The notes under the pieces are model-generated. The model was not told the origin of the DNA. It ran no database searches and saw only the letters and a list, made by a program, of their open reading frames with translations. DNA of 64,000 nucleotides from Paenarthrobacter histidinolovorans (GTDB taxonomy: Bacteria; Actinomycetota; Actinomycetes; Actinomycetales; Micrococcaceae): NCBI RefSeq assembly GCF_014647595.1, contig NZ_BMPM01000001.1, positions 744,001-808,000 on the forward strand, read 5' to 3'. Below are positions 1-64,000 of this stretch, one piece after another (positions within the stretch are counted from its first letter, which is position 1; the number at the start of each line of letters is the position of its first letter). Made by a program: the position numbers and the translations under genes.

Positions 1-920
1 CGGCCAAGGAGCTGAAGTATTCCCCCAACGCGATCGCGCTCAGCCTCCGGAACCAGCGGTCCAGGGTCATCGGCATCCTGTCCGACGAAGTGGTGGTGAG
101 CCCGTTCGATGGCAACATCATCGGCGGGGCCGACGACATCGCCCGCAGCCGTGGATTCGTCACTGTGGTCATGGACACCGAGCGCGATACTGCCCGGGAT
201 GCGAGCGCCATAGAAACTCTCCTGGACCGGCAGGTGGACGGACTGATGTATGTGACGGTCGGCTTGAAGCCGATCGAGATCCCGCAGGGGATGATCCGCG
301 TCCCGTCCGTGCTGGCCAACTGCTACGACGAACAGCCGCAACCGCAGCTTCACCATGTCATTCCGGACGAGGTCACCGGCGGCAGGGAAGCCACGGAACA
401 CCTGCTGCAATGGGGGCACCGGGACATCGCGCTGCTCGCCGGCTCCGAGGATTCGCCTGCAGCACCGTTGCGCGTCCAGGGCTACCGGGAAGCCCACAGC
501 CTGGCCGGCGTTCCGGTCCGTGAAGAGCGGGTCTTCATGGCGGGATGGGACATTGATGCCGGCTACCACGGCGCCATGAAACTGCTCGACGACGTGTCCC
601 CGGCTGATCGGCCGACGGCCATCATGTGCGCCAACGACCGCTTGGCTGTGGGCGTTGCCCTGGCCGCGGCCCGTTTGGGCCTCAGTGTCCCCCGGGATCT
701 GTCCATCATGGGCTACGACGACGAGGCCCGCATCGCGGACACCATGGTCCCGGCACTGACCACCATGGCACTTCCGTTGCGTGAGATAGGCCGCGCGGCC
801 ATGACCACGCTGCTGGACACCATCGAGGGCGGTGAAGGTACGACGGCGGCACGCAGCATGGAGACGATGGTCCCCTGCCGCTTGGTGGTACGTGAGTCGA
901 CGGGCCCAGCACCACGCTGA
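1..920 (+). CDS. LacI-family transcriptional regulator (5' partial)
   Basis: The reading frame is open from base 3, so the gene enters from the left edge. The first visible residues (AKELKYSPNAIALSLR) match the end of the LacI DNA-binding domain and its hinge helix, so only about 30 N-terminal residues with most of the HTH should be missing. About 305 codons are visible. They form a periplasmic-binding-protein-like effector domain ending in the usual hydrophobic dimerisation strands (GYDDEARIADTMVPALTT). It converges on the fructoside operon at 939-5609. That operon carries two LacI-type palindromes at its start, so local control by this protein is a reasonable inference. The effector cannot be read from sequence; a sugar or sugar phosphate is usual. 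Confidence 0.9.
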   Translation, partial: AKELKYSPNAIALSLRNQRSRVIGILSDEVVVSPFDGNIIGGADDIARSRGFVTVVMDTERDTARDASAIETLLDRQVDGLMYVTVGLKPIEIPQGMIRVPSVLANCYDEQPQPQLHHVIPDEVTGGREATEHLLQWGHRDIALLAGSEDSPAAPLRVQGYREAHSLAGVPVREERVFMAGWDIDAGYHGAMKLLDDVSPADRPTAIMCANDRLAVGVALAAARLGLSVPRDLSIMGYDDEARIADTMVPALTTMALPLREIGRAAMTTLLDTIEGGEGTTAARSMETMVPCRLVVRESTGPAPR

Positions 921-938
921 GCCCGTCGCCACGCGGCA

Positions 939-2318
939 CTACTGAGCGGGCAGCGCCAACTCCCACACATCGGCAGTCGCACCCTCGGGCAGGGCCAGCG
1001 TCCAGGACTCCCCCGGAGCGGGGTACGCCCGGAGCGTCGTCGCCACGGCCCCGGAGCGGTACACCTCTACAAGGGAGGCATCGATGAAGATCCGCAGTTC
1101 CTCGCCGGCAGCCAGGGTGCCTGAGTAGACCACCTGGGCCTCGTCCCCCGAACCCAGCACCAGGTCCACGGAACCGGACCCGGCACCCCGAACCAGCACC
1201 TCGGCAAACCCCGGGACCGCCACGGAACCGGCTGCGCCGGCAACCACGGAAGCACCCCGGTACGCTTCAACCTCGGACGCAGGAGCTACCACGAGCGTCC
1301 CGTCAACCACCGACAAAACGCGGGGATGCGTCAGAACACCCGACCACCCGGCGTCGTCGATTTCTTCCTGGGTGCGGCCACGCCGCCCGTCACGTCCGGG
1401 TCCCTCGTTTGCCCAACCCCACAGGAGCGCCGCAGGCTCAGTATCCGCGGAACCGTAAGAGAGCTGCATGATTTGCGGGGCGTAGAAGTCGCGGCCGAGG
1501 TCGGACTTCCCACCTGAGACCGGGCTGAACACCGGCAGCCCGGTTTCGGGATCCGCAGAGAGGGAACCGATCAGGTGGCCTACACCGTTCGCGTGCTCGT
1601 GATCGTCCCCTGAGAGCCACAGAGAGAACATCATGACCCATTCGCCCGAGGAAACCTGCACCAGCTGCGGGCATTCCCAGATCTCTGCCGGGGTGTGGAC
1701 GGCGGCTACCGGGTCAGCCGTGGTCAGCCAGATTCCCTGGTATTCCCAGTTCTCCATGTCGGACACCGAGTACAGCAGCAAGGCGGCGCGCCCATCGGCC
1801 AGTCCGGCTCCCTGCATGGCGTAGCGGCCACCGTTGAAGCGGAAGATGAAGGGGTCACGGACCGCAGTCACCAACGGATCTTCAGGCATTGACGCAGCCA
1901 CGTGCCCGTTCTGTTCCCAGGACACCAGATCCGAGGAGCCGCGTGCGATGACAACCTGTGAATGCCCGCCGTGGTCCTGCACACCGGAGTAGGCGGCGGT
2001 GGGGACTCCGTCGTCGGAGGTCACCACCCCGGTCCAGCACCCGGCGGAGTCCGGTCCGCCGGCTTGGGGAACGAGCGCCACCGGGTGCTCTTCCCAGCGG
2101 ACCAGGTCCGGGGAGCTGACATGCCCCCACTGGATCTGGGTATGCCTGGCCGAGTGCGGGTTGTACTGGAAGAACACGTGGTAGCGGCCGTTGATGTAGC
2201 TGACACCGTTGGGGTCGTTGATCCAGCCCTGCGCCGGCCTCGGGTGGAAGCGCGGGAACGCCGGATCCGGATGCGTCGAAGCAGAAAGCAGGGAGGAAGA
2301 GAGTGCAAGGTCCGTCAA
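939..2318 (-). CDS. Glycoside hydrolase family 32 (beta-fructosidase/sucrose hydrolase)
   Basis: The protein has about 459 residues. All three GH32 active-site motifs are visible: WINDPNG near the N-terminus (Asp nucleophile), RDP in AVRDPFIFRF (transition-state stabiliser) and EC in IWECPQL (acid/base Glu). A five-bladed propeller domain is followed by a C-terminal beta-sandwich. No signal peptide is present, so hydrolysis is probably cytoplasmic, acting on imported sucrose, fructo-oligosaccharide or a related fructoside. The chosen TTG start follows an AAAGG ribosome site and is the last start before the conserved region. Extending further upstream would run into the permease gene and adds unrelated sequence. 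It is the last gene of an operon with a sugar ABC importer. Exact substrate is not determined by sequence. Confidence 0.9.
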   Translation of the reverse strand: MTDLALSSSLLSASTHPDPAFPRFHPRPAQGWINDPNGVSYINGRYHVFFQYNPHSARHTQIQWGHVSSPDLVRWEEHPVALVPQAGGPDSAGCWTGVVTSDDGVPTAAYSGVQDHGGHSQVVIARGSSDLVSWEQNGHVAASMPEDPLVTAVRDPFIFRFNGGRYAMQGAGLADGRAALLLYSVSDMENWEYQGIWLTTADPVAAVHTPAEIWECPQLVQVSSGEWVMMFSLWLSGDDHEHANGVGHLIGSLSADPETGLPVFSPVSGGKSDLGRDFYAPQIMQLSYGSADTEPAALLWGWANEGPGRDGRRGRTQEEIDDAGWSGVLTHPRVLSVVDGTLVVAPASEVEAYRGASVVAGAAGSVAVPGFAEVLVRGAGSGSVDLVLGSGDEAQVVYSGTLAAGEELRIFIDASLVEVYRSGAVATTLRAYPAPGESWTLALPEGATADVWELALPAQ

Positions 2319-2347
2319 CGGAACACCTTTCAGGGTGGAGAGGGAAA

Positions 2348-3220
2348 TTATTTGCCTGTGCCTGCGGTGAGCCCGTCCTGCAGCGCACGCTGGCCGAACA
2401 TGAACACCACCAGCGCGGGAATCATGGAGAGGACAACACCGGCAAGGACCACGGAGATGCTTCCGGTGCCGAGGTTGCCTTGGAGCGACACCAGGCCCAG
2501 TGGCAGGGTGAAGTTCTGCTCGGAGATGGTCATGATGAGGGGCCGGAAGAATTCGTTCCAGTGGAAGTTGAAGGCGAGGATGCCTACGATCGCCAGCCCG
2601 GGCATCGCCAGCGGCGCATACACGGAACGGAAGGTCCGCCATGGCGAGGCTCCGTCGATCGCAGCCGCTTCAGCGAGCTCACCCGGCAACCCCATGAAGT
2701 ACTGGCGCATCAGGAAGGTGCCGAACGCCGTCGGGATGGCCGGAATGATCAGCGCGAGCAGCGTGTCGGACAGACCCACGCCGCGGATCAGCATGAAGAC
2801 GGGCACGATCGTGACCTGCGCGGGCACCATCATGGTGGCCAGGACGATGGAGAACAGTGCGCCACGTCCGCGGAATTTCAGGTGCGCGAACGCGTACCCG
2901 GCCAGGGCAGCCGTGATCATCTGCCCCACGGCGATCAGGCCCGTCACCAAGGCACTGTTCACTACCAACGCCGCGATGTTTAGCTGCTTGAACACTTGTT
3001 CGTAGGAGGTCAGGTCCGGGTTCAGCGGAAGGAACGCGGGCGGCAGCTTGAAGGATTCCGACGGCGGCCGCAGCGAGGTGGACAGGGTCCACAGCACGGG
3101 GCCCAGGACAAAGACGGACGCGATCAGCAAGACGATGACGCGGACGGCCACTGACCAGTCGCGCTTCTTCCGGGTGACTACAGGCTCCGTGGTGGTGACA
3201 CGTTCTTGAATGGTTGTCAT
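2348..3220 (-). CDS. Carbohydrate ABC transporter permease (MalG/family-1 type)
   Basis: This is a 290-residue inner-membrane permease with about six hydrophobic segments. The cytoplasmic EAA loop reads ELAEAAAIDGASPWRTF, the ATPase-contact motif of family-1 sugar permeases. It pairs with the upstream permease at 3229-4194, separated by 8 bp, and with the binding protein at 4191-5609. No ATPase gene is in the operon; such importers in actinobacteria often share an MsiK-type ATPase encoded elsewhere (established for related systems, inferred here). The ATG at 3220 gives a short basic N-terminus before the first membrane helix; upstream in-frame sequence overlaps the neighbouring gene. Confidence 0.92.
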   Translation of the reverse strand: MTTIQERVTTTEPVVTRKKRDWSVAVRVIVLLIASVFVLGPVLWTLSTSLRPPSESFKLPPAFLPLNPDLTSYEQVFKQLNIAALVVNSALVTGLIAVGQMITAALAGYAFAHLKFRGRGALFSIVLATMMVPAQVTIVPVFMLIRGVGLSDTLLALIIPAIPTAFGTFLMRQYFMGLPGELAEAAAIDGASPWRTFRSVYAPLAMPGLAIVGILAFNFHWNEFFRPLIMTISEQNFTLPLGLVSLQGNLGTGSISVVLAGVVLSMIPALVVFMFGQRALQDGLTAGTGK

Positions 3221-3228
3221 GGCGGGCC

Positions 3229-4194
3229 TTACTGGTAGAAGACGAATCGTTTGCTGAGCCGGAACTGCGCGGCCGTGATGGCCATGATGATGAGCGTGAG
3301 GATCACACCGATCGCCGAGGCCTGGCCGAACTCGAGGCGTTGGAACGCGGACTCGAAGATCACCATGACGGCTGTGCGCGTAGAGTCGCCGGGCCCGCCG
3401 CGGGTGAGGACGTAGGGCTGGTCGAACACTTGGAGCGCGTTGATGATGGCCATGACGGAGGCCACCAGGGTGGTGGGGCTCAGCAGCGGCAACGTGACGA
3501 ACCAGTGCTTGCGCCAACCGGTGGCGCCGTCAATGGACGCGGCCTCGTAGGTCTCCACCGGAATGGAGGCGAGCCCGCCGATGAACAGCAGGAACGAGAA
3601 CCCGAAGTTCTGCCACACGTACACAAGAATCACGACGGCGGCCGACCCACCTGGCGTCGTCAGCCAGGGAACCGCGGGGATGCCAACAATGGACAGCAAC
3701 CAGTTCACGACGCCGAACTGCTCGTTGAAGAGGTAGCGCATGAAGATTGAGACCGATGCTGCGGACAGGATCAGCGGGAAGAAGAACGCGGAGCGGAAGA
3801 ACACCCGCAGCCAGGCCGGAAGCTTTTCCTGCACCATGATCGCCAGGCCCAGCGCGAGGCCCAACTGGAGTGCTACGGCCACCACCACAAAGACGATGGT
3901 GTTCAGGAACGAGACCCGGACGGTGGGGTCCTGGACTACCTCGGCAAAGTTGTCGAAGCCAACGAACGTCGGTGCGGAGATGATGTCCCAGCGGAAGAAG
4001 GCCAGTGCTATCGAGGCAACGATCGGAAGCAGGGTGAAGATGCCCATGCCCGCGATGGTCGGGGCCAGGAAAGCCCACGGCAGCCAGCGCTGCTGGACGC
4101 GGCCGCGCTTGGTCCCCTGCGCGTTCTTATGGGCAGCTTGCCGGCGACCCGGCTCGCTCCCCGTACCGGTGGGGGTACTGGTTGCGGTACTCAT
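3229..4194 (-). CDS. Carbohydrate ABC transporter permease (MalF/family-1 type)
   Basis: This 321-residue permease has a basic, low-complexity N-terminus of about 40 residues and then six predicted membrane helices. The EAA motif is visible as VETYEAASIDGATGWRKH. It forms the heterodimeric channel with the product of 2348-3220. Its start codon overlaps the stop of the upstream binding-protein gene by 4 bp (ATGA), so translation is probably coupled. The surrounding GH32 gene suggests that the cargo is a fructoside. Confidence 0.92.
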   Translation of the reverse strand: MSTATSTPTGTGSEPGRRQAAHKNAQGTKRGRVQQRWLPWAFLAPTIAGMGIFTLLPIVASIALAFFRWDIISAPTFVGFDNFAEVVQDPTVRVSFLNTIVFVVVAVALQLGLALGLAIMVQEKLPAWLRVFFRSAFFFPLILSAASVSIFMRYLFNEQFGVVNWLLSIVGIPAVPWLTTPGGSAAVVILVYVWQNFGFSFLLFIGGLASIPVETYEAASIDGATGWRKHWFVTLPLLSPTTLVASVMAIINALQVFDQPYVLTRGGPGDSTRTAVMVIFESAFQRLEFGQASAIGVILTLIIMAITAAQFRLSKRFVFYQ

Positions 4195-5609
4195 GGCTGC
4201 CTCCTCAGGGCCAGTTCAAGGTCGCGCTGCATGGAGTTGAGAGCGTCCTTGAGTTGGCGCTCGTCGCCGCTGACGGCCAGGCTTACGTTTTTCATCAGGG
4301 CTGTTTCGACGGCGGCCTGCTGGGGTGGCGCCGGAATGGGACCTGTGGTGGGGAACTTGTCCAGGGTGTCGTAGAAGACCTTCCAGTTCCGTGGACCTGT
4401 TCCCGCATAGAGCTGTTCATTGACCATGGAGCGGCGCGCGGGGGTGGTGTTTGGCGTGGGGAACACGATCCGCATGGCTTCCAGGCTGGAGCTGAACTTC
4501 ACCCATTCCCAGGCGGCGTCCTTGTCCTTGGCGGTCTTCATGATCGCGTAGCCGGCCGTGCCGAACTGGTGCCGCTGTGACCGCCATTTGGGGAAGAACT
4601 GGACGTCGAAACCGTCCTCTGTCATCCCCGCTTCATGGAGACCTTGGACCCAATAGCCGCCTGCCGGCGTCGTACCTATCCGGTTGGAGGCGAAGAGGCC
4701 GATCAGGGCGCTGCCGCCGCCTTCCTCGGGCCGGACGCCGAGCCCGTCCTTGACCAGTCCTCGGAGGTAGTCGAAGGATTCGAAGACCCGGGGATCGTCC
4801 GCGTTGGGCTCCAGCCACTGGTAGCCGCCGGAGCGGAGGCTGCGGGAGGGGTCGTTGGCGTAGAAGCCGTCCCACAGCCATTCGCCGCCCGAGGATTTGG
4901 TTTCCTTCAGGAAGCTGGTGTCGTTGGCGTAGAGCCACGGGACCACCCCGCCGAACAGGCGATTGGTCCAGTAGTACGGCGTGAAGTCCTTGGGATTCGC
5001 CTTCTTCATGGCCGCGAGGGTGGCCCGGAAGTCGGTGTGCGTCCAGTCGTCGGCCGGCCTGTCCAGGCCGGCCTGCCGCAGCGCGGTGGTGTTGTAGTAC
5101 ATGTTGGCGGCGTTCCAGTCGATGGGAAGCTGGAACAGGCTGCCTTTGTACATGAACGCTTCCACCAGGCTGGGGTGGACGTCTGCGAAGTATTCCTTCA
5201 TGTGCCCGGCATCCCGGCGAAGGTACTCGTCCAGTGGGTGTGCCAGCTTTTCAGCGAACAGCTGGGCGCCTTCAGTGGCCACATACACGACGTCCGGCGG
5301 AGTGCCGGCTGCCACCATGGTGAGGATCTTGGTGAAGAAGTCCTTCCAGTCCACGGCCTGGATGGCCTGGACTTTGACCTTGATCTCGGGGTGGACCTTT
5401 GCGAAGGCGTCGATGACCTTCTGGCGGGCTGCGGCGTCCGCGGCGGTGCCCATGATGGCGATGCTGAGGCTGTTGTCGCCCCGGCCTGGGATATCGGCCC
5501 CGGTCAAGCGCGGCCACGATGCCGCAGTGACTCCCACAATCCCGGCGCCGAGGGCTGTAAGGGCACTTCTACGTGTGAATTCGCGCAAAGCCCCATTGGT
5601 TCCCGACAT
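4191..5609 (-). CDS. Extracellular sugar-binding protein (family 1), Tat signal
   Basis: The protein has 472 residues. The N-terminus carries a twin-arginine type signal (FTRRSALTALGAG) and no lipobox cysteine, so export by Tat with later anchoring or release is inferred. The mature part is a family-1 solute-binding protein (SBP_bac_1; IKVKVQAIQAVDWKDFFTKI and WNAANMYYNT regions). It should deliver the substrate to the two downstream permeases. The ATG at 5609 was chosen because GGAAGG lies 6-7 bases upstream; an earlier in-frame start lies inside the operator region. It is the first gene of the operon, directly behind two LacI-type palindromes. Confidence 0.9.
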   Translation of the reverse strand: MSGTNGALREFTRRSALTALGAGIVGVTAASWPRLTGADIPGRGDNSLSIAIMGTAADAAARQKVIDAFAKVHPEIKVKVQAIQAVDWKDFFTKILTMVAAGTPPDVVYVATEGAQLFAEKLAHPLDEYLRRDAGHMKEYFADVHPSLVEAFMYKGSLFQLPIDWNAANMYYNTTALRQAGLDRPADDWTHTDFRATLAAMKKANPKDFTPYYWTNRLFGGVVPWLYANDTSFLKETKSSGGEWLWDGFYANDPSRSLRSGGYQWLEPNADDPRVFESFDYLRGLVKDGLGVRPEEGGGSALIGLFASNRIGTTPAGGYWVQGLHEAGMTEDGFDVQFFPKWRSQRHQFGTAGYAIMKTAKDKDAAWEWVKFSSSLEAMRIVFPTPNTTPARRSMVNEQLYAGTGPRNWKVFYDTLDKFPTTGPIPAPPQQAAVETALMKNVSLAVSGDERQLKDALNSMQRDLELALRRQP

Positions 5610-5622
5610 GTAGATTTCCTTC

Positions 5623-5670
5623 CCTAACACGTGTTAGGAAGACTATGACGCGCACCTAACACGTGTCAAG
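5623..5670. promoter_or_regulatory. Two LacI-family operator sites
   Basis: A perfect 16-bp palindrome, CCTAACACGTGTTAGG, occupies 5623-5638. A second copy at 5655-5670 keeps CCTAACACGTGT but diverges in the last four bases. Their centres are 32 bp apart, about three helical turns. The central CG and length fit LacI-family operators. They lie directly upstream of the binding-protein start at 5609 and in the gap toward the PAP2 gene. The adjacent partial LacI-family gene is the likely ligand, by inference. Confidence 0.8.
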
Positions 5671-5727
5671 TGTCACAGGAATGTTGCGAGTGCCTCACTA
5701 ACCCCGCAACGCGCGGGGAAAGCTCAC

Positions 5728-6675
5728 ATGAGGCGTCCAGCGAATTGTGGCAGTCTAGTCAGAATGAGTTCCCAGCAATTCCGCACCAGCGGGAGGTCGA
5801 GCAAACGGCCGCTTCAAGCACGCGACGCAGGCACAGGCACAGGCTTCCTCTTCTGCTTGGCCACGGCCGCCAGCATCGTGGGCCTCGTGGCGACGTACTA
5901 CTTCTTTGTGCGGACCACCCCCGGCCAGTTCATTGACGAGTCGGCGCTGGTTGAAGCCACAACCCTCAGTGGAACCGCGGGCCGGGCTTCCACGGAATTC
6001 CTGGACATGCTTCCGATGCTCTCGCTGGCAATAGCCACCATCATGGTGCTCTTCGTGACGGTGGCGCGCCGCCGCTGGAAGGCCGCGGGCATCGCCGTGG
6101 CCGCATGCGTCGCCGCAAACCTGGCCACCCAGGTCCTCAAGTTCTTCATCCCGGACCGCCCCGACCGTGGCGTGCAGACACTGGAACTGAACTCGCTCCC
6201 TTCAGGGCACACCACCCTCGCCGCCTCCGCTGCAGCAGCCGTCTTCCTGATGGTGTCCCCGCGCTGGCGTCCACTGGCAGGCTTCCTGGGAAGCACCTTC
6301 GCTGTGGCCACCGGAGTCTCCACCCTCATCAACCAGTGGCACCGCCCCGCCGATGTCATCGCCGCGTTCCTGGTGGTGGGCGCAGTGATGCTACCGGCGG
6401 GATGGCTGGTCCTGCGGACAGGCCGCACATGGAACGTATGGAAGGGCTACGGCGAGCATTGGGCCGCCTCCCGGATCTGGGTGTGGCTCACTGTTGCCGC
6501 GCTGCTGATGGCCTTGATTGTGGCCGCTTACTCATTGCTCCAGGTGATGCCTGGGCTCAGCACTGACAGCACCATCGACTACTTCTGGGCGGGCACGGCC
6601 TTCATCGTGATCGCCGGCTACCTTTCAGCGCTGGGCGGCACGTGGTTGTTTGGCCTGGCGGCCCGCAAGGCCTAA
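5728..6675 (+). CDS. PAP2-family membrane phosphatase
   Basis: This is an integral membrane protein of about 315 residues (303 if the ATG at 5764 is used). The three PAP2 signature blocks are present: K-x5-RP in KFFIPDRPDRG, PSGHTT with the catalytic-type His, and a third block INQWHRPADV with His and Asp. The family hydrolyses lipid phosphates such as phosphatidate or undecaprenyl diphosphate. The exact substrate here is unknown. Five to six hydrophobic helices surround the motifs, followed by two more at the C-terminus. The ATG at 5728 has GGGGAAAG upstream; 5764 has no clear ribosome site, so the first is preferred. Confidence 0.85.
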   Translation: MRRPANCGSLVRMSSQQFRTSGRSSKRPLQARDAGTGTGFLFCLATAASIVGLVATYYFFVRTTPGQFIDESALVEATTLSGTAGRASTEFLDMLPMLSLAIATIMVLFVTVARRRWKAAGIAVAACVAANLATQVLKFFIPDRPDRGVQTLELNSLPSGHTTLAASAAAAVFLMVSPRWRPLAGFLGSTFAVATGVSTLINQWHRPADVIAAFLVVGAVMLPAGWLVLRTGRTWNVWKGYGEHWAASRIWVWLTVAALLMALIVAAYSLLQVMPGLSTDSTIDYFWAGTAFIVIAGYLSALGGTWLFGLAARKA

Positions 6676-6701
6676 CGCGCTTGGTGGGGCGACGGCCGAC
6701 T

Positions 6702-6775
6702 GGCGGCGCACCCGTTCGCGCCCCACGCACCACTTACGCGACGGCGGCGCACCCGTTCGCGCCCCACGCACCACT
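6702..6775. repeat. Two 33-bp direct repeats
   Basis: The 33-bp unit starting GGCGGCGCACCCGTTCGCGC occurs at 6702-6734 and again identically at 6743-6775, a 41-bp period. It lies between the stop of the PAP2 gene and the stop of the convergent small gene at 6821. It looks like local tandem duplication; no strong hairpin is formed by a single unit. Confidence 0.85.
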
Positions 6776-6820
6776 GGTTACGGGGGCGATCGGCGCTAAG
6801 GGACGCGCCGCTCGGAGGCT

Positions 6821-7093
6821 CTAGTCCTCCGGGCCCACCGAGTCGAAGAACTTGGGCTCTCCCTCAGAAGCAGCTCCACGCCGCCGCGCCTGCTCGTGGA
6901 TGAACTGCTGATCCTCTTCCGTGAGCACCGTGCCACCATGCGCGTCTACGGTGTCGCCCTCCCCCGTTTCCCCGTTGATGATTGCGGTGACGGTCCTCGG
7001 CACAATCCTGGTTCCCGGATTGTCGACGAGCCATTGCTGTGTTTCGGGAGAAAGCTGGTCCCAGAATTCTTTGATGTGCACAACGATCAGCAC
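6821..7093 (-). CDS. Hypothetical small acidic protein
   Basis: This is a 90-residue soluble protein with a GTG start preceded closely by AAGGG. A helical N-terminal part (KEFWDQLSPETQQWLVDN) is followed by a short strand region (VPRTVTAIINGETG) and an acidic, disordered tail. No membrane segment, signal or known catalytic motif is visible, and I do not recognise the family. It is read from codon-like G+C bias at third positions and from the good fit between its neighbours. A second in-frame GTG four codons later is also possible as a start. Confidence 0.6.
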   Translation of the reverse strand: MLIVVHIKEFWDQLSPETQQWLVDNPGTRIVPRTVTAIINGETGEGDTVDAHGGTVLTEEDQQFIHEQARRRGAASEGEPKFFDSVGPED

Positions 7094-7313
7094 TGCCCTT
7101 CATTGGTGGGGGGTGGATTCGCAAAATGCGCCATGCGCGCCGGTGAAACACTTTGTTGATCGCGGACGAAGGTCCTCTTCCAGACTACGCCCGGTTATGC
7201 CCACCCCACCCTGCATGTAGGCACATTTCCGGGGATGACGTCGACTGTCCGCTCTTCATACGTTACAGTTAATCCAATCGATGGATAAACGGTGGCTAAT
7301 TCGAGGAGTTCCC

Positions 7314-8678
7314 ATGTCATCCGCCCTTGGCTCAGCGTCCCGCAAGTCCGCCTCACGGCGGAGCGCTACCCCGGATGTCGTCGTACCCGCCACCCGGGAT
7401 CTGGTGGTGGACTTCATCCGGGTTGCGTGCATGTTCGCGGTGGTGGCCGTGCACCTTCTCATGATGGGCATCAGCGTGGACGAGTCCGGTATAGGCGTAG
7501 GCAATCCGCTGACCTCCCTTAACTGGTTCGCGCAAGGCACTTGGTTCGGGCAGGTCATGCCCCTCTTCTTCATCGTGGGCGGTTTCGCCTCCTTGACCTC
7601 GTGGCGGAGCCTGCGACGCAAGGGCGGCGACGCCGGCGACTACCTGAGGAACCGTGTGCTGCGCCTGGTTCGTCCTACGGTTGCGTTGTATGCGTTCCTC
7701 GCCATTGCGTTGTGGAGTGCGACGGCGGCCGGCGTCCCGGGCGATCTGCTCGCCGTCATCGCTGCAGGAGCAGGCGTGCAGCTGTGGTTCCTTGCCGCGT
7801 ACCTGATCTGCCAGGCCATTGTCCCCACCATGGCGAAACTTCACGAAGCCGCACCCTACCGGACCGTCGCAGCGTTGGCCGCGGGCGCCGTCGTCGTAGA
7901 TGTTTTCCGCCTGGGCCTGGAGCACAATCCCTGGGGTTTCGACTCCAACCCGATCGGGCTGCTGAACATGGTTTTCGTTTGGGGCCTGTTGCAGCAGCTG
8001 GGATTCTTCTACGCCGATGGCTTTTTTGACCGCTTTGCGCGGTGGCAGCTGGTTCTGGCTGCGGCGGGTTGCTACGCGGCGATGGTTCTGCTCACCCATT
8101 CTGGCCCGTATCCCGTGGACATGCTGACCAACCAGAATCCGCCCATGTTTCCCCTGATCCTTGTGGGCCTGGCGCACGTGCTGCTGGTCAAGGCTGCATA
8201 CCGGGCACTGCAGCGTTGTGTGCGTCAGGGCTGGGTGCAGAAAGTGATGTTCGTTGTGGGCAGCCGGGCCATGACCATCTACCTCTGGCACCTGCCGTTG
8301 ATCATCGCCATGTTCGGGATCGCGTTGCTGCTGCGGCTGCCGTTCCCTGAGCCTGCGGGCGTGGATTGGTGGCTCAGCCGTCCCCTCTTCTACGTGGCGG
8401 CGTGGGCCCTGGTACTGCTGGCCTCCTTGCCACTGGTCCGGCTGGAACTTGCAAGCACAGCCCTTGCCCCGGGTGCGTCGAGGCCGGCGATGTGGCGGAT
8501 CGTCGCTGCGACTGTGCTGGCCATCATTCCGCCCTTCGTGGTGATGCGGACGGCCCTTGATACGGCCAACGCGACGTGGGGGCTGGTGTTGCTGGTGATC
8601 GCCGTCGCCTTGGTGACAGGCAACGTCCCGGATCGGGCCTGGAGGCGCCCCGTTCCCGTTGGCTCCTCGGCATCCTGA
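7314..8678 (+). CDS. Acyltransferase-3 family membrane protein
   Basis: This 454-residue protein has about ten membrane helices. The first conserved block (RDLVVDFIRVACMFAVVAVH) contains the R/D...H pattern of acyltransferase family 3, whose members O-acetylate or acylate cell-surface sugars and antibiotics. FFIVGGFAS, the residues after the first helices, also fits. The ATG at 7314 was chosen because GAGGAG lies five bases upstream; an in-frame ATG at 7281 lacks one. It stands alone between a small reverse gene and a reverse MFS gene, so its acceptor is unknown. Confidence 0.85.
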   Translation: MSSALGSASRKSASRRSATPDVVVPATRDLVVDFIRVACMFAVVAVHLLMMGISVDESGIGVGNPLTSLNWFAQGTWFGQVMPLFFIVGGFASLTSWRSLRRKGGDAGDYLRNRVLRLVRPTVALYAFLAIALWSATAAGVPGDLLAVIAAGAGVQLWFLAAYLICQAIVPTMAKLHEAAPYRTVAALAAGAVVVDVFRLGLEHNPWGFDSNPIGLLNMVFVWGLLQQLGFFYADGFFDRFARWQLVLAAAGCYAAMVLLTHSGPYPVDMLTNQNPPMFPLILVGLAHVLLVKAAYRALQRCVRQGWVQKVMFVVGSRAMTIYLWHLPLIIAMFGIALLLRLPFPEPAGVDWWLSRPLFYVAAWALVLLASLPLVRLELASTALAPGASRPAMWRIVAATVLAIIPPFVVMRTALDTANATWGLVLLVIAVALVTGNVPDRAWRRPVPVGSSAS

Positions 8679-8771
8679 CGTTCTTTAACTGGCACCGGCT
8701 CTGGAACAAGCTGGTTCGGGTTGTTTTGAGGCCCCAGCGGGTTGAAAGCGGGTGGGGAAGCCACGCCCGAT

Positions 8772-9998
8772 TCAGTAGTTGCGCCGGTGCTTCAGCCGCG
8801 GAATTGCGACGGCGAACACCACCGCCGCTGCGAAGCCCAGTATGCCTGTGGCCCAGATCCCGGCGGAGAGCGAGACTGCTGCGGTGAGACCGGAGAGCAG
8901 CACTGGCCCCCCGGTGGCACCCGAGTCCGCGATGAAGCGCCAGATTCCCAGGAAGTGACTCCGCCCGTTGTCGGGCGAGAAGTCAGCCCCGAGCGTCATG
9001 ATCAGCCCGGAGCTGATGCCGTTTCCGAACCCGATCAGCAAAGCCACCAGGAGCAACGGAACAAAGCCGGCGGTGAACGGGATGAGGATCAGGGACGTTC
9101 CCATGATCACGGTTGACGGTATGGCCACCCATTGCCGCCCCTTCCTGTCCATGAGCTTGCCTGCCGGGTAGAAGACCAGCATGTCGATGGCCCCGGACAA
9201 GCCGAACAGCAGGGAGGCGTGGGTGGCGTCGAGGCCCAGGTGATCGGCCCACAGTGGGATAACAACCTGGCGTGACGCCCGCAGCGCACTGAGCAGCAGG
9301 ATCCCGAATCCGACGCTCAGGAACACCCCGGCATGCGAAACCGCAACGTTCCGCAGGGTGGAAGCGGGAGGGCGCGGGCCGCCGTCGGACGTTTCGGGGA
9401 CCACCAGATCCGGGATGGTGAGCGACAAGGCAGCCGCGGCCATCATCCCTGCGAAACCTACCCAGTACGCCCCGCTGATGCCGGCGAACTGCATGATGCC
9501 GGCACCAATGAACGGTCCAATGAAGATACCGATTCTGGTGACACCGCCCAGGGTGGACAGCGCACGGGCGCGGAACATCACCGGCACGGCCTCGGTGAGG
9601 AACTTCTGCCGGGCGAGGTTGAAGACGCTCGCAGACATGCCTACCAACGTCATGGAAGCGGCGAGCAGCCAAAGCCCGTGCTCCAGTTGCGGGGCAAAGG
9701 CGGCCGCTCCCAGTGCCATGGCGCCCAATGCCCCGGCACCAACGATCGACCATCGTTCGCCAAACTTCTCCGTGATGATCGACGCCGGGATGTTGAAGAT
9801 CCACGAACCGAGTCCGATCAGGGTCACGATCAACGCAGAGACCGCCACCGAAGCCCCAAGCTCCCGGGCCGAAAGCGCAATAACCGGCAGGACCGCCCCC
9901 TCGCCTATACAGAACAGCAGAGCGGGCCCGAAGGCCGGAAGCGCAATGCTGCGAAGGCTGAAGTTCTTGTCTGCTTGGGTGGTGGTCATCCCTTTCAT
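8772..9998 (-). CDS. MFS transporter
   Basis: This protein of about 408 residues has 12 predicted membrane helices in two halves with a long central loop. The conserved MFS loop 2-3 appears as IITEKFGERWSIV, and PAGKLMDRKGRQWV is the equivalent loop of the second half. Members of this type are usually drug or metabolite exporters; no substrate can be assigned. Two ATGs nine bases apart (9998 and 9989) are plausible starts, neither with a strong ribosome site. The gene lies directly downstream of a strong hairpin that should isolate it from the secreted-protein gene behind it. Confidence 0.88.
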   Translation of the reverse strand: MKGMTTTQADKNFSLRSIALPAFGPALLFCIGEGAVLPVIALSARELGASVAVSALIVTLIGLGSWIFNIPASIITEKFGERWSIVGAGALGAMALGAAAFAPQLEHGLWLLAASMTLVGMSASVFNLARQKFLTEAVPVMFRARALSTLGGVTRIGIFIGPFIGAGIMQFAGISGAYWVGFAGMMAAAALSLTIPDLVVPETSDGGPRPPASTLRNVAVSHAGVFLSVGFGILLLSALRASRQVVIPLWADHLGLDATHASLLFGLSGAIDMLVFYPAGKLMDRKGRQWVAIPSTVIMGTSLILIPFTAGFVPLLLVALLIGFGNGISSGLIMTLGADFSPDNGRSHFLGIWRFIADSGATGGPVLLSGLTAAVSLSAGIWATGILGFAAAVVFAVAIPRLKHRRNY

Positions 9999-10054
9999 CC
10001 TAGAACTCGTGGAAGCGCCGCGATGACCGCGTGACGCCAACGGGGGCGGCGCGC

Positions 10055-10091
10055 AGTTGTTGCGGCTCCGGTGATCGGAGCCGCAACAACT
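10055..10091 (-). terminator. Strong hairpin downstream of the chaplin-like gene
   Basis: A perfect 16-bp stem (10055-10070 with 10076-10091) encloses the 5-nt loop GTGAT. It lies 30 bp beyond the stop of the gene ending at 10121 on the reverse strand. No T-tract follows, which is common for actinobacterial terminators. Confidence 0.8.
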
Positions 10092-10120
10092 ACATGCGAA
10101 GCGGGATTGCTACCGGCTCC

Positions 10121-11746
10121 TTAGCTGCGGATGGCGGCTGCCTTCCGGCGACCAAGGGCGGTCAGGACCAGGCCCATCACAAGCAATGCCCCTGCCCAGA
10201 GTGCAAAGCTGCTGTTCAGTCCCGTGGCAGCAAGGGTATTGGCACTCCCGACGGCGGTGGGGACCGCCGCGGTCACTGAACCTTTGGTGCCAGCAGTGGT
10301 GTGGACGCTGCCTGCGGTCTGGATGCTTCCGCCAGTGAGGTTTCCCGTCACGGTGCCGGCAACGGGCTCGTCAACGCCGGGTTCTCCACCGGTCGAGGGG
10401 CCTCCACTAATCGGCGTCTCGGTCGGAGGCGTGACAACCGGCGGGGTTACGACCGGAGGCGTGACAACCGGCGGGGTGACAACGGGAGGGGTTACGACCG
10501 GAGGCGTGACAACGGGAGGGGTTACGACCGGAGGCGTTACTACCGGCGGGGTCACGGTACCGACGGAACCGCCACCGATGCCCACTGAGGTTGACCCAAC
10601 GGTTACCGGAGCCGTGATCGGGATGATCAGCTGCGTACCGGACAGGAGTCCGTCATCGCCGGAAGTGCTGGCACCAGGCGTGGTGCCCGTGCCGGTGGTG
10701 CCCGTCGAACCATTGGAACCAGTAGTAGCCGAGGAATCACCCAGCACACCAGCCGACGTGGAGCCAACGGTTGCCGGAGCCGTAATCGGAGCAACGATCT
10801 GCGTCCCGGAACCGATACCTTCGGAACCGGAAGTGCTGGCTCCGGGCGTGGTGCCCGTGCCGGTCGTGCCACCCGTGGAACCATTGGTCCCGCCAGTGGT
10901 GGCTGCCGAGTCACCCAACAGCCCAGCCGAGGTAGCGCCCAGGTTGATAGGGGCAGTAATCGGAGCGACAACCTGCGTTCCCGAACCAATGCCCTCAGAC
11001 CCGGACGTCGAAGCACCTGAGGCAGCAGGAGCAGCAGCCGAACCTCCGCCAGTGGACGTAGCTGCGGAATCACCGGCCACCCCCACGGCAGTGGCTCCGA
11101 TGTTAACAGGGACCGAAATCGGAGCCACTACCTGAGCGCCGGACGCGATACCCTCTCCCCCCGACGTTGTTGCCTGCGCAGGCGCTTGGGCCGGTGCAGG
11201 AGCTGTTGATCCTGAGGTTGCTGCCGAGTCACCGAGGACGCCGACCGACGTCGACCCCACCGTGATGGGGATCGCCACCGGCGCCACAACCTGGGTTCCC
11301 GAAGCGACGCCGTCGGCGCCGCCGGTGGTGGTTGCCGGCGTCGAACTTGTTGCCCCGGCAGGGGCGGCAGGTGTGGCTGAGCTCGCCGCAGTGGAGCCCC
11401 CCAGCAGACCCACTGACGACGAGCCCAGGTTTACGGGCACCGTTACCGGAGCTACGACTTGCGTCCCGGATCCGATGCCGTTGGAACCGTTGGTGGTGGC
11501 TGCGGGTGCTGAACCCGAGCTGGCAGCAGGTGTGGCTGAACTGGTTGCCGCCGAGTCCCCCACCAGGCCCAGAGAGGTTGCGCCGAGGTTGATGGGCGCT
11601 GCTACTGGCGCCACCACCTGCGTGCCGGACAGAAGTCCGTCCTTGCCGCTGGTGGTGTCCGCGGCGTTTGCCGCGGTGGCGCTGAGGACAATCATGCCCC
11701 CGGCAAAGCAGGTGCCGATCAGGCACTTGCGAATGGTCGTGTTCAT
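10121..11746 (-). CDS. Wall-anchored protein with seven cysteine-free chaplin-like repeats
   Basis: The protein has 541 residues. A Sec signal ends near LSATAANA. Seven repeats of 30-35 residues follow, with the pattern SGTQVVAPVxxPxNLGxTSxGLLGDSAAT. They are joined by Ala/Ser/Thr/Gly-rich linkers. The pattern resembles the chaplin domain (SGN..Q.PV..PVN.CGN..) but lacks both cysteines. Next comes a stalk of eight TPPVV units and then a sorting signal: LAATG, a hydrophobic helix and RRK. LAXTG is the established target of class E sortases. A good AGGAG precedes the ATG. Covalent wall attachment and a role in surface hydrophobicity or adhesion are inferred. Confidence 0.85.
   Translation of the reverse strand: MNTTIRKCLIGTCFAGGMIVLSATAANAADTTSGKDGLLSGTQVVAPVAAPINLGATSLGLVGDSAATSSATPAASSGSAPAATTNGSNGIGSGTQVVAPVTVPVNLGSSSVGLLGGSTAASSATPAAPAGATSSTPATTTGGADGVASGTQVVAPVAIPITVGSTSVGVLGDSAATSGSTAPAPAQAPAQATTSGGEGIASGAQVVAPISVPVNIGATAVGVAGDSAATSTGGGSAAAPAASGASTSGSEGIGSGTQVVAPITAPINLGATSAGLLGDSAATTGGTNGSTGGTTGTGTTPGASTSGSEGIGSGTQIVAPITAPATVGSTSAGVLGDSSATTGSNGSTGTTGTGTTPGASTSGDDGLLSGTQLIIPITAPVTVGSTSVGIGGGSVGTVTPPVVTPPVVTPPVVTPPVVTPPVVTPPVVTPPVVTPPVVTPPTETPISGGPSTGGEPGVDEPVAGTVTGNLTGGSIQTAGSVHTTAGTKGSVTAAVPTAVGSANTLAATGLNSSFALWAGALLVMGLVLTALGRRKAAAIRS
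10425..10554. repeat. 15-bp coding tandem repeat (TPPVV stalk)
   Basis: About eight to nine 15-bp units of the type GGAGGCGTGACAACC run head to tail on the plus strand. On the reverse strand they encode TPPVV in frame. Units differ mainly at third codon positions, which shows selection on the protein. Copy number may vary between strains. Confidence 0.9.
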
Positions 11747-11844
11747 GGTGTTTTTCTCCTGAAGGTCTTGTTCCCGGAGACGTCCGATGACGGATCGCCT
11801 GTAGTGCCGTCTGCCGCGAAAGTCGGTGCAGCAAGGCTGGGGAC

Positions 11845-12909
11845 CTAGTCAGGAGAGGAGCCGGGATCGAATGAAACCGGCTTGGGATGTTGTTCGTCGC
11901 TGGCCGTTGTGAGGCCAGGAAGTGCGTCGGCAGGGATAATCAGGGCGGCGGAGAGGAACGCTGCCGCCGGGTTTGGCGGAGCGTTCGAGGACCCGGCGGA
12001 ACCACTGCCGGCCAGGCCTGATGGGACCGCGTCGCGATCACCGGGCAGCCCGGTAGGTGTTGCGGGATCGGCGGGTGAGGAGGACCCGCCGAGCACTGCA
12101 GTGATGCCGGTGGGGCCGAAGTTGCGGGTGGACATCACCCACGGTGAGGCCTCGAACTCGAGCCCAACGGCAGTTGATGGTGCGGAAAGATTCGGTTGTG
12201 CAGCCGGGGCACTGGTGGCCGGTTCAGGTGGACTTACGACGCCGGTCGCGGGCTGGGTGCCAGCGTCCGGCGCTGCGGGCGCTACTGCCCCGTCGGTGCC
12301 GGGTGCGGCTGGTACATCGATGTCAGGAACGGCTACCGGCGGCACGACCACGGGTGGAATGGTCACCGGAGGAACCACAGAATCAAGGGGTGGCAGAACA
12401 GTATCAACCACGCCCACGACTGGCTCCACCACCGGGTTGACCGCATCCGTCACGGGTTCCAGGCGCACAGGTTCAAGAACTGAGTTAACCGGCGGGACAA
12501 CAACGTCCACCGTGCGGTCCACGGCATCCGTAGCCGGAACCAGCGCTGTGTTGACGACTGTTCCCGCTGTGTCCGCGGGAAGGATCTGGTTGACCACCGG
12601 CACTGCGCCGACCACCTGATCCGCTGCCCCGCCAGAGTGCTGCATCGCAGGCGTGACGGCAGGAAGGGGGACGGTGAGCTGATCGGCCGGCAGCAATCCT
12701 TTGACGGCGGCCGGCAGTGCTACGTCGGGAAGCGGAACGCTGATGGTGCTGGAGGAGGTGGTGCTCTCCAAGAGGTTCTTTTCGGTATGGCTCGCGTCCG
12801 CGTTAGCGGCGGTGGCTGAGAGCGCCATCCAAATTGCGGTACCTGCTCCCGCGACCATGACAGAGCGGAGAATGCTGGCAGCACGCGGGAAAACGCGTGA
12901 ACCCCTCAT
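11845..12909 (-). CDS. Secreted Pro/Val-rich protein, function unknown
   Basis: This is a protein of about 354 residues with a signal peptide (basic MRGSRVFPRAAS, hydrophobic core, cleavage after LSATAANA). Its signal closely resembles that of the neighbouring repeat protein at 10121-11746. The mature part has a conserved-looking start (ISVPLPDVALPAAVKGLLP) and then low-complexity Val/Pro segments (VPPVTIPPVVVPPVAVPDID). Ala/Pro/Thr-rich stretches follow. No LPXTG/LAXTG signal or catalytic motif is seen. The ATG at 12909 has GGGGGTG upstream and gives a standard signal; an ATG at 12951 would add 14 residues. Function is unknown; a wall or matrix role is inferred from its neighbour. Confidence 0.75.
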   Translation of the reverse strand: MRGSRVFPRAASILRSVMVAGAGTAIWMALSATAANADASHTEKNLLESTTSSSTISVPLPDVALPAAVKGLLPADQLTVPLPAVTPAMQHSGGAADQVVGAVPVVNQILPADTAGTVVNTALVPATDAVDRTVDVVVPPVNSVLEPVRLEPVTDAVNPVVEPVVGVVDTVLPPLDSVVPPVTIPPVVVPPVAVPDIDVPAAPGTDGAVAPAAPDAGTQPATGVVSPPEPATSAPAAQPNLSAPSTAVGLEFEASPWVMSTRNFGPTGITAVLGGSSSPADPATPTGLPGDRDAVPSGLAGSGSAGSSNAPPNPAAAFLSAALIIPADALPGLTTASDEQHPKPVSFDPGSSPD

Positions 12910-12959
12910 CTCGACACCCCCAGGTAGTCGCGAACCAATGGTCGCCTTCATCCTAGGAA

Positions 12960-12977
12960 GGACTATTGGAATAGTCC
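12960..12977. promoter_or_regulatory. Inverted repeat upstream of the secreted-protein gene
   Basis: GGACTATTGGAATAGTCC is an 8-bp perfect dyad with a 2-bp spacer. It lies about 50 bp upstream of the ATG at 12909 and is followed by a third ATAGTC. This is operator-like, but no cognate regulator is identified. Confidence 0.45.
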
Positions 12978-13021
12978 ATAGTCAGGAGTAAAGAAGATGA
13001 GAAATTTATAAGGAACCTTGT

Positions 13022-13912
13022 TTATGACGGGTAGGAGCCTGTGGCCCCTGGGCCGAAGTCCGGTGTGCCCAGTGAGGTGCGTCCTTGGGCGTTGGTTTCC
13101 TGCAGCCGCTTGATGAACCACCGGGATTGTTCCGGGCCGTAGGGCAACACGGGGATGGCCTTGGTGGCGTCGGACGGCATGTCGCGGATGGACTGGGTTG
13201 CCTGGCGAACGGCGGTGCCCATGGTGTCCGCCATGGTCTTGACGAATTCGTCGCTCACATGTTTTCCGTGGCCGGGGACCAGGAATTCGTAACGGTGCCT
13301 GAGCGCCGAGATGTGCCGCAGCGCATCCGCCCACTCTTCAGGATAGGAATCCTCGAACGACGGGTGAGCGCCCTGCTCCACGAGGTCCCCCACGTACAGG
13401 GTGGAGCTGGTGCCTACCAGCAGGTCGCCGTCCGTGTGGGCACGGCCCAGGTAGAACAGGGTGGCGGTGATTCCGCCGAGGTCCACCAGCACAGGCTGGT
13501 CGCGGACCAGCGCGTTCGGGACAACAATCTCGACGGCGTCGCCCTCCCCCGCTGCCATCTCGGGTTCGTTGGTGGCCACGAAGCGCCGCTGGTTGTCGGC
13601 GTCGCGTTCGATGGTGGCCGCACAGTTGGCGTGCGCCCAAAACTCGGTAACGCCGTCGTCAGCGAAAACGGCGTTACCGAAGAAGTGGTCGTAGTGCGCA
13701 TGGGTGTTCACCACCACCAGCGGCAGCTGGGTCTTTTCGCGAACCGCGGCAAGGATCTCCCGGCCTTGGCGCGGGCCACAGCCGGTGTCGATGACCATGG
13801 CGAGCTCAGAGCCCACCACCAGCCCGGTGTTGAGTAACGATCCCTCGGTTTCCAAGACGTAGTTGTCCGGTCCAAGTTCCAGCCAAGCTGACAATGCGTT
13901 CTCCGTATCCAC
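13022..13912 (-). CDS. MBL-fold metallo-hydrolase
   Basis: This 296-residue cytoplasmic protein has the metallo-beta-lactamase fold. The metal-binding motif is THAHYDH (HxHxDH), followed by a histidine in GRAHTDGDLLV and another in LVPGHGKHV, which together can bind two zinc ions. The sequence suggests the general glyoxalase II/RNase-Z superfamily rather than a true beta-lactamase, since no secretion signal is present. The substrate is unknown. It stands alone between two secreted-protein genes. Confidence 0.88.
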   Translation of the reverse strand: MDTENALSAWLELGPDNYVLETEGSLLNTGLVVGSELAMVIDTGCGPRQGREILAAVREKTQLPLVVVNTHAHYDHFFGNAVFADDGVTEFWAHANCAATIERDADNQRRFVATNEPEMAAGEGDAVEIVVPNALVRDQPVLVDLGGITATLFYLGRAHTDGDLLVGTSSTLYVGDLVEQGAHPSFEDSYPEEWADALRHISALRHRYEFLVPGHGKHVSDEFVKTMADTMGTAVRQATQSIRDMPSDATKAIPVLPYGPEQSRWFIKRLQETNAQGRTSLGTPDFGPGATGSYPS

Positions 13913-13996
13913 TGCAATCCGGCGATGTTCAGGCCTCTACTCTACCCACGGAAAGCTGGGAGGGAGCGGAATGAACCGGACCGCCGGTGAAGGGAT

Positions 13997-14750
13997 TTAG
14001 AGAATGGCGGTCATGACGTTCCAGCCCGCGCCGATCTGTGCGGAGTACAGCCACCAGCCGGAGCCGTTGCCTGCGTAGAGCACCAGGTCTCCGCCGGTGC
14101 TGCGCCCCAGGACGTCCACCTTGCCGTCACCGTCGAAATCACCCGGCGCCTCGATGGCGTTGAAGATGTTCCAGCCCGAGCCGATTTGGCTGGTGGCAAG
14201 CCACCCGCCTGCGCCGTTCCCCGGGTACAGCAGAAGTGCACCGGATCCGTTGCGGGCAATGACGTCCGCTTTGCCGTCGCCGTTGAAGTCGCCCACGCCG
14301 TCGATGGCTGTCATGACGTTCCAGCCGGCGCCAATCTGGCGCGGCTGCAGCCAGCCGCCGGTGCCGTTGCCAGGGTAAAGCCAGAGCACACCGTTGCCGT
14401 CGCGGGCAATGATGTCAGCTGTTGCATCGCCGTTGAAGTCGCCGGATGCCTTGATGGAGGTCATCACGTTCCAGCCGGCGCCGATCTGACGGGCACCCAG
14501 CAGGCCACCCCAACCGTTGCCCGGGTAAAGCCAGAGCACGCCGTTGCCGTCGCGGGCAATGACATCTGCGTAGCCGTCGCCGTTGAAGTCGCCCGGCGCC
14601 TCGATGGAGGTCATTCCGTTCCAGCCCACACCGATCTGGGTGCGGCCGCCCTTCCAGCCTCCGTAGCCGTTGCCCCGGTAAAGCCACAGAGCACCGCTGC
14701 CGTCGCGGGCAATGACGTCGCTGGTACCGTCTCCGTTGAAGTCGGTGAGC
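13997..14750. repeat. Five ~150-bp in-frame repeats of the protease propeller
   Basis: Near-identical 150-bp units encode the propeller blades at the 3' end of the protease. The block CCGTTGAAGTCGCC recurs in four of them. The high nucleotide similarity suggests recent duplication or gene conversion between blades. Confidence 0.85.
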
Positions 14751-16213
14751 TTTTTGTTCGGTGCCGCAGCGGGAGCGGTGCCACCGAACTTCTTCAATGC
14801 CGTGGTTGCATCCACCAGGCCCGCGCCGCATCCGGCCGAGCAACCACCCGGCAGCGGCCTGGCCGATTCTTTGAGCTGCTGCTCCACCTGTGCAGGAGTG
14901 ACGGTGCTTCCCTCTGCGGACATGAGAAGTGCTGCAACGCCGGCCACGTGGGGAGCGGCCATGGACGTTCCCTCCATCCAGGCGAACGCGGGCTCGCCGG
15001 GCGTGGTGGTTCCGTAGTTCAGGGTGGACAAAATTCCACGGCTCACGTCAGTGGACATGTCGCCACCGGGTGCCGTGACGTCCACTGTGGAGCCGTAGTT
15101 GGAGTACACGGCCCGCGCTCCAGCCTTGTCGCTGGCAGCTACTGCGACGACGTTCTGGCAGTTCGCGGGGCTCGCATCAGCGGCGGGGCGGTTGGAGTTG
15201 CCTGCAGAGGCAACGACCACGGCGCCGGCGTTGTACGCAAAGTTGATGGCGTTCTGGTACGTGGTGGAGCACTCTTTGATGCCGCCGAGGCTGAGGTTGA
15301 TGACCTTTGCCGGGTTGGGGTTGACAGGAGCATCAGCCACCACGCCACCGGCGGCCCAGATGATGGAATCGGCAATATCGGAGCTGTAGCCGCCGCAGAC
15401 GCCGAGCGCCCTGACGGGGAGAATCTTGGCCGATGGCGCTACACCGGAGATCCCGATGCTGTTGTTGCCGAGGGCTGCCACGATTCCGGCAACGTGGGTT
15501 CCGTGCCATGAAGAGTTCTCAGCGGGGCTGCCGGACTCACACTCTTCTGCGGGCACCCAATCGCCTTGGTCGGCAGGGTTGGGGTCGCGGCCATCACCAT
15601 CGCGCGCATCGGCGGCGCTGGAGATCATGTCGTAGCCGGGCAGCACGTTGGCGTTGAGCTCGGGGTGGCTGGTGATGCCTGTATCCACCACCGCAACTAC
15701 TACGCCTTCGCCGTGGTTGTAGTCCCAGGCTCCGGGGGTGCGGATGCCTGAGAAGTTGTCCCACAGATTCCATTGCTCCAGGTAGCCATAATCCTGGGAG
15801 TGCGAGGTGGGGCGCATGATGTCGTCAGCCTCTGCGTAGGCCACATTGGGATCCGCGCGCAGGGTTTCCACGAATGCTTGGGCTTCCGAGGCCGAAAGTG
15901 CTTCATCGAGCTTGATGACGTGGCCACCGGTTGCGTTCTCGCGGGAGCTTTTAGCCTGCACACCAAGCTTGGCGGCTGCATGGTCTGCTGCGTTCCCGGC
16001 TTTCACTGCGGCCGCTTGGGCGGCGCTGTCCCGAATACCCACGATGAACTGGTCAGTCGAGGTGTCAGTGGCAGGCTTGAGGACCTTCGGAGTGCTCGGG
16101 ATGATGTCTATCTGACCGGCGACGGCCGGCTGGACGGCCAACCCTCCGCTGATCAAGAGTGTGGCCATGGCCAAACCGATGGTTCTTGCAGGGCGGAGTC
16201 GGGGTCTATTCAC
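13997..16213 (-). CDS. Secreted subtilisin-like (S8) protease with FG-GAP/VCBS repeats
   Basis: The protein has 738 residues from a GTG start that leaves a typical signal peptide (basic start, cleavage near PAVAG). An I9-type propeptide (about 50-130) precedes the S8 domain. The catalytic triad is visible: Asp177 in VVDTGI, His237 in SSWHGTHVAG and Ser417 in GTSMAAPHVAG. The oxyanion Asn is Asn339 in SAGNSN. The C-terminal third holds five repeats of about 50 residues, each starting DFNGDG.xDVIARDG. These are calcium-binding loops of an FG-GAP/VCBS beta-propeller. The same repeat type makes up the protein at 55143. A longer start at 16264 is possible but would put 17 extra residues before the signal. 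Confidence 0.92.
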   Translation of the reverse strand: MNRPRLRPARTIGLAMATLLISGGLAVQPAVAGQIDIIPSTPKVLKPATDTSTDQFIVGIRDSAAQAAAVKAGNAADHAAAKLGVQAKSSRENATGGHVIKLDEALSASEAQAFVETLRADPNVAYAEADDIMRPTSHSQDYGYLEQWNLWDNFSGIRTPGAWDYNHGEGVVVAVVDTGITSHPELNANVLPGYDMISSAADARDGDGRDPNPADQGDWVPAEECESGSPAENSSWHGTHVAGIVAALGNNSIGISGVAPSAKILPVRALGVCGGYSSDIADSIIWAAGGVVADAPVNPNPAKVINLSLGGIKECSTTYQNAINFAYNAGAVVVASAGNSNRPAADASPANCQNVVAVAASDKAGARAVYSNYGSTVDVTAPGGDMSTDVSRGILSTLNYGTTTPGEPAFAWMEGTSMAAPHVAGVAALLMSAEGSTVTPAQVEQQLKESARPLPGGCSAGCGAGLVDATTALKKFGGTAPAAAPNKKLTDFNGDGTSDVIARDGSGALWLYRGNGYGGWKGGRTQIGVGWNGMTSIEAPGDFNGDGYADVIARDGNGVLWLYPGNGWGGLLGARQIGAGWNVMTSIKASGDFNGDATADIIARDGNGVLWLYPGNGTGGWLQPRQIGAGWNVMTAIDGVGDFNGDGKADVIARNGSGALLLYPGNGAGGWLATSQIGSGWNIFNAIEAPGDFDGDGKVDVLGRSTGGDLVLYAGNGSGWWLYSAQIGAGWNVMTAIL

Positions 16214-16370
16214 TGGGCATCCTAGGGAAAATCGCGGCAGCTCTGAGCGGCTGACCGCGGGCAACTGGAGACCACCAGCTGACCCCCAGGAAATTGTAAG
16301 CTGACTATCGGCTGCAAAAGCTACACAACGCCGATTATGACAGGGTCAGGAATCCTCGTTGCTGAACGAC

Positions 16371-16583
16371 TTAGCCGATGCGCTCAAACACCATGGTGGC
16401 TTGAATGCGATCTCCGCCGCCGATCACTCCCTTGCTCCCGCTGCTGGCTGTGGTAATAGTGTGGAGCCGGTAACCCTTCGCGGCTTGATCGTTGATGGCC
16501 TTTTCCAGGGAAGGAAGGTTGCCCGAACCGGCGCCCCACATCTTCTCTTTCAGGATCACCTGGAGCACGACATACTGCTGCAT
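16371..16583 (-). CDS. DUF4177-like small protein
   Basis: This is a 70-residue protein starting MQQYVVLQVI, with GGAAG upstream of the ATG. The alpha/beta pattern (strand, LEKAINDQAAKGYRLHTITT, strand ending TMVFERIG) fits the DUF4177 family, small proteins of unknown function. An upstream in-frame ATG at 16640 is less likely because the added residues are not family-like. Confidence 0.7.
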   Translation of the reverse strand: MQQYVVLQVILKEKMWGAGSGNLPSLEKAINDQAAKGYRLHTITTASSGSKGVIGGGDRIQATMVFERIG

Positions 16584-16681
16584 TGCACCACTTCCTTCTG
16601 TTGTTGGCCGGCCGCATGTTTGTTGGTCGGTTGCGTGCAAGGCTACTCGACGCCGGCGGGAACCTTTCGCGGGCGAAGCGC

Positions 16682-17050
16682 CTAGGCGCGGTCGTGAAGC
16701 GTCACGTGATACCCGTCAGGATCGGCAAAGGTGAAGGTGCGGCCGAACGGGCCGTCGATCGGGTCGGTGATGATGGTGTGGCCGCCGCCGAGCAAGGCGT
16801 CGTGTATTTCCTGGACATCAGTGGCGTGAAGCCAGATCGCGGCACCAATGCCCGGCTGATCGACGGACGTCAGGTCCGTCCCGGGAGCGATGGTGCGGAG
16901 TGCGAAGGCGATCGGCTTCGTGTCGAACACGACGGCGTGGGGCGGACCGGCTTGGGAGCGGACAAGGCCGAGGTACTGCTCGTAGAAAGCTTGGGAAGCC
17001 TTGAGATCGCGTGTTTGGAGGGAGATGAAGTCGGGGCCGGTGACGGGCAT
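16682..17050 (-). CDS. VOC-superfamily (glyoxalase/bleomycin-resistance-like) protein
   Basis: This 122-residue protein has the paired beta-alpha-beta-beta-beta modules of the vicinal oxygen chelate fold. FISLQTRDLKASQAFYEQYLGL is the first module and WLHATDVQEIHDALLGGGHT begins the second. It ends in FTFADPDGYHVTLHD. It is divergent from a MarR regulator with two shared operator palindromes, so it is probably induced by a small molecule that releases the repressor. Whether it is an enzyme or a binding protein cannot be told. Confidence 0.85.
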   Translation of the reverse strand: MPVTGPDFISLQTRDLKASQAFYEQYLGLVRSQAGPPHAVVFDTKPIAFALRTIAPGTDLTSVDQPGIGAAIWLHATDVQEIHDALLGGGHTIITDPIDGPFGRTFTFADPDGYHVTLHDRA

Positions 17051-17070
17051 GTGCTGCTCCTTCGATTGGA

Positions 17071-17113
17071 TGTCAGTTATCTGACACGGACAACCTATGT
17101 CAGAATACTGACA
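17071..17113. promoter_or_regulatory. Two MarR-type operators and likely divergent promoters
   Basis: TGTCAGTTATCTGACA (17071-17086) and TGTCAGAATACTGACA (17098-17113) are near-identical 16-bp palindromes, 27 bp between centres. The second ends on the first base of the MarR ATG. CTGACA (17081) and AATACT (17104) are spaced 17 bp and could be the -35 and -10 of a leaderless marR transcript. Binding would block both genes. Confidence 0.8.
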
Positions 17114-17580
17114 TGAGTCAACGCGGCATCGACCTCACCACGTCGCTGGGGTATCTGCTCAAAGAAGCATCGAGTGCCCTACGCACCGCCATGGAAGAAG
17201 CGCTCCGGCCACTCGGAATGACCATCACTCATTACTCCTGTCTTGAACTCCTGGCCCAGCGCCCCGGCCTGTCCAACTCAGAGCTGGCCCGTGGAGCGTT
17301 TGTCACCCGCCAATCCATGAACGTGCTGCTTCAGGCACTGGAACGGGACGGCTTCGTCACCCGCCCGGAGGAGGCCCGCGTGGGGAAAGTCCTTCCCACG
17401 CAGCTCACGCCTCGCGGCCGGCGCAGCCTGGAGAAGGCCACTGTCGCGGTCCGTGCCGTGGAGGACCGGATGCTGGCCGGCCTGACGCAGGAGGAACAAA
17501 GCAATGCGCTAATAGTCCTTCGAAGCATGGTCCACGCACTGCGCGACGACAACCAGGATGTGAACCCTGCGGATCACTAG
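17113..17580 (+). CDS. MarR-family transcriptional regulator
   Basis: This is a 155-residue dimeric winged-helix regulator. The DNA-binding part spans about residues 35-105: recognition helix region ELARGAFVTRQSMNVLLQALE and wing EARVGKVLPTQLTPRG. Flanking helices form the dimer interface. The start codon lacks a ribosome site and overlaps an operator palindrome, which suggests leaderless translation and autorepression. It is divergent from the VOC gene, the likely main target. Confidence 0.9.
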   Translation: MSQRGIDLTTSLGYLLKEASSALRTAMEEALRPLGMTITHYSCLELLAQRPGLSNSELARGAFVTRQSMNVLLQALERDGFVTRPEEARVGKVLPTQLTPRGRRSLEKATVAVRAVEDRMLAGLTQEEQSNALIVLRSMVHALRDDNQDVNPADH

Positions 17581-17719
17581 CACCCTCCGAAAGGGCGCGG
17601 CGGCCGCCGTCGTCGTTTTCCTGCTGAGCGGTTGCACCACCCCCGCAACACCGTCACGCCCAATGGCGGCAGCGGAAGAAGCAGTTGCCAAAATTCCCGG
17701 CGTGTCCTCACCAGGCTGA
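17558..17719 (+). pseudogene. Decayed small lipoprotein gene
   Basis: Behind the MarR gene a frame reads ITSTLRKGAAAAVVVFLLSG followed by C, a lipoprotein signal with lipobox. It continues to AEEAVAKIPGVSSPG and then stops. The only nearby in-frame ATG (17558) is followed at once by TGA. The AEEAVAKIPGV block resembles AEADIAKTPGV of the intact lipoprotein at 18508. This looks like a truncated paralogue. It could still be a very short lipopeptide gene if an unusual start is used. Confidence 0.5.
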
Positions 17720-17824
17720 GGACCCATTCGCCCCCGATGGGTTGCGGTGCCCATCGCAGCCTCCCCTGTTCACCCCTAGGGTTGAAGGTGCCCGGGAAAA
17801 GTTCGGGCAACTTTGGGGGAAGAC

Positions 17825-18508
17825 ATGCGCAGTACACATTCACGACGGCGGCAACGCTGCCTGCTTTCAGCTACGGCAATGGTTGTGCTCGCCGCAGTTA
17901 CGGCCGGCGGGCTGGCAGGAGGCCGGGTTCAAAAGCGGCCCGCGCCGCCGTATCCCGCAGTCGAGTGGCAAGGCGCCGCCCCCAGCGGGCCTTTGGAGTC
18001 CGACCCCTGGGTTCAAGCCACGCGCAAGTTCCTCGAAGCTGAGGCTGTGGCACGCAACATCAACGATTTTTCCATACCTGAGCTGGTCAAAACTGCCAGC
18101 AGGGACGCGCGGAGTCGTGCTGCGAGGCCGGCACTGGACGACGTGAAACAGAAACGGCGCCCGGACATTCTCCCCGGCCCGACACCGTTCTTGCCCCTTT
18201 CCGTGACGCCCAACTTTCGGGGAGACCCGGACCGGGCCGCCGTGAGGGGTTGCAAAGCAACGGAATGGTCCTCAGCGGAGGGGGACGTGACAACCGAGTT
18301 GAAGGGCTACGGGGTGGAGTACCGGATGGAACGGCTTCCCGATGGAACCATGAGGGTGGAGACCAGCGTAGGGATCCCAGACTTGGAGTGCTCGGATGTC
18401 ACCCTTCCCATGGCCTTGTTTGTGCCGGCGCCGGAGCCGTCGGACGTTACTGATGTGAAAGACATCGTCATTGCCGAGCGTGCCGACATAGATCCGCCGG
18501 GCAAGTGA
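17825..18508 (+). CDS. Exported protein of unknown function
   Basis: This 227-residue protein starts with a basic segment (MRSTHSRRRQR) and a hydrophobic signal or anchor (LLSATAMVVLAAVTAGG). The rest is soluble, with two cysteines (RGCKAT and LECSDV) and no recognised domain. A good GGGGGAAG precedes the ATG at 17825; a start at 17813 would overlap that site. Its stop overlaps the start of the following lipoprotein gene (TGATG), so the two are translated together and may act together at the cell surface. Confidence 0.7.
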   Translation: MRSTHSRRRQRCLLSATAMVVLAAVTAGGLAGGRVQKRPAPPYPAVEWQGAAPSGPLESDPWVQATRKFLEAEAVARNINDFSIPELVKTASRDARSRAARPALDDVKQKRRPDILPGPTPFLPLSVTPNFRGDPDRAAVRGCKATEWSSAEGDVTTELKGYGVEYRMERLPDGTMRVETSVGIPDLECSDVTLPMALFVPAPEPSDVTDVKDIVIAERADIDPPGK

Positions 18509-19032
18509 TGGGGAGACGCTCCGGAGCGGGCCTCACCATCCTGTTGCTCTGCGCTGCTTTGCTCGCCGGATGCACAGTGCCCGCCGATAGTTCAGAGCCC
18601 CGGCGCAGCACTTCCATGGCCGAAGCCGACATCGCCAAAACACCTGGAGTTACGGCGCGCATTGGCAGGGCATACGACGGCCTGACCCCTTACCTTTCCG
18701 TGAACGTGGAAGTCACAGAGGCTTTTACCGGCGACGAGGCCACCCTGCTGGACCATGTCCTGGCCCAGGTGTGGTCCCAGGACGAGGACGCGCCGGAGAA
18801 ATACGTCACTCTGGGAGTCAGCGGTCCCGGCCGCACCGCAGAAACAACCTCGGCGGCGCTTGCCAGCCTTGGGCTCGGCTCCCTGAAGTACGCCGGCTCG
18901 GCGGTCAGTTTGATCGGGGCCGATCTAGTGGCCCGATACGGCGAGTGGCCGGGGTCGGTGCCCACGGTTGGCCAGGAGCTGGTCCCGGGCACCCCGAGCC
19001 CCCGGGAGTTGAGCGACCAGCCCAAACCCTAG
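18508..19032 (+). CDS. Putative lipoprotein, function unknown
   Basis: This 174-residue protein has a lipoprotein signal with lipobox LLAGC (Cys near residue 22). The mature domain (IGRAYDGLTPYLSVNVEVTE...) alternates short strands and helices and has no recognised catalytic motif. The ATG overlaps the stop of the preceding exported-protein gene. A shortened paralogue remains at 17558-17719. The 3' end converges on the E2 gene 22 bp away. Confidence 0.75.
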   Translation: MGRRSGAGLTILLLCAALLAGCTVPADSSEPRRSTSMAEADIAKTPGVTARIGRAYDGLTPYLSVNVEVTEAFTGDEATLLDHVLAQVWSQDEDAPEKYVTLGVSGPGRTAETTSAALASLGLGSLKYAGSAVSLIGADLVARYGEWPGSVPTVGQELVPGTPSPRELSDQPKP

Positions 19033-19054
19033 GGACGTGAGGGAGCGTCGGGGG

Positions 19055-20527
19055 TTACATGTCCGCGAGCGCGCCACCGGGGTTCTCGATAGCGTCGGCC
19101 ACGTACCGGAGGAAGCCGGCAGCGGTTTCGCCGTCGCAGACGCGGTGGTCGAAGGCCAGGGTCAGTTCGGTGACCTTGCGGACGGCGAGTTCACCGTTGA
19201 CCACCCAGGGCTTGTCGATGATGCGGCCGACGCCGAGCATCGCAACTTCCGGGTAGTTGATGATCGCGGCCGAGCCGTCCACGCCGAACACGCCATAGTT
19301 GTTCAGGGTGAAGGTGCCGGAGCCGAGTTCGGTGGGGGTCGCCTTCCCGTCGCGCGCGACGGCGGTGAGTCGCCGGATCTCTGCGTCCAGCTCGCGGGCG
19401 CTCATCCCATGGGCGTTGCGCACGGACGGGACTACGAGTCCGCGATCGGTCTGTGCTGCGAAACCGAGGTTGATTCCGTCGAAGCCCACGATTTCCTGCG
19501 AGCCGTCGGCAACGGTTTCAAGGCGGGTGTTCAGGGCCGGGTACTTTTTTAACCCAGCCGTGACAAAACGAGCGATGAAGGCCAGCAGACCAGGGGTATC
19601 GTGCGGTGCACGCTCCTTCAGTTCAGCGCGCATCTCCAACAATGCGGTGGCATCCACGTCCACCCATACCGTGGCCTCGGGGATCTCCGAACGGCTCTTG
19701 GTCATGTTTGCGGCCACGGCCTTGCGGACTCCACGGACCGGCGTCCGGGCAGACACAGCCAAGCCGGTCCTGCCATCAACGGCACCCGCATCAGCAGGGG
19801 CAGAAGCAGGAGCCGAAGAAACAGACGGAGCCTCCACAGCAGCAGGAGCCTCCGGCGCAGAAATCGCAGCCTCCACGTCTTTGCGCATGATCAGCCCGCT
19901 GGCACCCGAACCCTCAATCGCGTCCAGGGAAACCCCGTGGTCGCGCGCCATCTTGCGCACCAGCGGTGAGATGACGGCGCTGAGCTTGCCCGGGATGCGC
20001 GTCCCGGCAACAGCCGGCTCCATCACGGGTGCAGGCTCAGCAACAGGAGAATCGACGACGGCGACGCTCGCCTTACGTGGCCGGGTCCGGCCACCGGTTG
20101 CTCCCCCGGGCGTCCCATAGCCGATCAGCACGTTGCCCGAGCCTGCCTTCTCCTCGGTCCGGTACGTCTCGGCAGCAGCTTCCACGGCGGAGGAAACGTC
20201 GAGACCCGAGGACACCGGCGAAGGATCAACGGAACCAGCCGGAGCAGGAGCCGCGGCAGCGGGCGAACCTGCCGAAGAACCGGCGCGGGCGATCGAGATC
20301 AGTGGCTTGCCGACGTCGAGCGTTTGGCCGGCCTCACCATGCAGCTCGGCAACGGTGCCGGCGTAAGGCGAGGGCACCTCCACCATGGACTTGGCCGTTT
20401 CAACTTCGGCGATGGGCTGGTCAACTACGATCTCGTCACCGACGGCGACGAGCCAGTTCACCAGTTCGGCCTCGGTCAGTCCTTCGCCGAGGTCGGGCAG
20501 TTTGAAGACCTGCATATCTGAACTCAT
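19055..20527 (-). CDS. bkdC: 2-oxoacid dehydrogenase E2 (dihydrolipoamide acyltransferase)
   Basis: The protein has 490 residues. An N-terminal lipoyl domain carries the lipoylated lysine in VETAKSMVEVPSP. A Pro/Ala-rich linker follows, then a peripheral subunit-binding domain (VRKMARDHGVSLDAIEGSG). The C-terminal catalytic acyltransferase core has the active-site block DHRVCDGE. It forms the core of the branched-chain (or related) 2-oxoacid dehydrogenase with the two E1 genes upstream. It starts 2 bp after the E1-beta stop, with GGAGG in the end of that gene. Branched-chain rather than pyruvate use is inferred from the separate E1 alpha/beta subunits and the Lrp neighbour. E3 is not in the window. 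Confidence 0.92.
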   Translation of the reverse strand: MSSDMQVFKLPDLGEGLTEAELVNWLVAVGDEIVVDQPIAEVETAKSMVEVPSPYAGTVAELHGEAGQTLDVGKPLISIARAGSSAGSPAAAAPAPAGSVDPSPVSSGLDVSSAVEAAAETYRTEEKAGSGNVLIGYGTPGGATGGRTRPRKASVAVVDSPVAEPAPVMEPAVAGTRIPGKLSAVISPLVRKMARDHGVSLDAIEGSGASGLIMRKDVEAAISAPEAPAAVEAPSVSSAPASAPADAGAVDGRTGLAVSARTPVRGVRKAVAANMTKSRSEIPEATVWVDVDATALLEMRAELKERAPHDTPGLLAFIARFVTAGLKKYPALNTRLETVADGSQEIVGFDGINLGFAAQTDRGLVVPSVRNAHGMSARELDAEIRRLTAVARDGKATPTELGSGTFTLNNYGVFGVDGSAAIINYPEVAMLGVGRIIDKPWVVNGELAVRKVTELTLAFDHRVCDGETAAGFLRYVADAIENPGGALADM

Positions 20528-20529
20528 GG

Positions 20530-21624
20530 TTAGTCCTCCCATTGAAGGTCGTCGACGGCGTCGAGGATGCGGTCGACGCTCGGCAGGTAGTAGTGCTCCA
20601 GCTTGGGAGAGGGGAAGGGGACGTCGAAGCCGGTTACGCGGAGGATCGGCGCGGCGAGATAGTGGAAGGCGCGTTCCTGGACGCGGGCCACGATTTCGGA
20701 AGACACGGACGCGAATCCATGGGCTTCGGCGATCACGACGGCGCGTCCCGTCTTGCGCACGGACGCGCAGACGGTTTCGTCATCGAAGGGGACCAGGGTG
20801 CGGACGTCGATGACTTCCAGTGAGCGGCCCTCTTCGGCGGCGGCAGCTGCAGCGGCGAGCGCGGTGGGGACCGACGGTCCGTAGGCGATGAGCGTGGCGT
20901 CCGTGCCGGGACGGGCGACAGCCGCGCGGCCCTCGGTGGAGGTACCGGCGTCGTGCTCTGCTCGGAGGGCACCCAAGTCAACCTGGTCCTTGGACCAGTA
21001 GAGCTTCTTGGGTTCCATGAACATGACAGGGTCATCGGAATCGATGGCTTCGCGCAGCATCCGGTAGCCGTCTGCCACGGTGGCGGGGGTGTAGACCTTG
21101 AGGCCCGCGGTGTGGGCGTAGTAGGACTCGGAGGAGTCGCAGTGGTGCTCCACTCCCCCGATGCCGCCGGCGTAGGGAACACGGATGACCATGGGCATTT
21201 TGAGCTTGCCCTTGGTGCGGTTGTGCATTTTGGCGACGTGGCTGACGATCTGTTCGAAGGCCGGGTAGGCGAAGGCGTCGAACTGCATTTCGATCACGGG
21301 GCGCATGCCGTTGATGGCCATGCCCACAGCCATGCCGACGATGCCGGATTCTGCGAGCGGGGTGTCGAAGCAGCGTTGTTCGCCGAACTCGGCCATGAGG
21401 CCGTCGGTGATGCGGAAGACGCCGCCCAGCATGCCCACGTCCTCGCCGAAGACCAGGACGGAGGAGTCGGCGCGCATGGCGTCGGCCATGGCTGTGTTGA
21501 GGGCCTTGGCCATCGTGAGGCTCTGCGGGCCGGTTGCCTCGGCCGTGGCCGCGGCGGAAGCGGCGGCGTTGGCGGTGGCGGCGCTGACGTTGGCGGTGCC
21601 TGCGGCAGTGGTGGTGACGGTCAT
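20530..21624 (-). CDS. bkdB: 2-oxoacid dehydrogenase E1 component, beta subunit
   Basis: This 364-residue protein has an unusual Ala/Thr-rich N-terminal leader of about 35 residues and then the transketolase-like pyrimidine-binding domain (LNTAMADAMRADSSVLVFGED). The C-terminal transketolase domain follows (LEVIDVRTLVPFDDETV). With the alpha subunit it decarboxylates the 2-oxoacid using thiamine diphosphate. The ATG overlaps the stop of the alpha gene by 4 bp (ATGA), so translation is coupled. Confidence 0.92.
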   Translation of the reverse strand: MTVTTTAAGTANVSAATANAAASAAATAEATGPQSLTMAKALNTAMADAMRADSSVLVFGEDVGMLGGVFRITDGLMAEFGEQRCFDTPLAESGIVGMAVGMAINGMRPVIEMQFDAFAYPAFEQIVSHVAKMHNRTKGKLKMPMVIRVPYAGGIGGVEHHCDSSESYYAHTAGLKVYTPATVADGYRMLREAIDSDDPVMFMEPKKLYWSKDQVDLGALRAEHDAGTSTEGRAAVARPGTDATLIAYGPSVPTALAAAAAAAEEGRSLEVIDVRTLVPFDDETVCASVRKTGRAVVIAEAHGFASVSSEIVARVQERAFHYLAAPILRVTGFDVPFPSPKLEHYYLPSVDRILDAVDDLQWED

Positions 21625-22814
21625 TTTGCGCTCTCCTCTCGTGCGAGTTCGCCGGCGAGCATGTCTGACTGCTCTTTCAGCTGCGGGGTGGGCTTGGCGA
21701 AGACGTACTTGAAGAGGTCCAGCGGCTGCACCGGAACTTCCTCGCCCAGGCCTTCGCGGAGCTGGGTGGCAACGGCTTCGGCGTGCTCGGCGATGCGGTT
21801 GCTGGCGGCGTCGTCCAGCAGACCCTTGTCCGCGAGGTAGGACTTCATCCGGGTGAGCGGGTCCTTGGCCTGCCACTCGGCGACTTCGCTGTCCGGGCGG
21901 TAGCGGGTGGCGTCGTCGGCGTTGGTGTGGGCCTGCATGCGGTAGGTGTGGGCCTCGATCAGCAGAGGTCCGGAACCTTCGCGGGCGAGCTTCACGGCAC
22001 GGTCCATCACGGCGAGCAGCGCTACGAGGTCGTTGCCGTCCACGCGCTCACCGGCCATGCCGTAGCCAACAGCCTTGTGGGCCAGCGACGGCGCCACGGA
22101 CTGGTGACTGAGCGGTACGGAGATGGCGTACTTGTTGTTCTGCACGAAGAAAATGACGGGCAAGTGGAAGACAGCGGCGAAGTTCAGGGCCTCATGGAAG
22201 TCACCCTCGCTGGTGGCGCCGTCGCCGCACATGGCCATCACCACCGTGTTTTCACCGCGCAGCTTGGCCGCGTGGGCAACACCGACGGCGTGCAGCAGCT
22301 GCGTGGTCAGCGGTGTGCACTGGATGCCGACGTTGTGTTCTTTGGGGTCGTATCCGCCGTGCCAGTCGCCGCGGAAGATGGTCATCACCTCTACGGGGTC
22401 CACCCCGCGGGTCATGACGGCGACGGCGTCGCGGTAGGTGGGGAACAGCCAGTCACCTTCGCTGAGGCACATGGCAGCTGCCACCTGGCAGGCTTCCTGG
22501 CCGTGGCTTGAGGGGTAGACGGCCATGCGGCCCTGCCGGACGAGCGCCGAGTTCTGGTCGTTGACGCGACGGCCGACGACGAGCTGCTCGTAAGCGGCCA
22601 TCAGTTCAGCGTCGCTTGGCGTGGGGTACTCGTGGCCGGGTTCGGTGCCTTGCTCGTCATGGGGGCGGAGGGTGCCATCCGGGTTCACCATTTGGATCTG
22701 GTGCCGGGCGGGGAGCATGTAGTCCTCAACGCTGATGCCGAATTTTGTCCGAACGTCAGCAGCCTGGTCCTCTACTGCCGTTTCCGGCGCAGAGTGGTCT
22801 GCGTGGATCGTCAT
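21621..22814 (-). CDS. bkdA: 2-oxoacid dehydrogenase E1 component, alpha subunit
   Basis: This 397-residue protein carries the thiamine-diphosphate motif starting GDGATSEGDFHEALNFA and ending NN. The phosphorylation-loop region is visible as TYRMQAHTNADDATRYR. It is the first gene of a three-gene operon with E1-beta and E2. An Lrp/AsnC gene is transcribed in the opposite direction 170 bp upstream. This arrangement is known for bkd regulation. Confidence 0.92.
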   Translation of the reverse strand: MTIHADHSAPETAVEDQAADVRTKFGISVEDYMLPARHQIQMVNPDGTLRPHDEQGTEPGHEYPTPSDAELMAAYEQLVVGRRVNDQNSALVRQGRMAVYPSSHGQEACQVAAAMCLSEGDWLFPTYRDAVAVMTRGVDPVEVMTIFRGDWHGGYDPKEHNVGIQCTPLTTQLLHAVGVAHAAKLRGENTVVMAMCGDGATSEGDFHEALNFAAVFHLPVIFFVQNNKYAISVPLSHQSVAPSLAHKAVGYGMAGERVDGNDLVALLAVMDRAVKLAREGSGPLLIEAHTYRMQAHTNADDATRYRPDSEVAEWQAKDPLTRMKSYLADKGLLDDAASNRIAEHAEAVATQLREGLGEEVPVQPLDLFKYVFAKPTPQLKEQSDMLAGELAREESAK

Positions 22815-22930
22815 TGGTCCGTCCTTCTCTAGCCACTATGTGCTTCCAGTATGTTCCCTGGCGAAGTTTCGTATCCAGCTTTCCGCCGAATCATGGAAGC
22901 CCTTGCCTAAACTGGGTATTCTGAAAGACG

Positions 22931-22940
22931 AATTGCAATT
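22931..22940. promoter_or_regulatory. Possible Lrp-type site between bkdA and its regulator
   Basis: AATTGCAATT is a perfect 10-bp palindrome in the divergent gap between the E1-alpha start and the Lrp/AsnC start. Lrp-family sites are commonly AT-rich dyads of this kind. Short length makes this a weak call. Confidence 0.35.
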
Positions 22941-22986
22941 GTGAGCTGGGTTACGCCCCTGTGCTGTAGACGAATTGGAGCCTGCT

Positions 22987-23451
22987 TTGAGTGAGACGGA
23001 GGCGGAGCAGACCGCCGTACCGCTGGACAGTGTGGACCGGGACATCATCCGCGAGCTCACCACCGACGGGCGCATGTCCATCACCCAGGTGGCCGAGAAC
23101 GTGCACATCAGCCGCGCCCACGCGTATTCGCGCATTGCCCGGCTCACCGGCGAGGGCGTGCTGACCAAGTTCACGGCCCTGGTGGATCCCATCAAGGCCG
23201 GCTTGCGATCTTCCGCCTACGTGACGTTAAAGGTGCAGCAGCATTCCTGGCGTGAGCTGAAGGAACAGCTCCGGGCCATTCCGGAGATCCACCACATCGC
23301 CTTGGTGGGCGGCGACTTCGACGTCATCCTGCTAGTCCGCGCCACCGACAACATCCACCTCCGCCGCGTGATCTTCGATCAGCTGCAGTCCATGGAGGGC
23401 ATCCTGGATACCCAAACCTTCCTGGTGTTCGAAGACGTTGATACCCGGTGA
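22987..23451 (+). CDS. Lrp/AsnC-family regulator (BkdR-like)
   Basis: This 154-residue protein has an N-terminal HTH (DRDIIRELTTDGRMSITQVA with recognition helix ISRAHAYSRIARL) and a C-terminal RAM ligand-binding domain (IHHIALVGGDFDVILLVRA). The TTG at 22987 has GGAG six bases upstream. It is divergent from bkdABC, so regulation of that operon by a branched-chain amino or oxo acid is likely. The following YdcF-like gene overlaps its stop. Confidence 0.9.
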   Translation: MSETEAEQTAVPLDSVDRDIIRELTTDGRMSITQVAENVHISRAHAYSRIARLTGEGVLTKFTALVDPIKAGLRSSAYVTLKVQQHSWRELKEQLRAIPEIHHIALVGGDFDVILLVRATDNIHLRRVIFDQLQSMEGILDTQTFLVFEDVDTR

Positions 23452-23996
23452 CGTTCCGGAGGAAGCTCGCCTGGACCTTTTTCGCTGGCTTGCTCGCCGG
23501 GTTGCTGTGGCTGATTGCCGCCTACCAGCTCTTCCACAACCCGCCCCACGCCACTCCCCAGCGGACCGACGCCATTGTGGTGTTGGGCGGCATGAGCAGT
23601 GAACGCCTCCCAGTGGGCTTGTCTTTGCGTGAGCAGTTGGACATTCCGGATCTGGTGGTGGTCACCACCGGCTTGCCAGCCAACGCCGGTTCGGATGAGT
23701 TTTGTGAAGCGCACGACGGCGACGCTCACCTTGACTGCTTCCGTCCGGATCCGCTGAACACCAGGGGCGAAGCAGCCCACCTCAGGGATCTTGCCGCGGA
23801 GCACGGGTGGAAGTCTGTGACTGTGGTGACCTCCGATTATCACCTGCTCCGGGCGGGCACTTTGATGAAGCAGTGCATCGGCGCGGACGTGCAGATGGTG
23901 GGCGCTGAACCGAAGCTCTCGCCGACCGGTTGGCTGTGGCGGTTCGTGGTGGAAACCGGTGGCCTGTTCGATGTCTGGTTACGCCCGGAATGCTAA
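23448..23996 (+). CDS. YdcF-like DUF218 membrane-associated protein
   Basis: This 182-residue protein begins with one membrane helix (LAWTFFAGLLAGLLWLIAAYQ). A DUF218 domain follows (TDAIVVLGG and VTSDYHLLRAG motifs). The family is linked to envelope or vancomycin-sensitivity phenotypes in other bacteria, but the reaction is unknown. The GTG start overlaps the stop of the Lrp gene (GTGA). Confidence 0.8.
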   Translation: MTFRRKLAWTFFAGLLAGLLWLIAAYQLFHNPPHATPQRTDAIVVLGGMSSERLPVGLSLREQLDIPDLVVVTTGLPANAGSDEFCEAHDGDAHLDCFRPDPLNTRGEAAHLRDLAAEHGWKSVTVVTSDYHLLRAGTLMKQCIGADVQMVGAEPKLSPTGWLWRFVVETGGLFDVWLRPEC

Positions 23997-24082
23997 GGGT
24001 TCTGGTGAATCTTGCGTCCTGTTGAACGGCTAGGATTGCACTAGTTTCGGGCGCCTTAGGGCCGGTCTTTTTGGGGGAAAAC

Positions 24083-25237
24083 GTGCACACCATCATGCCT
24101 ATCTTTGGGACCCGGCCGGAAGCCATCAAAATGGCTCCGATTGTGCGTGCACTGATGGAGTCGGAGCTCTTCGAGTGCGTAGTGACGGTCACCGGCCAGC
24201 ACCGGGAAATGCTGGATCAGGTCAACGAGCTTTTTGGGATAACTCCGGACCACGATCTGAACATTCTTCAGCCCGGTCAATCCCTCACGGACATCATGAC
24301 CCGCACCATGAGTGGGCTGGATACTTTGTTTGCTGCGGGCAAGCCGGACGCGGTGATCGTGCAGGGCGACACCACTACCTCTACCGCCGGCGCCATTACT
24401 GCCTTTTATCACGGCATTCCTGTGGTCCATGTGGAGGCTGGCCTCCGCAGCGGGAACCTGCTCTCCCCTTTCCCGGAAGAAGCCAACCGCAAGATCACCA
24501 GCCAGATCGCATCCCTGCACCTGGCACCGACCACCACCAGCCGGGCCAACCTGCTGGCCGAGGGCGTTGCTGCTGCTGACATCGTGGTGACGGGCAACTC
24601 GGTGATCGACGCTCTGCTGACCACCGTGGATAAGCAGGTGCCGTTCTCTGATCCCGCGTTGGAGTCGCTTGCTGCGAGTGGCCGCCGCATTCTTCTGGTC
24701 ACCACCCACCGACGCGAGAACCAGGGTGATGCCATGCGCGGAGTGGGCCGGGCCTTGGCACGGATTGCCGACGCCGAACCCGAGCTGACGATCGTCCTGC
24801 CCGCCCACAAAAACCCCGTGGTCCGCGAAGCCGTGCTCCCCGCGTTGGACGGGAAGCCGAATGTAGTTGTTACAGAGCCTTTGGCCTACGGCGAGTTCAC
24901 TCGCATGCTCTCCCTGGCGCACATTGTCCTGACCGACTCGGGCGGAGTGCAGGAAGAAGCACCGAGCCTGGGCAAGCCCGTGCTGGTGATGCGCGACAAC
25001 ACAGAGCGCCCCGAAGCCGTTGAAGCCGGGACGGTTGCGCTGATCGGTACGGATGAAGAACGGATTGTGGCCGAGGTGAGCCGACTGCTGCACGACGACT
25101 CGCACTTCGAGGCCATGGCGAACGCTGTGAACCCTTATGGAGACGGGTTGGCTTCCGAGCGGACTATTGCGGCGATTGCCGAGTTGCTGGGAGTGGGCAG
25201 CCGCGTGGAGGAGTTCGGGATGGAGCGGGTGGTTTAG
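24083..25237 (+). CDS. wecB: UDP-N-acetylglucosamine 2-epimerase (non-hydrolysing)
   Basis: This 384-residue enzyme interconverts UDP-GlcNAc and UDP-ManNAc for surface polysaccharide synthesis. Family blocks are visible: GTRPEAIKMAP at the start, QGDTTTS, HVEAGLRSG, THRREN and TDSGGVQEEAP. The GTG at 24083 lies just behind GGGGGAAAAC. It is the first gene of the exopolysaccharide locus. UDP-ManNAc may be used in the polymer or for wall teichoic-type linkage. Confidence 0.93.
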   Translation: MHTIMPIFGTRPEAIKMAPIVRALMESELFECVVTVTGQHREMLDQVNELFGITPDHDLNILQPGQSLTDIMTRTMSGLDTLFAAGKPDAVIVQGDTTTSTAGAITAFYHGIPVVHVEAGLRSGNLLSPFPEEANRKITSQIASLHLAPTTTSRANLLAEGVAAADIVVTGNSVIDALLTTVDKQVPFSDPALESLAASGRRILLVTTHRRENQGDAMRGVGRALARIADAEPELTIVLPAHKNPVVREAVLPALDGKPNVVVTEPLAYGEFTRMLSLAHIVLTDSGGVQEEAPSLGKPVLVMRDNTERPEAVEAGTVALIGTDEERIVAEVSRLLHDDSHFEAMANAVNPYGDGLASERTIAAIAELLGVGSRVEEFGMERVV

Positions 25238-25566
25238 AAGATCAGACTCAGGTAGGGAGTGCTTGCAACAACTCAAGGCACCAGTCGTCGCCTAAGCCAT
25301 TCACCTCGGGCTGTTCAGGTCAGGTAGCAGGGCATATGTCACATCAGTACGGCTGACAGTCGAAGTAATCAGCTCCCATGTCACAAACTTAAGAGAAGAA
25401 GTCACTTTTCACAGTTCGATGGTTCTGCCGTAACAGTAAGTGCGAGGCAACCATGGAGCGCTGTGGGGGCCCTGCAACGGGTAGAATCATCAGGACCGCA
25501 GGAAGTGCCGTGCTGGGGACATGCCTCAAGGCAGGTTTTCATAAATGCAAAATAGGGGGCCATGGT
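25238..25566 (+). promoter_or_regulatory. Leader/promoter region of the exopolysaccharide genes
   Basis: This gap of about 330 bp holds no convincing gene. It contains two copies of ATGTCACA (25336-25343 and 25378-25385), spaced 42 bp or four helical turns, and a TAGAAT -10-like box at 25482. No good -35 was found. Lower G+C than the flanks fits a promoter region. Confidence 0.45.
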
Positions 25567-27057
25567 TTGGATCTTCGCGACTATCTTCGAATCCTTCGCC
25601 GAAACTGGATATTAGTTGTTGCCATGTCGCTAGCAGGGCTAGCAGTGGGTGGCGGGGTTTCCATCGCAGCGAAGCCGACCTACACCGCCGAAACTCAATT
25701 GTTCGTTGCCATCCAGAGTTCCGGATCCGTTCAGGAACTGCAGCAAGGAAACACCTTCAGTCAAGCTCGTGTTCAGTCATACGTAAAGACAGTTGCAACG
25801 CCGGTAGTCCTGCAACCGGCAATTGATGCATTGGGTTTGGACATTACGCCTAAAGAACTAAGCAAGCGAGTAAAGACTTCGTCTGATCTCAACACTGTAC
25901 TTATCAGCATCGAAGTATCTGATTCCTCACCGGTTCAGGCGGCCGCAATCGCGCAGGCGATTTCTTCGAGCCTTGTCAATGCTGTTGACACTCTTGAACG
26001 ACCGAAGGCTGGAGGAACGTCCCCCATCAGTCTGTCTGTCATCTCCCCGGCGGTTGCCCCGGCATCTCCTTCCGCACCCAACACGAAACTTAATCTTGCC
26101 CTGGGGTTCTTGATCGGATTGGTCGCAGGGCTAGGCATCGCGGCACTTCGTACTCTCCTCGACACAAGAATCAAGAGTGAGGTGGACCTTCGGGCAGTAA
26201 CCAACGAACCCTTGCTCGGTGGGATAGCGTTCGAAGCTGACGCTGAAAAGAAGCCCCTGCTCACTCAGGCGGCATTCCAAAGTCCTCGGGCAGAGTCTTT
26301 CCGTCAGCTGAGAACAAACCTGCAATTCGCAAACGTTGCTGGTCATGCGAAGAGCTTTGTCGTGACATCCAGCCTCCCCGGCGAAGGCAAGAGCACAACC
26401 GCCATAAACCTAGCGATTGCGTTGGCCGAGGCAGGACAAAGTGTTTGCCTAATCGACGCCGACCTCCGACGACCGATGGTCGCCGAATACCTTGGACTAG
26501 AGCGAAGCGCGGGTTTAACGACAGCTTTGGTGGGCTCTGCCGACGTGAACGACCTTCTGCAACCTTGGGGTGCAAACGACCTGTATGTACTCGCATCAGG
26601 GCAGATACCCCCTAACCCCAGTGAGCTGTTGGGGTCCGATGACATGAAGGTCCTTATTGAGCGTCTGGAAAGCGTCTTCGACACGCTGATCATCGATGCC
26701 CCACCGTTGCTGCCTGTAACTGACGCGGCAGTTCTTTCGCAACACGCAGGCGGTGTAGTAGTCGTGGTCGGCGCGCAAAAGACGAGGACGCAAGACCTGA
26801 CCAAGTCGCTTGCCGCTTTGCAACTCGTGGAAGCGAACATTCTCGGAGTCGTGCTCAATCGGCTTCCAACCAAGGGGCCGGATGCATACGCATACTCCTA
26901 CACCAACTACGAAAGCCACCGCCCCACGGACGAAACCACTCCCATGCGAGGCTCGAAAGTATTCCCCACCGCGCTGGTCAACGGGCATGACAGCCCTCAA
27001 AGCTCAGCAAGCTCAACTGCCCCAGAGCACGAGTCGAACCGTTCCAGCGTTCGATGA
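25567..27057 (+). CDS. Wzz-type chain-length regulator fused to BY-kinase
   Basis: The protein has 496 residues from a TTG start with GGGGG seven bases upstream. It has a Wzz domain between two membrane helices (about residues 14-32 and 177-195) and then a cytoplasmic tyrosine kinase. Walker A is PGEGKSTT (271-278), Walker A' is CLIDADLRRP and Walker B is TLIIDAPPL. The C-terminus has a tyrosine cluster (YAYSYTNY), the usual autophosphorylation tail. Such proteins control polymer length and export. The single-chain form is typical of actinobacteria. Starts further upstream are possible in the same frame but add non-family sequence. Confidence 0.9.
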   Translation: MDLRDYLRILRRNWILVVAMSLAGLAVGGGVSIAAKPTYTAETQLFVAIQSSGSVQELQQGNTFSQARVQSYVKTVATPVVLQPAIDALGLDITPKELSKRVKTSSDLNTVLISIEVSDSSPVQAAAIAQAISSSLVNAVDTLERPKAGGTSPISLSVISPAVAPASPSAPNTKLNLALGFLIGLVAGLGIAALRTLLDTRIKSEVDLRAVTNEPLLGGIAFEADAEKKPLLTQAAFQSPRAESFRQLRTNLQFANVAGHAKSFVVTSSLPGEGKSTTAINLAIALAEAGQSVCLIDADLRRPMVAEYLGLERSAGLTTALVGSADVNDLLQPWGANDLYVLASGQIPPNPSELLGSDDMKVLIERLESVFDTLIIDAPPLLPVTDAAVLSQHAGGVVVVVGAQKTRTQDLTKSLAALQLVEANILGVVLNRLPTKGPDAYAYSYTNYESHRPTDETTPMRGSKVFPTALVNGHDSPQSSASSTAPEHESNRSSVR

Positions 27058-27153
27058 CGGATCCGCGTCGGCAAATGGCGTGGTAAACACCGAGGACAAA
27101 AGGGTCATGCGTAACTAGCCATTGGGTCTACGCGATACGAAAGTGAATCCATC

Positions 27154-28239
27154 ATGCCTAGCGGACAAGAACGACAACCCCGGATGTCGCAAACCCTTAT
27201 CCTGGTCCCCTGGCTGGAGGGCGGGGGCGCACAGGGCGCACTGGAAGGAATCCTCGGAAAGCTCCCAGCTCAAGACTTGACCCTGCTAATCCTGTTTTCG
27301 GGTAACCGCAATCACGAGCCGGTAAAAAAGTTAGTCGGTAGAACTATCGAACTTGAACTCCCTAGAAATCCCATAGGAGTTCTGAAAGCTGCGCTCCGCC
27401 TCCGCGGTTTCGTCAGCGCTAGCGATAAAATATATTCGCTCATGCGAGGCAGCCACCTAGTGCTTGGTCTTCTTCCACCCGGAGCCTTGGCAGGTAAACG
27501 TCTTGCAGCGAGCTTTCACCAACTGCCCTCCACGGACTCTGCTGGAGTCCAGGGCAAAGTTGAAAACATCATCGTGAAGCGTGGCGTGCGGCGGGCTGGA
27601 CTGATTACAGCCCCTTCCAACCGAGCCGTGGACGAATTAATTGAAGGCGGATTTGGGGACTCGCGAAGAGTCAAGGTCGAGCACAACATCATTAAGCGAG
27701 CGGTGAAGCCGCTCGTTCCGCCTAGAGCCGGCGTCCTTGATTCTGTGCGTCTGGTGTTTGCAGGAAGAATTTCGAAACAAAAGGGGCTCGATCGGCTTCC
27801 AGACCTACTCAAAGACGTCACGGTTCCGGTGCATATCCGATGCCTCGGCGACGGCGAGGAGAAGCGTAATGTCGCAGAGCTTCACAAAAAACTCAAACCC
27901 ATGCACAGTTTAGAGTTCCTTTCCCACGTGGACGACGTGGTCTCGCACCTTGACTGGTCCGATGCTGTCATCATGCCGAGCCGATGGGAACTGAATCCTT
28001 TGGTTGTCTGGGAAGCAAGAGCGCGAGGGCGATCGACTGTCGGCAGCCGAATCGAAGCATTCCAGGATCTCGAAAAGAACGGCCCGATGTGGCTATTTAG
28101 CAATGGGCAAGAGTTCGAGTCAATCGTGTCGACGCTGGCAACACAGCCTGACGTTCGCGCCAAGGCTTTTGCCGATGCGCTCGAATCATCACAGAACCTA
28201 AACCTGAGGAGTTCAATTGTCGACTACCTGGGCAGCTAG
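27154..28239 (+). CDS. Glycosyltransferase family 4
   Basis: This GT-B glycosyltransferase of about 361 residues has a C-terminal GT4 domain: RLVFAGRISKQKGLDRLPDL followed by the WSDAVIMPSRWELNPLVVWE acceptor/donor-site block. The N-terminus (LVPWLEGGGAQGALEGIL) is the glycine-rich acceptor loop. It acts in the cytoplasm on a lipid-linked repeat unit. The donor sugar is not predictable. The start is either 27154 or the ATG at 27184; neither has a strong ribosome site. Its 3' end overlaps the next gene. Confidence 0.85.
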   Translation: MPSGQERQPRMSQTLILVPWLEGGGAQGALEGILGKLPAQDLTLLILFSGNRNHEPVKKLVGRTIELELPRNPIGVLKAALRLRGFVSASDKIYSLMRGSHLVLGLLPPGALAGKRLAASFHQLPSTDSAGVQGKVENIIVKRGVRRAGLITAPSNRAVDELIEGGFGDSRRVKVEHNIIKRAVKPLVPPRAGVLDSVRLVFAGRISKQKGLDRLPDLLKDVTVPVHIRCLGDGEEKRNVAELHKKLKPMHSLEFLSHVDDVVSHLDWSDAVIMPSRWELNPLVVWEARARGRSTVGSRIEAFQDLEKNGPMWLFSNGQEFESIVSTLATQPDVRAKAFADALESSQNLNLRSSIVDYLGS

Positions 28240-29368
28240 CTCACCACGCGTTCTACTACTACACGCGTATAGCCCGAAGAACTCCGGTGATGGGCTACTA
28301 GTCGAGCTGGCGAAGGCTACAGTTGTGCGGGCTTTGGGCAGCGCAGACTTCCGCGTCATTGCTTCCGAGGCAAGCGCATTTGCAGGCGCCGACTACATCC
28401 AATGGCGTGATCGCTTATTGGGTAAATCCGCACGGATTCCCCGTCGTGCAGCAATGTTGGCAACGGGTTTCCTTGGACCCTCCAACGAGATCAGGGAACT
28501 AGCAGAGCAAGCAGATTTGATTGTGGCAGTCGGCGGAGGATACCTCCGGGGCGGTAGCATCGGCCCAGCAATCAAGAGCTGGGGCGCTCATTACGGTCAG
28601 TTGAAGTTGGCTGCTCGTTATGGCCATAAGGCTATTTATCTTTCGCAGAGTATTGGTCCATTCAGGGGAGTTTACAAACGCGCAGTAGCGCGTCAACTCG
28701 CCAAAGTCCATACCGTATGCGTCAGAGACGACAGGTCCTTGACGGAGTTTTCCAACGTAGCGTCTGTCCTACGGATGCCCGACCTAGCCGTGCTTGAGCT
28801 TGCTCGCCAACATAGGCAAACAGGAGCCTCAGCCCGCCTGATGGAAGACCCGATTATTGTCGCGCGCGAACTTCCTAGGCCACGCACCTACTACGATTTT
28901 CTCAATGACGCCAGCGATTCCAAGCGATTCGAGTGGGCCCTCCAATCGACGGGAGGGGGGAACGACGACCTTCCGCTAACTCAGCGTCTGGGCACGGGCA
29001 CTCCCCGGCCCATGGCCGAAGTCCTAGCAGATGCATCCCCGCGCATCGTGGTCAGCACCCGTCTGCACGGCGCATTGTCATCCTTGATAGCCGGCTTCCC
29101 CGCGATCCATCTCAGCTATGAACGCAAAGGGTGGGGCGCATATGAGGATATCGGTTTGGATGAATTCGTACTCAACGCACGTGATGCGACGCTGCCCCAA
29201 GTAGAGGCGCTGATGAAGCGAATACATGAAGATCCAGAGGCCTTCTGGAGTGTTATAGAGACAAAAAAGGCCGAAGTTCGCCTAAAGGAAAATAGGCTCC
29301 TTGACATCATTTCTTCCATCGCAAATGGTTCCCCGCGGTCTGCCACCAGATCCTTGGAGGCTTCGTGA
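28217..29368 (+). CDS. Polysaccharide pyruvyl transferase family protein
   Basis: This 383-residue protein matches the pyruvyl-transferase/CsaB family: an N-terminal NSGDGLL loop, LIVAVGGGYLRGG in the middle and STRLHGALSSLIAGFPAIHL near the C-terminus. It transfers pyruvate from phosphoenolpyruvate to a sugar as a ketal, which adds negative charge. The TTG start follows GAGGAG and overlaps the upstream glycosyltransferase gene by 23 bp. Confidence 0.87.
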   Translation: MSTTWAASSPRVLLLHAYSPKNSGDGLLVELAKATVVRALGSADFRVIASEASAFAGADYIQWRDRLLGKSARIPRRAAMLATGFLGPSNEIRELAEQADLIVAVGGGYLRGGSIGPAIKSWGAHYGQLKLAARYGHKAIYLSQSIGPFRGVYKRAVARQLAKVHTVCVRDDRSLTEFSNVASVLRMPDLAVLELARQHRQTGASARLMEDPIIVARELPRPRTYYDFLNDASDSKRFEWALQSTGGGNDDLPLTQRLGTGTPRPMAEVLADASPRIVVSTRLHGALSSLIAGFPAIHLSYERKGWGAYEDIGLDEFVLNARDATLPQVEALMKRIHEDPEAFWSVIETKKAEVRLKENRLLDIISSIANGSPRSATRSLEAS

Positions 29369-30423
29369 AGATCCTGCACGTCACTGAAGCCATGGGTGGA
29401 GGTGTTCAAAATGCAATATCTAAATACACCCATCTACTCGCCACGGACCAGCATATCGTTTTCGGACGGCCACGACACGGTGAATCTGCCGGCGAGTTTT
29501 CGGCTAACACACGCGTTATTGAGTACAGCGGTTCGTTGTTCAATTACTTGCTCAGGGTCCGCACCCTGATAAAGAGTGAAGTCCCCGACGTCGTACATAT
29601 CCACTCAAGTTTTGCCGGCCTAGCACGTCTATTGGCACCGACAACAAGCCCACTGGTCTACTCCCCACACTGCTATGCCTTTGAGCGGCGCGACAAGTCT
29701 CAGGCGTGGCAAAAGGCGCTAAGGATGGTGGAACAACTTTTGGCCGCACGTACCCAGACCTTGGTTGCCGTGAGTCCACACGAGGCTAAGTTGGGTTCTC
29801 TGCTCAACGCTCGCATGCCTGTTCACTTCGTTCCCAACGCAGTCCCCAAAATGAATGCGGACGTGACCAAGAACGAACGCCCAAGCGTAACCATGGTGGG
29901 CCGAATCGGACCGCAAAAGGATCCCATTCTTTTTGCGGAAGTGGCGGAGCTTGTGGGTGGGAAAATCGACTTTGTCTGGGTAGGTGACGGAGACACCGAA
30001 ATGAAGAAGCGACTGCTTGAGTCCGGTGTCCGGGTTAGTGGATGGGTGAGCCCCCAACAAGCTCGCCGCGAGGTAGCTGCATCCCACCTTTACGTTCATA
30101 CGGGGGCGTGGGAAGCGGCCCCCATCTCGGCGATTGAGGCCGCCAGCCTAGGTACGCCTGTCATCGCACGCGCTATCCCCACGATGAGCTCCCTGGGCTA
30201 TTACACGGTCTCGGCGCCCGCCCACCGAATAGCCGAAAGCGTTATAACATTCTTCTCTGATCCGAGCCACGAACAGCTAGTTACTGAAATGACCGAAGCG
30301 GTTGCTCAAAGACACTCCGTGCAGGATGCCCGACGAATCCTAGCGCAGGCGTACGGCTCCGCCATACGGGCACACCAGCGACGGCACCGCCATCGGAATG
30401 AAAGGCATCTCAATGAAAATTAG
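29365..30423 (+). CDS. Glycosyltransferase family 4
   Basis: This 352-residue GT-B enzyme begins KILHVTEAMGGGVQNAIS (donor/acceptor glycine loop). Its C-terminal GT4 part includes MVGRIGPQKDPILFAEVA and GAWEAAPISAIEAASLGTPV. It overlaps the pyruvyl-transferase stop by 4 bp (GTGA). The sugar donor cannot be assigned. Confidence 0.88.
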   Translation: MKILHVTEAMGGGVQNAISKYTHLLATDQHIVFGRPRHGESAGEFSANTRVIEYSGSLFNYLLRVRTLIKSEVPDVVHIHSSFAGLARLLAPTTSPLVYSPHCYAFERRDKSQAWQKALRMVEQLLAARTQTLVAVSPHEAKLGSLLNARMPVHFVPNAVPKMNADVTKNERPSVTMVGRIGPQKDPILFAEVAELVGGKIDFVWVGDGDTEMKKRLLESGVRVSGWVSPQQARREVAASHLYVHTGAWEAAPISAIEAASLGTPVIARAIPTMSSLGYYTVSAPAHRIAESVITFFSDPSHEQLVTEMTEAVAQRHSVQDARRILAQAYGSAIRAHQRRHRHRNERHLNEN

Positions 30424-31207
30424 CGTCATTACGATTGCATGGAATGATCTTGAGGGCCTTAAGAAGACGATTGCCAGCGTGAAGGACCAGGCATGGTCTG
30501 ACATCGAACATATTATCGTCGACGGCGGCTCGACGGATGGTTCTGCTGAATACTTGGCGAGCCTGGATGATTCCCTCCAGTGGATAAGCGAAAAAGATGA
30601 CGGACGCTATGATGCCATGAACAAGGGCGCAAAGATGGCCACGGGATCTTTGCTCTGGTTCCTGCATTCCTCAGATACTTTTCACTCTTCGGAATCCGCA
30701 TCGTTTGTTGCCTCAAAGTTTACTGAGTCAGAATTCCATTGGGGCTATGGACTCAGCAATATCATTCGCGAGTCCACTTCCATCGGCGTCGGCGGCCAAG
30801 TTCCTTTTGAGCACGCGCGTTTCCTTATCGGCGGACGTATCATTCCCCATCAAGCCACGGTTTTCTCCCGCGAGCTGTTCTGGGAGGTCGGAGGATACGA
30901 TACTAAATTTGGACTGACCGCGGATCAGTTATTTATGATGGAATGCTCCATGAGGTCCTTACCGGCAGTTTGGGCCGAAGTATTGTGCGACTTCGACGCA
31001 CTTGGCGCTGGTTCCACCAGGAACGCATGGGCTCACTACAAGGACATGATTCGAGCCAGAGGCGTTGCGAATGTCCGCGTCACCCGTTCGGCCACAATCG
31101 ATAGCGCCTTGTCAGTGTTCTTTGCAGGCTTCACCATGCTTGAACGCCTGTTGCGGAGACCTCTTCGTAGGGCCAATCCCAAGCTATCGACGGGAGATGC
31201 ATCTTGA
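30413..31207 (+). CDS. Glycosyltransferase family 2
   Basis: This 264-residue GT-A enzyme has the start ISVITIAWNDLEGLKKTIAS, the nucleotide-binding VDGGSTDGS and the block DDGRYDAMNKGAKMATG with the metal-binding region. The ATG at 30413 has AAGG eight bases upstream and overlaps the previous gene by 11 bp. It adds one sugar to the repeat unit. Confidence 0.87.
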   Translation: MKISVITIAWNDLEGLKKTIASVKDQAWSDIEHIIVDGGSTDGSAEYLASLDDSLQWISEKDDGRYDAMNKGAKMATGSLLWFLHSSDTFHSSESASFVASKFTESEFHWGYGLSNIIRESTSIGVGGQVPFEHARFLIGGRIIPHQATVFSRELFWEVGGYDTKFGLTADQLFMMECSMRSLPAVWAEVLCDFDALGAGSTRNAWAHYKDMIRARGVANVRVTRSATIDSALSVFFAGFTMLERLLRRPLRRANPKLSTGDAS

Positions 31208-32085
31208 GCACCATGAATGTCGTCACTGTGGTTATTCCTGCCTACAATTCGCAGGACACGATTCGCCGAGCAATCGATAGCTGCCGCGACATAGAAAGAT
31301 GCCGAATACTGGTCGTTGATGACGGCTCAACAGATGCGACTGCGACTGTCGCCCGGGACGCTGGAGCTGAAGTAATCGCGCAGTCCAATGCTGGCGCATC
31401 CCATGCCCGCCGCAACGGAATCAGCCACAGCTCAACAGACTTTATTGCCCTGCTCGATGCCGATGATGAACTGATACCCGATGGCGTAACAGAATCAGTT
31501 CGCATGCTCCAATCGGACCCTGATCTCTGCGTCGTGGGTGGGCGCGTCATCGGAGTAGATCCAAACGGCCGCGAACATCTGCTTGAGCGTCATTACCGGG
31601 CCGTGTCCACGGAAGACTTGCTGCTTACCGGTTTCGGACCTTGGCCACCGGCTGCGGCAGTTATGCGCCGATCGGCATTCGACCGCGCAGCTCGCCTCAG
31701 CATTCCATCGCTTGATACTCGCTACGCCGAGGACTACGAAATGATAATTCGCCTGTCCATGGTGGGACGAGTTGGAATGCATGACCAGCCAGCAACCAGA
31801 TACCGCCTTTATGCAGGAAAATCGAGTCACGCACCAACTAGAGCCATAGCGGACAAAGAAGCCATCAGAAAGCACTACGCCTCCGCTACAGGGATACGTG
31901 CAAACCTCATGTCGTTCCAGGAAATCAAAGGGGCGGCATACACTCGCGCCGCAAGAACAGCATGGGCAAACGGTCGAAAGACCAGTGCTGTTACCTGGAT
32001 ACTTCGTTCAATCATGGTTGCCCCAAAGATCCTGCCAGGGAAGCTCCTGAAGCGCATCTCGCGTCCTGCCCCAAGCCGGGAGTAA
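31204..32085 (+). CDS. Glycosyltransferase family 2
   Basis: This 293-residue GT-A enzyme has VVIPAYNSQDTIRRAIDSC, VDDGSTDATA and the DxD-type LLDADDEL. A TTG at 31204 (GGGAG seven bases upstream, overlapping the previous stop) or the ATG at 31213 can serve as start. It lies in the same overlapping run of transferases. Confidence 0.87.
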   Translation: MSTMNVVTVVIPAYNSQDTIRRAIDSCRDIERCRILVVDDGSTDATATVARDAGAEVIAQSNAGASHARRNGISHSSTDFIALLDADDELIPDGVTESVRMLQSDPDLCVVGGRVIGVDPNGREHLLERHYRAVSTEDLLLTGFGPWPPAAAVMRRSAFDRAARLSIPSLDTRYAEDYEMIIRLSMVGRVGMHDQPATRYRLYAGKSSHAPTRAIADKEAIRKHYASATGIRANLMSFQEIKGAAYTRAARTAWANGRKTSAVTWILRSIMVAPKILPGKLLKRISRPAPSRE

Positions 32086-32093
32086 GGACGAAC

Positions 32094-33416
32094 ATGACAG
32101 CCTTACTTGCAAGGGCAAGAGACATCGACCTGGGAGGGGTGGCCCTCTACCGCCTAATTGCGTTGATAGCGGGTTTCGGGGCCAATGTCATAGCTATCGC
32201 CGTTTTGTCACGTCAGCATGGCTCTTCGGCTTACGCGGCCTTCGCCATCGTTGCGTCACTCGTCAACCTCCTCCCCTTCGCGGATCTGGGCCTCGGGGCC
32301 AGCATCGTCAACGCCACCTCAGATCGTTCCGCTGCACGGCTGACACGCGGACAGTACCGACGGACAGTCTCTAAGGCGCGAGACTTCATGGTCCTCTTAA
32401 TGCTGCTCGTGATCTGCGTTACCGCCCTTGCATACTACGTATTTTCGTTTGATGGCCTACTTGGAAACCTCGCCGATACCCCGGGCATACCGGAAGCAAC
32501 TGCCTATACGTTTGCTTGTATAGCGCTGGCAATCCCCCTCGGCATGGGCGGCCGCGTGCTTCAGGGGCTTGGACGGATGATCGATGTCGTCCGCATCGGG
32601 TTGGTTGGGCCACTAGTACAGGTGTGTATTTATATTCCGCTGATGGCCCTCGGCGCACCTGCATACGCTTATTTCTTGGGTCCGGGGACGGCTTACCTCG
32701 CGACGGCCGCAGTAGGATATCTTGTCGCCCGCCGACGTTATGGACTGCGACTGAATCGTCCATTTACTTCCTGGTTTTCTAGGAACCCGATAGAAACTCC
32801 ACTTTGGCAAACTGCAGCACCATTCCTCATCGTCTCCATCGGAATGTCGATTGGATTCCAAAGCCATAGGGTACTTTTGTCCCACTTTGGCACGCCTCAG
32901 AATGTAGCCGAGTACTCCTTGGTTGCCCAGTTCCTAGGACCGCTTCTTGCGATTACGGGCGTAGTGGGCCAAAACCTGTGGGCGCGATACAGAAAAGATC
33001 TTCACAATAACAGTCTCTCGATGACCGCCTACAAGCACCACTTGTTGCTCTTTGCTTTCATTGGACTCATTTTCTCAGCGATGCTGTTCCTCCTCGCCCC
33101 TACGGCAGCGGCCGTACTTTCCGACGGCCAGGTTTCGCCACCAATCCTGCTTGCGCTAGCGGCAGCGCTCTATTTGCTTGTTACGGCGGTTCACCAACCC
33201 AGCGCAATGTTGCTGAGTGATACCAAAGGGCTGTGGTTCCAAGCTGCATGTGTAGTCCTTGTTGCTGCCAGTACCGTTGCCCTAATCGTGCTTTCCGTGC
33301 CGCACCTCGGTGCTGCAGCACCATATCTTGCCATGGCTTCATCAATGCTTGTCCTACAAGTTATCCCAAGCATTCGAGTTGCATTCAAGCGCGTGAATCG
33401 GCAGGGAAAGCAGTAA
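32094..33416 (+). CDS. Wzx-type polysaccharide flippase
   Basis: This integral membrane protein of 440 residues has about 12 hydrophobic helices in the MATE/Wzx (MOP superfamily) pattern. The first helix region reads LYRLIALIAGFGANVIAIAV. It should flip the lipid-linked repeat unit to the outer face for polymerisation. The ATG follows TAAGGACG and lies 8 bp after the previous stop. Confidence 0.83.
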   Translation: MTALLARARDIDLGGVALYRLIALIAGFGANVIAIAVLSRQHGSSAYAAFAIVASLVNLLPFADLGLGASIVNATSDRSAARLTRGQYRRTVSKARDFMVLLMLLVICVTALAYYVFSFDGLLGNLADTPGIPEATAYTFACIALAIPLGMGGRVLQGLGRMIDVVRIGLVGPLVQVCIYIPLMALGAPAYAYFLGPGTAYLATAAVGYLVARRRYGLRLNRPFTSWFSRNPIETPLWQTAAPFLIVSIGMSIGFQSHRVLLSHFGTPQNVAEYSLVAQFLGPLLAITGVVGQNLWARYRKDLHNNSLSMTAYKHHLLLFAFIGLIFSAMLFLLAPTAAAVLSDGQVSPPILLALAAALYLLVTAVHQPSAMLLSDTKGLWFQAACVVLVAASTVALIVLSVPHLGAAAPYLAMASSMLVLQVIPSIRVAFKRVNRQGKQ

Positions 33417-33454
33417 AGAACTTAGTCTTGCTTACGGCTACTAAAGAGGTTCCT

Positions 33455-34075
33455 GTGAAAAATTTTATAATTTCGGCATTATCTCGATTCATAGTTTTTA
33501 TTCTTCGAAGAAAAGGAGTGGTCGGCCTTAAGAACGCTCGTTTCGTCGGCCTCCCTGTTGTATCTTGTCGTTCAGGTGCGAATATTAGCATCGGTGAAAA
33601 TTTTGTAGCTGTATCCTGGGCAAGACTTCAAGTCATCGGCGTCAACCATCCGGCTATTCTTCGAGCCGTCCAGCCTGATGCAGAAATCAGGATTGGCAAG
33701 GATTGCGGCATAAGTGGCGCCACGATCGTTGCAGCTAGGTCCATCCAAGTCGGGGACGGTTGCCTGGTCGGAGCCAATGCGATGATCGTTGACACAGACT
33801 TTCATCCGATACATGCTCTTGATCGGCGATACCTGCCCATGCCTGCGCCTGAGCCGTCGCATTCCATTGTCATCGGGAAGAACGTTTTTATAGGCGCCAA
33901 TGCCATCATTCTCAAAGGGTCCACGATCGGCGACAACTCGGTAGTCGGAGCTGGAGCTGTGGTAAGTGGTAAATTTGCTGATCACAGCATCATCGCCGGA
34001 AACCCAGCCTCAGCCGTAGGAGTGGTCCGTTCGACAGGATCCCCCACGCAACAGCTCATTCAAAGGGACTCGTAG
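33455..34075 (+). CDS. Left-handed beta-helix acyltransferase
   Basis: This 206-residue protein has hexapeptide repeats of the LbH type (VGDGCLVGANAMIV, IGKNVFIGANAIILKGSTIG, VGAGAVVSG). A catalytic-type His is in DTDFHPIH. It is closest to maltose/galactoside O-acetyltransferases and probably acetylates a sugar in the polymer or a nucleotide sugar. The GTG start follows GAGG. The first 150 bases are markedly AT-rich compared with neighbours. Confidence 0.85.
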   Translation: MKNFIISALSRFIVFILRRKGVVGLKNARFVGLPVVSCRSGANISIGENFVAVSWARLQVIGVNHPAILRAVQPDAEIRIGKDCGISGATIVAARSIQVGDGCLVGANAMIVDTDFHPIHALDRRYLPMPAPEPSHSIVIGKNVFIGANAIILKGSTIGDNSVVGAGAVVSGKFADHSIIAGNPASAVGVVRSTGSPTQQLIQRDS

Positions 34076-34151
34076 ACCAATCGAGTGTTCTCTTTCAACA
34101 GCCTGTAACGCTGGCATCATGACCAACCAAAATTTCCGAGACACGGACGAC

Positions 34152-34170
34152 CGGACATAAGATATGTCCG
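34152..34170. promoter_or_regulatory. Inverted repeat upstream of gmd
   Basis: CGGACATA-AGA-TATGTCCG is a perfect 8-bp dyad about 70 bp upstream of the gmd start. CTGGCATCAT occurs on both sides of it (near 34110 and 34177). It could be an operator or a processing hairpin at a transcription-unit boundary. Confidence 0.45.
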
Positions 34171-34238
34171 ATACAAGCCTGGCATCATCGCGCGGCCGCT
34201 GGGCTCGCGATTGATCAATTACGTACCATGGGGACAAA

Positions 34239-35267
34239 ATGACAAAACGCGCGTTCATTACGGGTATCACTGGGCAGGACGGCTCGTACCTCGCGGAACT
34301 ACTTCTCGCGAAGGGGTACGAGGTACACGGACTCATTCGCCGAGCATCCACGTTCAATACGGCTCGGATTGACCACCTCTACGTGGATCCTCACGATCCA
34401 ACGGCCAAACTTTTCCTTCACTATGGGGATCTAAGCGACGGCGCTCGGCTCGTGACGCTCATGGCAGAAATCCGTCCTCACGAGGTCTACAACCTTGCTG
34501 CTCAGTCTCATGTCCGTGTTTCATTTGACGAGCCAGAGCACACGGGTGACACGACTGGCATCGGATCCATTCGGCTTCTCGAAGCAGTTCGCATGTCCGG
34601 AATCGAAACTAAGTTCTACCAGGCATCGTCCTCGGAGATGTTCGGGGCAACCCCGCCCCCGCAGAATGAGGACACCCCCTTCTACCCTCGTTCTCCTTAC
34701 GGAGCAGCCAAGGTTTACAGCTACTGGGTAACCAAAAATTACCGTGAAGCATACGGCATGTATGCGGTGAACGGCATCCTCTTCAATCATGAGTCACCGC
34801 GCCGCGGGGAAACATTCGTGACGCGTAAGATCACGCGCGCCGTCGCTGCCATCAAAGCTGGACGCCAGGAGCTGCTTTATATGGGCAACCTGGATGCTGT
34901 CAGAGACTGGGGTTACGCAGCAGAGTACGTCGAAGGCATGTGGCGTATGCTTCAGGCCGATGAGCCCGAAGATTTCGTTTTGGCTACAGGTGGAAACTAT
35001 ACGGTGAAGGATTTTCTCCAAATTGCCTTTGAGCATGCCGGCCTGGACTGGGAGAAACACGTGCGTTTCGACGAGCGTTACCTGCGACCGACGGAAGTTG
35101 ATGCTCTAGTAGGCGACGCTTCCAAGGCTCACGAGAAATTGGGCTGGAAGGCAACTGTTCAGACGCCGGAACTGGCCCGAATCATGGTCGACGCAGATAT
35201 TGAGGCTTTGAAGCACGCCGGGAACCACTGGATCGATTCCGTCGATCTTGAGAGTTGGAAGCTCTAG
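34239..35267 (+). CDS. gmd: GDP-mannose 4,6-dehydratase
   Basis: This 342-residue SDR enzyme makes GDP-4-keto-6-deoxymannose from GDP-mannose. The Rossmann motif is [10 protein letters not shown]. The catalytic block [10 protein letters not shown] has the YxxxK pair, and [17 protein letters not shown] is the family signature. A 163-bp gap separates it from the acetyltransferase gene. Its TAG stop shares a base with the GTG of the next gene, so the two are coupled for GDP-L-fucose synthesis. Confidence 0.95.
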
Positions 35268-36241
35268 TGACGGCTTTGACCCAGTTTCAGCCGGCCCCGC
35301 TAGATCGCGAGGCGCGATTCTATGTTGCTGGCCACAAGGGGCTAGTCGGCTCAGCTATCTGGCGCAGGCTCGAGTCAGAGGGTTTTGAAAACCTCATTGG
35401 TAGAGGATCTTCGGAGCTGGATCTCAAGGATCGGGAAGCAGTATTTGCATTCTTCGCAAGTAACAAGCCGCGTTACGTGGTCTTGGCTGCCGCAAAAGTC
35501 GGTGGGATTCTTGCAAACAGTACTTATCCTGTCGACTTCCTCAGCGATAACCTCCGCATACAAGTGAACGTATTGGACGCCGCGCGGGAACATGGTACCG
35601 AGCGTCTTCTATTCCTCGGGTCCTCCTGCATCTACCCGAAGTTTGCAGAGCAGCCCATTCGCGAGGAGTCACTCCTCACTGGCCATCTTGAAGCAACCAA
35701 CGATGCGTACGCGATAGCAAAAATTGCTGGCATCATGCACGTGCAGGCCATCAGAAGGCAGTATGGCCTCCCGTGGATTTCCGCTATGCCAACCAACCTT
35801 TACGGCCCTGGCGACAATTTCTCTCCTGAGGGTTCGCATGTGCTTCCCGCGTTGATCCGTCGATATGACGAAGCTGCGGCCTCGGGAACCCCGATAGTGA
35901 CAAACTGGGGCTCGGGTTCACCCCGTCGAGAGTTCCTTCATGTCGATGACATGGCTTCCGCCTGCTTGCACCTATTAGAAAACTACGACGGCCCTGAACA
36001 GGTCAATGTAGGGACCGGGCAGGACGTCACCATCAAGGAACTCGCAGGAATAGTGGCGGAAGCCGTAGGGTACTCGGGTGCCATTAATTGGGACACGTCG
36101 AAACCGGATGGGACTCCAAGAAAGCTGCTCGATGTATCGAAACTGACCACGTCAGGCTGGACGGCCAGTATCGATCTTGTTTCCGGGATCCGATCCACAG
36201 TGGACTGGTACAAAAGCAATATTGACCACATTAGAGATTGA
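35267..36241 (+). CDS. fcl: GDP-L-fucose synthase
   Basis: This 324-residue epimerase/reductase makes GDP-L-fucose from the Gmd product with NADPH. It has GHKGLVGSAI (cofactor loop), the family block FLGSSCIYPKFAEQPI and YAIAKIAG (YxxxK). GTG at 35267 has GGAAG seven bases upstream. Together with gmd it predicts L-fucose in the polymer. Confidence 0.95.
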   Translation: MTALTQFQPAPLDREARFYVAGHKGLVGSAIWRRLESEGFENLIGRGSSELDLKDREAVFAFFASNKPRYVVLAAAKVGGILANSTYPVDFLSDNLRIQVNVLDAAREHGTERLLFLGSSCIYPKFAEQPIREESLLTGHLEATNDAYAIAKIAGIMHVQAIRRQYGLPWISAMPTNLYGPGDNFSPEGSHVLPALIRRYDEAAASGTPIVTNWGSGSPRREFLHVDDMASACLHLLENYDGPEQVNVGTGQDVTIKELAGIVAEAVGYSGAINWDTSKPDGTPRKLLDVSKLTTSGWTASIDLVSGIRSTVDWYKSNIDHIRD

Positions 36242-36267
36242 CCCACGGCCTTTGAATGGGGGATGGA

Positions 36268-37744
36268 ATGACCAAGCCGGAGACTATGTCAGTCCAGCAA
36301 GCCGCAGGCCTGCTGCCTCAGTGGCGCCGTAGATACGCGCGACGCCTCAGATTTGTTGACGCAGCCGTAGTTGCTTGGGCTGTCGTTGGAGCCTTTGGTG
36401 TTCGGTTTGGTTTCAGTGATCTGAACGCCCAGGATGTCAAAGACGGTGATTACATTGTTTTTTCAGCAGTTTTGGCTGTTGCGTGGTGGTTGATGTTGGA
36501 AGTTTGGGGAAGTCGCGAAGCAAAAATTCTAGGCTCTGGAAGCGAGGAGTATAAACGGGTCATAGCGGCTTCAGCTTGGCTGTTCGGTTTTGTTGCGATA
36601 TTTTCCTATGCTCTCAAAAATAGACACAGCCAGGGGCTACGTTGGATTAGCCTTCCCGGCTGGCGCAGTCACACTTCTCGCAGCAAGATGGCTCGTTCGC
36701 CAGCATTTAAGTCTTGACCGGCAGCACGGTAAGAGCATGTCTCGGGTCTTGATTATCGGTGGAACCCACTCCGCCCAACACCTCATTCGCTCCTTATTGG
36801 GTGCGCCCCATGCAGGGTATCTTCCCGTTGCTGCCCATGTCCCTGGGGCCCCTGACGATTCGGAGTCAGCCTCTCGTCTAAGCGTGCCGCTTACAGGAGT
36901 AGGTAGCGACTTCGACTCGATATTGGCGGCGATTCTTGAGGCTAAGGTTGATGCAGTGGCAATCTCCGCCGGGGTCAACATGCACCCGCAGGATCTGAGG
37001 CGTTTGGGGTGGGAACTTTCTGCTCGCGACATCGGGATGATTTTGGCTCCCGCCCTTACTGACGTTGCTGGTCCTCGCATCCACACCCAGCCAGTCGCAG
37101 GTCTACCATTGATCCACGTCTCGACTCCAAAACTCACAGGTGGCAAGAGAGTCGCCAAGCGTACATTCGACATTGCCATCGCCGGTTCTCTTTTGCTAGC
37201 GCTCTCTCCGCTGCTTGTGAGCATTGCCTTGTTCGTCAGGCTCAGCGGCCCCGGACCTATCTTCTACCGCCAAGAACGGATTGGACTTCGAGGAACGACA
37301 TTTGACATGTTCAAGTTCCGTTCCATGAAGCCGAACGCCGACGCTGAGCTAAAAGCGCTGCTCGAGGCTCAGGGTACGGCGGACAAGCCACTCTTTAAGG
37401 TGGAGAATGATCCCCGGATCACACCGATCGGTCGAGTTCTGCGCAAGTATTCCCTTGATGAACTGCCACAACTGCTAAATGTTCTGGGTGGAAGCATGAG
37501 CTTGGTCGGGCCGCGACCGCAACGGCACGGAGAAGTCGCCCTCTATGACGATGCTGCCTATCGGCGCCTTTACGTGAGTCCGGGAATGAGCGGACTTTGG
37601 CAAGTCAGCGGCCGCTCGAATCTGACGTGGGAGGAGAGCATTCGCCTCGACCTCTACTACGTAGAGAACTGGTCGCTGATGGGCGACGTGCTGATTCTCT
37701 TTAAGACTTTCAAGGCCGTCTTCACAAGTAGCGGCGCAGTCTAA
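36268..37744 (+). pseudogene. Undecaprenyl-phosphate sugar phosphotransferase (CpsE/WbaP type), frameshifted
   Basis: Two overlapping frames make one family member. Frame 1 (36268-36717) encodes the N-terminal membrane helices up to LFGFVAIFSYALK. Frame 2 (reaching 37744) continues DTARGYVGLAFPAGAV and the full catalytic part. That part has KRTFDIAIAGSLLLA, the FKFRSMK block, [20 protein letters not shown] and a final GLWQVSGRS segment. The shift needs one base fewer in the A5 run at 36616-36620; with A4 the reading is LKIDTARGY. It starts polymer assembly by loading the first sugar phosphate on undecaprenyl phosphate. True mutation, phase variation, ribosomal slippage or a sequencing error are all possible. 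Confidence 0.85.
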
Positions 37745-37805
37745 ATAAGTTCAAGTGGTTGGCAAGCTGTCGCCATAAGTATGTAGGTAATCGGAAGGCT
37801 CTTTC

Positions 37806-39119
37806 ATGCGAATCTCGGTCATAGGTTGCGGTTACCTTGGTGCCGTCCATGCGGCATGCATGGCGAAACTTGGTCACGAAGTCGTTGGAATTGATGTGGA
37901 TGAGCGTAAGATCTCCGACCTATCAGGTGCACTGGCCCCGTTCTATGAGCCGGGCTTGGAAGATCTTCTAAAAGATGTCCAAGAGACGGGCAGGCTCTCC
38001 TTCACGACAGATATGGCCGCTGCCGCAAACTGCGATGTGCACTTCATTTGCGTTGGCACACCTCAAAAAAAGGGCGAAAACGGTGCCGATCTGACTTATG
38101 TCGATGCTGCGACCTTGAGTCTGCTTCCGCATTTGGCTCCTGGCGACGTCATAGTTGGAAAATCAACCGTTCCTGTGGGCACAGCTGCACGGCTTGCAGA
38201 GTTGGTAGCAGGACACCAGCCCCTCGCTCACTTGGTTTGGAACCCTGAGTTCTTGCGCGAGGGACATGCTGTGACAGACACACTTCATCCTGATCGTTTC
38301 GTTTACGGTGTAGATGGTGGCTCTGAAGATCACGATGCTGTTGCAGTGCTTGACGAAGTTTACAAATCACCCTTGTCTGCTGGAACGCCTCGCCTTGTAA
38401 CTGACCTACCTACCGCTGAGCTGGTAAAAACTGCGGCGAACTCTTTTCTCGCCACAAAAATATCGTTCATCAATGCTATGGCTGAACTCTGTGAAGCGGC
38501 CGGGGCAGACGTGACGCGCCTAGCCGACGCCATTGGAATGGACGACAGAATCGGTCGGAAATTCCTGAATGCGGGAATCGGCTTTGGTGGGGGCTGCCTG
38601 CCGAAAGACATCCGCGCTTTCATGGCTCGAGCCGGGGAGCTGGGGGCCGACCAAGCATTGACATTCCTCAGGGAAGTTGACGCCATCAACATGCGGCGCC
38701 GCACCCGCGTTGTAGAATTGGCGCGCGAACTATGCGGTGGGAGCCTCCTAGGCATGCGAATTGCAGTTTTGGGGGCGTCGTTTAAACCCGAAAGCGATGA
38801 CGTACGTGACTCCCCCGCCCTAAGCATCGCTGCGCAGCTTCAGTTGCAGGGGGCTGTGGTGACGGTGACAGATCCGAAGGCATTGCCAAATGCCGCCAGG
38901 CGCTTCCCCGAACTCCAGTACGTAGAAGACGTTGATTCGGCCGTAGACAAAGCAGACGCGGTTTTGCTTCTCACCGAGTGGCAAGAATACCGGGACCTCG
39001 ATCCCCATCTACTACGAGACTCTGTTGCTTCCCCTCGCATTTTAGATGGGCGAAATATCCTAGATCCCGGAAAATGGCGCTCTGCAGGCTGGCAGTACCG
39101 TGGACTGGGAAGGCCATAA
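37806..39119 (+). CDS. UDP-glucose/GDP-mannose dehydrogenase family (UDP-glucose 6-dehydrogenase-like)
   Basis: This 437-residue enzyme has a Rossmann N-terminus (VIGCGYLGAVHAACMA) and a central domain. The catalytic cysteine is in GFGGGCLPKDIRAF, and the UDP-binding C-terminal domain follows (ASFKPESDDVRDSPAL). The family oxidises UDP-glucose to UDP-glucuronate or related sugars. UDP-ManNAc oxidation cannot be excluded because an epimerase is in the locus. Either product would make the polymer acidic. Confidence 0.9.
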   Translation: MRISVIGCGYLGAVHAACMAKLGHEVVGIDVDERKISDLSGALAPFYEPGLEDLLKDVQETGRLSFTTDMAAAANCDVHFICVGTPQKKGENGADLTYVDAATLSLLPHLAPGDVIVGKSTVPVGTAARLAELVAGHQPLAHLVWNPEFLREGHAVTDTLHPDRFVYGVDGGSEDHDAVAVLDEVYKSPLSAGTPRLVTDLPTAELVKTAANSFLATKISFINAMAELCEAAGADVTRLADAIGMDDRIGRKFLNAGIGFGGGCLPKDIRAFMARAGELGADQALTFLREVDAINMRRRTRVVELARELCGGSLLGMRIAVLGASFKPESDDVRDSPALSIAAQLQLQGAVVTVTDPKALPNAARRFPELQYVEDVDSAVDKADAVLLLTEWQEYRDLDPHLLRDSVASPRILDGRNILDPGKWRSAGWQYRGLGRP

Positions 39120-39122
39120 GCA

Positions 39123-40988
39123 GTGGGCACAGGAACAGCTGCCGGATCCCGCCAAGGCGCAAGAACTGCGGGTAACGGAACCAGGTCGAAGCGGCGCCTT
39201 CGTAGGAGAGTCTTGTCCATGGCCCTTTGGGTACTGGCTTTCGCCGTCTTCTTCGGCGGTTCGGCGGCATGGACGATGTCTAAGGCAGCAACAGTCAAAT
39301 CCGAGTTGGAGGCCGCGACAGGTCTCCTTCCGACACTGAAGGCACAGATGGCTGCCAACGATGCGACTGGTGCGGCGGCAACTGTTCAGTCGTTGGTCCA
39401 GCACACGGGATCAGCCCGCGACGCCGCAAACGATCCTGTCTGGAAAATGGTTTCGGCCCTCCCTGGAGTTGGATATAACCTTCAAGCCGCTAGCGAAGTT
39501 GCAACCTCGGCAGACGACGTCGCGCGACTCGGCGCCGTCCCACTTGTGAAGGCATTTCAGTCACTGAAATGGGAGACGCTGTCTCCCGGGCCCGAAGGCA
39601 TGGATCTACAGCCGCTACGATCAGCTGCCCCGCGCGTGGAAGCAGCCGCCCATGCGGTACGAGAATCATCAAAACGTCTGGAGTCAATCGACTCCGATGC
39701 GCTTCTTCCCCAGGTCTCCGCTCCCCTGGTTCAGGCCCGCAAAGAACTCGCCGAACTCAGCGGTGACCTCGAATCAGCCGCGAATGCCGCCAACTTAGCT
39801 CCATCTATGTTGGGAGCTGACGGTCCAAGGCGATACCTGCTTCTTATGCAGAATAATGCCGAATCGAGGGCAACGGGCGGAATACCGGGTGCACTCGCAG
39901 TTCTCAAGGCGGACAAGGGAAGCCTGAAGCTGGAGTCGCAGACTAGCGCGACCGCACTTGGTGTCTTCGTGCCCCCCATAGCCATCGATGCTGACGAACG
40001 GGCGATATACTCCGCTCGTGTGGGCAGGTTCATGCAAGACGTCAATCTCACCCCCGACTTCGCGACTACTGCAAGTACGGCTCAAACCATGTGGGATAAG
40101 AGCAGGGGCGAAAAACTGGATGGCGTCTTGTCACTCGATCCTGTCGCCTTGAGCTTCATTCTCGACGCCACCGGTCCTGTGAAAATCACTGATCCCGCTG
40201 TTCTACAGATCGGCCGCGACCTGCCTACGGAGTTAACGGGCAAGAACGTCGTAAGAACGCTTTTGTCAGATGCCTACGCCAAGATAGAGGAACCAAAACT
40301 CCAAGATGTCTATTTTGCGGGCGCCGCAAAGGAGATCTTCGGGGCCGTGTCTTCAGGCAAAGCTGATCCTAAGAAGCTCGTGGACGCCATCACGAAGGGG
40401 GCTACGGAGCATCGATTGCTCCTTTGGTCAGCGGCAGCGGAGGAACAGGCCATCATCGCGCAGTACTCGCTAAGCGGCAAGATATCCGGACCCGCGATCT
40501 CGCCAGCTCAGTTCGGAATCTATTTCAACGACGGCACAGGAGCCAAAATGGACTACTGGATTAAGCGGAGCGTCCAAGTCGTTAGAGATTGCACGCGTGA
40601 CGGATACAGAGAAATCACCGTACGGGTAACGAGCACGAACGTGGCCCCCAACGACGCCGCCTCGTCGTTACCGCAATATGTGACCGGCGGCGGAGCGTTT
40701 GGAGTACCCGCCGGCACAGTACAGACGAACGTGGTCGCTTACGGACCGGCGCAATCAAATATTGACACCGTTGTGAAAGATGGTCAAAAGATCCCGTTTG
40801 CCGCTCAACGTCATGGCCAACGGGCCGTAGCCACAAGCACCATACAGTTGGCTCCGGGGGCCAGTACGAGTCTGGAGTTCAATTTTGGACACATCGTTCA
40901 GCACGCCCAACCAGATATAGTTGTCACGCCAACAACACAGCCTGTCAATGAGGTGATCAAACCGGCAAGCCCTGCAGCCTGTGAATAG
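39123..40988 (+). CDS. DUF4012 domain envelope protein
   Basis: This 621-residue protein has one N-terminal membrane helix (about 35-55, LSMALWVLAFAVFFGGSAAW) and a large extracytoplasmic domain. The DUF4012 signature RYLLLMQNNAESRATGGIPG is clear. Such proteins are often found in actinobacterial exopolysaccharide loci. Their function is unknown; sequence distantly recalls LytR-CpsA-Psr-type envelope proteins, but no catalytic arginines can be claimed. It follows the dehydrogenase gene by 3 bp. Confidence 0.87.
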   Translation: MGTGTAAGSRQGARTAGNGTRSKRRLRRRVLSMALWVLAFAVFFGGSAAWTMSKAATVKSELEAATGLLPTLKAQMAANDATGAAATVQSLVQHTGSARDAANDPVWKMVSALPGVGYNLQAASEVATSADDVARLGAVPLVKAFQSLKWETLSPGPEGMDLQPLRSAAPRVEAAAHAVRESSKRLESIDSDALLPQVSAPLVQARKELAELSGDLESAANAANLAPSMLGADGPRRYLLLMQNNAESRATGGIPGALAVLKADKGSLKLESQTSATALGVFVPPIAIDADERAIYSARVGRFMQDVNLTPDFATTASTAQTMWDKSRGEKLDGVLSLDPVALSFILDATGPVKITDPAVLQIGRDLPTELTGKNVVRTLLSDAYAKIEEPKLQDVYFAGAAKEIFGAVSSGKADPKKLVDAITKGATEHRLLLWSAAAEEQAIIAQYSLSGKISGPAISPAQFGIYFNDGTGAKMDYWIKRSVQVVRDCTRDGYREITVRVTSTNVAPNDAASSLPQYVTGGGAFGVPAGTVQTNVVAYGPAQSNIDTVVKDGQKIPFAAQRHGQRAVATSTIQLAPGASTSLEFNFGHIVQHAQPDIVVTPTTQPVNEVIKPASPAACE

Positions 40989-41162
40989 GATGAGGCAAAC
41001 GCGTTAATCCTTTGTAACGGGTATGGATTTTCTTTGCCGCTGACATGCATTGAATGGTAAGTTCTACGTGGGCAGCACATGAGATTTCTCTTACGGTCTC
41101 GTAGGGTCTCGGAAATCTCCAAACACCACGTCGTACCATTTAGGGTCTCAGGGGGGACACAC

Positions 41163-41786
41163 ATGAGGAAATCTCTTGCAGCACTTACGCTCGCAGGTTC
41201 CATCGCACTTCTCGGCGCAGTACCGGCCGTAGCTAACAACGCCAACTACCCGGCGCCGAACACCAGCGTCGCAGTTTCCGATGCTTCCGTCGCGCCGGGT
41301 GAAGCCTTCGTCTTCAGCGGCACGGGCTTCACGCCTGGTGAAGGCATTACCATCACCGTGACACCGACAGGCACGCCCGCTGCTAGCGGAAGCGTTTCCG
41401 CCGGAAGCCTCTCAGTGTCCGCGATTATCCCGTTGGCTCCGTCCACACTGTCGGCCACGGCCGATGGAAATGGCGCATTCTCGACTCCGATTGTCATTAA
41501 CGAGCCCGGCGCTTACGCAGTTACCGCTACTGGCAACTCCTCTGGTGTCACAGTCGGGCCCGTCACGGTGGTAGTGGGCGGAGCCGCACTCTCCAACACT
41601 GGCGGCAACGCCGGTACCGGAACGGGCACTGGCTTGGCAAATACTGGCGGCGTACCGCTGGCAAACACTGGTGCAGACTCCAGCCTGATCCTGTGGTCCC
41701 TCGTCGGCGCAGGCGCCCTGGCAGCAGGAACGGCTTCCGTTGTGGTAGCTCGTCGCCGCGCAAAGGGTTCCGAGGTTTCCGCTTAG
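41163..41786 (+). CDS. LAXTG wall-anchored surface protein
   Basis: This 207-residue protein has a signal peptide cleaved near VPAVAN and a domain with a bacterial Ig-like beta pattern (VAPGEAFVFSGTGFTPGEGI). Three motif copies follow (LSNTGG, LANTGG, LANTGA). The last is followed by a hydrophobic helix and ARRRAKG, a sorting signal of class E sortases (LAXTG). GGGGGG precedes the ATG. It ends at a strong terminator and probably is expressed as a separate, abundant transcript. A role in anchoring or organising the polysaccharide layer is inferred from location only. Confidence 0.85.
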   Translation: MRKSLAALTLAGSIALLGAVPAVANNANYPAPNTSVAVSDASVAPGEAFVFSGTGFTPGEGITITVTPTGTPAASGSVSAGSLSVSAIIPLAPSTLSATADGNGAFSTPIVINEPGAYAVTATGNSSGVTVGPVTVVVGGAALSNTGGNAGTGTGTGLANTGGVPLANTGADSSLILWSLVGAGALAAGTASVVVARRRAKGSEVSA

Positions 41787-41804
41787 TCGAAATTTGACCA
41801 CTTG

Positions 41805-41857
41805 AGGGTGGATTGCCAACTGATGCATTCGTTGGCAATCCACCCTAATTTTTTATT
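41805..41857 (+). terminator. Rho-independent terminator
   Basis: A perfect 16-bp stem (41805-41820 with 41831-41846) around a 10-nt loop is followed by AATTTTTTATT. It lies 18 bp after the stop of the LAXTG-protein gene. This is the best intrinsic terminator of the window. Confidence 0.93.
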
Positions 41858-41899
41858 CGCCTTTCATGAGGAATCCCACGTGTGGTATCCATAGGAACT

Positions 41900-42061
41900 A
41901 TGGGGCGGCATTGGAGAAGACGTAGGGGGCTACGTTCGTTTCGGGTGACCCCGTTGCGTCGCCCCATGTTCCCCCACGACCTCGTTCAATACTCGCTGCT
42001 AACCTTGCTGGCTGTGGCCGCCGTCGCCGTCAGCGCTTACGCGCTAGTTCTGTATTCGTAA
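41900..42061 (+). CDS. Small membrane protein (candidate)
   Basis: A 53-codon frame has a basic N-terminal half (MGRHWRRRRGLRSF) and a single membrane helix (LLTLLAVAAVAVSAYALVL). AGGA lies close to the ATG, and a later ATG (MFPHDL) could be used. It ends 8 bp before the VanZ-like gene, with that gene's ribosome site overlapping its stop. Not recognised; support is coupling and composition only. Confidence 0.45.
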   Translation: MGRHWRRRRGLRSFRVTPLRRPMFPHDLVQYSLLTLLAVAAVAVSAYALVLYS

Positions 42062-42069
42062 AGGCGAGC

Positions 42070-42501
42070 TTGAAACAGCACCCATTCCCTTGGCGGATAG
42101 CCTCGGTATTTTACCTCTTAAGCCTCGCCGTGATTGGCTTCTGGCCGACACCTGTAGATAAGCCCATCAATGGAGCACTCACTTCGGCCCTGAAGTATCT
42201 CCACCGACTTGGCGTGCCAGGATGGTTCGACTACAGGTTCGTAGAAGCCTCCGCGAATGTCGCCATGTTCATTCCGTTCGGCGCCTTGCTAGCAATGGCC
42301 CTGCCCACACAGACATGGTGGAAATTAGCGTCGTCAGGTTTACTGGCATCTATCTGCATAGAACTCGGACAGTTGCTTTTTACAACAGCACGCGTGCCCA
42401 GCCTCGGCGATGTCGTAACGAACACACTTGGCGCGATGATCGGGATCGTCGGTTCGCGCTTCATTAGGCGAAGCGCCGATCCTAAACGGGCAGAAGCGTA
42501 G
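42070..42501 (+). CDS. VanZ-like family membrane protein
   Basis: This 143-residue protein has about four membrane helices and the VanZ-like conserved pattern: WPTPVDKPINGAL, NVAMFIPFGALLAMAL and ELGQLLF with the following SLGDVVTNTLGAMIG. Function in this context is unknown; VanZ itself affects teicoplanin resistance. The TTG start follows AAGGCGAG. Confidence 0.82.
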   Translation: MKQHPFPWRIASVFYLLSLAVIGFWPTPVDKPINGALTSALKYLHRLGVPGWFDYRFVEASANVAMFIPFGALLAMALPTQTWWKLASSGLLASICIELGQLLFTTARVPSLGDVVTNTLGAMIGIVGSRFIRRSADPKRAEA

Positions 42502-42505
42502 TACC

Positions 42506-42530
42506 GATTCAACCGGCAAACGGTTGAATC
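42506..42530 (+). terminator. Hairpin behind the VanZ-like gene
   Basis: GATTCAACCG and CGGTTGAATC form a perfect 10-bp stem with loop GCAAA, 5 bp after the stop codon. No T-tract follows. Confidence 0.65.
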
Positions 42531-42907
42531 TACATCCAATGTGGTGCATCTTGTGTACTCCTTAATCTTGCGCCGGTTGACGAGCGCAGCCCGTTCTGAA
42601 GTGACTGACCATATGGGCTGCGTTGGAGCGCTCACTATGGCGACGAAGGCATAACCCTCTTTTAGCTGGTACATGCACCCATGGGGTTCGTAAATCATTT
42701 ACCGAATCTGACCACCTAACAAGGTTCGTTAATCTTTCGGTCATTTTCGAAAGTAGCCTTATGATGATGTGGGCGGCACGCCTCGATCACATGTTGCCCA
42801 ACAAGGGGCGTGCCGCTGCCGGCTGCCTGCCTTGTACATGCAAGGACCCAACTGCCGAAGGTATGAGAACTAGCATTGACGCTGTTGTTGAAGGGAATTG
42901 ACACCAC
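42531..42907. other. Intergenic region without a supported gene
   Basis: About 375 bp with lower G+C and short frames in several phases but no ribosome site or family match. It probably holds the promoter of the next transcription unit; no clear -35/-10 pair was found. Confidence 0.5.
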
Positions 42908-43027
42908 GTGCCGTACATAGACATAAACCCTCACAAAACAGGGTCAAAGTGGCGAGCCTATTTGGGCCTTGTGATAGTGCTGGGGGTCACTATTTTCATA
43001 GTGACGCTAGCACTGACGACTCGCTAG
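42908..43027 (+). CDS. Small membrane peptide (candidate)
   Basis: A 39-codon frame from GTG encodes MPYIDINPHKTGSKWRAYLG and a single helix (LVIVLGVTIFIVTLALT). AAGGGA lies 11 bases upstream. Type resembles the 53-residue frame at 41900: a short soluble start plus one helix. Not recognised; weakly supported. Confidence 0.4.
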   Translation: MPYIDINPHKTGSKWRAYLGLVIVLGVTIFIVTLALTTR

Positions 43028-43344
43028 ACAACTCTAACCGCCACTGCTACGTCGGTCAGGGGGGCGCTTCCTGGAGGAGCCACCCTGCACCATCAAGATT
43101 CTTCCGAGACGTCGCGGCTTGCTAGGTGCGGCAGAAACGACTCAGGCGTGGTCTATTTCTCACTGGCACCGACCGATGTCAATGACTCTAGGAACCACTT
43201 TTCCCTGACCCGGCAGTGAGGAAACTCGGACAAGCCACCCGTCCTCCAGGAGCTTACATATTTTGCCTCAATGATTGAATGGGAGCCGACGCGTCAGGAG
43301 GAGCGGAATCCTGCTCGCAATGCCAGCTCCGGTAGAATCGCTGC
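43028..43344. other. Intergenic region with promoter for the polymerase unit
   Basis: About 315 bp with no supported gene. TAGAAT at 43333-43338 lies seven bases before the ATG at 43345, which suggests a leaderless transcript starting at the ATG. The -35 is not convincing. Confidence 0.5.
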
Positions 43345-43596
43345 ATGACAACTGGGGGAATAACACCTGCAGGCTCCTTGAAGCTCAAGAGCACTGATGG
43401 CCTTGAGGACTACTCGGCTCAACCTGTAGCCCATTCCGAGAGGCGGGATTATTTGGTCTTCGCAATGGGCGTGGTCTTACTCTTGGCCATCATCTTCATG
43501 GGGATTACAGCAACCTACCAGTGGCTGGTGTTCCCGCTGCTCTGTGGCTGCTTAGCGACGGTCACGATCTGCCGCTACTTGAAAGAGAGCCTGTGA
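43345..43596 (+). CDS. Small membrane protein preceding the polymerase
   Basis: This 83-residue protein has a soluble N-terminus of about 35 residues and two membrane helices (LVFAMGVVLLLAIIFMG and WLVFPLLCGCLATVTIC). Its stop overlaps the GTG of the polymerase gene (GTGA). It may be a partner of, or a detached N-terminus for, the polymerase. No ribosome site is present; a -10 box seven bases upstream fits leaderless translation. Confidence 0.65.
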   Translation: MTTGGITPAGSLKLKSTDGLEDYSAQPVAHSERRDYLVFAMGVVLLLAIIFMGITATYQWLVFPLLCGCLATVTICRYLKESL

Positions 43597-44870
43597 CCAT
43601 TCAGGGCGCCCTCCTTGGATGCCTCGCGCTTCTGGGACTGGCGCTGTTCCTCTCCCGCAAAGCTACTTTCCAGCTCCCAAGAATTGAGTGGCTGTGGTTT
43701 CACGGATCCGTTACTTGGCCCATCGCGGTTAAGGCGGCGCTTGGATCGTTTATCTTTGCAGCTGATGCAGACAGTGGCACCAGCTACACGCTCGTGACTT
43801 ACGGTCCGGCCCTTCTGATGGCGCTGGTCATGCTGGTTTCACGGCTTAGAAAAGATGCCAAGCCCTTCGCTCCCGGCGTGTGGATCTTCGCTGGAGTGGC
43901 GTTCTCTATCCCATTTACGCTCTTTGCGGGATCCGGATTTACAGGGGTTCTTCCCGCCGTTTTGCTCTTACCGGCGTTGCTTCGGCGTGCGGCGCCGATA
44001 CCCCTTGAGGCTTGGTTCGCTTCAGCTCGATGGTCAGTATTCTGCGTTCTCCTCGCAGTCACCGCGACCTCGTTTGCGGCCCCTGAAAATGTGATTGGGC
44101 TCTGCCGGCTGGATAAGTGCTCGATTTTTGGCGAGGTGCTTACGTCTCCCATCACAAATAACGGGAACTTTGTGGGTGTGGCTATTGCGATCCTGCTGCC
44201 CTTGGCCCTTCTTGGGCTCCGAGCGACTCCGTTGGTACTCACAGCAATTGTCGGTCTTGTGGTGATCGAAGCCTCCGGTAGCCGATCAGCAGCCTTGTCC
44301 GCATGGGTTGTGGTAGTCGTAGTATTGCTCGCAGCGGGGAATTGGGATCGACGTAAGTGGGTTAGCTCTTTAGCCCTAGCATGCGTCTTGGTGGCGTCCG
44401 TTGTTACGGCCGTAGGCTCGTTTCCCCGTGAATTCGCGACGTTCCGGGGCGGACTTTGGGCGAGGGCCCAAGAACTCTTCCAGGCTAGCCCAGCACTTGG
44501 ATACGGCCCTACCTTCTGGTCAAATCAACCACTTGAGCTGTCGCTGACCGCGAACTACAGCCCCCACAACATCTGGCTCGAATTCGCTGTTGCTGGCGGC
44601 GTCTTCGGTATCCTGTGTCTCACAATCGCTGGTATCACGCTGTTACGCAAGGTTGCAAAGGAAGAGCGCTATGCCATCATCATGATGTTGATTTCGCTCT
44701 TGGCCCTCGGCATTGTCGAGGCTCCCGTGCAACCCGGTAAGTTCGGACTAGCGCCTTTCGCTCACTTGCTCCCGCTGATAATCGGTAGCGCGTGCATTGT
44801 TGTTGGAAATATCTCGAGGAGGCAAGAGTTTGCCCCAATTTCGATCAAAGATGTTGCGCTCCGGACGTGA
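43593..44870 (+). CDS. O-antigen ligase/polymerase (Wzy-like) family protein
   Basis: This 425-residue membrane protein has about 11 helices and one large loop. The ligase/polymerase signature is at the loop end: GYGPTFWSN then YSPHNIWLEFAVAGG. An arginine-containing segment before it (EASGSRSAALSAW) is also typical. It should polymerise flipped repeat units outside the membrane. The start overlaps the preceding small gene. It closes the exopolysaccharide locus. Confidence 0.83.
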   Translation: MTIQGALLGCLALLGLALFLSRKATFQLPRIEWLWFHGSVTWPIAVKAALGSFIFAADADSGTSYTLVTYGPALLMALVMLVSRLRKDAKPFAPGVWIFAGVAFSIPFTLFAGSGFTGVLPAVLLLPALLRRAAPIPLEAWFASARWSVFCVLLAVTATSFAAPENVIGLCRLDKCSIFGEVLTSPITNNGNFVGVAIAILLPLALLGLRATPLVLTAIVGLVVIEASGSRSAALSAWVVVVVVLLAAGNWDRRKWVSSLALACVLVASVVTAVGSFPREFATFRGGLWARAQELFQASPALGYGPTFWSNQPLELSLTANYSPHNIWLEFAVAGGVFGILCLTIAGITLLRKVAKEERYAIIMMLISLLALGIVEAPVQPGKFGLAPFAHLLPLIIGSACIVVGNISRRQEFAPISIKDVALRT

Positions 44871-44939
44871 CATGGTCTTTCGACACCAACACCGCATGTA
44901 TATTTGACCGGAAGGCGAACCCTAACACTATAGCCGGTG

Positions 44940-44985
44940 TAACTCCCACTCCGTCTGCGATCTCGCCCGCGTGCCTGGTGGAGGA
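44940..44985 (-). pseudogene. Remnant of a hydrolase 3' end (third copy)
   Basis: Read on the reverse strand, this stretch encodes HAGEIADGV, identical to the C-terminal segment of the alpha/beta hydrolase at 47450-48385 (HTHAGEIADGV). The nucleotides of the surrounding 40 bases also match that gene, with small gaps. No open frame extends in either direction. Confidence 0.6.
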
Positions 44986-45158
44986 GCTCCCGACACGACC
45001 CCCGGTTGCTGGCTTGCCGACGGCGAATGTTCCGCCGGTCCCAGTTTAATCCCCTTCTCAGCGGTACTGCAGGTTCTCGTCAATAACAGGGTGTGGGCGG
45101 CGCACGAAGCATCGTACGGTGAAAGCAACCGAGGGCTACATCGAGTCGATCGGCGAAG

Positions 45159-45980
45159 CTACTGGCGTTTGAACAGCCCTCCGAGAAAGCGCGTCAAATC
45201 CTCGGCAACTCTCTCCGGACACTCCCAGAGCACCAGATGACCGGTCCCCTCGTAGATCTGCAATCGCGCACCCTTGATACGGCTGGCAAGTGTTTCCTGA
45301 TGTTGTCGTGGCACAAGGTGATCGTGGGCGCCCCACAGCATAAGCGTCGGGACGGAAATCTCGCCGGTCTCCGTCGGAGGAACGGCCTCGTAGAATCCCC
45401 GCAGTGAAGCCTTCCAAATCGAGGCTGGCATGGCGAGACCGTCCTGCACTCGGTCCTCAATATATGAGGTCGGCACGGCGTGCAGCATTCTGTACCAGGA
45501 CAAAGACTCTCGAATCCAGTTCTCAGAGATTGGCTCGGTGAGCTGCTCCACCTCGGCTGCAAATGGTGGCCTTCCGTGGAGCGTCAGGGGTGCACCTACC
45601 ATCGTCAAGGATGCAACAAGGTCCGGATGAGAGACAGCAAGTTGCTGGGCAACGTAGCCACCACTGGATGAACCCAGGACATGCGCCTGCTTGGCGCCGA
45701 AATCCTCCAACACCGCCACGACGTCCTCAACAACTTCAGAAAGCGAGTAGCCGTCTGCCGGCTTGTCGGCCGCACCATGACCTCGCAGATCAGGGGCCAT
45801 GATCTTGAACGTCGGAAGCAAGGCAATAAGGCGATTGAAACTCCGCCAGGACTCGCCCCAGGCGTGCAGGAGCAGAAGTGGGGCGCCGCCGTCGTCAATT
45901 GCTTGTTCAAGGTTTCCTTGAACAAAACAAGGCACGCTGATCCCGGTGTTCAGAGACAAGGTCCTGACTTCGGACTCCAT
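45159..45980 (-). CDS. Alpha/beta-hydrolase
   Basis: This 273-residue cytoplasmic enzyme has the alpha/beta-hydrolase fold. The oxyanion region is LLLHAWGES, the nucleophile elbow is LGSSSGG, the acid is likely in LWGAHDHLVP and the catalytic His is in EGTGHLVLWE. The ATG at 45980 is chosen for homology; an ATG 66 bases upstream is in frame but adds low-complexity residues. Substrate unknown. It lies between two decayed copies of another hydrolase gene and is not closely similar to them. Confidence 0.83.
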   Translation of the reverse strand: MESEVRTLSLNTGISVPCFVQGNLEQAIDDGGAPLLLLHAWGESWRSFNRLIALLPTFKIMAPDLRGHGAADKPADGYSLSEVVEDVVAVLEDFGAKQAHVLGSSSGGYVAQQLAVSHPDLVASLTMVGAPLTLHGRPPFAAEVEQLTEPISENWIRESLSWYRMLHAVPTSYIEDRVQDGLAMPASIWKASLRGFYEAVPPTETGEISVPTLMLWGAHDHLVPRQHQETLASRIKGARLQIYEGTGHLVLWECPERVAEDLTRFLGGLFKRQ

Positions 45981-46024
45981 GGCCTCAGCGTACGCTCGCC
46001 TCGCCGCTGGCAGAAAGGCACGAC

Positions 46025-46190
46025 CTACCGCCGCCCCGCCGCCCACTCCCTAACCCCGATCGCGATCTCCCCCCGAGTGCGTGTGGTGAAGGTGGTGCTC
46101 ACCGGGCAGGGCCACTACGGTGCCGTCGGAGCCACCGTTGGGCCTAGCCGACAGAGCATGAACCAGGAACGGCGGTAATGATTGCGTCAA
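46025..46190 (-). pseudogene. Remnant of a hydrolase 3' end with frameshift (second copy)
   Basis: The reverse strand encodes SDGTVVALPGEHHLHHTHSG, matching TDGTVVPLPGEHYLHHTHAG of the hydrolase at 47450-48385. Beyond this point the frame is lost. Removing one base from the C6 run at about 46070 restores GEIAIGVREWAAGRR and a stop, matching GEIADGVRSWEAGRR. Upstream similarity fades after about 20 residues. It is a clear decayed paralogue end. Confidence 0.75.
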
Positions 46191-46299
46191 GTCGCGTAAC
46201 GTCTGGCGATGTAGCTCAGAATGTAGATGGACGGCAAGGTGCCGCGCGCCATGGTCACCTTTTGGATTTCGACTCCTGGCGATCGATCCAGGGACAAGC

Positions 46300-47025
46300 A
46301 TGCGCAACGACTACCATCTGCCGGATGGATCACCCCGCTACGGGAATCGGACGGAGACCATTGGGGAACGATACCCAACGTCCACTGTAAAAATCCGGGT
46401 CGAAGAGGCCGCCCAGGGCGCAGCGCGCCTAAGTCTGGATGATATGGCTGCTGCCATCGACCGTCGCCTCGAAAGTGCTTGGGCGGACGTTACCGATCCT
46501 TCCGTAGCTGAGCTCAGGCAAGACAATCCAGAAGAGTTAGCCGAAGCTCGTGCCATCGTTAGCGAACATCTGGGTACTCAACGTCAGTGGCGGCTAAAAG
46601 CACAGGGGATCCGCGACAAGCGGCTGGCCGCAACGATAGGGCGGCGACGGGCCTCCGGCGGGGCACGAAAGATCTTACTATTACGTGCAGGACTCATCAT
46701 TGCCTTGATCGCGCCTCCTGCGTACATCGTGGCCACAAACCAGAACGACCTCGTCAAACTTGTAGTCACGGGGGCCATCTGCTTGGCCGCTGCATTCGCC
46801 GGCGGTCACTACCTGACGATACTGGCACGCGTGCCAGTGATGCCGACTATACGCAGCCGTTGGTTGGCTGAAATTCGCGAAGATATCGTCAACGCGACGC
46901 TGGTGGCTATCCTGCTTGACAAAGACGCCCAGGTGCACGATAAGACAGTGGCAGCAGCTAGACGCGGATGGGAGAGCGTGCAGGTCGCCGCTAAGGCGGC
47001 GGCCGGGATCACTCACGAGACCTGA
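46300..47025 (+). CDS. Membrane protein of unknown function
   Basis: This 241-residue protein has a soluble, charged N-terminal half (LSLDDMAAAIDRRLESAWAD), two membrane helices (about 128-145 and 155-172, e.g. LLRAGLIIALIAPPAYIVA) and a C-terminal helical domain (DIVNATLVAILLDKDAQVHD). No family recognised. It converges on the small reverse gene at 47013 with a 13-bp 3' overlap. Confidence 0.65.
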   Translation: MRNDYHLPDGSPRYGNRTETIGERYPTSTVKIRVEEAAQGAARLSLDDMAAAIDRRLESAWADVTDPSVAELRQDNPEELAEARAIVSEHLGTQRQWRLKAQGIRDKRLAATIGRRRASGGARKILLLRAGLIIALIAPPAYIVATNQNDLVKLVVTGAICLAAAFAGGHYLTILARVPVMPTIRSRWLAEIREDIVNATLVAILLDKDAQVHDKTVAAARRGWESVQVAAKAAAGITHET

Positions 47026-47231
47026 TCTTGCGTGCCGTTCCCGTCGGCCGCACCGGAAGGAGACTGGACAGTTCGCTCGGCCATCTGGCCATCCCCGACG
47101 TTGGATTTTGGGCGGGTAAACCAAGAGACACCGGCTGCGCCGGCTACCACGATCGCCAAGCCAGCGCCCAGGCCTCCAAGCATCTTGGAAATCGATTCAC
47201 CATTGAAATGCCTCAATTCAATAGTTTGCAC
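47013..47231 (-). CDS. Small membrane protein (candidate)
   Basis: About 72 codons from a GTG: a short N-terminus, one helix (MLGGLGAGLAIVVAGAAGV) and a polar Gly/Ser/Asp tail. No good ribosome site is visible and the start is uncertain (an ATG at 47294 is also in frame). It converges with the gene at 46300. Unrecognised. Confidence 0.4.
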   Translation of the reverse strand: MQTIELRHFNGESISKMLGGLGAGLAIVVAGAAGVSWFTRPKSNVGDGQMAERTVQSPSGAADGNGTQDQVS

Positions 47232-47449
47232 CCATTTAGTAAGCACGCATTTCCGAAAAGATCGCCCGAGTGAGATGCGTGTTTGTTGGAGCATATATGT
47301 TGGGATTTAGGCATGACCATAGACTGAGCGCCAAATCTGCTGCTCCTTCACTCTGTCCTTCCCTGGCAACGGTTGAAGTAGTCATGGTTCCGCGGCTTCG
47401 TGACTTCAGCACCGCCGTCGTGCGCTTTCTTACAACTCCACTGCACGAC

Positions 47450-48385
47450 CTAACGCCGCCCTGCCTCCCAGCTCCTAACTCCATCCGCGATCTCCCCCGC
47501 GTGCGTGTGGTGGAGGTAGTGCTCGCCCGGCAAGGGCACCACGGTGCCGTCGGTGACGCTGGCAGCCTGGTCCCGATGCAGCTCGAGCCACTCCGGGTTC
47601 TCACGGTTCTCCGCCACCACGAACAGCAACAACGGCAGCTCTTTCGGGAAGCTGGTTCCCAGGGCGTTCTGGAAGTTCGAGGAAATGTGGCTCATCTCGT
47701 TCAGGTACGTGGGCGACATGGAGTTGCGGTTGGTGAGCATCTGCATCTGGTCACGGGCATAGTCGGTATAGGCGGGGCTCTTGGTGGGGCCGGCGGCAGC
47801 TGTGAGCAGCCGCAGCAGACCAAGGTTTTTCGCCGCAGACATCAGGCCCGTAGGGAACTCTGTATCCATGCCCGGTTGCCCCGGCACCGAGGTATCGATG
47901 CCGACAAAGGCACTGACTTCCTCCGGGTATCGGTTGGCGTAGTCGATCCCGTAGAGGCCAGCGATCGAGTGTCCCATCAAGATGTAGCGGTTGACGTGCA
48001 GGGCCTGCAGCGCGCCATGGACTTCCTGCACGATGTTCTGGGTGGTTCGTTCCCGGTCAGTGCCATCGCTCAAGCCATATCCCAAGGGCTCAACCACAAT
48101 GACCCGATGGTCCTTGGAAAGATCACGGACCAGAGGTGCGAAGTCCAGCACCGGCGACGATGTTCCGAATCCCGGCAGAAGGACGATGTCCTTGATGCCG
48201 CTGCCAGTAACCAGGACGTTGATCTTGCTGCCATCCACGTCCACCCGTTGCCCGTAGGATTCGATCCTGCTGCTCTCGGAATTGCTCGCCACCACATTCA
48301 CCACGGTTGTAGTGGCCAGCCCGAGCCCCAACACCGCCCCAACGGCTGTCACTGATACGAGCAATCGCTTAACTGACTTCTTCAA
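47450..48385 (-). CDS. Membrane-anchored or secreted alpha/beta-hydrolase
   Basis: This 311-residue protein has a hydrophobic N-terminal anchor or signal (LLVSVTAVGAVLGLGLATTT). The alpha/beta-hydrolase fold follows: oxyanion LLPGFGTSS, nucleophile elbow LMGHSIAG, and C-terminal HYLHHTHAGEIADGV with the catalytic His. The TTG at 48385 has AAAGG five bases upstream and gives a normal signal; an upstream ATG at 48454 adds 23 residues. The 3' end of this gene exists in two more decayed copies to the left. Substrate unknown. Confidence 0.83.
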   Translation of the reverse strand: MKKSVKRLLVSVTAVGAVLGLGLATTTVVNVVASNSESSRIESYGQRVDVDGSKINVLVTGSGIKDIVLLPGFGTSSPVLDFAPLVRDLSKDHRVIVVEPLGYGLSDGTDRERTTQNIVQEVHGALQALHVNRYILMGHSIAGLYGIDYANRYPEEVSAFVGIDTSVPGQPGMDTEFPTGLMSAAKNLGLLRLLTAAAGPTKSPAYTDYARDQMQMLTNRNSMSPTYLNEMSHISSNFQNALGTSFPKELPLLLFVVAENRENPEWLELHRDQAASVTDGTVVPLPGEHYLHHTHAGEIADGVRSWEAGRR

Positions 48386-48727
48386 ACATGCCTTTCCAGC
48401 GCGCGCCGTGCGCCCTGTATCCAGCCTCGCTTTTCCTGCCCGCGGGCGCGTCACCCCAGGGTGCTCACTTGGGTAGTCCGTTCGGGGTACACGCGAGTCG
48501 CCCTCAGGATGAGATGCGCCGGCCGGACGTCATCCTCCGCGGGGTGCACCCAGGCTTCCTACGCGCTGAGATCCCTCCATCTGAGCAGATAGCACGCGAT
48601 CCCTGCGCCGGCCAGCGCAACTGCCTGTCCCAGCAGGCAGTCGAGAAGTATTGAGCTTGTGTAACGATCGTCATATTTTCAAAACACTATCAAGACTAAG
48701 TCCAAGAGAAGGTGAAAGCAATAGCGA
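48386..48727. other. Intergenic region between hydrolase and amidohydrolase genes
   Basis: About 340 bp with no supported gene. The left part is GC-rich and shows no ribosome site. The right part becomes AT-rich (from about 48660), consistent with the promoter of the amidohydrolase operon and its operators. Confidence 0.5.
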
Positions 48728-48741
48728 CTTGGTATGCCAAG
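48728..48741. promoter_or_regulatory. GntR-type operator 1
   Basis: CTTGGTATGCCAAG is a 14-bp palindrome with core GGTATGCC. GntR/FadR-subfamily regulators typically bind TGGTATACCA-like dyads. It lies about 135 bp upstream of the amidohydrolase ATG. Confidence 0.65.
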
Positions 48742-48812
48742 GAGGGCTCTCAAATCGAGACTTGACTGCCATGTAGAGACTTTGCCAGCAGGCCATTGAC
48801 GCTTATTTCGAG

Positions 48813-48826
48813 CTTGGTATACCGTG
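48813..48826. promoter_or_regulatory. GntR-type operator 2
   Basis: CTTGGTATACCGTG contains the perfect palindromic core GGTATACC (48816-48823). Its centre is 85 bp from that of operator 1, about eight helical turns, which would allow looping. It lies about 50 bp upstream of the amidohydrolase start, in promoter position. Confidence 0.65.
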
Positions 48827-48874
48827 AGCGCATTCGGCGTCATTTTGGTGGCGCCTCGATGAAGAGGAGAACGC

Positions 48875-50557
48875 ATGGCTGAGATAGAGGCGGTCCCGGA
48901 AGGAACCGCAACGGGTTGCGCCACCTGCGGTAATGACGGAGAAGCCGACAATGGAGTTGAAACCCTCAGGGAACAGTCGTCGCGTTCCGCAGTATTGGCG
49001 GGCCAAGTTCTGCGTGACGCCAACCGCGCAAAGGTGCGCGGCTTCGGCGTCGACGGCTTGCGCGACCACAGCAAGCCGCTGGTCCTGGCCCCAAGCTGGG
49101 TCTTGGCGCATATCAATGACGAAATGGTGCTGTTGGCCGACCACGACGTAGTGGTGAAGAACGGCGTCATCGAATCCGTCCGTCCCCGGAGCGGCACAAC
49201 GGACGAGCGTGTGGACATGACAGGGCAGTTGCTCCTGCCCGGCCTGATCTCCATGCACAGCCACGTGGCTGGAGGAGCGGCCACGCGAGGGTACGTCGAA
49301 GGAAACCTGACGCCCATGAGCAAGGGCGCCCCACTGCGTCAGGGCCGGCAATTCCTGAACGCCATGGTGCTGTTGGAGGATCTTCCCGACGAAGACCTGG
49401 ACACCATGACCGCACTTAACCTGGCAGAAATCCTTCGCGGCGGCTGCACCACCCAAGTGGAGATGTCCAAAGGGCTCCGCTCAATGCAGTCCTACGTCCG
49501 GGTAGCCCGACAGTTCGGGATCCGCGGATATCCATCCGGCGCCGTCCCCGGGATGAAGAGGATCCTTCCCATCTGGAAACGGGGAACAGATGATCGTGTG
49601 CTGTTTGACTCGGTTCCCGAAACCCTGGCCGAAATCCAGGAAAACCTGGCCTATGCCCGGACCATCAACGGAGCGGACGATGGACGGATCCTCCCCATGA
49701 TGGCACCGGCAACCAATGCGGTTCATACACCGGAGACCTTTGCGGCAATGAAATCCGCGGCCCAAGAGCTGCACGGCCTGCACATTCACCTGCAGGCCGG
49801 ATACGGACGGTCACCCCAACCTGACAAGGTGGCAATGAACCGGCTATGGGGCCAGGACGAGATTCCGTGGCTGCACAGCATGGGGATCTTTGATGGATCA
49901 GTCCGCGTCTTTGGCGCCCACCTGCTGGGTATCGACTACGAGCGTGACCTCCCGCTGCTGGCCAATTCCAGCTTCACGTTCGCCAATTGTCCCTCCGGGA
50001 CAGGAGCGGGCGTGACGCCGGCGCAATGGCCCTGGCCCGAAGTCCTGGGGGCAGGCGTGAATTCGGGCATCGGCTTGGACACACATTCGAACGACTACAT
50101 CGAAAATCTGAAGATGGCAGTCATTTATGGTCGCATCCGCGCTGATTTCCTGGGCGACACCACACCCGTCCCCATGGTTCGCCCCTCCATCTGGACCGCG
50201 GTGGAGGCAGCCACGCTTGGTGGAGCGAGGGGCCTGGGACGCGAAGATCTGGGCCGCATCGAAGCCGGAGCCAAAGCCGACCTCACCAGCATCGATGTCA
50301 GCGGCCTCTTTGTAGGTGTGGGAACAATTCCACGCGAGCCCCTCAACCACCTCATGTACGCCAACGGGCTCTCCGTCAGGAACGTCATGACCGACGGCCA
50401 ATGGCAGGTCCGCGATGGTGCCCTGACGATCGTCGACGAAGCCCGGCTGGTCCGCGACGCCGGGAAGGTCGTCCAAAGGATCTGGGACCAAATGGCATCC
50501 GACGGCGTCTTTGTGGACGAACCGCGAAGCGACCTGATTCCAGCGGCCGCCCGCTAA
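48875..50557 (+). CDS. Metal-dependent amidohydrolase (chlorohydrolase/deaminase superfamily)
   Basis: This 560-residue enzyme has the amidohydrolase fold. Metal ligands fit the subtype with one divalent ion: HxH in ISMHSHVAGG, His in LHIHLQAGYG, His in VFGAHLLG and Asp in GLDTHSND. A small beta-sandwich domain is formed by both ends (VLLADHDVVVKNGVIESV). The first 65 residues are an uncommon extension with a CxxC (CATC). GAGGAG lies seven bases before the ATG. The superfamily hydrolyses C-N or C-Cl bonds of N-heterocycles and amides; the substrate is unknown. It leads an operon with an amino-acid-type importer. Confidence 0.9.
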   Translation: MAEIEAVPEGTATGCATCGNDGEADNGVETLREQSSRSAVLAGQVLRDANRAKVRGFGVDGLRDHSKPLVLAPSWVLAHINDEMVLLADHDVVVKNGVIESVRPRSGTTDERVDMTGQLLLPGLISMHSHVAGGAATRGYVEGNLTPMSKGAPLRQGRQFLNAMVLLEDLPDEDLDTMTALNLAEILRGGCTTQVEMSKGLRSMQSYVRVARQFGIRGYPSGAVPGMKRILPIWKRGTDDRVLFDSVPETLAEIQENLAYARTINGADDGRILPMMAPATNAVHTPETFAAMKSAAQELHGLHIHLQAGYGRSPQPDKVAMNRLWGQDEIPWLHSMGIFDGSVRVFGAHLLGIDYERDLPLLANSSFTFANCPSGTGAGVTPAQWPWPEVLGAGVNSGIGLDTHSNDYIENLKMAVIYGRIRADFLGDTTPVPMVRPSIWTAVEAATLGGARGLGREDLGRIEAGAKADLTSIDVSGLFVGVGTIPREPLNHLMYANGLSVRNVMTDGQWQVRDGALTIVDEARLVRDAGKVVQRIWDQMASDGVFVDEPRSDLIPAAAR

Positions 50558-50647
50558 CAACCACCCCTCCCGAAACACCTGAGGTCATACCTCGGGCCGA
50601 TCCGTGCTGCCCAATTTGTTCCCTTCACATTGCTAGGAGATTGATCA

Positions 50648-51571
50648 ATGAAGAACTTTGCTCCGCAGGTATCTGCAAACTGGAAGAAAGCTGCCGCTAC
50701 GGCATTTCTCGCCGCCGTGCTGGCCAGCACAGCCGGCTGCGGTGACGCTGCCCAGCCCGCCGCAAATATTGAACCATCAGCTGCGGTGGATCCCACGCTC
50801 AGCGACTTGCTGCCCGCAGAGGTCAAGGCCAAAGGCTCGATCACCGTTGGTACCCAGCCAGACTTTGAACCCGCGAATTACACCCCCATCGGCGAAGACG
50901 GCGTGAAGGGCTTCAACATCGACCTGATGGATGCCATGGCAGCCAAGCTTGGCCTGAAAGTCACCTACCAGAAAGTACCCTTCGATCAACTGCTGGTGGG
51001 CGTACAGAACGGCAAGTTCGATGCCTCGATCGCCGGCATGACAGACCGGCCTTCACGCCAGGAAAAAGTGGACTTCGTGGACTACCAGGTGGCCGGAACC
51101 GTCTTCATGGTGGCCAAAGGCAACCCGAAGAAAATCACCAGTGAAGTCAACGGCGGCTGCGGAATCAAGATCGGCGGAGTCAAAGGCAACGACGACGAAC
51201 GCCTGGTCAACCTCATGGCCACCGCATGCACCGCTGAAGGCAAACCCGCACCGGAACTGGTGACCTTTCCCACCGGCAGCGACAAGAACCTGGCGCTCAC
51301 CTCAGGACGTGTGGATGCCATGTTCTGGCCCGATATGGCCGTCTCAGTAGTCCAAAGGGAAACCGGCGGGAAACTCGATTCCGTCCCGGTGAACTTCGAA
51401 GAAAAAGTCTTCCTGGGCATGATCTTCAACAAACAGAGTCCCCAACTTCGCGACGCCTTCTTGAAGGCAACGGAAGCGATCCACGCCGACGGGACCTACG
51501 ACGCCATCCTGAAGAAGTGGGATGTGGCCGTTATTGATCTCCCCCAGCCCGGAATCAACCTCGCCAAATGA
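50648..51571 (+). CDS. Polar-amino-acid-type ABC substrate-binding lipoprotein (family 3)
   Basis: This 307-residue protein has a lipoprotein signal (LASTAGC, Cys near 33) and the SBP_bac_3 fold. ITVGTQPDFEPANYTPIGED, GFNIDLMDAMAAKLG and FDASIAGMTDRPSRQEKVDF are the conserved blocks. It captures the ligand for the permease and ATPase genes that follow. GGAG lies eight bases before the ATG. The ligand is probably an amino acid or related polar compound made or used by the amidohydrolase. Confidence 0.92.
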   Translation: MKNFAPQVSANWKKAAATAFLAAVLASTAGCGDAAQPAANIEPSAAVDPTLSDLLPAEVKAKGSITVGTQPDFEPANYTPIGEDGVKGFNIDLMDAMAAKLGLKVTYQKVPFDQLLVGVQNGKFDASIAGMTDRPSRQEKVDFVDYQVAGTVFMVAKGNPKKITSEVNGGCGIKIGGVKGNDDERLVNLMATACTAEGKPAPELVTFPTGSDKNLALTSGRVDAMFWPDMAVSVVQRETGGKLDSVPVNFEEKVFLGMIFNKQSPQLRDAFLKATEAIHADGTYDAILKKWDVAVIDLPQPGINLAK

Positions 51572-52533
51572 GCGTTCAGGACGGAGCGCTGATGAATATG
51601 CAGGCTGCAGCCGAGGTGCCTCTCACCACGTCCCGGCAAGCTCCGGGCCAGTCGGGGCATGCGGCGCCGGATAGGGCCAGAAAACGGATACCTTACGGGC
51701 AGTGGGCCGCAGGTGCACTGATTCTGGCCACCCTTGGTGCGTTCGCCTGGTCCCAGGCAGCCAACGAGAAGCTGGACTGGCCCAGCGTGGCCCAGTTCAT
51801 GTTTCATCCCGCCATCCTCAAAGGCATCACGGTGACGTTGGAGCTCGCAGTCTTCAGCATGCTGATTTCGGTAGTTCTCGCCTTCGGTGTCGCGCTGATG
51901 TGCCAAAGCCGAAACCGCGTGGCATCCGCCGTGGGCAAGCTCTACGTCTGGTTCTTCCGTGGCGTACCGCTGCTGGTACAAATCCTCATCTGGTTCAACC
52001 TCGCAGTCCTCTACCCCACCATCCTGGGGCGGGACACGAATGAGCTGATTTCCGGTTTCACCGCCGGGCTCTGTGCGCTTTCACTGGCCGAGTCCGGGTA
52101 CATGGCGGAAATCATCCGCGGAGGCATCCTGGCGGTCAACAAAGGACAGACGGAGGCAGGCCTGAGTATTGGTCTCACCCGCGGCCAAGCCCTTCGCAGA
52201 ATCGTGCTGCCACAAACCATACGGGTCATCATTCCGCCCACGGGCAACCAGTTCATCGGGCTCTTGAAGGCAAGCTCCCTTGTCTCGGCCATCGGAGGCA
52301 GTGATCTTTTGACCCAGACGCAACTCGTCTACGGGCAGAACTTCAAAATTGTTCCGTTGCTGATCGTTGCCACGGTTTGGTATCTCGTCCTGGTCAGCGT
52401 CGCCAGTGTGGGCCAGTACTTCCTGGAACGCCGGTTCAATCCGGAGGGAGTGCCGGCCAGGCTGACAATTCGAGGGTTCTTCACACGCCGCCCGCCGGGA
52501 CAACAGCAGCTTCGAAAGGCAGGACAACCGTGA
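51568..52533 (+). CDS. Amino-acid ABC transporter permease
   Basis: This 321-residue permease has a 40-residue polar N-terminus and five to six helices. The HisMQ-type start of the transport domain is [20 protein letters not shown]. The EAA loop is [18 protein letters not shown]. It overlaps the binding-protein stop by 4 bp (ATGA) and the ATPase start by GTGA, so the importer is a coupled block. A single permease gene suggests a homodimer. Confidence 0.92.
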
Positions 52534-53309
52534 CTTCAACTGCAGTAGCGTCCCCGTTGATGGTGGCCGCGGACGTCAACAAATGGCTTGGAAGCAATCA
52601 CATCCTCCGCGGTGTGGACATGAGCGTGGAGGCAGGCGAAATCGTCTGTGTCCTGGGGCCTTCCGGCTCGGGCAAGAGCACACTGCTGCGATGCATCAAT
52701 GGGCTTGAAAGCATCGAATCCGGCGTCATTTCCTTTGATGGAGACCGGGTTGGCTTCAAGACCCACAGGGGACAGCTTTATGAGCACACGGAGCGCGAAG
52801 CGGCCAGGATGCGGCGAAGAATCGGCATGGTCTTTCAACACTTCAACCTGTTCAACCACATGACCGTCCTCCAGAACGTCACCTATGGGCCACGGCACGT
52901 CCTTGGCATTTCACGGGCTGAAGCAAACAAGCTGGGCCTTGATGCCCTCAACAAAGTAGGCCTGGGCCTGAAGAAGGATTCCTACCCGGCTCAGCTTTCC
53001 GGCGGTCAGCAACAACGGGTCGCCATCGCACGAGCACTGGCCATGAAACCACAGCTAATGCTCTTCGACGAACCCACCAGCGCCTTGGACCCGGAACTGG
53101 TGGGCGATGTCCTGGCGGTCATGAAGCGGGTGGCTGAGGAGGGTATGACCATGATCATCGTTACCCATGAGATTGCCTTCGCCCGGGAAGTCGCGGACAG
53201 GGTGGTGTTCATGGACGAAGGAAGAATCATCGAATCGGGAACGGCCGCCGAAGTGCTGGACAACCCCACAAACGAACGCACCGCCAACTTCCTTCGACAC
53301 GTCAAATGA
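52530..53309 (+). CDS. Amino-acid ABC transporter ATP-binding protein
   Basis: This 259-residue ATPase (GlnQ type) has Walker [11 protein letters not shown]-loop MVFQHFNLF, signature LSGGQQQR, Walker B LMLFDEP and the switch His in [14 protein letters not shown]. The GTG start follows AGGA. It energises import by the upstream permease. Confidence 0.94.
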
Positions 53310-53311
53310 CT

Positions 53312-53342
53312 GTGTGGGGTCCGGCTTGCCCGGACCCCACAC
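53312..53342 (+). terminator. Hairpin after the ATPase gene
   Basis: A perfect 13-bp stem (53312-53324 with 53330-53342) with a 5-nt loop starts 3 bp after the ATPase stop. No T-tract follows. It may end most transcripts, or attenuate expression of the regulator and cyclodeaminase genes behind it. Confidence 0.75.
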
Positions 53343-53363
53343 CATCAGAACAGGAACACGCCC

Positions 53364-54098
53364 ATGACTGAACCCGAACAGGACACCCCGGCCTCAACGT
53401 CCCGGACAACACTGGCGTACGTGCACATCAGGGACCGCATCATCAGCGGTGACCTCCCGCCGGGTACTTGGCTGCGGGAAAGGGAGCTGTCGTCCGAACT
53501 CAACGTTTCGCGTGTGCCGGTCCGGGAGGCCCTGCTCCAGCTTGAAGCAGACGGCTTCACCACCGTAGGGCCACGGCATGGTGCCTTGGTCCGGCAAATG
53601 ACCATTCAGGACGTCAACGAAGTCTTCGACATTCGCTTGAGCATAGAGGTCTCGGCGGCCAGCATCGCAGCCCGCCAGGTTGCAGATGGCGCGGCCACGG
53701 ACCGGCTGCTCGCCGTCATGGATCTCGCCGAGGACTTGGTGGAAAGCGACGATGAAGACCTCCGCGCCAAAACCAACGTGGCCATCCACGACGAGATCTT
53801 CCGGCTTACTGGCAACGAACTGCTGACGTCAGTCATACGCCCCGTGGCCAACCGCATGCGGTGGCTTTTCGGCAACGTAGTCCATCAGGACGCCGCCGTG
53901 CTCTGCCACGAACACAGGCAACTCTGCCAGGCGATCTGCATGGGACAAGCCGAACTTGCCTCGGCACTGGCCATCGCCCACATCGAGCACAGCCGGGCTC
54001 CTGCCATTTCCCAGCTTGAAGGGAAACTCCCGACCCGCCGCTCCCGGGGCGGTCAATCAACCAAGAACTCCTCACCACACGAACAGAGACGCCCATGA
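53364..54098 (+). CDS. GntR-family regulator, FCD (FadR) subfamily
   Basis: This 244-residue regulator has a winged HTH (about 15-80: IRDRIISGDLPPGTWLRERE and SELNVSRVPVREALLQLEAD). An all-helical FCD ligand domain follows, with metal-type residues in VAIHDEIFRLTGN and AVLCHEHRQLCQAI. It is likely the repressor of the whole operon, and the two GGTATRCC sites upstream of the amidohydrolase fit its subfamily. Confidence 0.9.
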   Translation: MTEPEQDTPASTSRTTLAYVHIRDRIISGDLPPGTWLRERELSSELNVSRVPVREALLQLEADGFTTVGPRHGALVRQMTIQDVNEVFDIRLSIEVSAASIAARQVADGAATDRLLAVMDLAEDLVESDDEDLRAKTNVAIHDEIFRLTGNELLTSVIRPVANRMRWLFGNVVHQDAAVLCHEHRQLCQAICMGQAELASALAIAHIEHSRAPAISQLEGKLPTRRSRGGQSTKNSSPHEQRRP

Positions 54099-55081
54099 CA
54101 CTCGTACTGACAGCTTCGGTTTTGGAGTCCCTGACGAACATGTCTGAAACCATTGCCGCCGTCGAACGCGGCTTTGGCGACATCGCCCGCGGAACCGCAG
54201 TCCAGCCGGGACCCGTATCCCTCCATTTGCCCACTTCCGAAGCCCGGCACCTTCTCATGGCCGGGCTCGCGGAGGCTCAACAGCTCGCGTCCGTGAAGTT
54301 GCTCTCCGACATACCCGACAACCACGCGCTCGGCCTGCCAACGCAGCGCTCCAGCATCCTCTTGGCTGATCGGCGAACCGGCGAAACACTCGCCCTCCTG
54401 GACGGCCGCATACCTACCCGGACCAGGACCGCTGCCGCCAGCGCCGTTGCCAGTAAGTACCTGGCGCGCCCCGACAGTTCAACCTTGGGCCTGGTGGGCG
54501 CAGGTGCATTGGCAATCGCACATGTGGAGGCGATGCTGCATGTTCTTCCCATCGAAAAGGTAGTTGTGTGGTCCCGCAGCGCAACCACCCTGGCAGCATT
54601 CAAAGCCAAGACAGCCCACCACCCGGTCCAAGTAGAGACGGCATCCAACATCCAGCACGTGCTTGAAGCCGCCGACATCCTGTGCACCCTTACCCCGTCC
54701 GTGGAACCCTTGGTGAGGGGTGACTGGTTCCGCCCGGGAATACACATCAACGCAGTGGGCGCACGGCCACGGCCCACGCATCGCGAAATCGATTCAGAAG
54801 GAATGCGGAGGGCGCGGGTATTTGTGGACAGCCTGGCGACGGCAAAGGAGAAATCCGGTGACCTCATGATGGCTGTCTCGGAAGGAGCCATGACAGTTGA
54901 GGACATCCAGGGCGAGCTTGGCCCGGTGATTACCCAAGACATTCCGGGACGCATTAACGCGGACGATATTACGCTCTTCAATTCTGTGGGAATCGGAATG
55001 CTGGACCTCGCGATCGGGCGGCTGCTCTACGACACGGCAGTGCTCCACGGTCTGGGGATCGACGTCGACATGGCCCGGTGA
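54095..55081 (+). CDS. Ornithine cyclodeaminase/mu-crystallin family protein
   Basis: This 328-residue enzyme has a Rossmann domain (LGLVGAGALAIAHVEAML) and the family C-terminal block (LFNSVGIGMLDLAIGRLLYD). Members act on ornithine, lysine, proline, alanine or N-alkyl amino acids, or as imine reductases, with NAD(P). The key lysine region is VKLLSDIPDNHALGLPTQ. It overlaps the GntR stop (ATGA). It probably processes the amino acid released or imported by the other gene products. Confidence 0.88.
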   Translation: MTLVLTASVLESLTNMSETIAAVERGFGDIARGTAVQPGPVSLHLPTSEARHLLMAGLAEAQQLASVKLLSDIPDNHALGLPTQRSSILLADRRTGETLALLDGRIPTRTRTAAASAVASKYLARPDSSTLGLVGAGALAIAHVEAMLHVLPIEKVVVWSRSATTLAAFKAKTAHHPVQVETASNIQHVLEAADILCTLTPSVEPLVRGDWFRPGIHINAVGARPRPTHREIDSEGMRRARVFVDSLATAKEKSGDLMMAVSEGAMTVEDIQGELGPVITQDIPGRINADDITLFNSVGIGMLDLAIGRLLYDTAVLHGLGIDVDMAR

Positions 55082-55142
55082 GGCGCTGGCGTACCGCGGG
55101 TCCGGGACTGCAAAATGGCCTTAGGGCAGAAATTGGGGGATC

Positions 55143-56357
55143 ATGGGAAATTTTCGTTCGTTCGCGTTGAAGTCAGCGGTACTTGCCGTCTTGGTCATGG
55201 GACCAGTCGGCGTTGCTCCGGCGATCGCTGATGAAGGCACCGGGTCAACGCCGCAAGTATCCGAATTTGTCCCGCCCATAGTGGGGCTCCCATACGTAGG
55301 GTCCGAGCTGACCTTGGGGATAGCGCAGTTCCAGAAGTGCAAGACCGAGGACGCCCCGAACGGGTTCGTCCTCGAATGGCTCAGCAACGGTGATCCGTTG
55401 CCTGCGGAGCGGCAAGGGGAATTCCTGAAACTCATCCCCGAGGACCGAGGCAACCGCATCTCCATGGTTGTCCACACCACGTGCGAAACACCGAAGGTCT
55501 TCCACAGCAGGGAGACGCCTCCCATTGAAGCATCCAACCGTGCCATGGGCTGGACAGGCCGGGGCAACTTTGAACTGCTGGGCCGCACGAATGACGGGGA
55601 CCTGGTTCTCTATCCACGGACGTACGAGCCGAAATGGATTTACTGGGGGCCGGGTACAGAGCTCCTCCAGTTCCCCAGCTCCTGGGACGAACCCCGAGTG
55701 GTCGGAACGGGATGGAACATCTTCGACATCGTCTTCTCCCCGGGCGACTTCGACGGAGACGGAAACAACGACGTTCTGGGCCGTGACGCCACAGGTAACC
55801 TGCACCTCTACCCCGGCGACGGGGACGGCGGCTGGCTCCCACCCAAACAGGTCGGATCCGGCTGGAACATCTTCGACTCGATCGTCGGTCCCGGGGATTT
55901 CAACGGTGACGGCATCAACGACGTCCTCGCCCGTGACCGCTCAGGTAACCTGCACCTCTACCCCGGCGACGGCACCGGAGGATGGCTTGCGCCGTCACGA
56001 GTAGGTTCAGGCTGGCAGATCTTCGACAAGATCATCGCGGCCGGAGATTCCACCGGTGACGGGACCCCGGACATCTTCGCCCGAGACCGCAGCGGCTTCC
56101 TCTATCAGTACCCCACCAACGGGCACGGGGGCTGGAACCCACCATTGTGGGTGGGCCATGGCTGGGGTGAAATGACGGAAATCAGCAGCGCCGGCCCCTA
56201 CACCAAGGCATACAACACTTCCAGGAACGACCTCATCGCCTATAACCACGACGGCGATCTCTTCCTCTACGCCAACATCGGCGTAGACGGCGACTACTCG
56301 CTCTTCAACCAGGGCCAACCCGGAACCGGATGGGACATCTTCAAAGACCTCATCTGA
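55143..56357 (+). CDS. Secreted FG-GAP/VCBS repeat protein
   Basis: This 404-residue protein has a signal peptide (cleavage near PAIAD). A region of about 120 residues follows (VPPIVGLPYVGSELTLG), resembling the end of a Bacterial Ig or CAP-type domain. Then come four to five propeller repeats with DFNGDGINDVLARDRSGNLH and DFDGDGNNDVLGRD calcium loops. The blades share the GSGWNIFD and LYPGDG patterns with the repeats of the S8 protease at 13997-16213. It lacks a protease domain. Its ligand or partner is unknown; adhesion is one guess. Confidence 0.87.
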   Translation: MGNFRSFALKSAVLAVLVMGPVGVAPAIADEGTGSTPQVSEFVPPIVGLPYVGSELTLGIAQFQKCKTEDAPNGFVLEWLSNGDPLPAERQGEFLKLIPEDRGNRISMVVHTTCETPKVFHSRETPPIEASNRAMGWTGRGNFELLGRTNDGDLVLYPRTYEPKWIYWGPGTELLQFPSSWDEPRVVGTGWNIFDIVFSPGDFDGDGNNDVLGRDATGNLHLYPGDGDGGWLPPKQVGSGWNIFDSIVGPGDFNGDGINDVLARDRSGNLHLYPGDGTGGWLAPSRVGSGWQIFDKIIAAGDSTGDGTPDIFARDRSGFLYQYPTNGHGGWNPPLWVGHGWGEMTEISSAGPYTKAYNTSRNDLIAYNHDGDLFLYANIGVDGDYSLFNQGQPGTGWDIFKDLI

Positions 56358-56475
56358 TGGTGAGACTCAGAATCAGCAGTACATACTGCTTCCAATAGCC
56401 GGGTCCGCCGGGCCTCCGTCCGGAGCTGGCTCACGCAAAAGCCGGCGGCAGCAACGCCGTCGTAATTTTCCGCCC

Positions 56476-57873
56476 TTAACCGATGATCGGCCGTTCCTCC
56501 GGGAGATTGAACAGTCTTGGCCGGGAGGCCAGCGCGATGGCTGAGGCCACGGTGACTGAGCCGATACGGCCTGTGAACATCAAGGCCATCAGCACCCACT
56601 CGGCTGTAGGCGGCAGGTGGTAGGTGATCCCAGTACTGAGGCCCACCGTGCCGAAAGCGGAGATGGTTTCGAACAGCACCTTCTCCAGGCTGTAGTCGGT
56701 AACCATGAGGAGCAGCAGTGTCCCCAGGATGACGGCCCCCACACCCAGCAGGGCCACAGTGAGCGCCTGTCGTTGAGTGGAAGAGCTGATGGAGCGGTGC
56801 GCGATGGTGACCTGCTCGCGTCCCCGGACCTCGTTCCAGATGGCGAAGCCCAGAACCAGGAAGGTGGTGATCTTGATACCGCCGGCCGTTCCCGCGCTAC
56901 CGCCGCCGATGAACATCAAAATGTTGGTGATCATCAAGGTTTCCGGCGTGGCCGCACCGTAGTCGATGCTGTTGAAGCCCGCCGTCCTGGGGAACACGCT
57001 GCCTGCCAGGGAACCCAGCAATTTCCCACCAAAACTCAGTGGTCCCAAAGTCTCCGCGCGGTTCCATTCGAAAGCGGCGAACAGGACTGCGCCAACGGCC
57101 AGCAGCAGCAACGAACCATACAGGGTCAGGCGAAGGTGGATGGTCCAGTTCTTGAACTTGAGCCCGGTCCTGAACAACTGGATGATCACCGGGAACCCCA
57201 AGCCTCCGGCAACGATGGCCGCGCAAATGGGGACGATGATCCAGGGGTCCTCGGCGAATCCAATGAGGTTGTCGCTGTACAAGGCAAAGCCTGCGTTGTT
57301 GAAAGCGGAAATGGCATGGAAGATCCCATGCCATAGAGCGGTACCAAGGTTGTCGTCGTAAGCGATCCAGAAGCGCGCCGTGAGGACGAGCGCCGTGGAA
57401 GCTTCGAAAACAGCCATGATTTTGAGGACCTTGAAGAGTACGGACTTCACATCTCCGAAGTTCAGGGTGTGGGTCTCCGATTGCGCCACCAGCTGGCCAC
57501 GCAGGCCAATGGTCTTGCGAACAAACAAAGCCAGCAAGGTTGCCAAAGACATGATCCCGAAGCCACCCACTTGAATCAGCCCCAGAATCACGGCATGCCC
57601 GAACGGCGTCCAGAACGTGGCAGTGTCCACGGTGATGAGACCGGTGACGCACACAGAAGACACGGCAGTGAAGAACGCGGTGGTGACGACGTCGCCGGTC
57701 TCGCCGGCCCGGGAAATGGGCAGCATCAACATGCCGGCGCCCACGATGATCACAGCCAGGAACGCAAGCGGGACTAAACGGACGGGATGAAGGAGCGCCG
57801 ACATCAGCCGCTGTCCTTGCTCGGCAACAGCCACTTGCAGCGGGCTGCGGCGGGATAAGGTGCGTTCAGTCAT
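56476..57873 (-). CDS. TrkH/KtrB-family potassium uptake protein
   Basis: This 465-residue channel-like transporter has four repeated M1-P-M2 units. The selectivity-filter regions are visible: SSVCVTGLIT, AISAFNNAGFA, FPRTAGFNSI and GTVGLSTGITY, all with the conserved glycine. A KtrA/TrkA partner is not in the window. The ATG at 57873 has GGAAAG six bases upstream. It is divergent from the kdp genes, so both potassium systems share a 240-bp control region. Confidence 0.92.
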   Translation of the reverse strand: MTERTLSRRSPLQVAVAEQGQRLMSALLHPVRLVPLAFLAVIIVGAGMLMLPISRAGETGDVVTTAFFTAVSSVCVTGLITVDTATFWTPFGHAVILGLIQVGGFGIMSLATLLALFVRKTIGLRGQLVAQSETHTLNFGDVKSVLFKVLKIMAVFEASTALVLTARFWIAYDDNLGTALWHGIFHAISAFNNAGFALYSDNLIGFAEDPWIIVPICAAIVAGGLGFPVIIQLFRTGLKFKNWTIHLRLTLYGSLLLLAVGAVLFAAFEWNRAETLGPLSFGGKLLGSLAGSVFPRTAGFNSIDYGAATPETLMITNILMFIGGGSAGTAGGIKITTFLVLGFAIWNEVRGREQVTIAHRSISSSTQRQALTVALLGVGAVILGTLLLLMVTDYSLEKVLFETISAFGTVGLSTGITYHLPPTAEWVLMALMFTGRIGSVTVASAIALASRPRLFNLPEERPIIG

Positions 57874-57960
57874 GCCCATCTTTCCAGTGGTTAAGGTTCG
57901 TGCCGAAAATAGCACCGACCACCAAAGAACGGGCAGGAACCAGGCCGATCTTGACGAATC

Positions 57961-58098
57961 CTTAACGCCTCCCAAACGCCCCGGCGTTAAGACCGCATCA
58001 AGATTTCCCACGTCCGCATTAAGGAACCGTAAGGAACGTCTTTTCGCCACTTTTGCAGGAGTTGACTGGCATCAGCCCCAGAAGAAGGGGCACTGATG
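57961..58098 (+). promoter_or_regulatory. kdp control region and leader hairpin
   Basis: The gap between the TrkH and kdp genes holds an inverted repeat (CTTAACGCC at 57961-57969, GGCGTTAAG at 57983-57991). It also holds a 10-bp direct repeat of TAAGGAAC (58020 and 58030), which fits an OmpR-family (KdpE-like) site. A hairpin spans 58070-58098 (CATCAG.CCCC paired with GGGG.CTGATG, 2-nt bulge). It ends just before the AAAGGA ribosome site of the first small gene. No known K+-responsive riboswitch consensus was recognised. Confidence 0.5.
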
Positions 58099-58111
58099 AA
58101 AGGACGTTCCA

Positions 58112-58225
58112 GTGGCCGACGTGGCTGTTGTGGTGATTCTTGTGGTGAGCATGGGAATCGTGATGTGGGTGGCCCACCTGTTGGGCAAGATGGTGGACGG
58201 CGAAGGCCCGGTGAGTGGGCGATGA
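58112..58225 (+). CDS. Small membrane peptide upstream of kdpF
   Basis: A 37-residue frame from GTG (AAAGGA eight bases upstream) encodes one hydrophobic helix (VAVVVILVVSMGIVMWVAHL) and a polar tail ending GPVSGR. Its stop overlaps the ATG of kdpF (ATGA). The coupling strongly suggests a translated gene. Its function is unknown; a second KdpF-like accessory peptide is possible. Confidence 0.65.
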   Translation: MADVAVVVILVVSMGIVMWVAHLLGKMVDGEGPVSGR

Positions 58226-58320
58226 ACGCGGACGCGATCATGTGGGTCAGCCTGTTCATCCTCGGCCTGGCTGTGGCAGGGTACCTGCTGGCAGTGCTCC
58301 TCAACCCGGAAAAGTGGTGA
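58222..58320 (+). CDS. kdpF: Potassium-transporting ATPase subunit F
   Basis: This 32-residue single-helix peptide ends with YLLAVLLNPEKW, the typical KdpF signature. It stabilises the KdpFABC complex in the membrane. The ATG overlaps the stop of the preceding peptide gene, and kdpA follows within 7 bp. Confidence 0.9.
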   Translation: MNADAIMWVSLFILGLAVAGYLLAVLLNPEKW

Positions 58321-58326
58321 CCCCGG

Positions 58327-59994
58327 GTGGTCTTCAGCACTGCATCCTTCATCACCCAAGTTGCCGTACTCGTTCTGGTCCTGGTTCTGCTGCACAAGCC
58401 TTTGGGCGTGTACATGGCCCGGGTCTTCTCCGGCACCAAACACTCAAAGCCTGAAAAGGTCCTCTACCGCCTGGCCGGAGTGGACGCCGGGACTGAACAG
58501 AGCTGGTCTGTCTATCTGCGCAGCGTTCTGCTCTTCTCCCTGATCTCCATTCTTGTGATCTTCGCTTTGCAGCGTCTCCAGGACGTGCTCCCGGGCAGCA
58601 ACTCCCTGCCGGGCGTGGACCCATGGGTTGCCATGAACACCGCCATCTCGTTCGTCACCAACACCAACTGGCAAACGTACGTTCCCGAGGCCACTGTGGG
58701 CATCTTCGTCCAGATGTGCCTGCTTGCCGTGCAGAACTTCCTCTCGGCAGCAGTGGGAATCGTGGTGGTAGTGGCCCTGATCCGCGGCATCGTCAGAACC
58801 ACAACCGACCGGCTGGGCAACTTCTGGGTAGACCTGGCACGCGCTTCGTTCCGCATCCTGCTGCCCATCGCCACCGTAGCGGCAATCGCCTTGGTGATTG
58901 GCGGCGTCGTACAGAACTTCTGGTCCACCGACGTCACGAACGCCGCCACCGGCGCCGCCCAGACCATTCCCGGCGGTCCGGTGGCCTCGCAGGAAGCCAT
59001 CAAAGTCCTGGGCACCAACGGAGGCGGCTACTTCAACGCCAACTCAGCCCACCCCTTCGAAAACCCGAACGTCTTCACCAGCCTGTTCCAGGTGTTCCTC
59101 ATCCTCCTCATCCCTTCAGCACTGCCCTACATGTACGGGCGGATGGTCGGGGACCAACGGCAGGGTTACACCGTCGCCGCGGTGATGGGGGCCCTCTGGT
59201 TGACCTCGACGTGCCTCATGGCGTGGGCGGTCTCCTCCGCACAAGGAACATCGACGGCGGCAGCCGGCGGCCTGGGTGAAGGCTTCGAACAGCGCCTCGG
59301 CCCCGCGGCCAGTTCCATCTTCGCCGCGTCCACAACCCTGACCTCCACCGGAGCGGTGAACGTCGCCCACGACTCGCTGCCTCCCCTGGCCGGCGGCGTC
59401 GCGATGCTGAACATGATGCTCGGCGAAGTGGCCCCCGGCGGAACAGGATCCGGGCTCTACGGCATGCTGGTCCTGGCCATCATCGCGGTCTTCATTGCAG
59501 GGCTGATGGTGGGGCGGACCCCGGAATTCCTGGGCAAGAAAATCACGCCCCGCGAAATGAAAATCGCGGCCCTCTACATCCTGGTGACCCCCACCCTGGT
59601 GCTGGTACTCGCAGCGGTTTCGGCACTCCTGCCGGAAGTAATGGCAAATGCCCCGGCATCAGGACCGCATCAATTCAGCGAACTGCTCTACGCGTTCACC
59701 TCCGGCGCCAACAACAACGGCTCAGCCTTCGGCGGCATCACCAGCTCCGGTCCCTACCTCTCCACCCTGTTGGGGCTCGCCATGCTGTTGGGCCGGTTCC
59801 TGCCCATTGCCCTGGTCCTCGCGCTCGCAGGCTCCCTGGCACGGCAAAGGAAAGTCCCTGCCTCCTCCGGCACGGTACCAACCCACGGCCCGCTGTTCGG
59901 CTCACTGCTGCTGGCCGTGACCGTGATCCTCACCGCGCTCAGCTACTTCCCCGCCCTGGCTCTGGGCCCCCTCGCAGAAGGACTTATCAAATGA
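58327..59994 (+). CDS. kdpA: Potassium-transporting ATPase subunit A
   Basis: This 555-residue channel-like subunit binds and translocates K+. It has the family blocks [15 protein letters not shown] and [19 protein letters not shown], the latter with selectivity-filter glycines, and [13 protein letters not shown]. About ten helices are visible. The GTG at 58327 leaves the usual short N-terminus before the first helix. Its stop overlaps kdpB (ATGA). Confidence 0.95.
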
Positions 59995-62126
59995 CCAACT
60001 CCAGCACGGCTCCGGCCGCGGAGTCCGAAAACCTCAGCCATCCCGTTGACGCTCCGCCCGTTCCACCGGAACACAAGCACCACACCAAGGCGCCGGCCAA
60101 GCTCAATGCCGCCTCGTTGCGGGCAGCCCTCCCGGTCGCGTTCAAAAAGCTCGACCCCCGGCAAATGGTCCATTCCCCCGTGATGTTCGTTGTGCTGGTG
60201 GGAGCAGCCGCCTGCACTGTCATCAGCGCCGTGAAGCCCGACATTTTCGGTATCGCGGTCACCGCATGGCTGTGGCTGACAGTGCTGTTCGGAACACTGT
60301 CCGAAGCCATCGCCGAAGGCCGCGGAAAAGCCCAGGCGGACAGTCTGCGGGCAAGCCGCCAGGGCGTCATGGCCCGGCTCCGCCAGGACGACGGGACCAC
60401 CAAAGAGGTGGCCGGCACTGACTTGAAGCTCAACGACGTCGTCATCTGCGAAGCCGGGGACGTCATCCCCTCCGACGGCGAAATCATCGAAGGCCTGGCA
60501 AGCGTGGACGAGTCCACCATCACCGGCGAATCAGCCCCCGTCATCCGGGAATCCGGCGGCGACAGGTCCTCGGTCACCGGCGGGACCAGGGTCCTCTCCG
60601 ACAGGATCGTCGTGCGCATCACCGCAGAGCCCGGCGAAACGTTCATCGACAGGATGATCAAGCTGGTGGAAGGCGCCGTCCGGCAAAAGACCCCCAACGA
60701 GATCGCCCTCCACGTCCTGCTCGTCTCACTGACCATCGTGTTCCTGGTAGTGACCATGGCCCTGGCGCCCTTCGCGTCACTGGCGAACGCCACGCCCTCG
60801 CCCATCGTGCTGGTTGCCCTGCTGGTCTGCCTCATCCCCACCACCATCGGTGCGTTGGTCCCGGCCATCGGCATTGCGGGCATGGACCGGCTGGTACAGC
60901 ACAATGTGCTGGCCACCTCCGGCCGGGCCGTGGAAACAGCCGGCGACATCACCACCCTGCTGTTGGACAAGACCGGCACCATCACCTACGGAAACCGCCG
61001 CGCCGTGAACTTCTTCCCGGCCAACGACGTCGAACTCGATGAACTCACCGCCGCCGCCCGGCTCTCCAGCCTGGCCGACGAAACACCGGAAGGCCGTTCC
61101 ATCGTGGAGCTCGCCGACGCCCGCGGCATCGGCGGCCCCGACCTCGCCGGCCTGCGCACCGCCTACTCCGACATCACCATTGTGGAGTTCACCGCCAGCA
61201 CACGCATGAGTGGTCTGGACCTGGACGGTCGCCTCATCCGCAAAGGTGCGGCGTCCGCCGTCGCGCATTTCGTCACCGACGCCGGCGGCCGGCTCCCAGC
61301 CGAAGTCCAGCGCCGCGTCCAGGAGATTTCCGCCCAAGGCGGCACCCCACTGCTGGTAGCCGAAAACACGCACGACGGCGGCGCACGGGTTCTGGGAACC
61401 GTGCACCTGGCCGATGTGGTCAAGCCAGGCATGAAAGCCCGCTTCGCCGAGCTGCGCGCCATGGGGATCCGAACCGTGATGATCACCGGCGACAACCCGG
61501 TGACGGCCAAAGCGATCGCCGCGGAAGCCGGCGTGGACGACTTCGTGGCCGAAGCCACGCCCGAGGACAAACTCGACGTCATCCGCCGGGAACAAGGCGA
61601 AGGGCGCCTGGTGGCCATGACCGGCGACGGCACCAACGATGCCCCGGCGCTTGCGGCAGCGGACGTTGGAGTGGCCATGAATTCCGGTACACCGGCGGCC
61701 AAAGAAGCAGCCAACATGGTGGACCTCGACTCGGACCCCACCAAACTGATCAACATTGTGGGCATCGGCAAGCAGCTGCTCATCACCCGGGGTGCCCTGA
61801 CCACGTTCTCCGTGGCCAACGATGTTGCCAAGTACTTCGCCATTGTCCCGGCGCTCTTCACAGCGGCGTTCCCCGGGCTTGGGCTGCTGAACATCATGGG
61901 ACTGGCCAGTCCGGCGTCGGCCATCCTGTCGGCCGTGATCTTCAACGCCCTCATCATCGTCGTCCTGGTTCCCCTGGCACTGCGGGGCGTGAAGTACCGG
62001 GCAGTGTCCGCCAACCAGGCCCTGGGCCGCAACCTGCTGCTCTACGGACTGGGAGGGTTGGTTGCCCCGTTCCTCGGAATCAAACTCATCGACCTGGTCC
62101 TCTCCCTCATCCCAGGCATCGGCTAG
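59991..62126 (+). CDS. kdpB: Potassium-transporting P-type ATPase subunit B
   Basis: This 711-residue catalytic subunit has TGES (178-181), the phosphorylation site DKTGT (Asp326) and the hinge motif [12 protein letters not shown] proline-rich N-terminal extension of about 45 residues ([14 protein letters not shown]) is longer than in E. coli KdpB. It hydrolyses ATP to drive KdpA. Confidence 0.96.
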
Positions 62127-62135
62127 GAGCCACCC

Positions 62136-62747
62136 ATGAACACCATTTCCGGATACCTCCGCCAAGCAGGCACCGCAGCCAGGTTCCTGCTGCTGGCAAC
62201 CATTGTGCTGGGGCTGCTCTACCCCCTGGCCGTCTTCGGCGCAGGACAGCTGGTTGCGCCGTTCCAAGCCAACGGGTCCATCGTGAAGGACTCCGCCGGG
62301 CAGCCCGCGGCATCGGCGCTCATAGTGCAGGCTGCCGCAGATTCATCGGGCACACAGAGCCCGCAGTGGTTCCATGCCCGGCCGTCGGCAGTCAATTGGG
62401 ACCCGGCGTCGTCCTCTGCCAGCAACCTCGGGCCCAACGATCCCAAACTCCTGGACGCCGTGAACAGCAACCGGGCAGCGATCGCGGCAGAGGAGGGCGC
62501 CAGCCCGTCCGACGTTCCCGCCGATGCCCTCACGGCCAGCGGATCGGGACTGGATCCGCACATTTCCAAGGCCTACGCGGATCTTCAGGTCCAACGGGTG
62601 GCCCAAGCCCACGGATTGGAAGCAACCGACGTTCAGACGTTGGTGGACCAGCAGACCAGCAGCGGGCTCGAGGCATTCCTCAGCCAGCCATCGGTCAACG
62701 TGACACTGCTGAATCTCGATGTCGCCCGGCTGGCCGCGAACCCGTAA
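62136..62747 (+). CDS. kdpC: Potassium-transporting ATPase subunit C
   Basis: This 203-residue subunit has an N-terminal membrane helix (TIVLGLLYPLAVFGAGQLV) and a periplasmic-type domain. The family blocks include WFHARPSAVNWDPASSSASN and GSGLDPHISKAYADLQ. It supports ATP binding by KdpB. It starts 9 bp after kdpB. Confidence 0.95.
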   Translation: MNTISGYLRQAGTAARFLLLATIVLGLLYPLAVFGAGQLVAPFQANGSIVKDSAGQPAASALIVQAAADSSGTQSPQWFHARPSAVNWDPASSSASNLGPNDPKLLDAVNSNRAAIAAEEGASPSDVPADALTASGSGLDPHISKAYADLQVQRVAQAHGLEATDVQTLVDQQTSSGLEAFLSQPSVNVTLLNLDVARLAANP

Positions 62748-62780
62748 TCAGCTGCGGTTCCCGAGTGGAAGAATGAGGAC

Positions 62781-64000
62781 ATGGCGCGGGCAACACTGAG
62801 GATTTTTCTGGGGGCAGCACCTGGCGTCGGCAAAACCTACGCCATGCTCGAAGAAGCCCACAGGCTGCTGGGGCGCGGCGAAGACGTTGTGGTGGCGTTC
62901 GCCATGCACCACGGACGCGCCGACACCCAGGCACTCACCCAGGGGCTGGAGATCCTGCCCACCCGGACCATCGAATACCGGGGAAGCACCTTCGAAGAGA
63001 TGGACCTGGACGCGGTCCTGGCCCGGCGCCCGCACACCGCGGTCGTGGACGAATACGCCCACACCAACATTCCCGGAAGCCGTAACGGGAAACGCTGGCA
63101 GGACATTGAGGAACTGCTGGACGCCGGAATCAATGTCCTGTCCACCGTGAACGTGCAGCACCTGGCCTCCCTGGGCGATGTTGTCAGTGCCATCACCGAC
63201 GTAAAACAGGCAGAAACAGTCCCCGACGACGTCGTCCGCCGAGCTGACCAGATTCACCTGGTGGACATCTCGCCCGAGCTCCTCCGGCAGCGCCTGGGCG
63301 ACGGCAAGATCTACCACGCCGACAAAATCGATGCTGCGCTCTCCAACTACTTCCGCGTGGGCAACCTGACAGCACTGCGCGAACTGGCGCTGCTCTGGCT
63401 TGCCGACCGCGTGGACGAAGGTTTGGCACGCTACAGGGCAGAGAACCAGATCGAGGAAAGCTGGCCCGCCCGCGAGCGCATCGTCATCGGGCTGACCGGC
63501 GGAGCCGAAGGCGAAGTACTGATCAGGCGCGCCGCCCGGATCCTCAAAAGGGTGAACGGCGGCGACCTCCTGGCAGTCCACGTCCGCGCCGCCGACGGTG
63601 TTGCCGCCGAATCACCCCAGGACCTGGAAGCCCAGCGCACCCTGATCAAAGACCTCGGCGGCAGCTACCACACCGTCTCCGGAGAAGACCCCGCCAAGGC
63701 ACTGCTGGACTTCGCCCGGAGTGTGAACGCCACGCAGATCGTGGTGGGAGTATCACGGCGCAAATTCCCGGCGAGCCTGCTCAGCGGCGGGGTGGGAAGC
63801 CGTGTGGTCAGGGGATCCGGCGACATCGACGTCCACATGGTCTCCCACCCCCTGGGAGGCCGGGGCCTGGAGCGCACACGCAAACGCGACCTGGGGCGGG
63901 TGCGGGTAGCCGTTGGTTTTGCCATGGCCGTCATTGTCCCCGTGCTCCTGCAGTTGATGCTTGCCGCGGCGCCCTCGCACAACATCGCCACGGCCGTTCT
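62781..64000 (+). CDS. kdpD: Sensor histidine kinase KdpD (3' partial)
   Basis: The frame is open from the ATG at 62781 to the right edge (406 codons). It begins with the KdpD domain: Walker A GAAPGVGKT (11-19), VAFAMHHGRADTQAL and DEYAHTN, where most relatives have DELAHTN. A USP-type domain follows (about 240-365, IVIGLTGGAEGEVLIRRAAR), and the first membrane helix begins at the edge. The catalytic kinase part lies beyond the window. It senses K+ limitation or ionic stress and activates the kdp genes through KdpE. It lies 33 bp after kdpC. Confidence 0.93.
   Translation, partial: MARATLRIFLGAAPGVGKTYAMLEEAHRLLGRGEDVVVAFAMHHGRADTQALTQGLEILPTRTIEYRGSTFEEMDLDAVLARRPHTAVVDEYAHTNIPGSRNGKRWQDIEELLDAGINVLSTVNVQHLASLGDVVSAITDVKQAETVPDDVVRRADQIHLVDISPELLRQRLGDGKIYHADKIDAALSNYFRVGNLTALRELALLWLADRVDEGLARYRAENQIEESWPARERIVIGLTGGAEGEVLIRRAARILKRVNGGDLLAVHVRAADGVAAESPQDLEAQRTLIKDLGGSYHTVSGEDPAKALLDFARSVNATQIVVGVSRRKFPASLLSGGVGSRVVRGSGDIDVHMVSHPLGGRGLERTRKRDLGRVRVAVGFAMAVIVPVLLQLMLAAAPSHNIATAV

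Follow-up and report, generated by a model that had tools for sequence, protein, structure and literature searches.

What does a bacterium whose relatives form no spores do with a chaplin? Chaplins are the water-repellent coat proteins of spore-forming Streptomyces. The question is raised by an open reading frame on the minus strand (10121-11746; 541 amino acids, ATG start) of the window, the 64,000-nucleotide stretch of Paenarthrobacter histidinolovorans DNA analysed here; the genes, repeats and RNA elements given with coordinates below lie on the same strand. We think it probable that this chaplin gene stands second in a conserved unit of two genes, with a product predicted to be anchored to the wall and a Shine-Dalgarno sequence that would pair with the end of the upstream partner gene, so that the chaplin is likely translated only when the partner is. 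Neither the conserved partner nor the RNA junction between the two genes figured in the sequence-only reading that preceded this analysis.

A predicted wall protein of the chaplin family

The protein opens with a predicted signal peptide (residues 1-28, ending SATAANA, cleavage site judged by eye; 11663-11746), continues with seven chaplin repeats between residues 40 and 399, and runs through a stalk of eight TPPVV units (residues 399-438; 10433-10552, DNA array 10424-10546) into a predicted class E sorting signal (10124-10234). In this signal, LAATG (residues 505-509; 10220-10234) is followed by a hydrophobic helix and a basic RRK tail at residue 533, the C-terminal order of long chaplins. 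The sequence-only reading had described this layout of cysteine-free repeats, stalk and signal, and had proposed a search with the chaplin model; the layout held, and so did the family assignment. Pfam ChpA-C (PF03777) matches the whole protein at 59.4 bits (cut-off 21, E 3.1e-16) in seven stretches, and all seven repeats match when cut out as 43 residues each and scored singly. Starting at residues 40, 93, 149, 202, 255, 313 and 369, they score 17.4 (11537-11629), 22.9 (11378-11470), 18.9 (11210-11302), 16.4 (11051-11143), 18.7 (10892-10984), 13.5 (10718-10810) and 12.9 bits (10550-10642), respectively; only the second exceeds the cut-off, with the rest between 12.9 and 18.9 bits.

The only cysteines of the protein are residues 8 and 13, both within the predicted signal peptide, and from residue 29 to 505 the mature part lacks C, F, W, Y, M and R altogether. 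None of the repeats has the two cysteines by which a chaplin domain is recognised, a rule with exceptions in ChpE (PMC5618241) and the second domain of ChpB (PMC13251363), going by the accessible text of these papers. The accessible text of the latter also assigns three GN motifs to each chaplin domain; the sole GN here is residue 468, outside the repeats. Two domains are the mark of a long chaplin, and seven are present here. A search of solved structures gave no match at E≤1, and no family for the protein was found in NCBIfam or PHROGs. AlphaFold modelled the protein with low confidence (pLDDT 55.5), and the best fold-search match of this model (E 0.53) was rejected. The repeats had also been called possibly amyloid; in an AGGRESCAN-type score, aggregation hot spots cover 14.9 residues per repeat, against 15.3 in shuffled repeats. 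Amyloid formation is possible for such repeats, and this score lends it no support.

But is there an enzyme to read the sorting signal? The genome (4.65 Mb in 23 contigs) yielded a single sortase place, and its product falls into class E (NCBIfam NF033747, 251 bits, cut-off 160), as the sequence-only reading had anticipated in calling for a survey of this kind. Aligned to SrtE1 (5cuw), it keeps the tyrosine of GHY, which in SrtE1 lies 22 residues before the histidine of AGHR. This spacing fits Tyr229 and His251 of PMC5148588, whose accessible text links the loop tyrosine (P3 site) of class E sortase to LAXTG recognition. Together with the LAATG signal, a class E sortase with this tyrosine leads us to predict that the chaplin protein is anchored to the wall. 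When a Streptomyces-like long chaplin (L135) was used as a query, this genome gave seven matches at E≤1, of which five fall at the locus and the other two are weak and involve the query's stalk. Two Streptomyces-like control genomes gave 11 and 7; at the sensitivity of this query, no second or short chaplin was found.

Relatives of the repeat protein

Homologues are numerous, with 201 at E≤0.001 among 7994 scored candidates. The 120 of these that were listed, on which the classes were counted, divide into 79 without body cysteine and with an LAxTG end, 25 with at least six cysteines and without LxxTG, mostly named Nonomuraea, Microbispora and similar, and 16 intermediates. Of 216 encoding stretches in named genomes, 80 were kept, which with the window make a set of 81 loci. 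A closed frame is present in 76 of the 80; of these, 75 lack any cysteine between the first repeat and the tail, and LAxTG is present in 71. The best two loci belong to Paenarthrobacter nicotinovorans and P. nitroguajacolicus (73% and 83%, best segment). The long chaplin L135, by comparison, bears cysteines in both of its two domains and has a PPVV stalk along with LAHTG. Taken together, the class counts and the architecture of L135 indicate that the window protein looks like a derivative of long chaplins with more repeats, from which the cysteine pair and the GN motifs have gone.

The claim of a new surface-protein architecture was therefore too strong, since a PPVV stalk with an LAxTG tail already occurs in L135. 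Many relatives are already annotated as chaplin family, DUF320 or cell wall anchor, and the non-sporulating Arthrobacter chlorophenolicus has been credited with a chaplin-like gene in a 2013 review (PMC4255298) whose accessible text also raises the idea that attachment might predate the role of chaplins in aerial growth.

A conserved partner gene upstream

Directly upstream of the chaplin gene, at a distance of 98 nt in the window, lies a gene (11845-12951) for a Pro/Val-rich protein of 368 amino acids with an N-terminal hydrophobic segment and the end FDPGSSPD. The protein is predicted to be secreted, and its start is perhaps at 12909, as in relatives. Across the 81 loci, a same-strand frame of at least 150 codons ending in PD and stop is found 80-136 nt before the chaplin start in 79, a count in which the chaplin starts of L043 and L065 are uncertain. 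Of the remaining two, L017 has the partner too and L034 has no DNA there, which leaves the partner in 80 of 80 testable loci. The 79 frames end in VSPD (48), SSPD (23), ASPD (2) or one of six other tails seen once each. By tblastn, the partner is present where the other neighbours from the window were not found within the locus (for example L013, L017, L022 and L027). In Microbacterium loci the partner is too diverged for tblastn, and between the profile of the Arthrobacter-group partners and that of the Microbacteriaceae partners the match is confined to the N-terminus (57 columns, hhalign probability 98.5). Pfam, NCBIfam and PHROGs hold no family for the window partner. Pfam matched none of 29 Arthrobacter-group partners; in 27 Microbacteriaceae partners it matched Collagen_mid, Perilipin and Cornifin, each in one member, which we take as low complexity. 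An AlphaFold model of the partner (pLDDT 49.1) was discarded.

The names of the relatives and the reported Arthrobacter chaplin-like genes (PMC4255298, accessible text) would also suit an ordinary long chaplin that happens to sit beside an unrelated gene, in a neighbourhood without meaning. However, a partner that is kept in every testable locus, while other neighbours are not, makes this highly improbable. The same kind of gene extends to other chaplin types: among Nonomuraea/Microbispora-like loci with a chaplin frame, 16 of 17 are preceded by a frame that ends in SPD or APD, 10 of 30 class loci and 9 of 20 further loci having been left out because pattern matching found no chaplin frame. 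At Streptomyces-like long-chaplin loci, no PD-ending partner was found (0 of 10).

Two further features of the window may be recorded. A subtilase with FG-GAP repeats (13997-16264) is near the two-gene unit in several Paenarthrobacter-type loci as well. Between 24001 and 46000, the G+C content drops to 54-58% from the 62-67% of the first 24 kb, a fall that hints at foreign origin.

Predicted pairing of the partner's tail with the Shine-Dalgarno sequence

The RNA that joins the two genes, including the last codons of the partner and the start codon of the chaplin (11744-11874), is predicted to be structured, with a fold of -46.1 kcal/mol (z -3.04) that none of 200 shuffles equals. Fold, complementarity and duplex energy all point to a stem, P1, whose 5' arm UCUCCUGA (11849-11856) comprises the last partner codons (S-P-D together with 11848) and lies opposite the 3' arm UCAGGAGA (11755-11762), which is the Shine-Dalgarno sequence of the chaplin gene. 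The predicted structure thus spans the ribosome-binding site of the downstream gene and the coding sequence of the upstream one, one of the marks of RNA-unfolding coupling.

Codon choice in the tail is unlike that in the rest of the partner. The Pro codon is CCT in 54 and CCC in 26 of 80 loci, compared with CCG 44%, CCC 38%, CCT 11% and CCA 6% elsewhere in the same genes, and the Ser codon is TCT in 53 of 75, compared with 8% elsewhere. Complementarity between tail and Shine-Dalgarno sequence extends up to 12 bp (L047, L056, L062, L069, L080), and in some loci, such as L013, L022, L058 and L073, it contains an internal mismatch. For the controls of duplex and fold, 76 of the 81 loci were used, leaving out L017, L027, L043 and L065 with uncertain starts and L034 with missing DNA. 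The mean duplex energy of tail and Shine-Dalgarno region is -19.1; synonymous tails reach -13.3 on average, and other in-frame windows -8.4. Real tails outdo synonymous ones at p<0.05 in 50 of the 76 loci and at p<0.01 in 26, and they outdo other windows of the same gene at p<0.05 in 75. For junctions found in the genus with the covariance model R1 (see below), 78 of 80 were used, L194 and L227 being skipped because they have no PD end; p<0.05 was reached against synonymous tails in 37 and against other windows in 72, in a set that is not independent because it was chosen by R1 and some sequences recur. The chaplin and partner tails of L251 are identical to those of L013. Pairing is no better than synonymous at p<0.05 in 26 of the 76 named loci and 41 of the 78 genus junctions, and most junctions before WPDP peptides belong here. 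The folds are more uniform: at least five bases of the Shine-Dalgarno region pair with the tail in 76 of 76 junctions versus 72 of 304 control windows, the mean z is -5.2 versus -0.5, and z lies below -2 in 76 of 76 versus 21 of 152.

Could the SPD tail be kept for the protein instead, as a tag by which the partner is docked, processed or sorted, with the pairing as a by-product of a conserved tail and a Shine-Dalgarno sequence? The residues before it are certainly conserved as protein, with Gly(-5) in 78 of 78 partners through all four codons, and Pro(-6) in 77 and Asp(-7) in 75 of 78 with varied codons, and the cysteine-type loci retain their SPD or APD tails where a long stem was not found. 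Yet a tag would explain neither codons that are biased toward pairing nor a junction that folds far better than control windows from the same gene, and we consider it quite unlikely. As the sole cause of the tail, a protein-only function was set aside because of the codon choice; protein and RNA constraints may well act on it together. In the cysteine-type relatives the tail is kept and the gap is longer; a long stem was sought there and none found, and a P1-like stem was dropped for these loci. The multi-repeat chaplin loci of this type, L103-L116, retain a TCTCCTGAC-like tail with CCT codons, and their pairing covers only 6-8 bp.

Conserved hairpins and the spread of the junction

Between the arms of P1 lie two hairpins, P2 (11813-11832) and P3 (11779-11799). 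In an alignment of 76 rows, P2 shows changes on both sides at six of six pairs with 92.8% of cells paired. For P3, the paired share is 86.1%. P1 itself covaries little. In 23 Arthrobacter-group rows, 97.8% of its cells are paired and six of eight pairs are invariant; over all 76 rows (alignment A2), 74.1% are paired and none of 500 shuffles reaches its covariation score, which at 0.087 is lower than that of versions slid by one to three columns (0.114-0.133), the Shine-Dalgarno side being misaligned in some rows. When 80 genus junctions were aligned to R1, in an alignment that for this reason leans towards the model, P1, P2 and P3 were paired in 89.5%, 91.3% and 79.4% of cells, and 14 of 21 pairs had changed on both sides.

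That P2 and P3 are conserved even though a coupling stem has no need of them could mean that the junction is a regulated switch, such as an RNA thermometer, a small-RNA target or a ligand-sensing leader, or a site of processing or attenuation by which the ratio of chaplin to partner is set, rather than a passive stem. However, these hairpins keep their shape and not their sequence, unlike most ligand-binding cores. No Rfam family matches (three matches in window positions 11600-13100, each below the gathering score, and none in eight relatives), a simple scan gave no U-run terminator, and the 5' arm of P1 always falls on the last codons before the stop, just where coupling predicts it. We therefore regard such a switch as unlikely, if less so than the protein tag, and favour translational coupling.

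How far does the junction reach? R1 was built from 23 Arthrobacter-group junctions and scores 129.6 bits in the window, which is part of its training set. In 1.67 Mb it gave 46 matches at E≤1, every one at a junction, covering 25 of 25 Arthrobacter-group sources (23 of them the training set) and 21 of 55 others (four at E≤0.01). This genome has one match at E≤10. Within the genus, R1 matched 60 of 61 genomes at E≤1 (91 matches, 28 genomes with at least two), whereas the chaplin protein as a query matched 32 of the same 61; the model can thus lead to surface genes that escape searches with proteins. In an order-wide sample it found nine of 248 at E≤0.01, of which seven belong to the genus and two to the family; members of the Microbacteriaceae are expected to have been missed because the filters were strict.

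Of the 91 genus matches, 80 were examined for downstream frames, and 78 of these have an upstream PD-ending frame at the expected place. Downstream are 38 frames of at least 200 amino acids with an LxxTG tail, eight short signal-plus-anchor frames, 11 WPDP peptides, 12 short frames beginning MD and 11 others, which takes the junction beyond intact chaplins. The signal-plus-anchor frames (L179, L188, L191, L193, L198, L206, L217, L218) encode proteins of 66-125 amino acids with hardly anything beyond signal peptide and C-terminal anchor, which look as though they had lost the repeats. The WPDP peptides (L229, L230, L232-L236, L239-L241, L244) have 20-61 amino acids with (I/V)GNWPDP(M/L), sometimes repeated, and no apparent signal peptide; their frames begin directly behind an SPD-tailed partner and an R1 junction. 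Most of the short MD frames read MDxTVxxRxSGTP..ERPP (L210, L213, L215, L220-L222, L226-L228, L231, L248, L249; L227 and L228 are incomplete).

It is tempting to go further, and we do so tentatively: the junction may be a widespread, undescribed actinobacterial RNA element, near-universal in the genus, through which a surface protein is produced only alongside a secreted partner dedicated to it. This element would have been reused with LAxTG proteins of eroded chaplin core, bare signal-plus-anchor proteins and (I/V)GNWPDPM peptides, and the module of partner and lock would be older than the chaplin coat, which is one of its outputs. In the literature on chaplins, translational coupling and actinobacterial RNA motifs, where subscription journals were thinly covered, we recognised no paper on the partner or the junction.

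Translational coupling as the probable explanation

How might the junction work? We propose that partner and chaplin share one transcript, on which P1 would hide the Shine-Dalgarno sequence of the chaplin gene. A simple scan found no promoter-like or terminator-like site, which is neutral on this point. A ribosome terminating at the partner stop would sit on the 5' arm of P1, and the Shine-Dalgarno sequence some 90 nt downstream would become free; because this sequence can pair with the partner's end, the chaplin is likely made only together with the partner. Such coupling would be of the RNA-unfolding kind, a model that PMC12548453 describes and illustrates with E. coli rpmI-rplT (+52 nt). 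Termination-reinitiation, which the accessible text of PMC10666635 ties to overlaps or very short distances, does not fit the 98-nt gap of the window. With less certainty, the product could form a hydrophobic coat or adhesin, multivalent and tethered, for which short chaplins would not be required, and the partner could serve in its export, assembly or completion. Should coupling prove right, the partner becomes the first candidate for handling chaplin-type repeats in export or assembly. The fixed two-gene unit bears on why chaplins are kept at all in bacteria without aerial hyphae or spores.

Comparison with known systems

Finally, we would like to place the locus among the systems it most resembles. 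If our reading is correct, it shares with E. coli rpmI-rplT, as described in the accessible text of PMC12548453, a downstream ribosome-binding site that is structured with the upstream gene across a gap. Unlike there, the gap is 80-136 nt, two further hairpins are present, and the arrangement, predicted here from sequence, is kept in Micrococcaceae and Microbacteriaceae. CwpA and CwpB of Actinoplanes missouriensis are likewise hydrophobic substrates of class E sortase outside Streptomyces; in contrast to the window protein, they are without chaplin domains according to the accessible text of PMC13251363. With ChpA-C of Streptomyces (PF03777, LAXTG, class E sortase), the window protein has in common the signal peptide, chaplin domains, Pro-rich stalk, LAxTG and Pfam match, and it differs in having seven domains rather than two, no cysteine pair and no GN in the repeats. 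The loci of Streptomyces-like long chaplins are set apart by having no PD-ending partner upstream. Databases also contain multi-repeat chaplin family proteins from Arthrobacter, Microbacterium and Streptosporangiales: some of the listed homologues differ in the cysteine-rich, LxxTG-less form described above (25 of 120), while the family shares with the window protein its type of repeat and, where tested, the kind of gene upstream.
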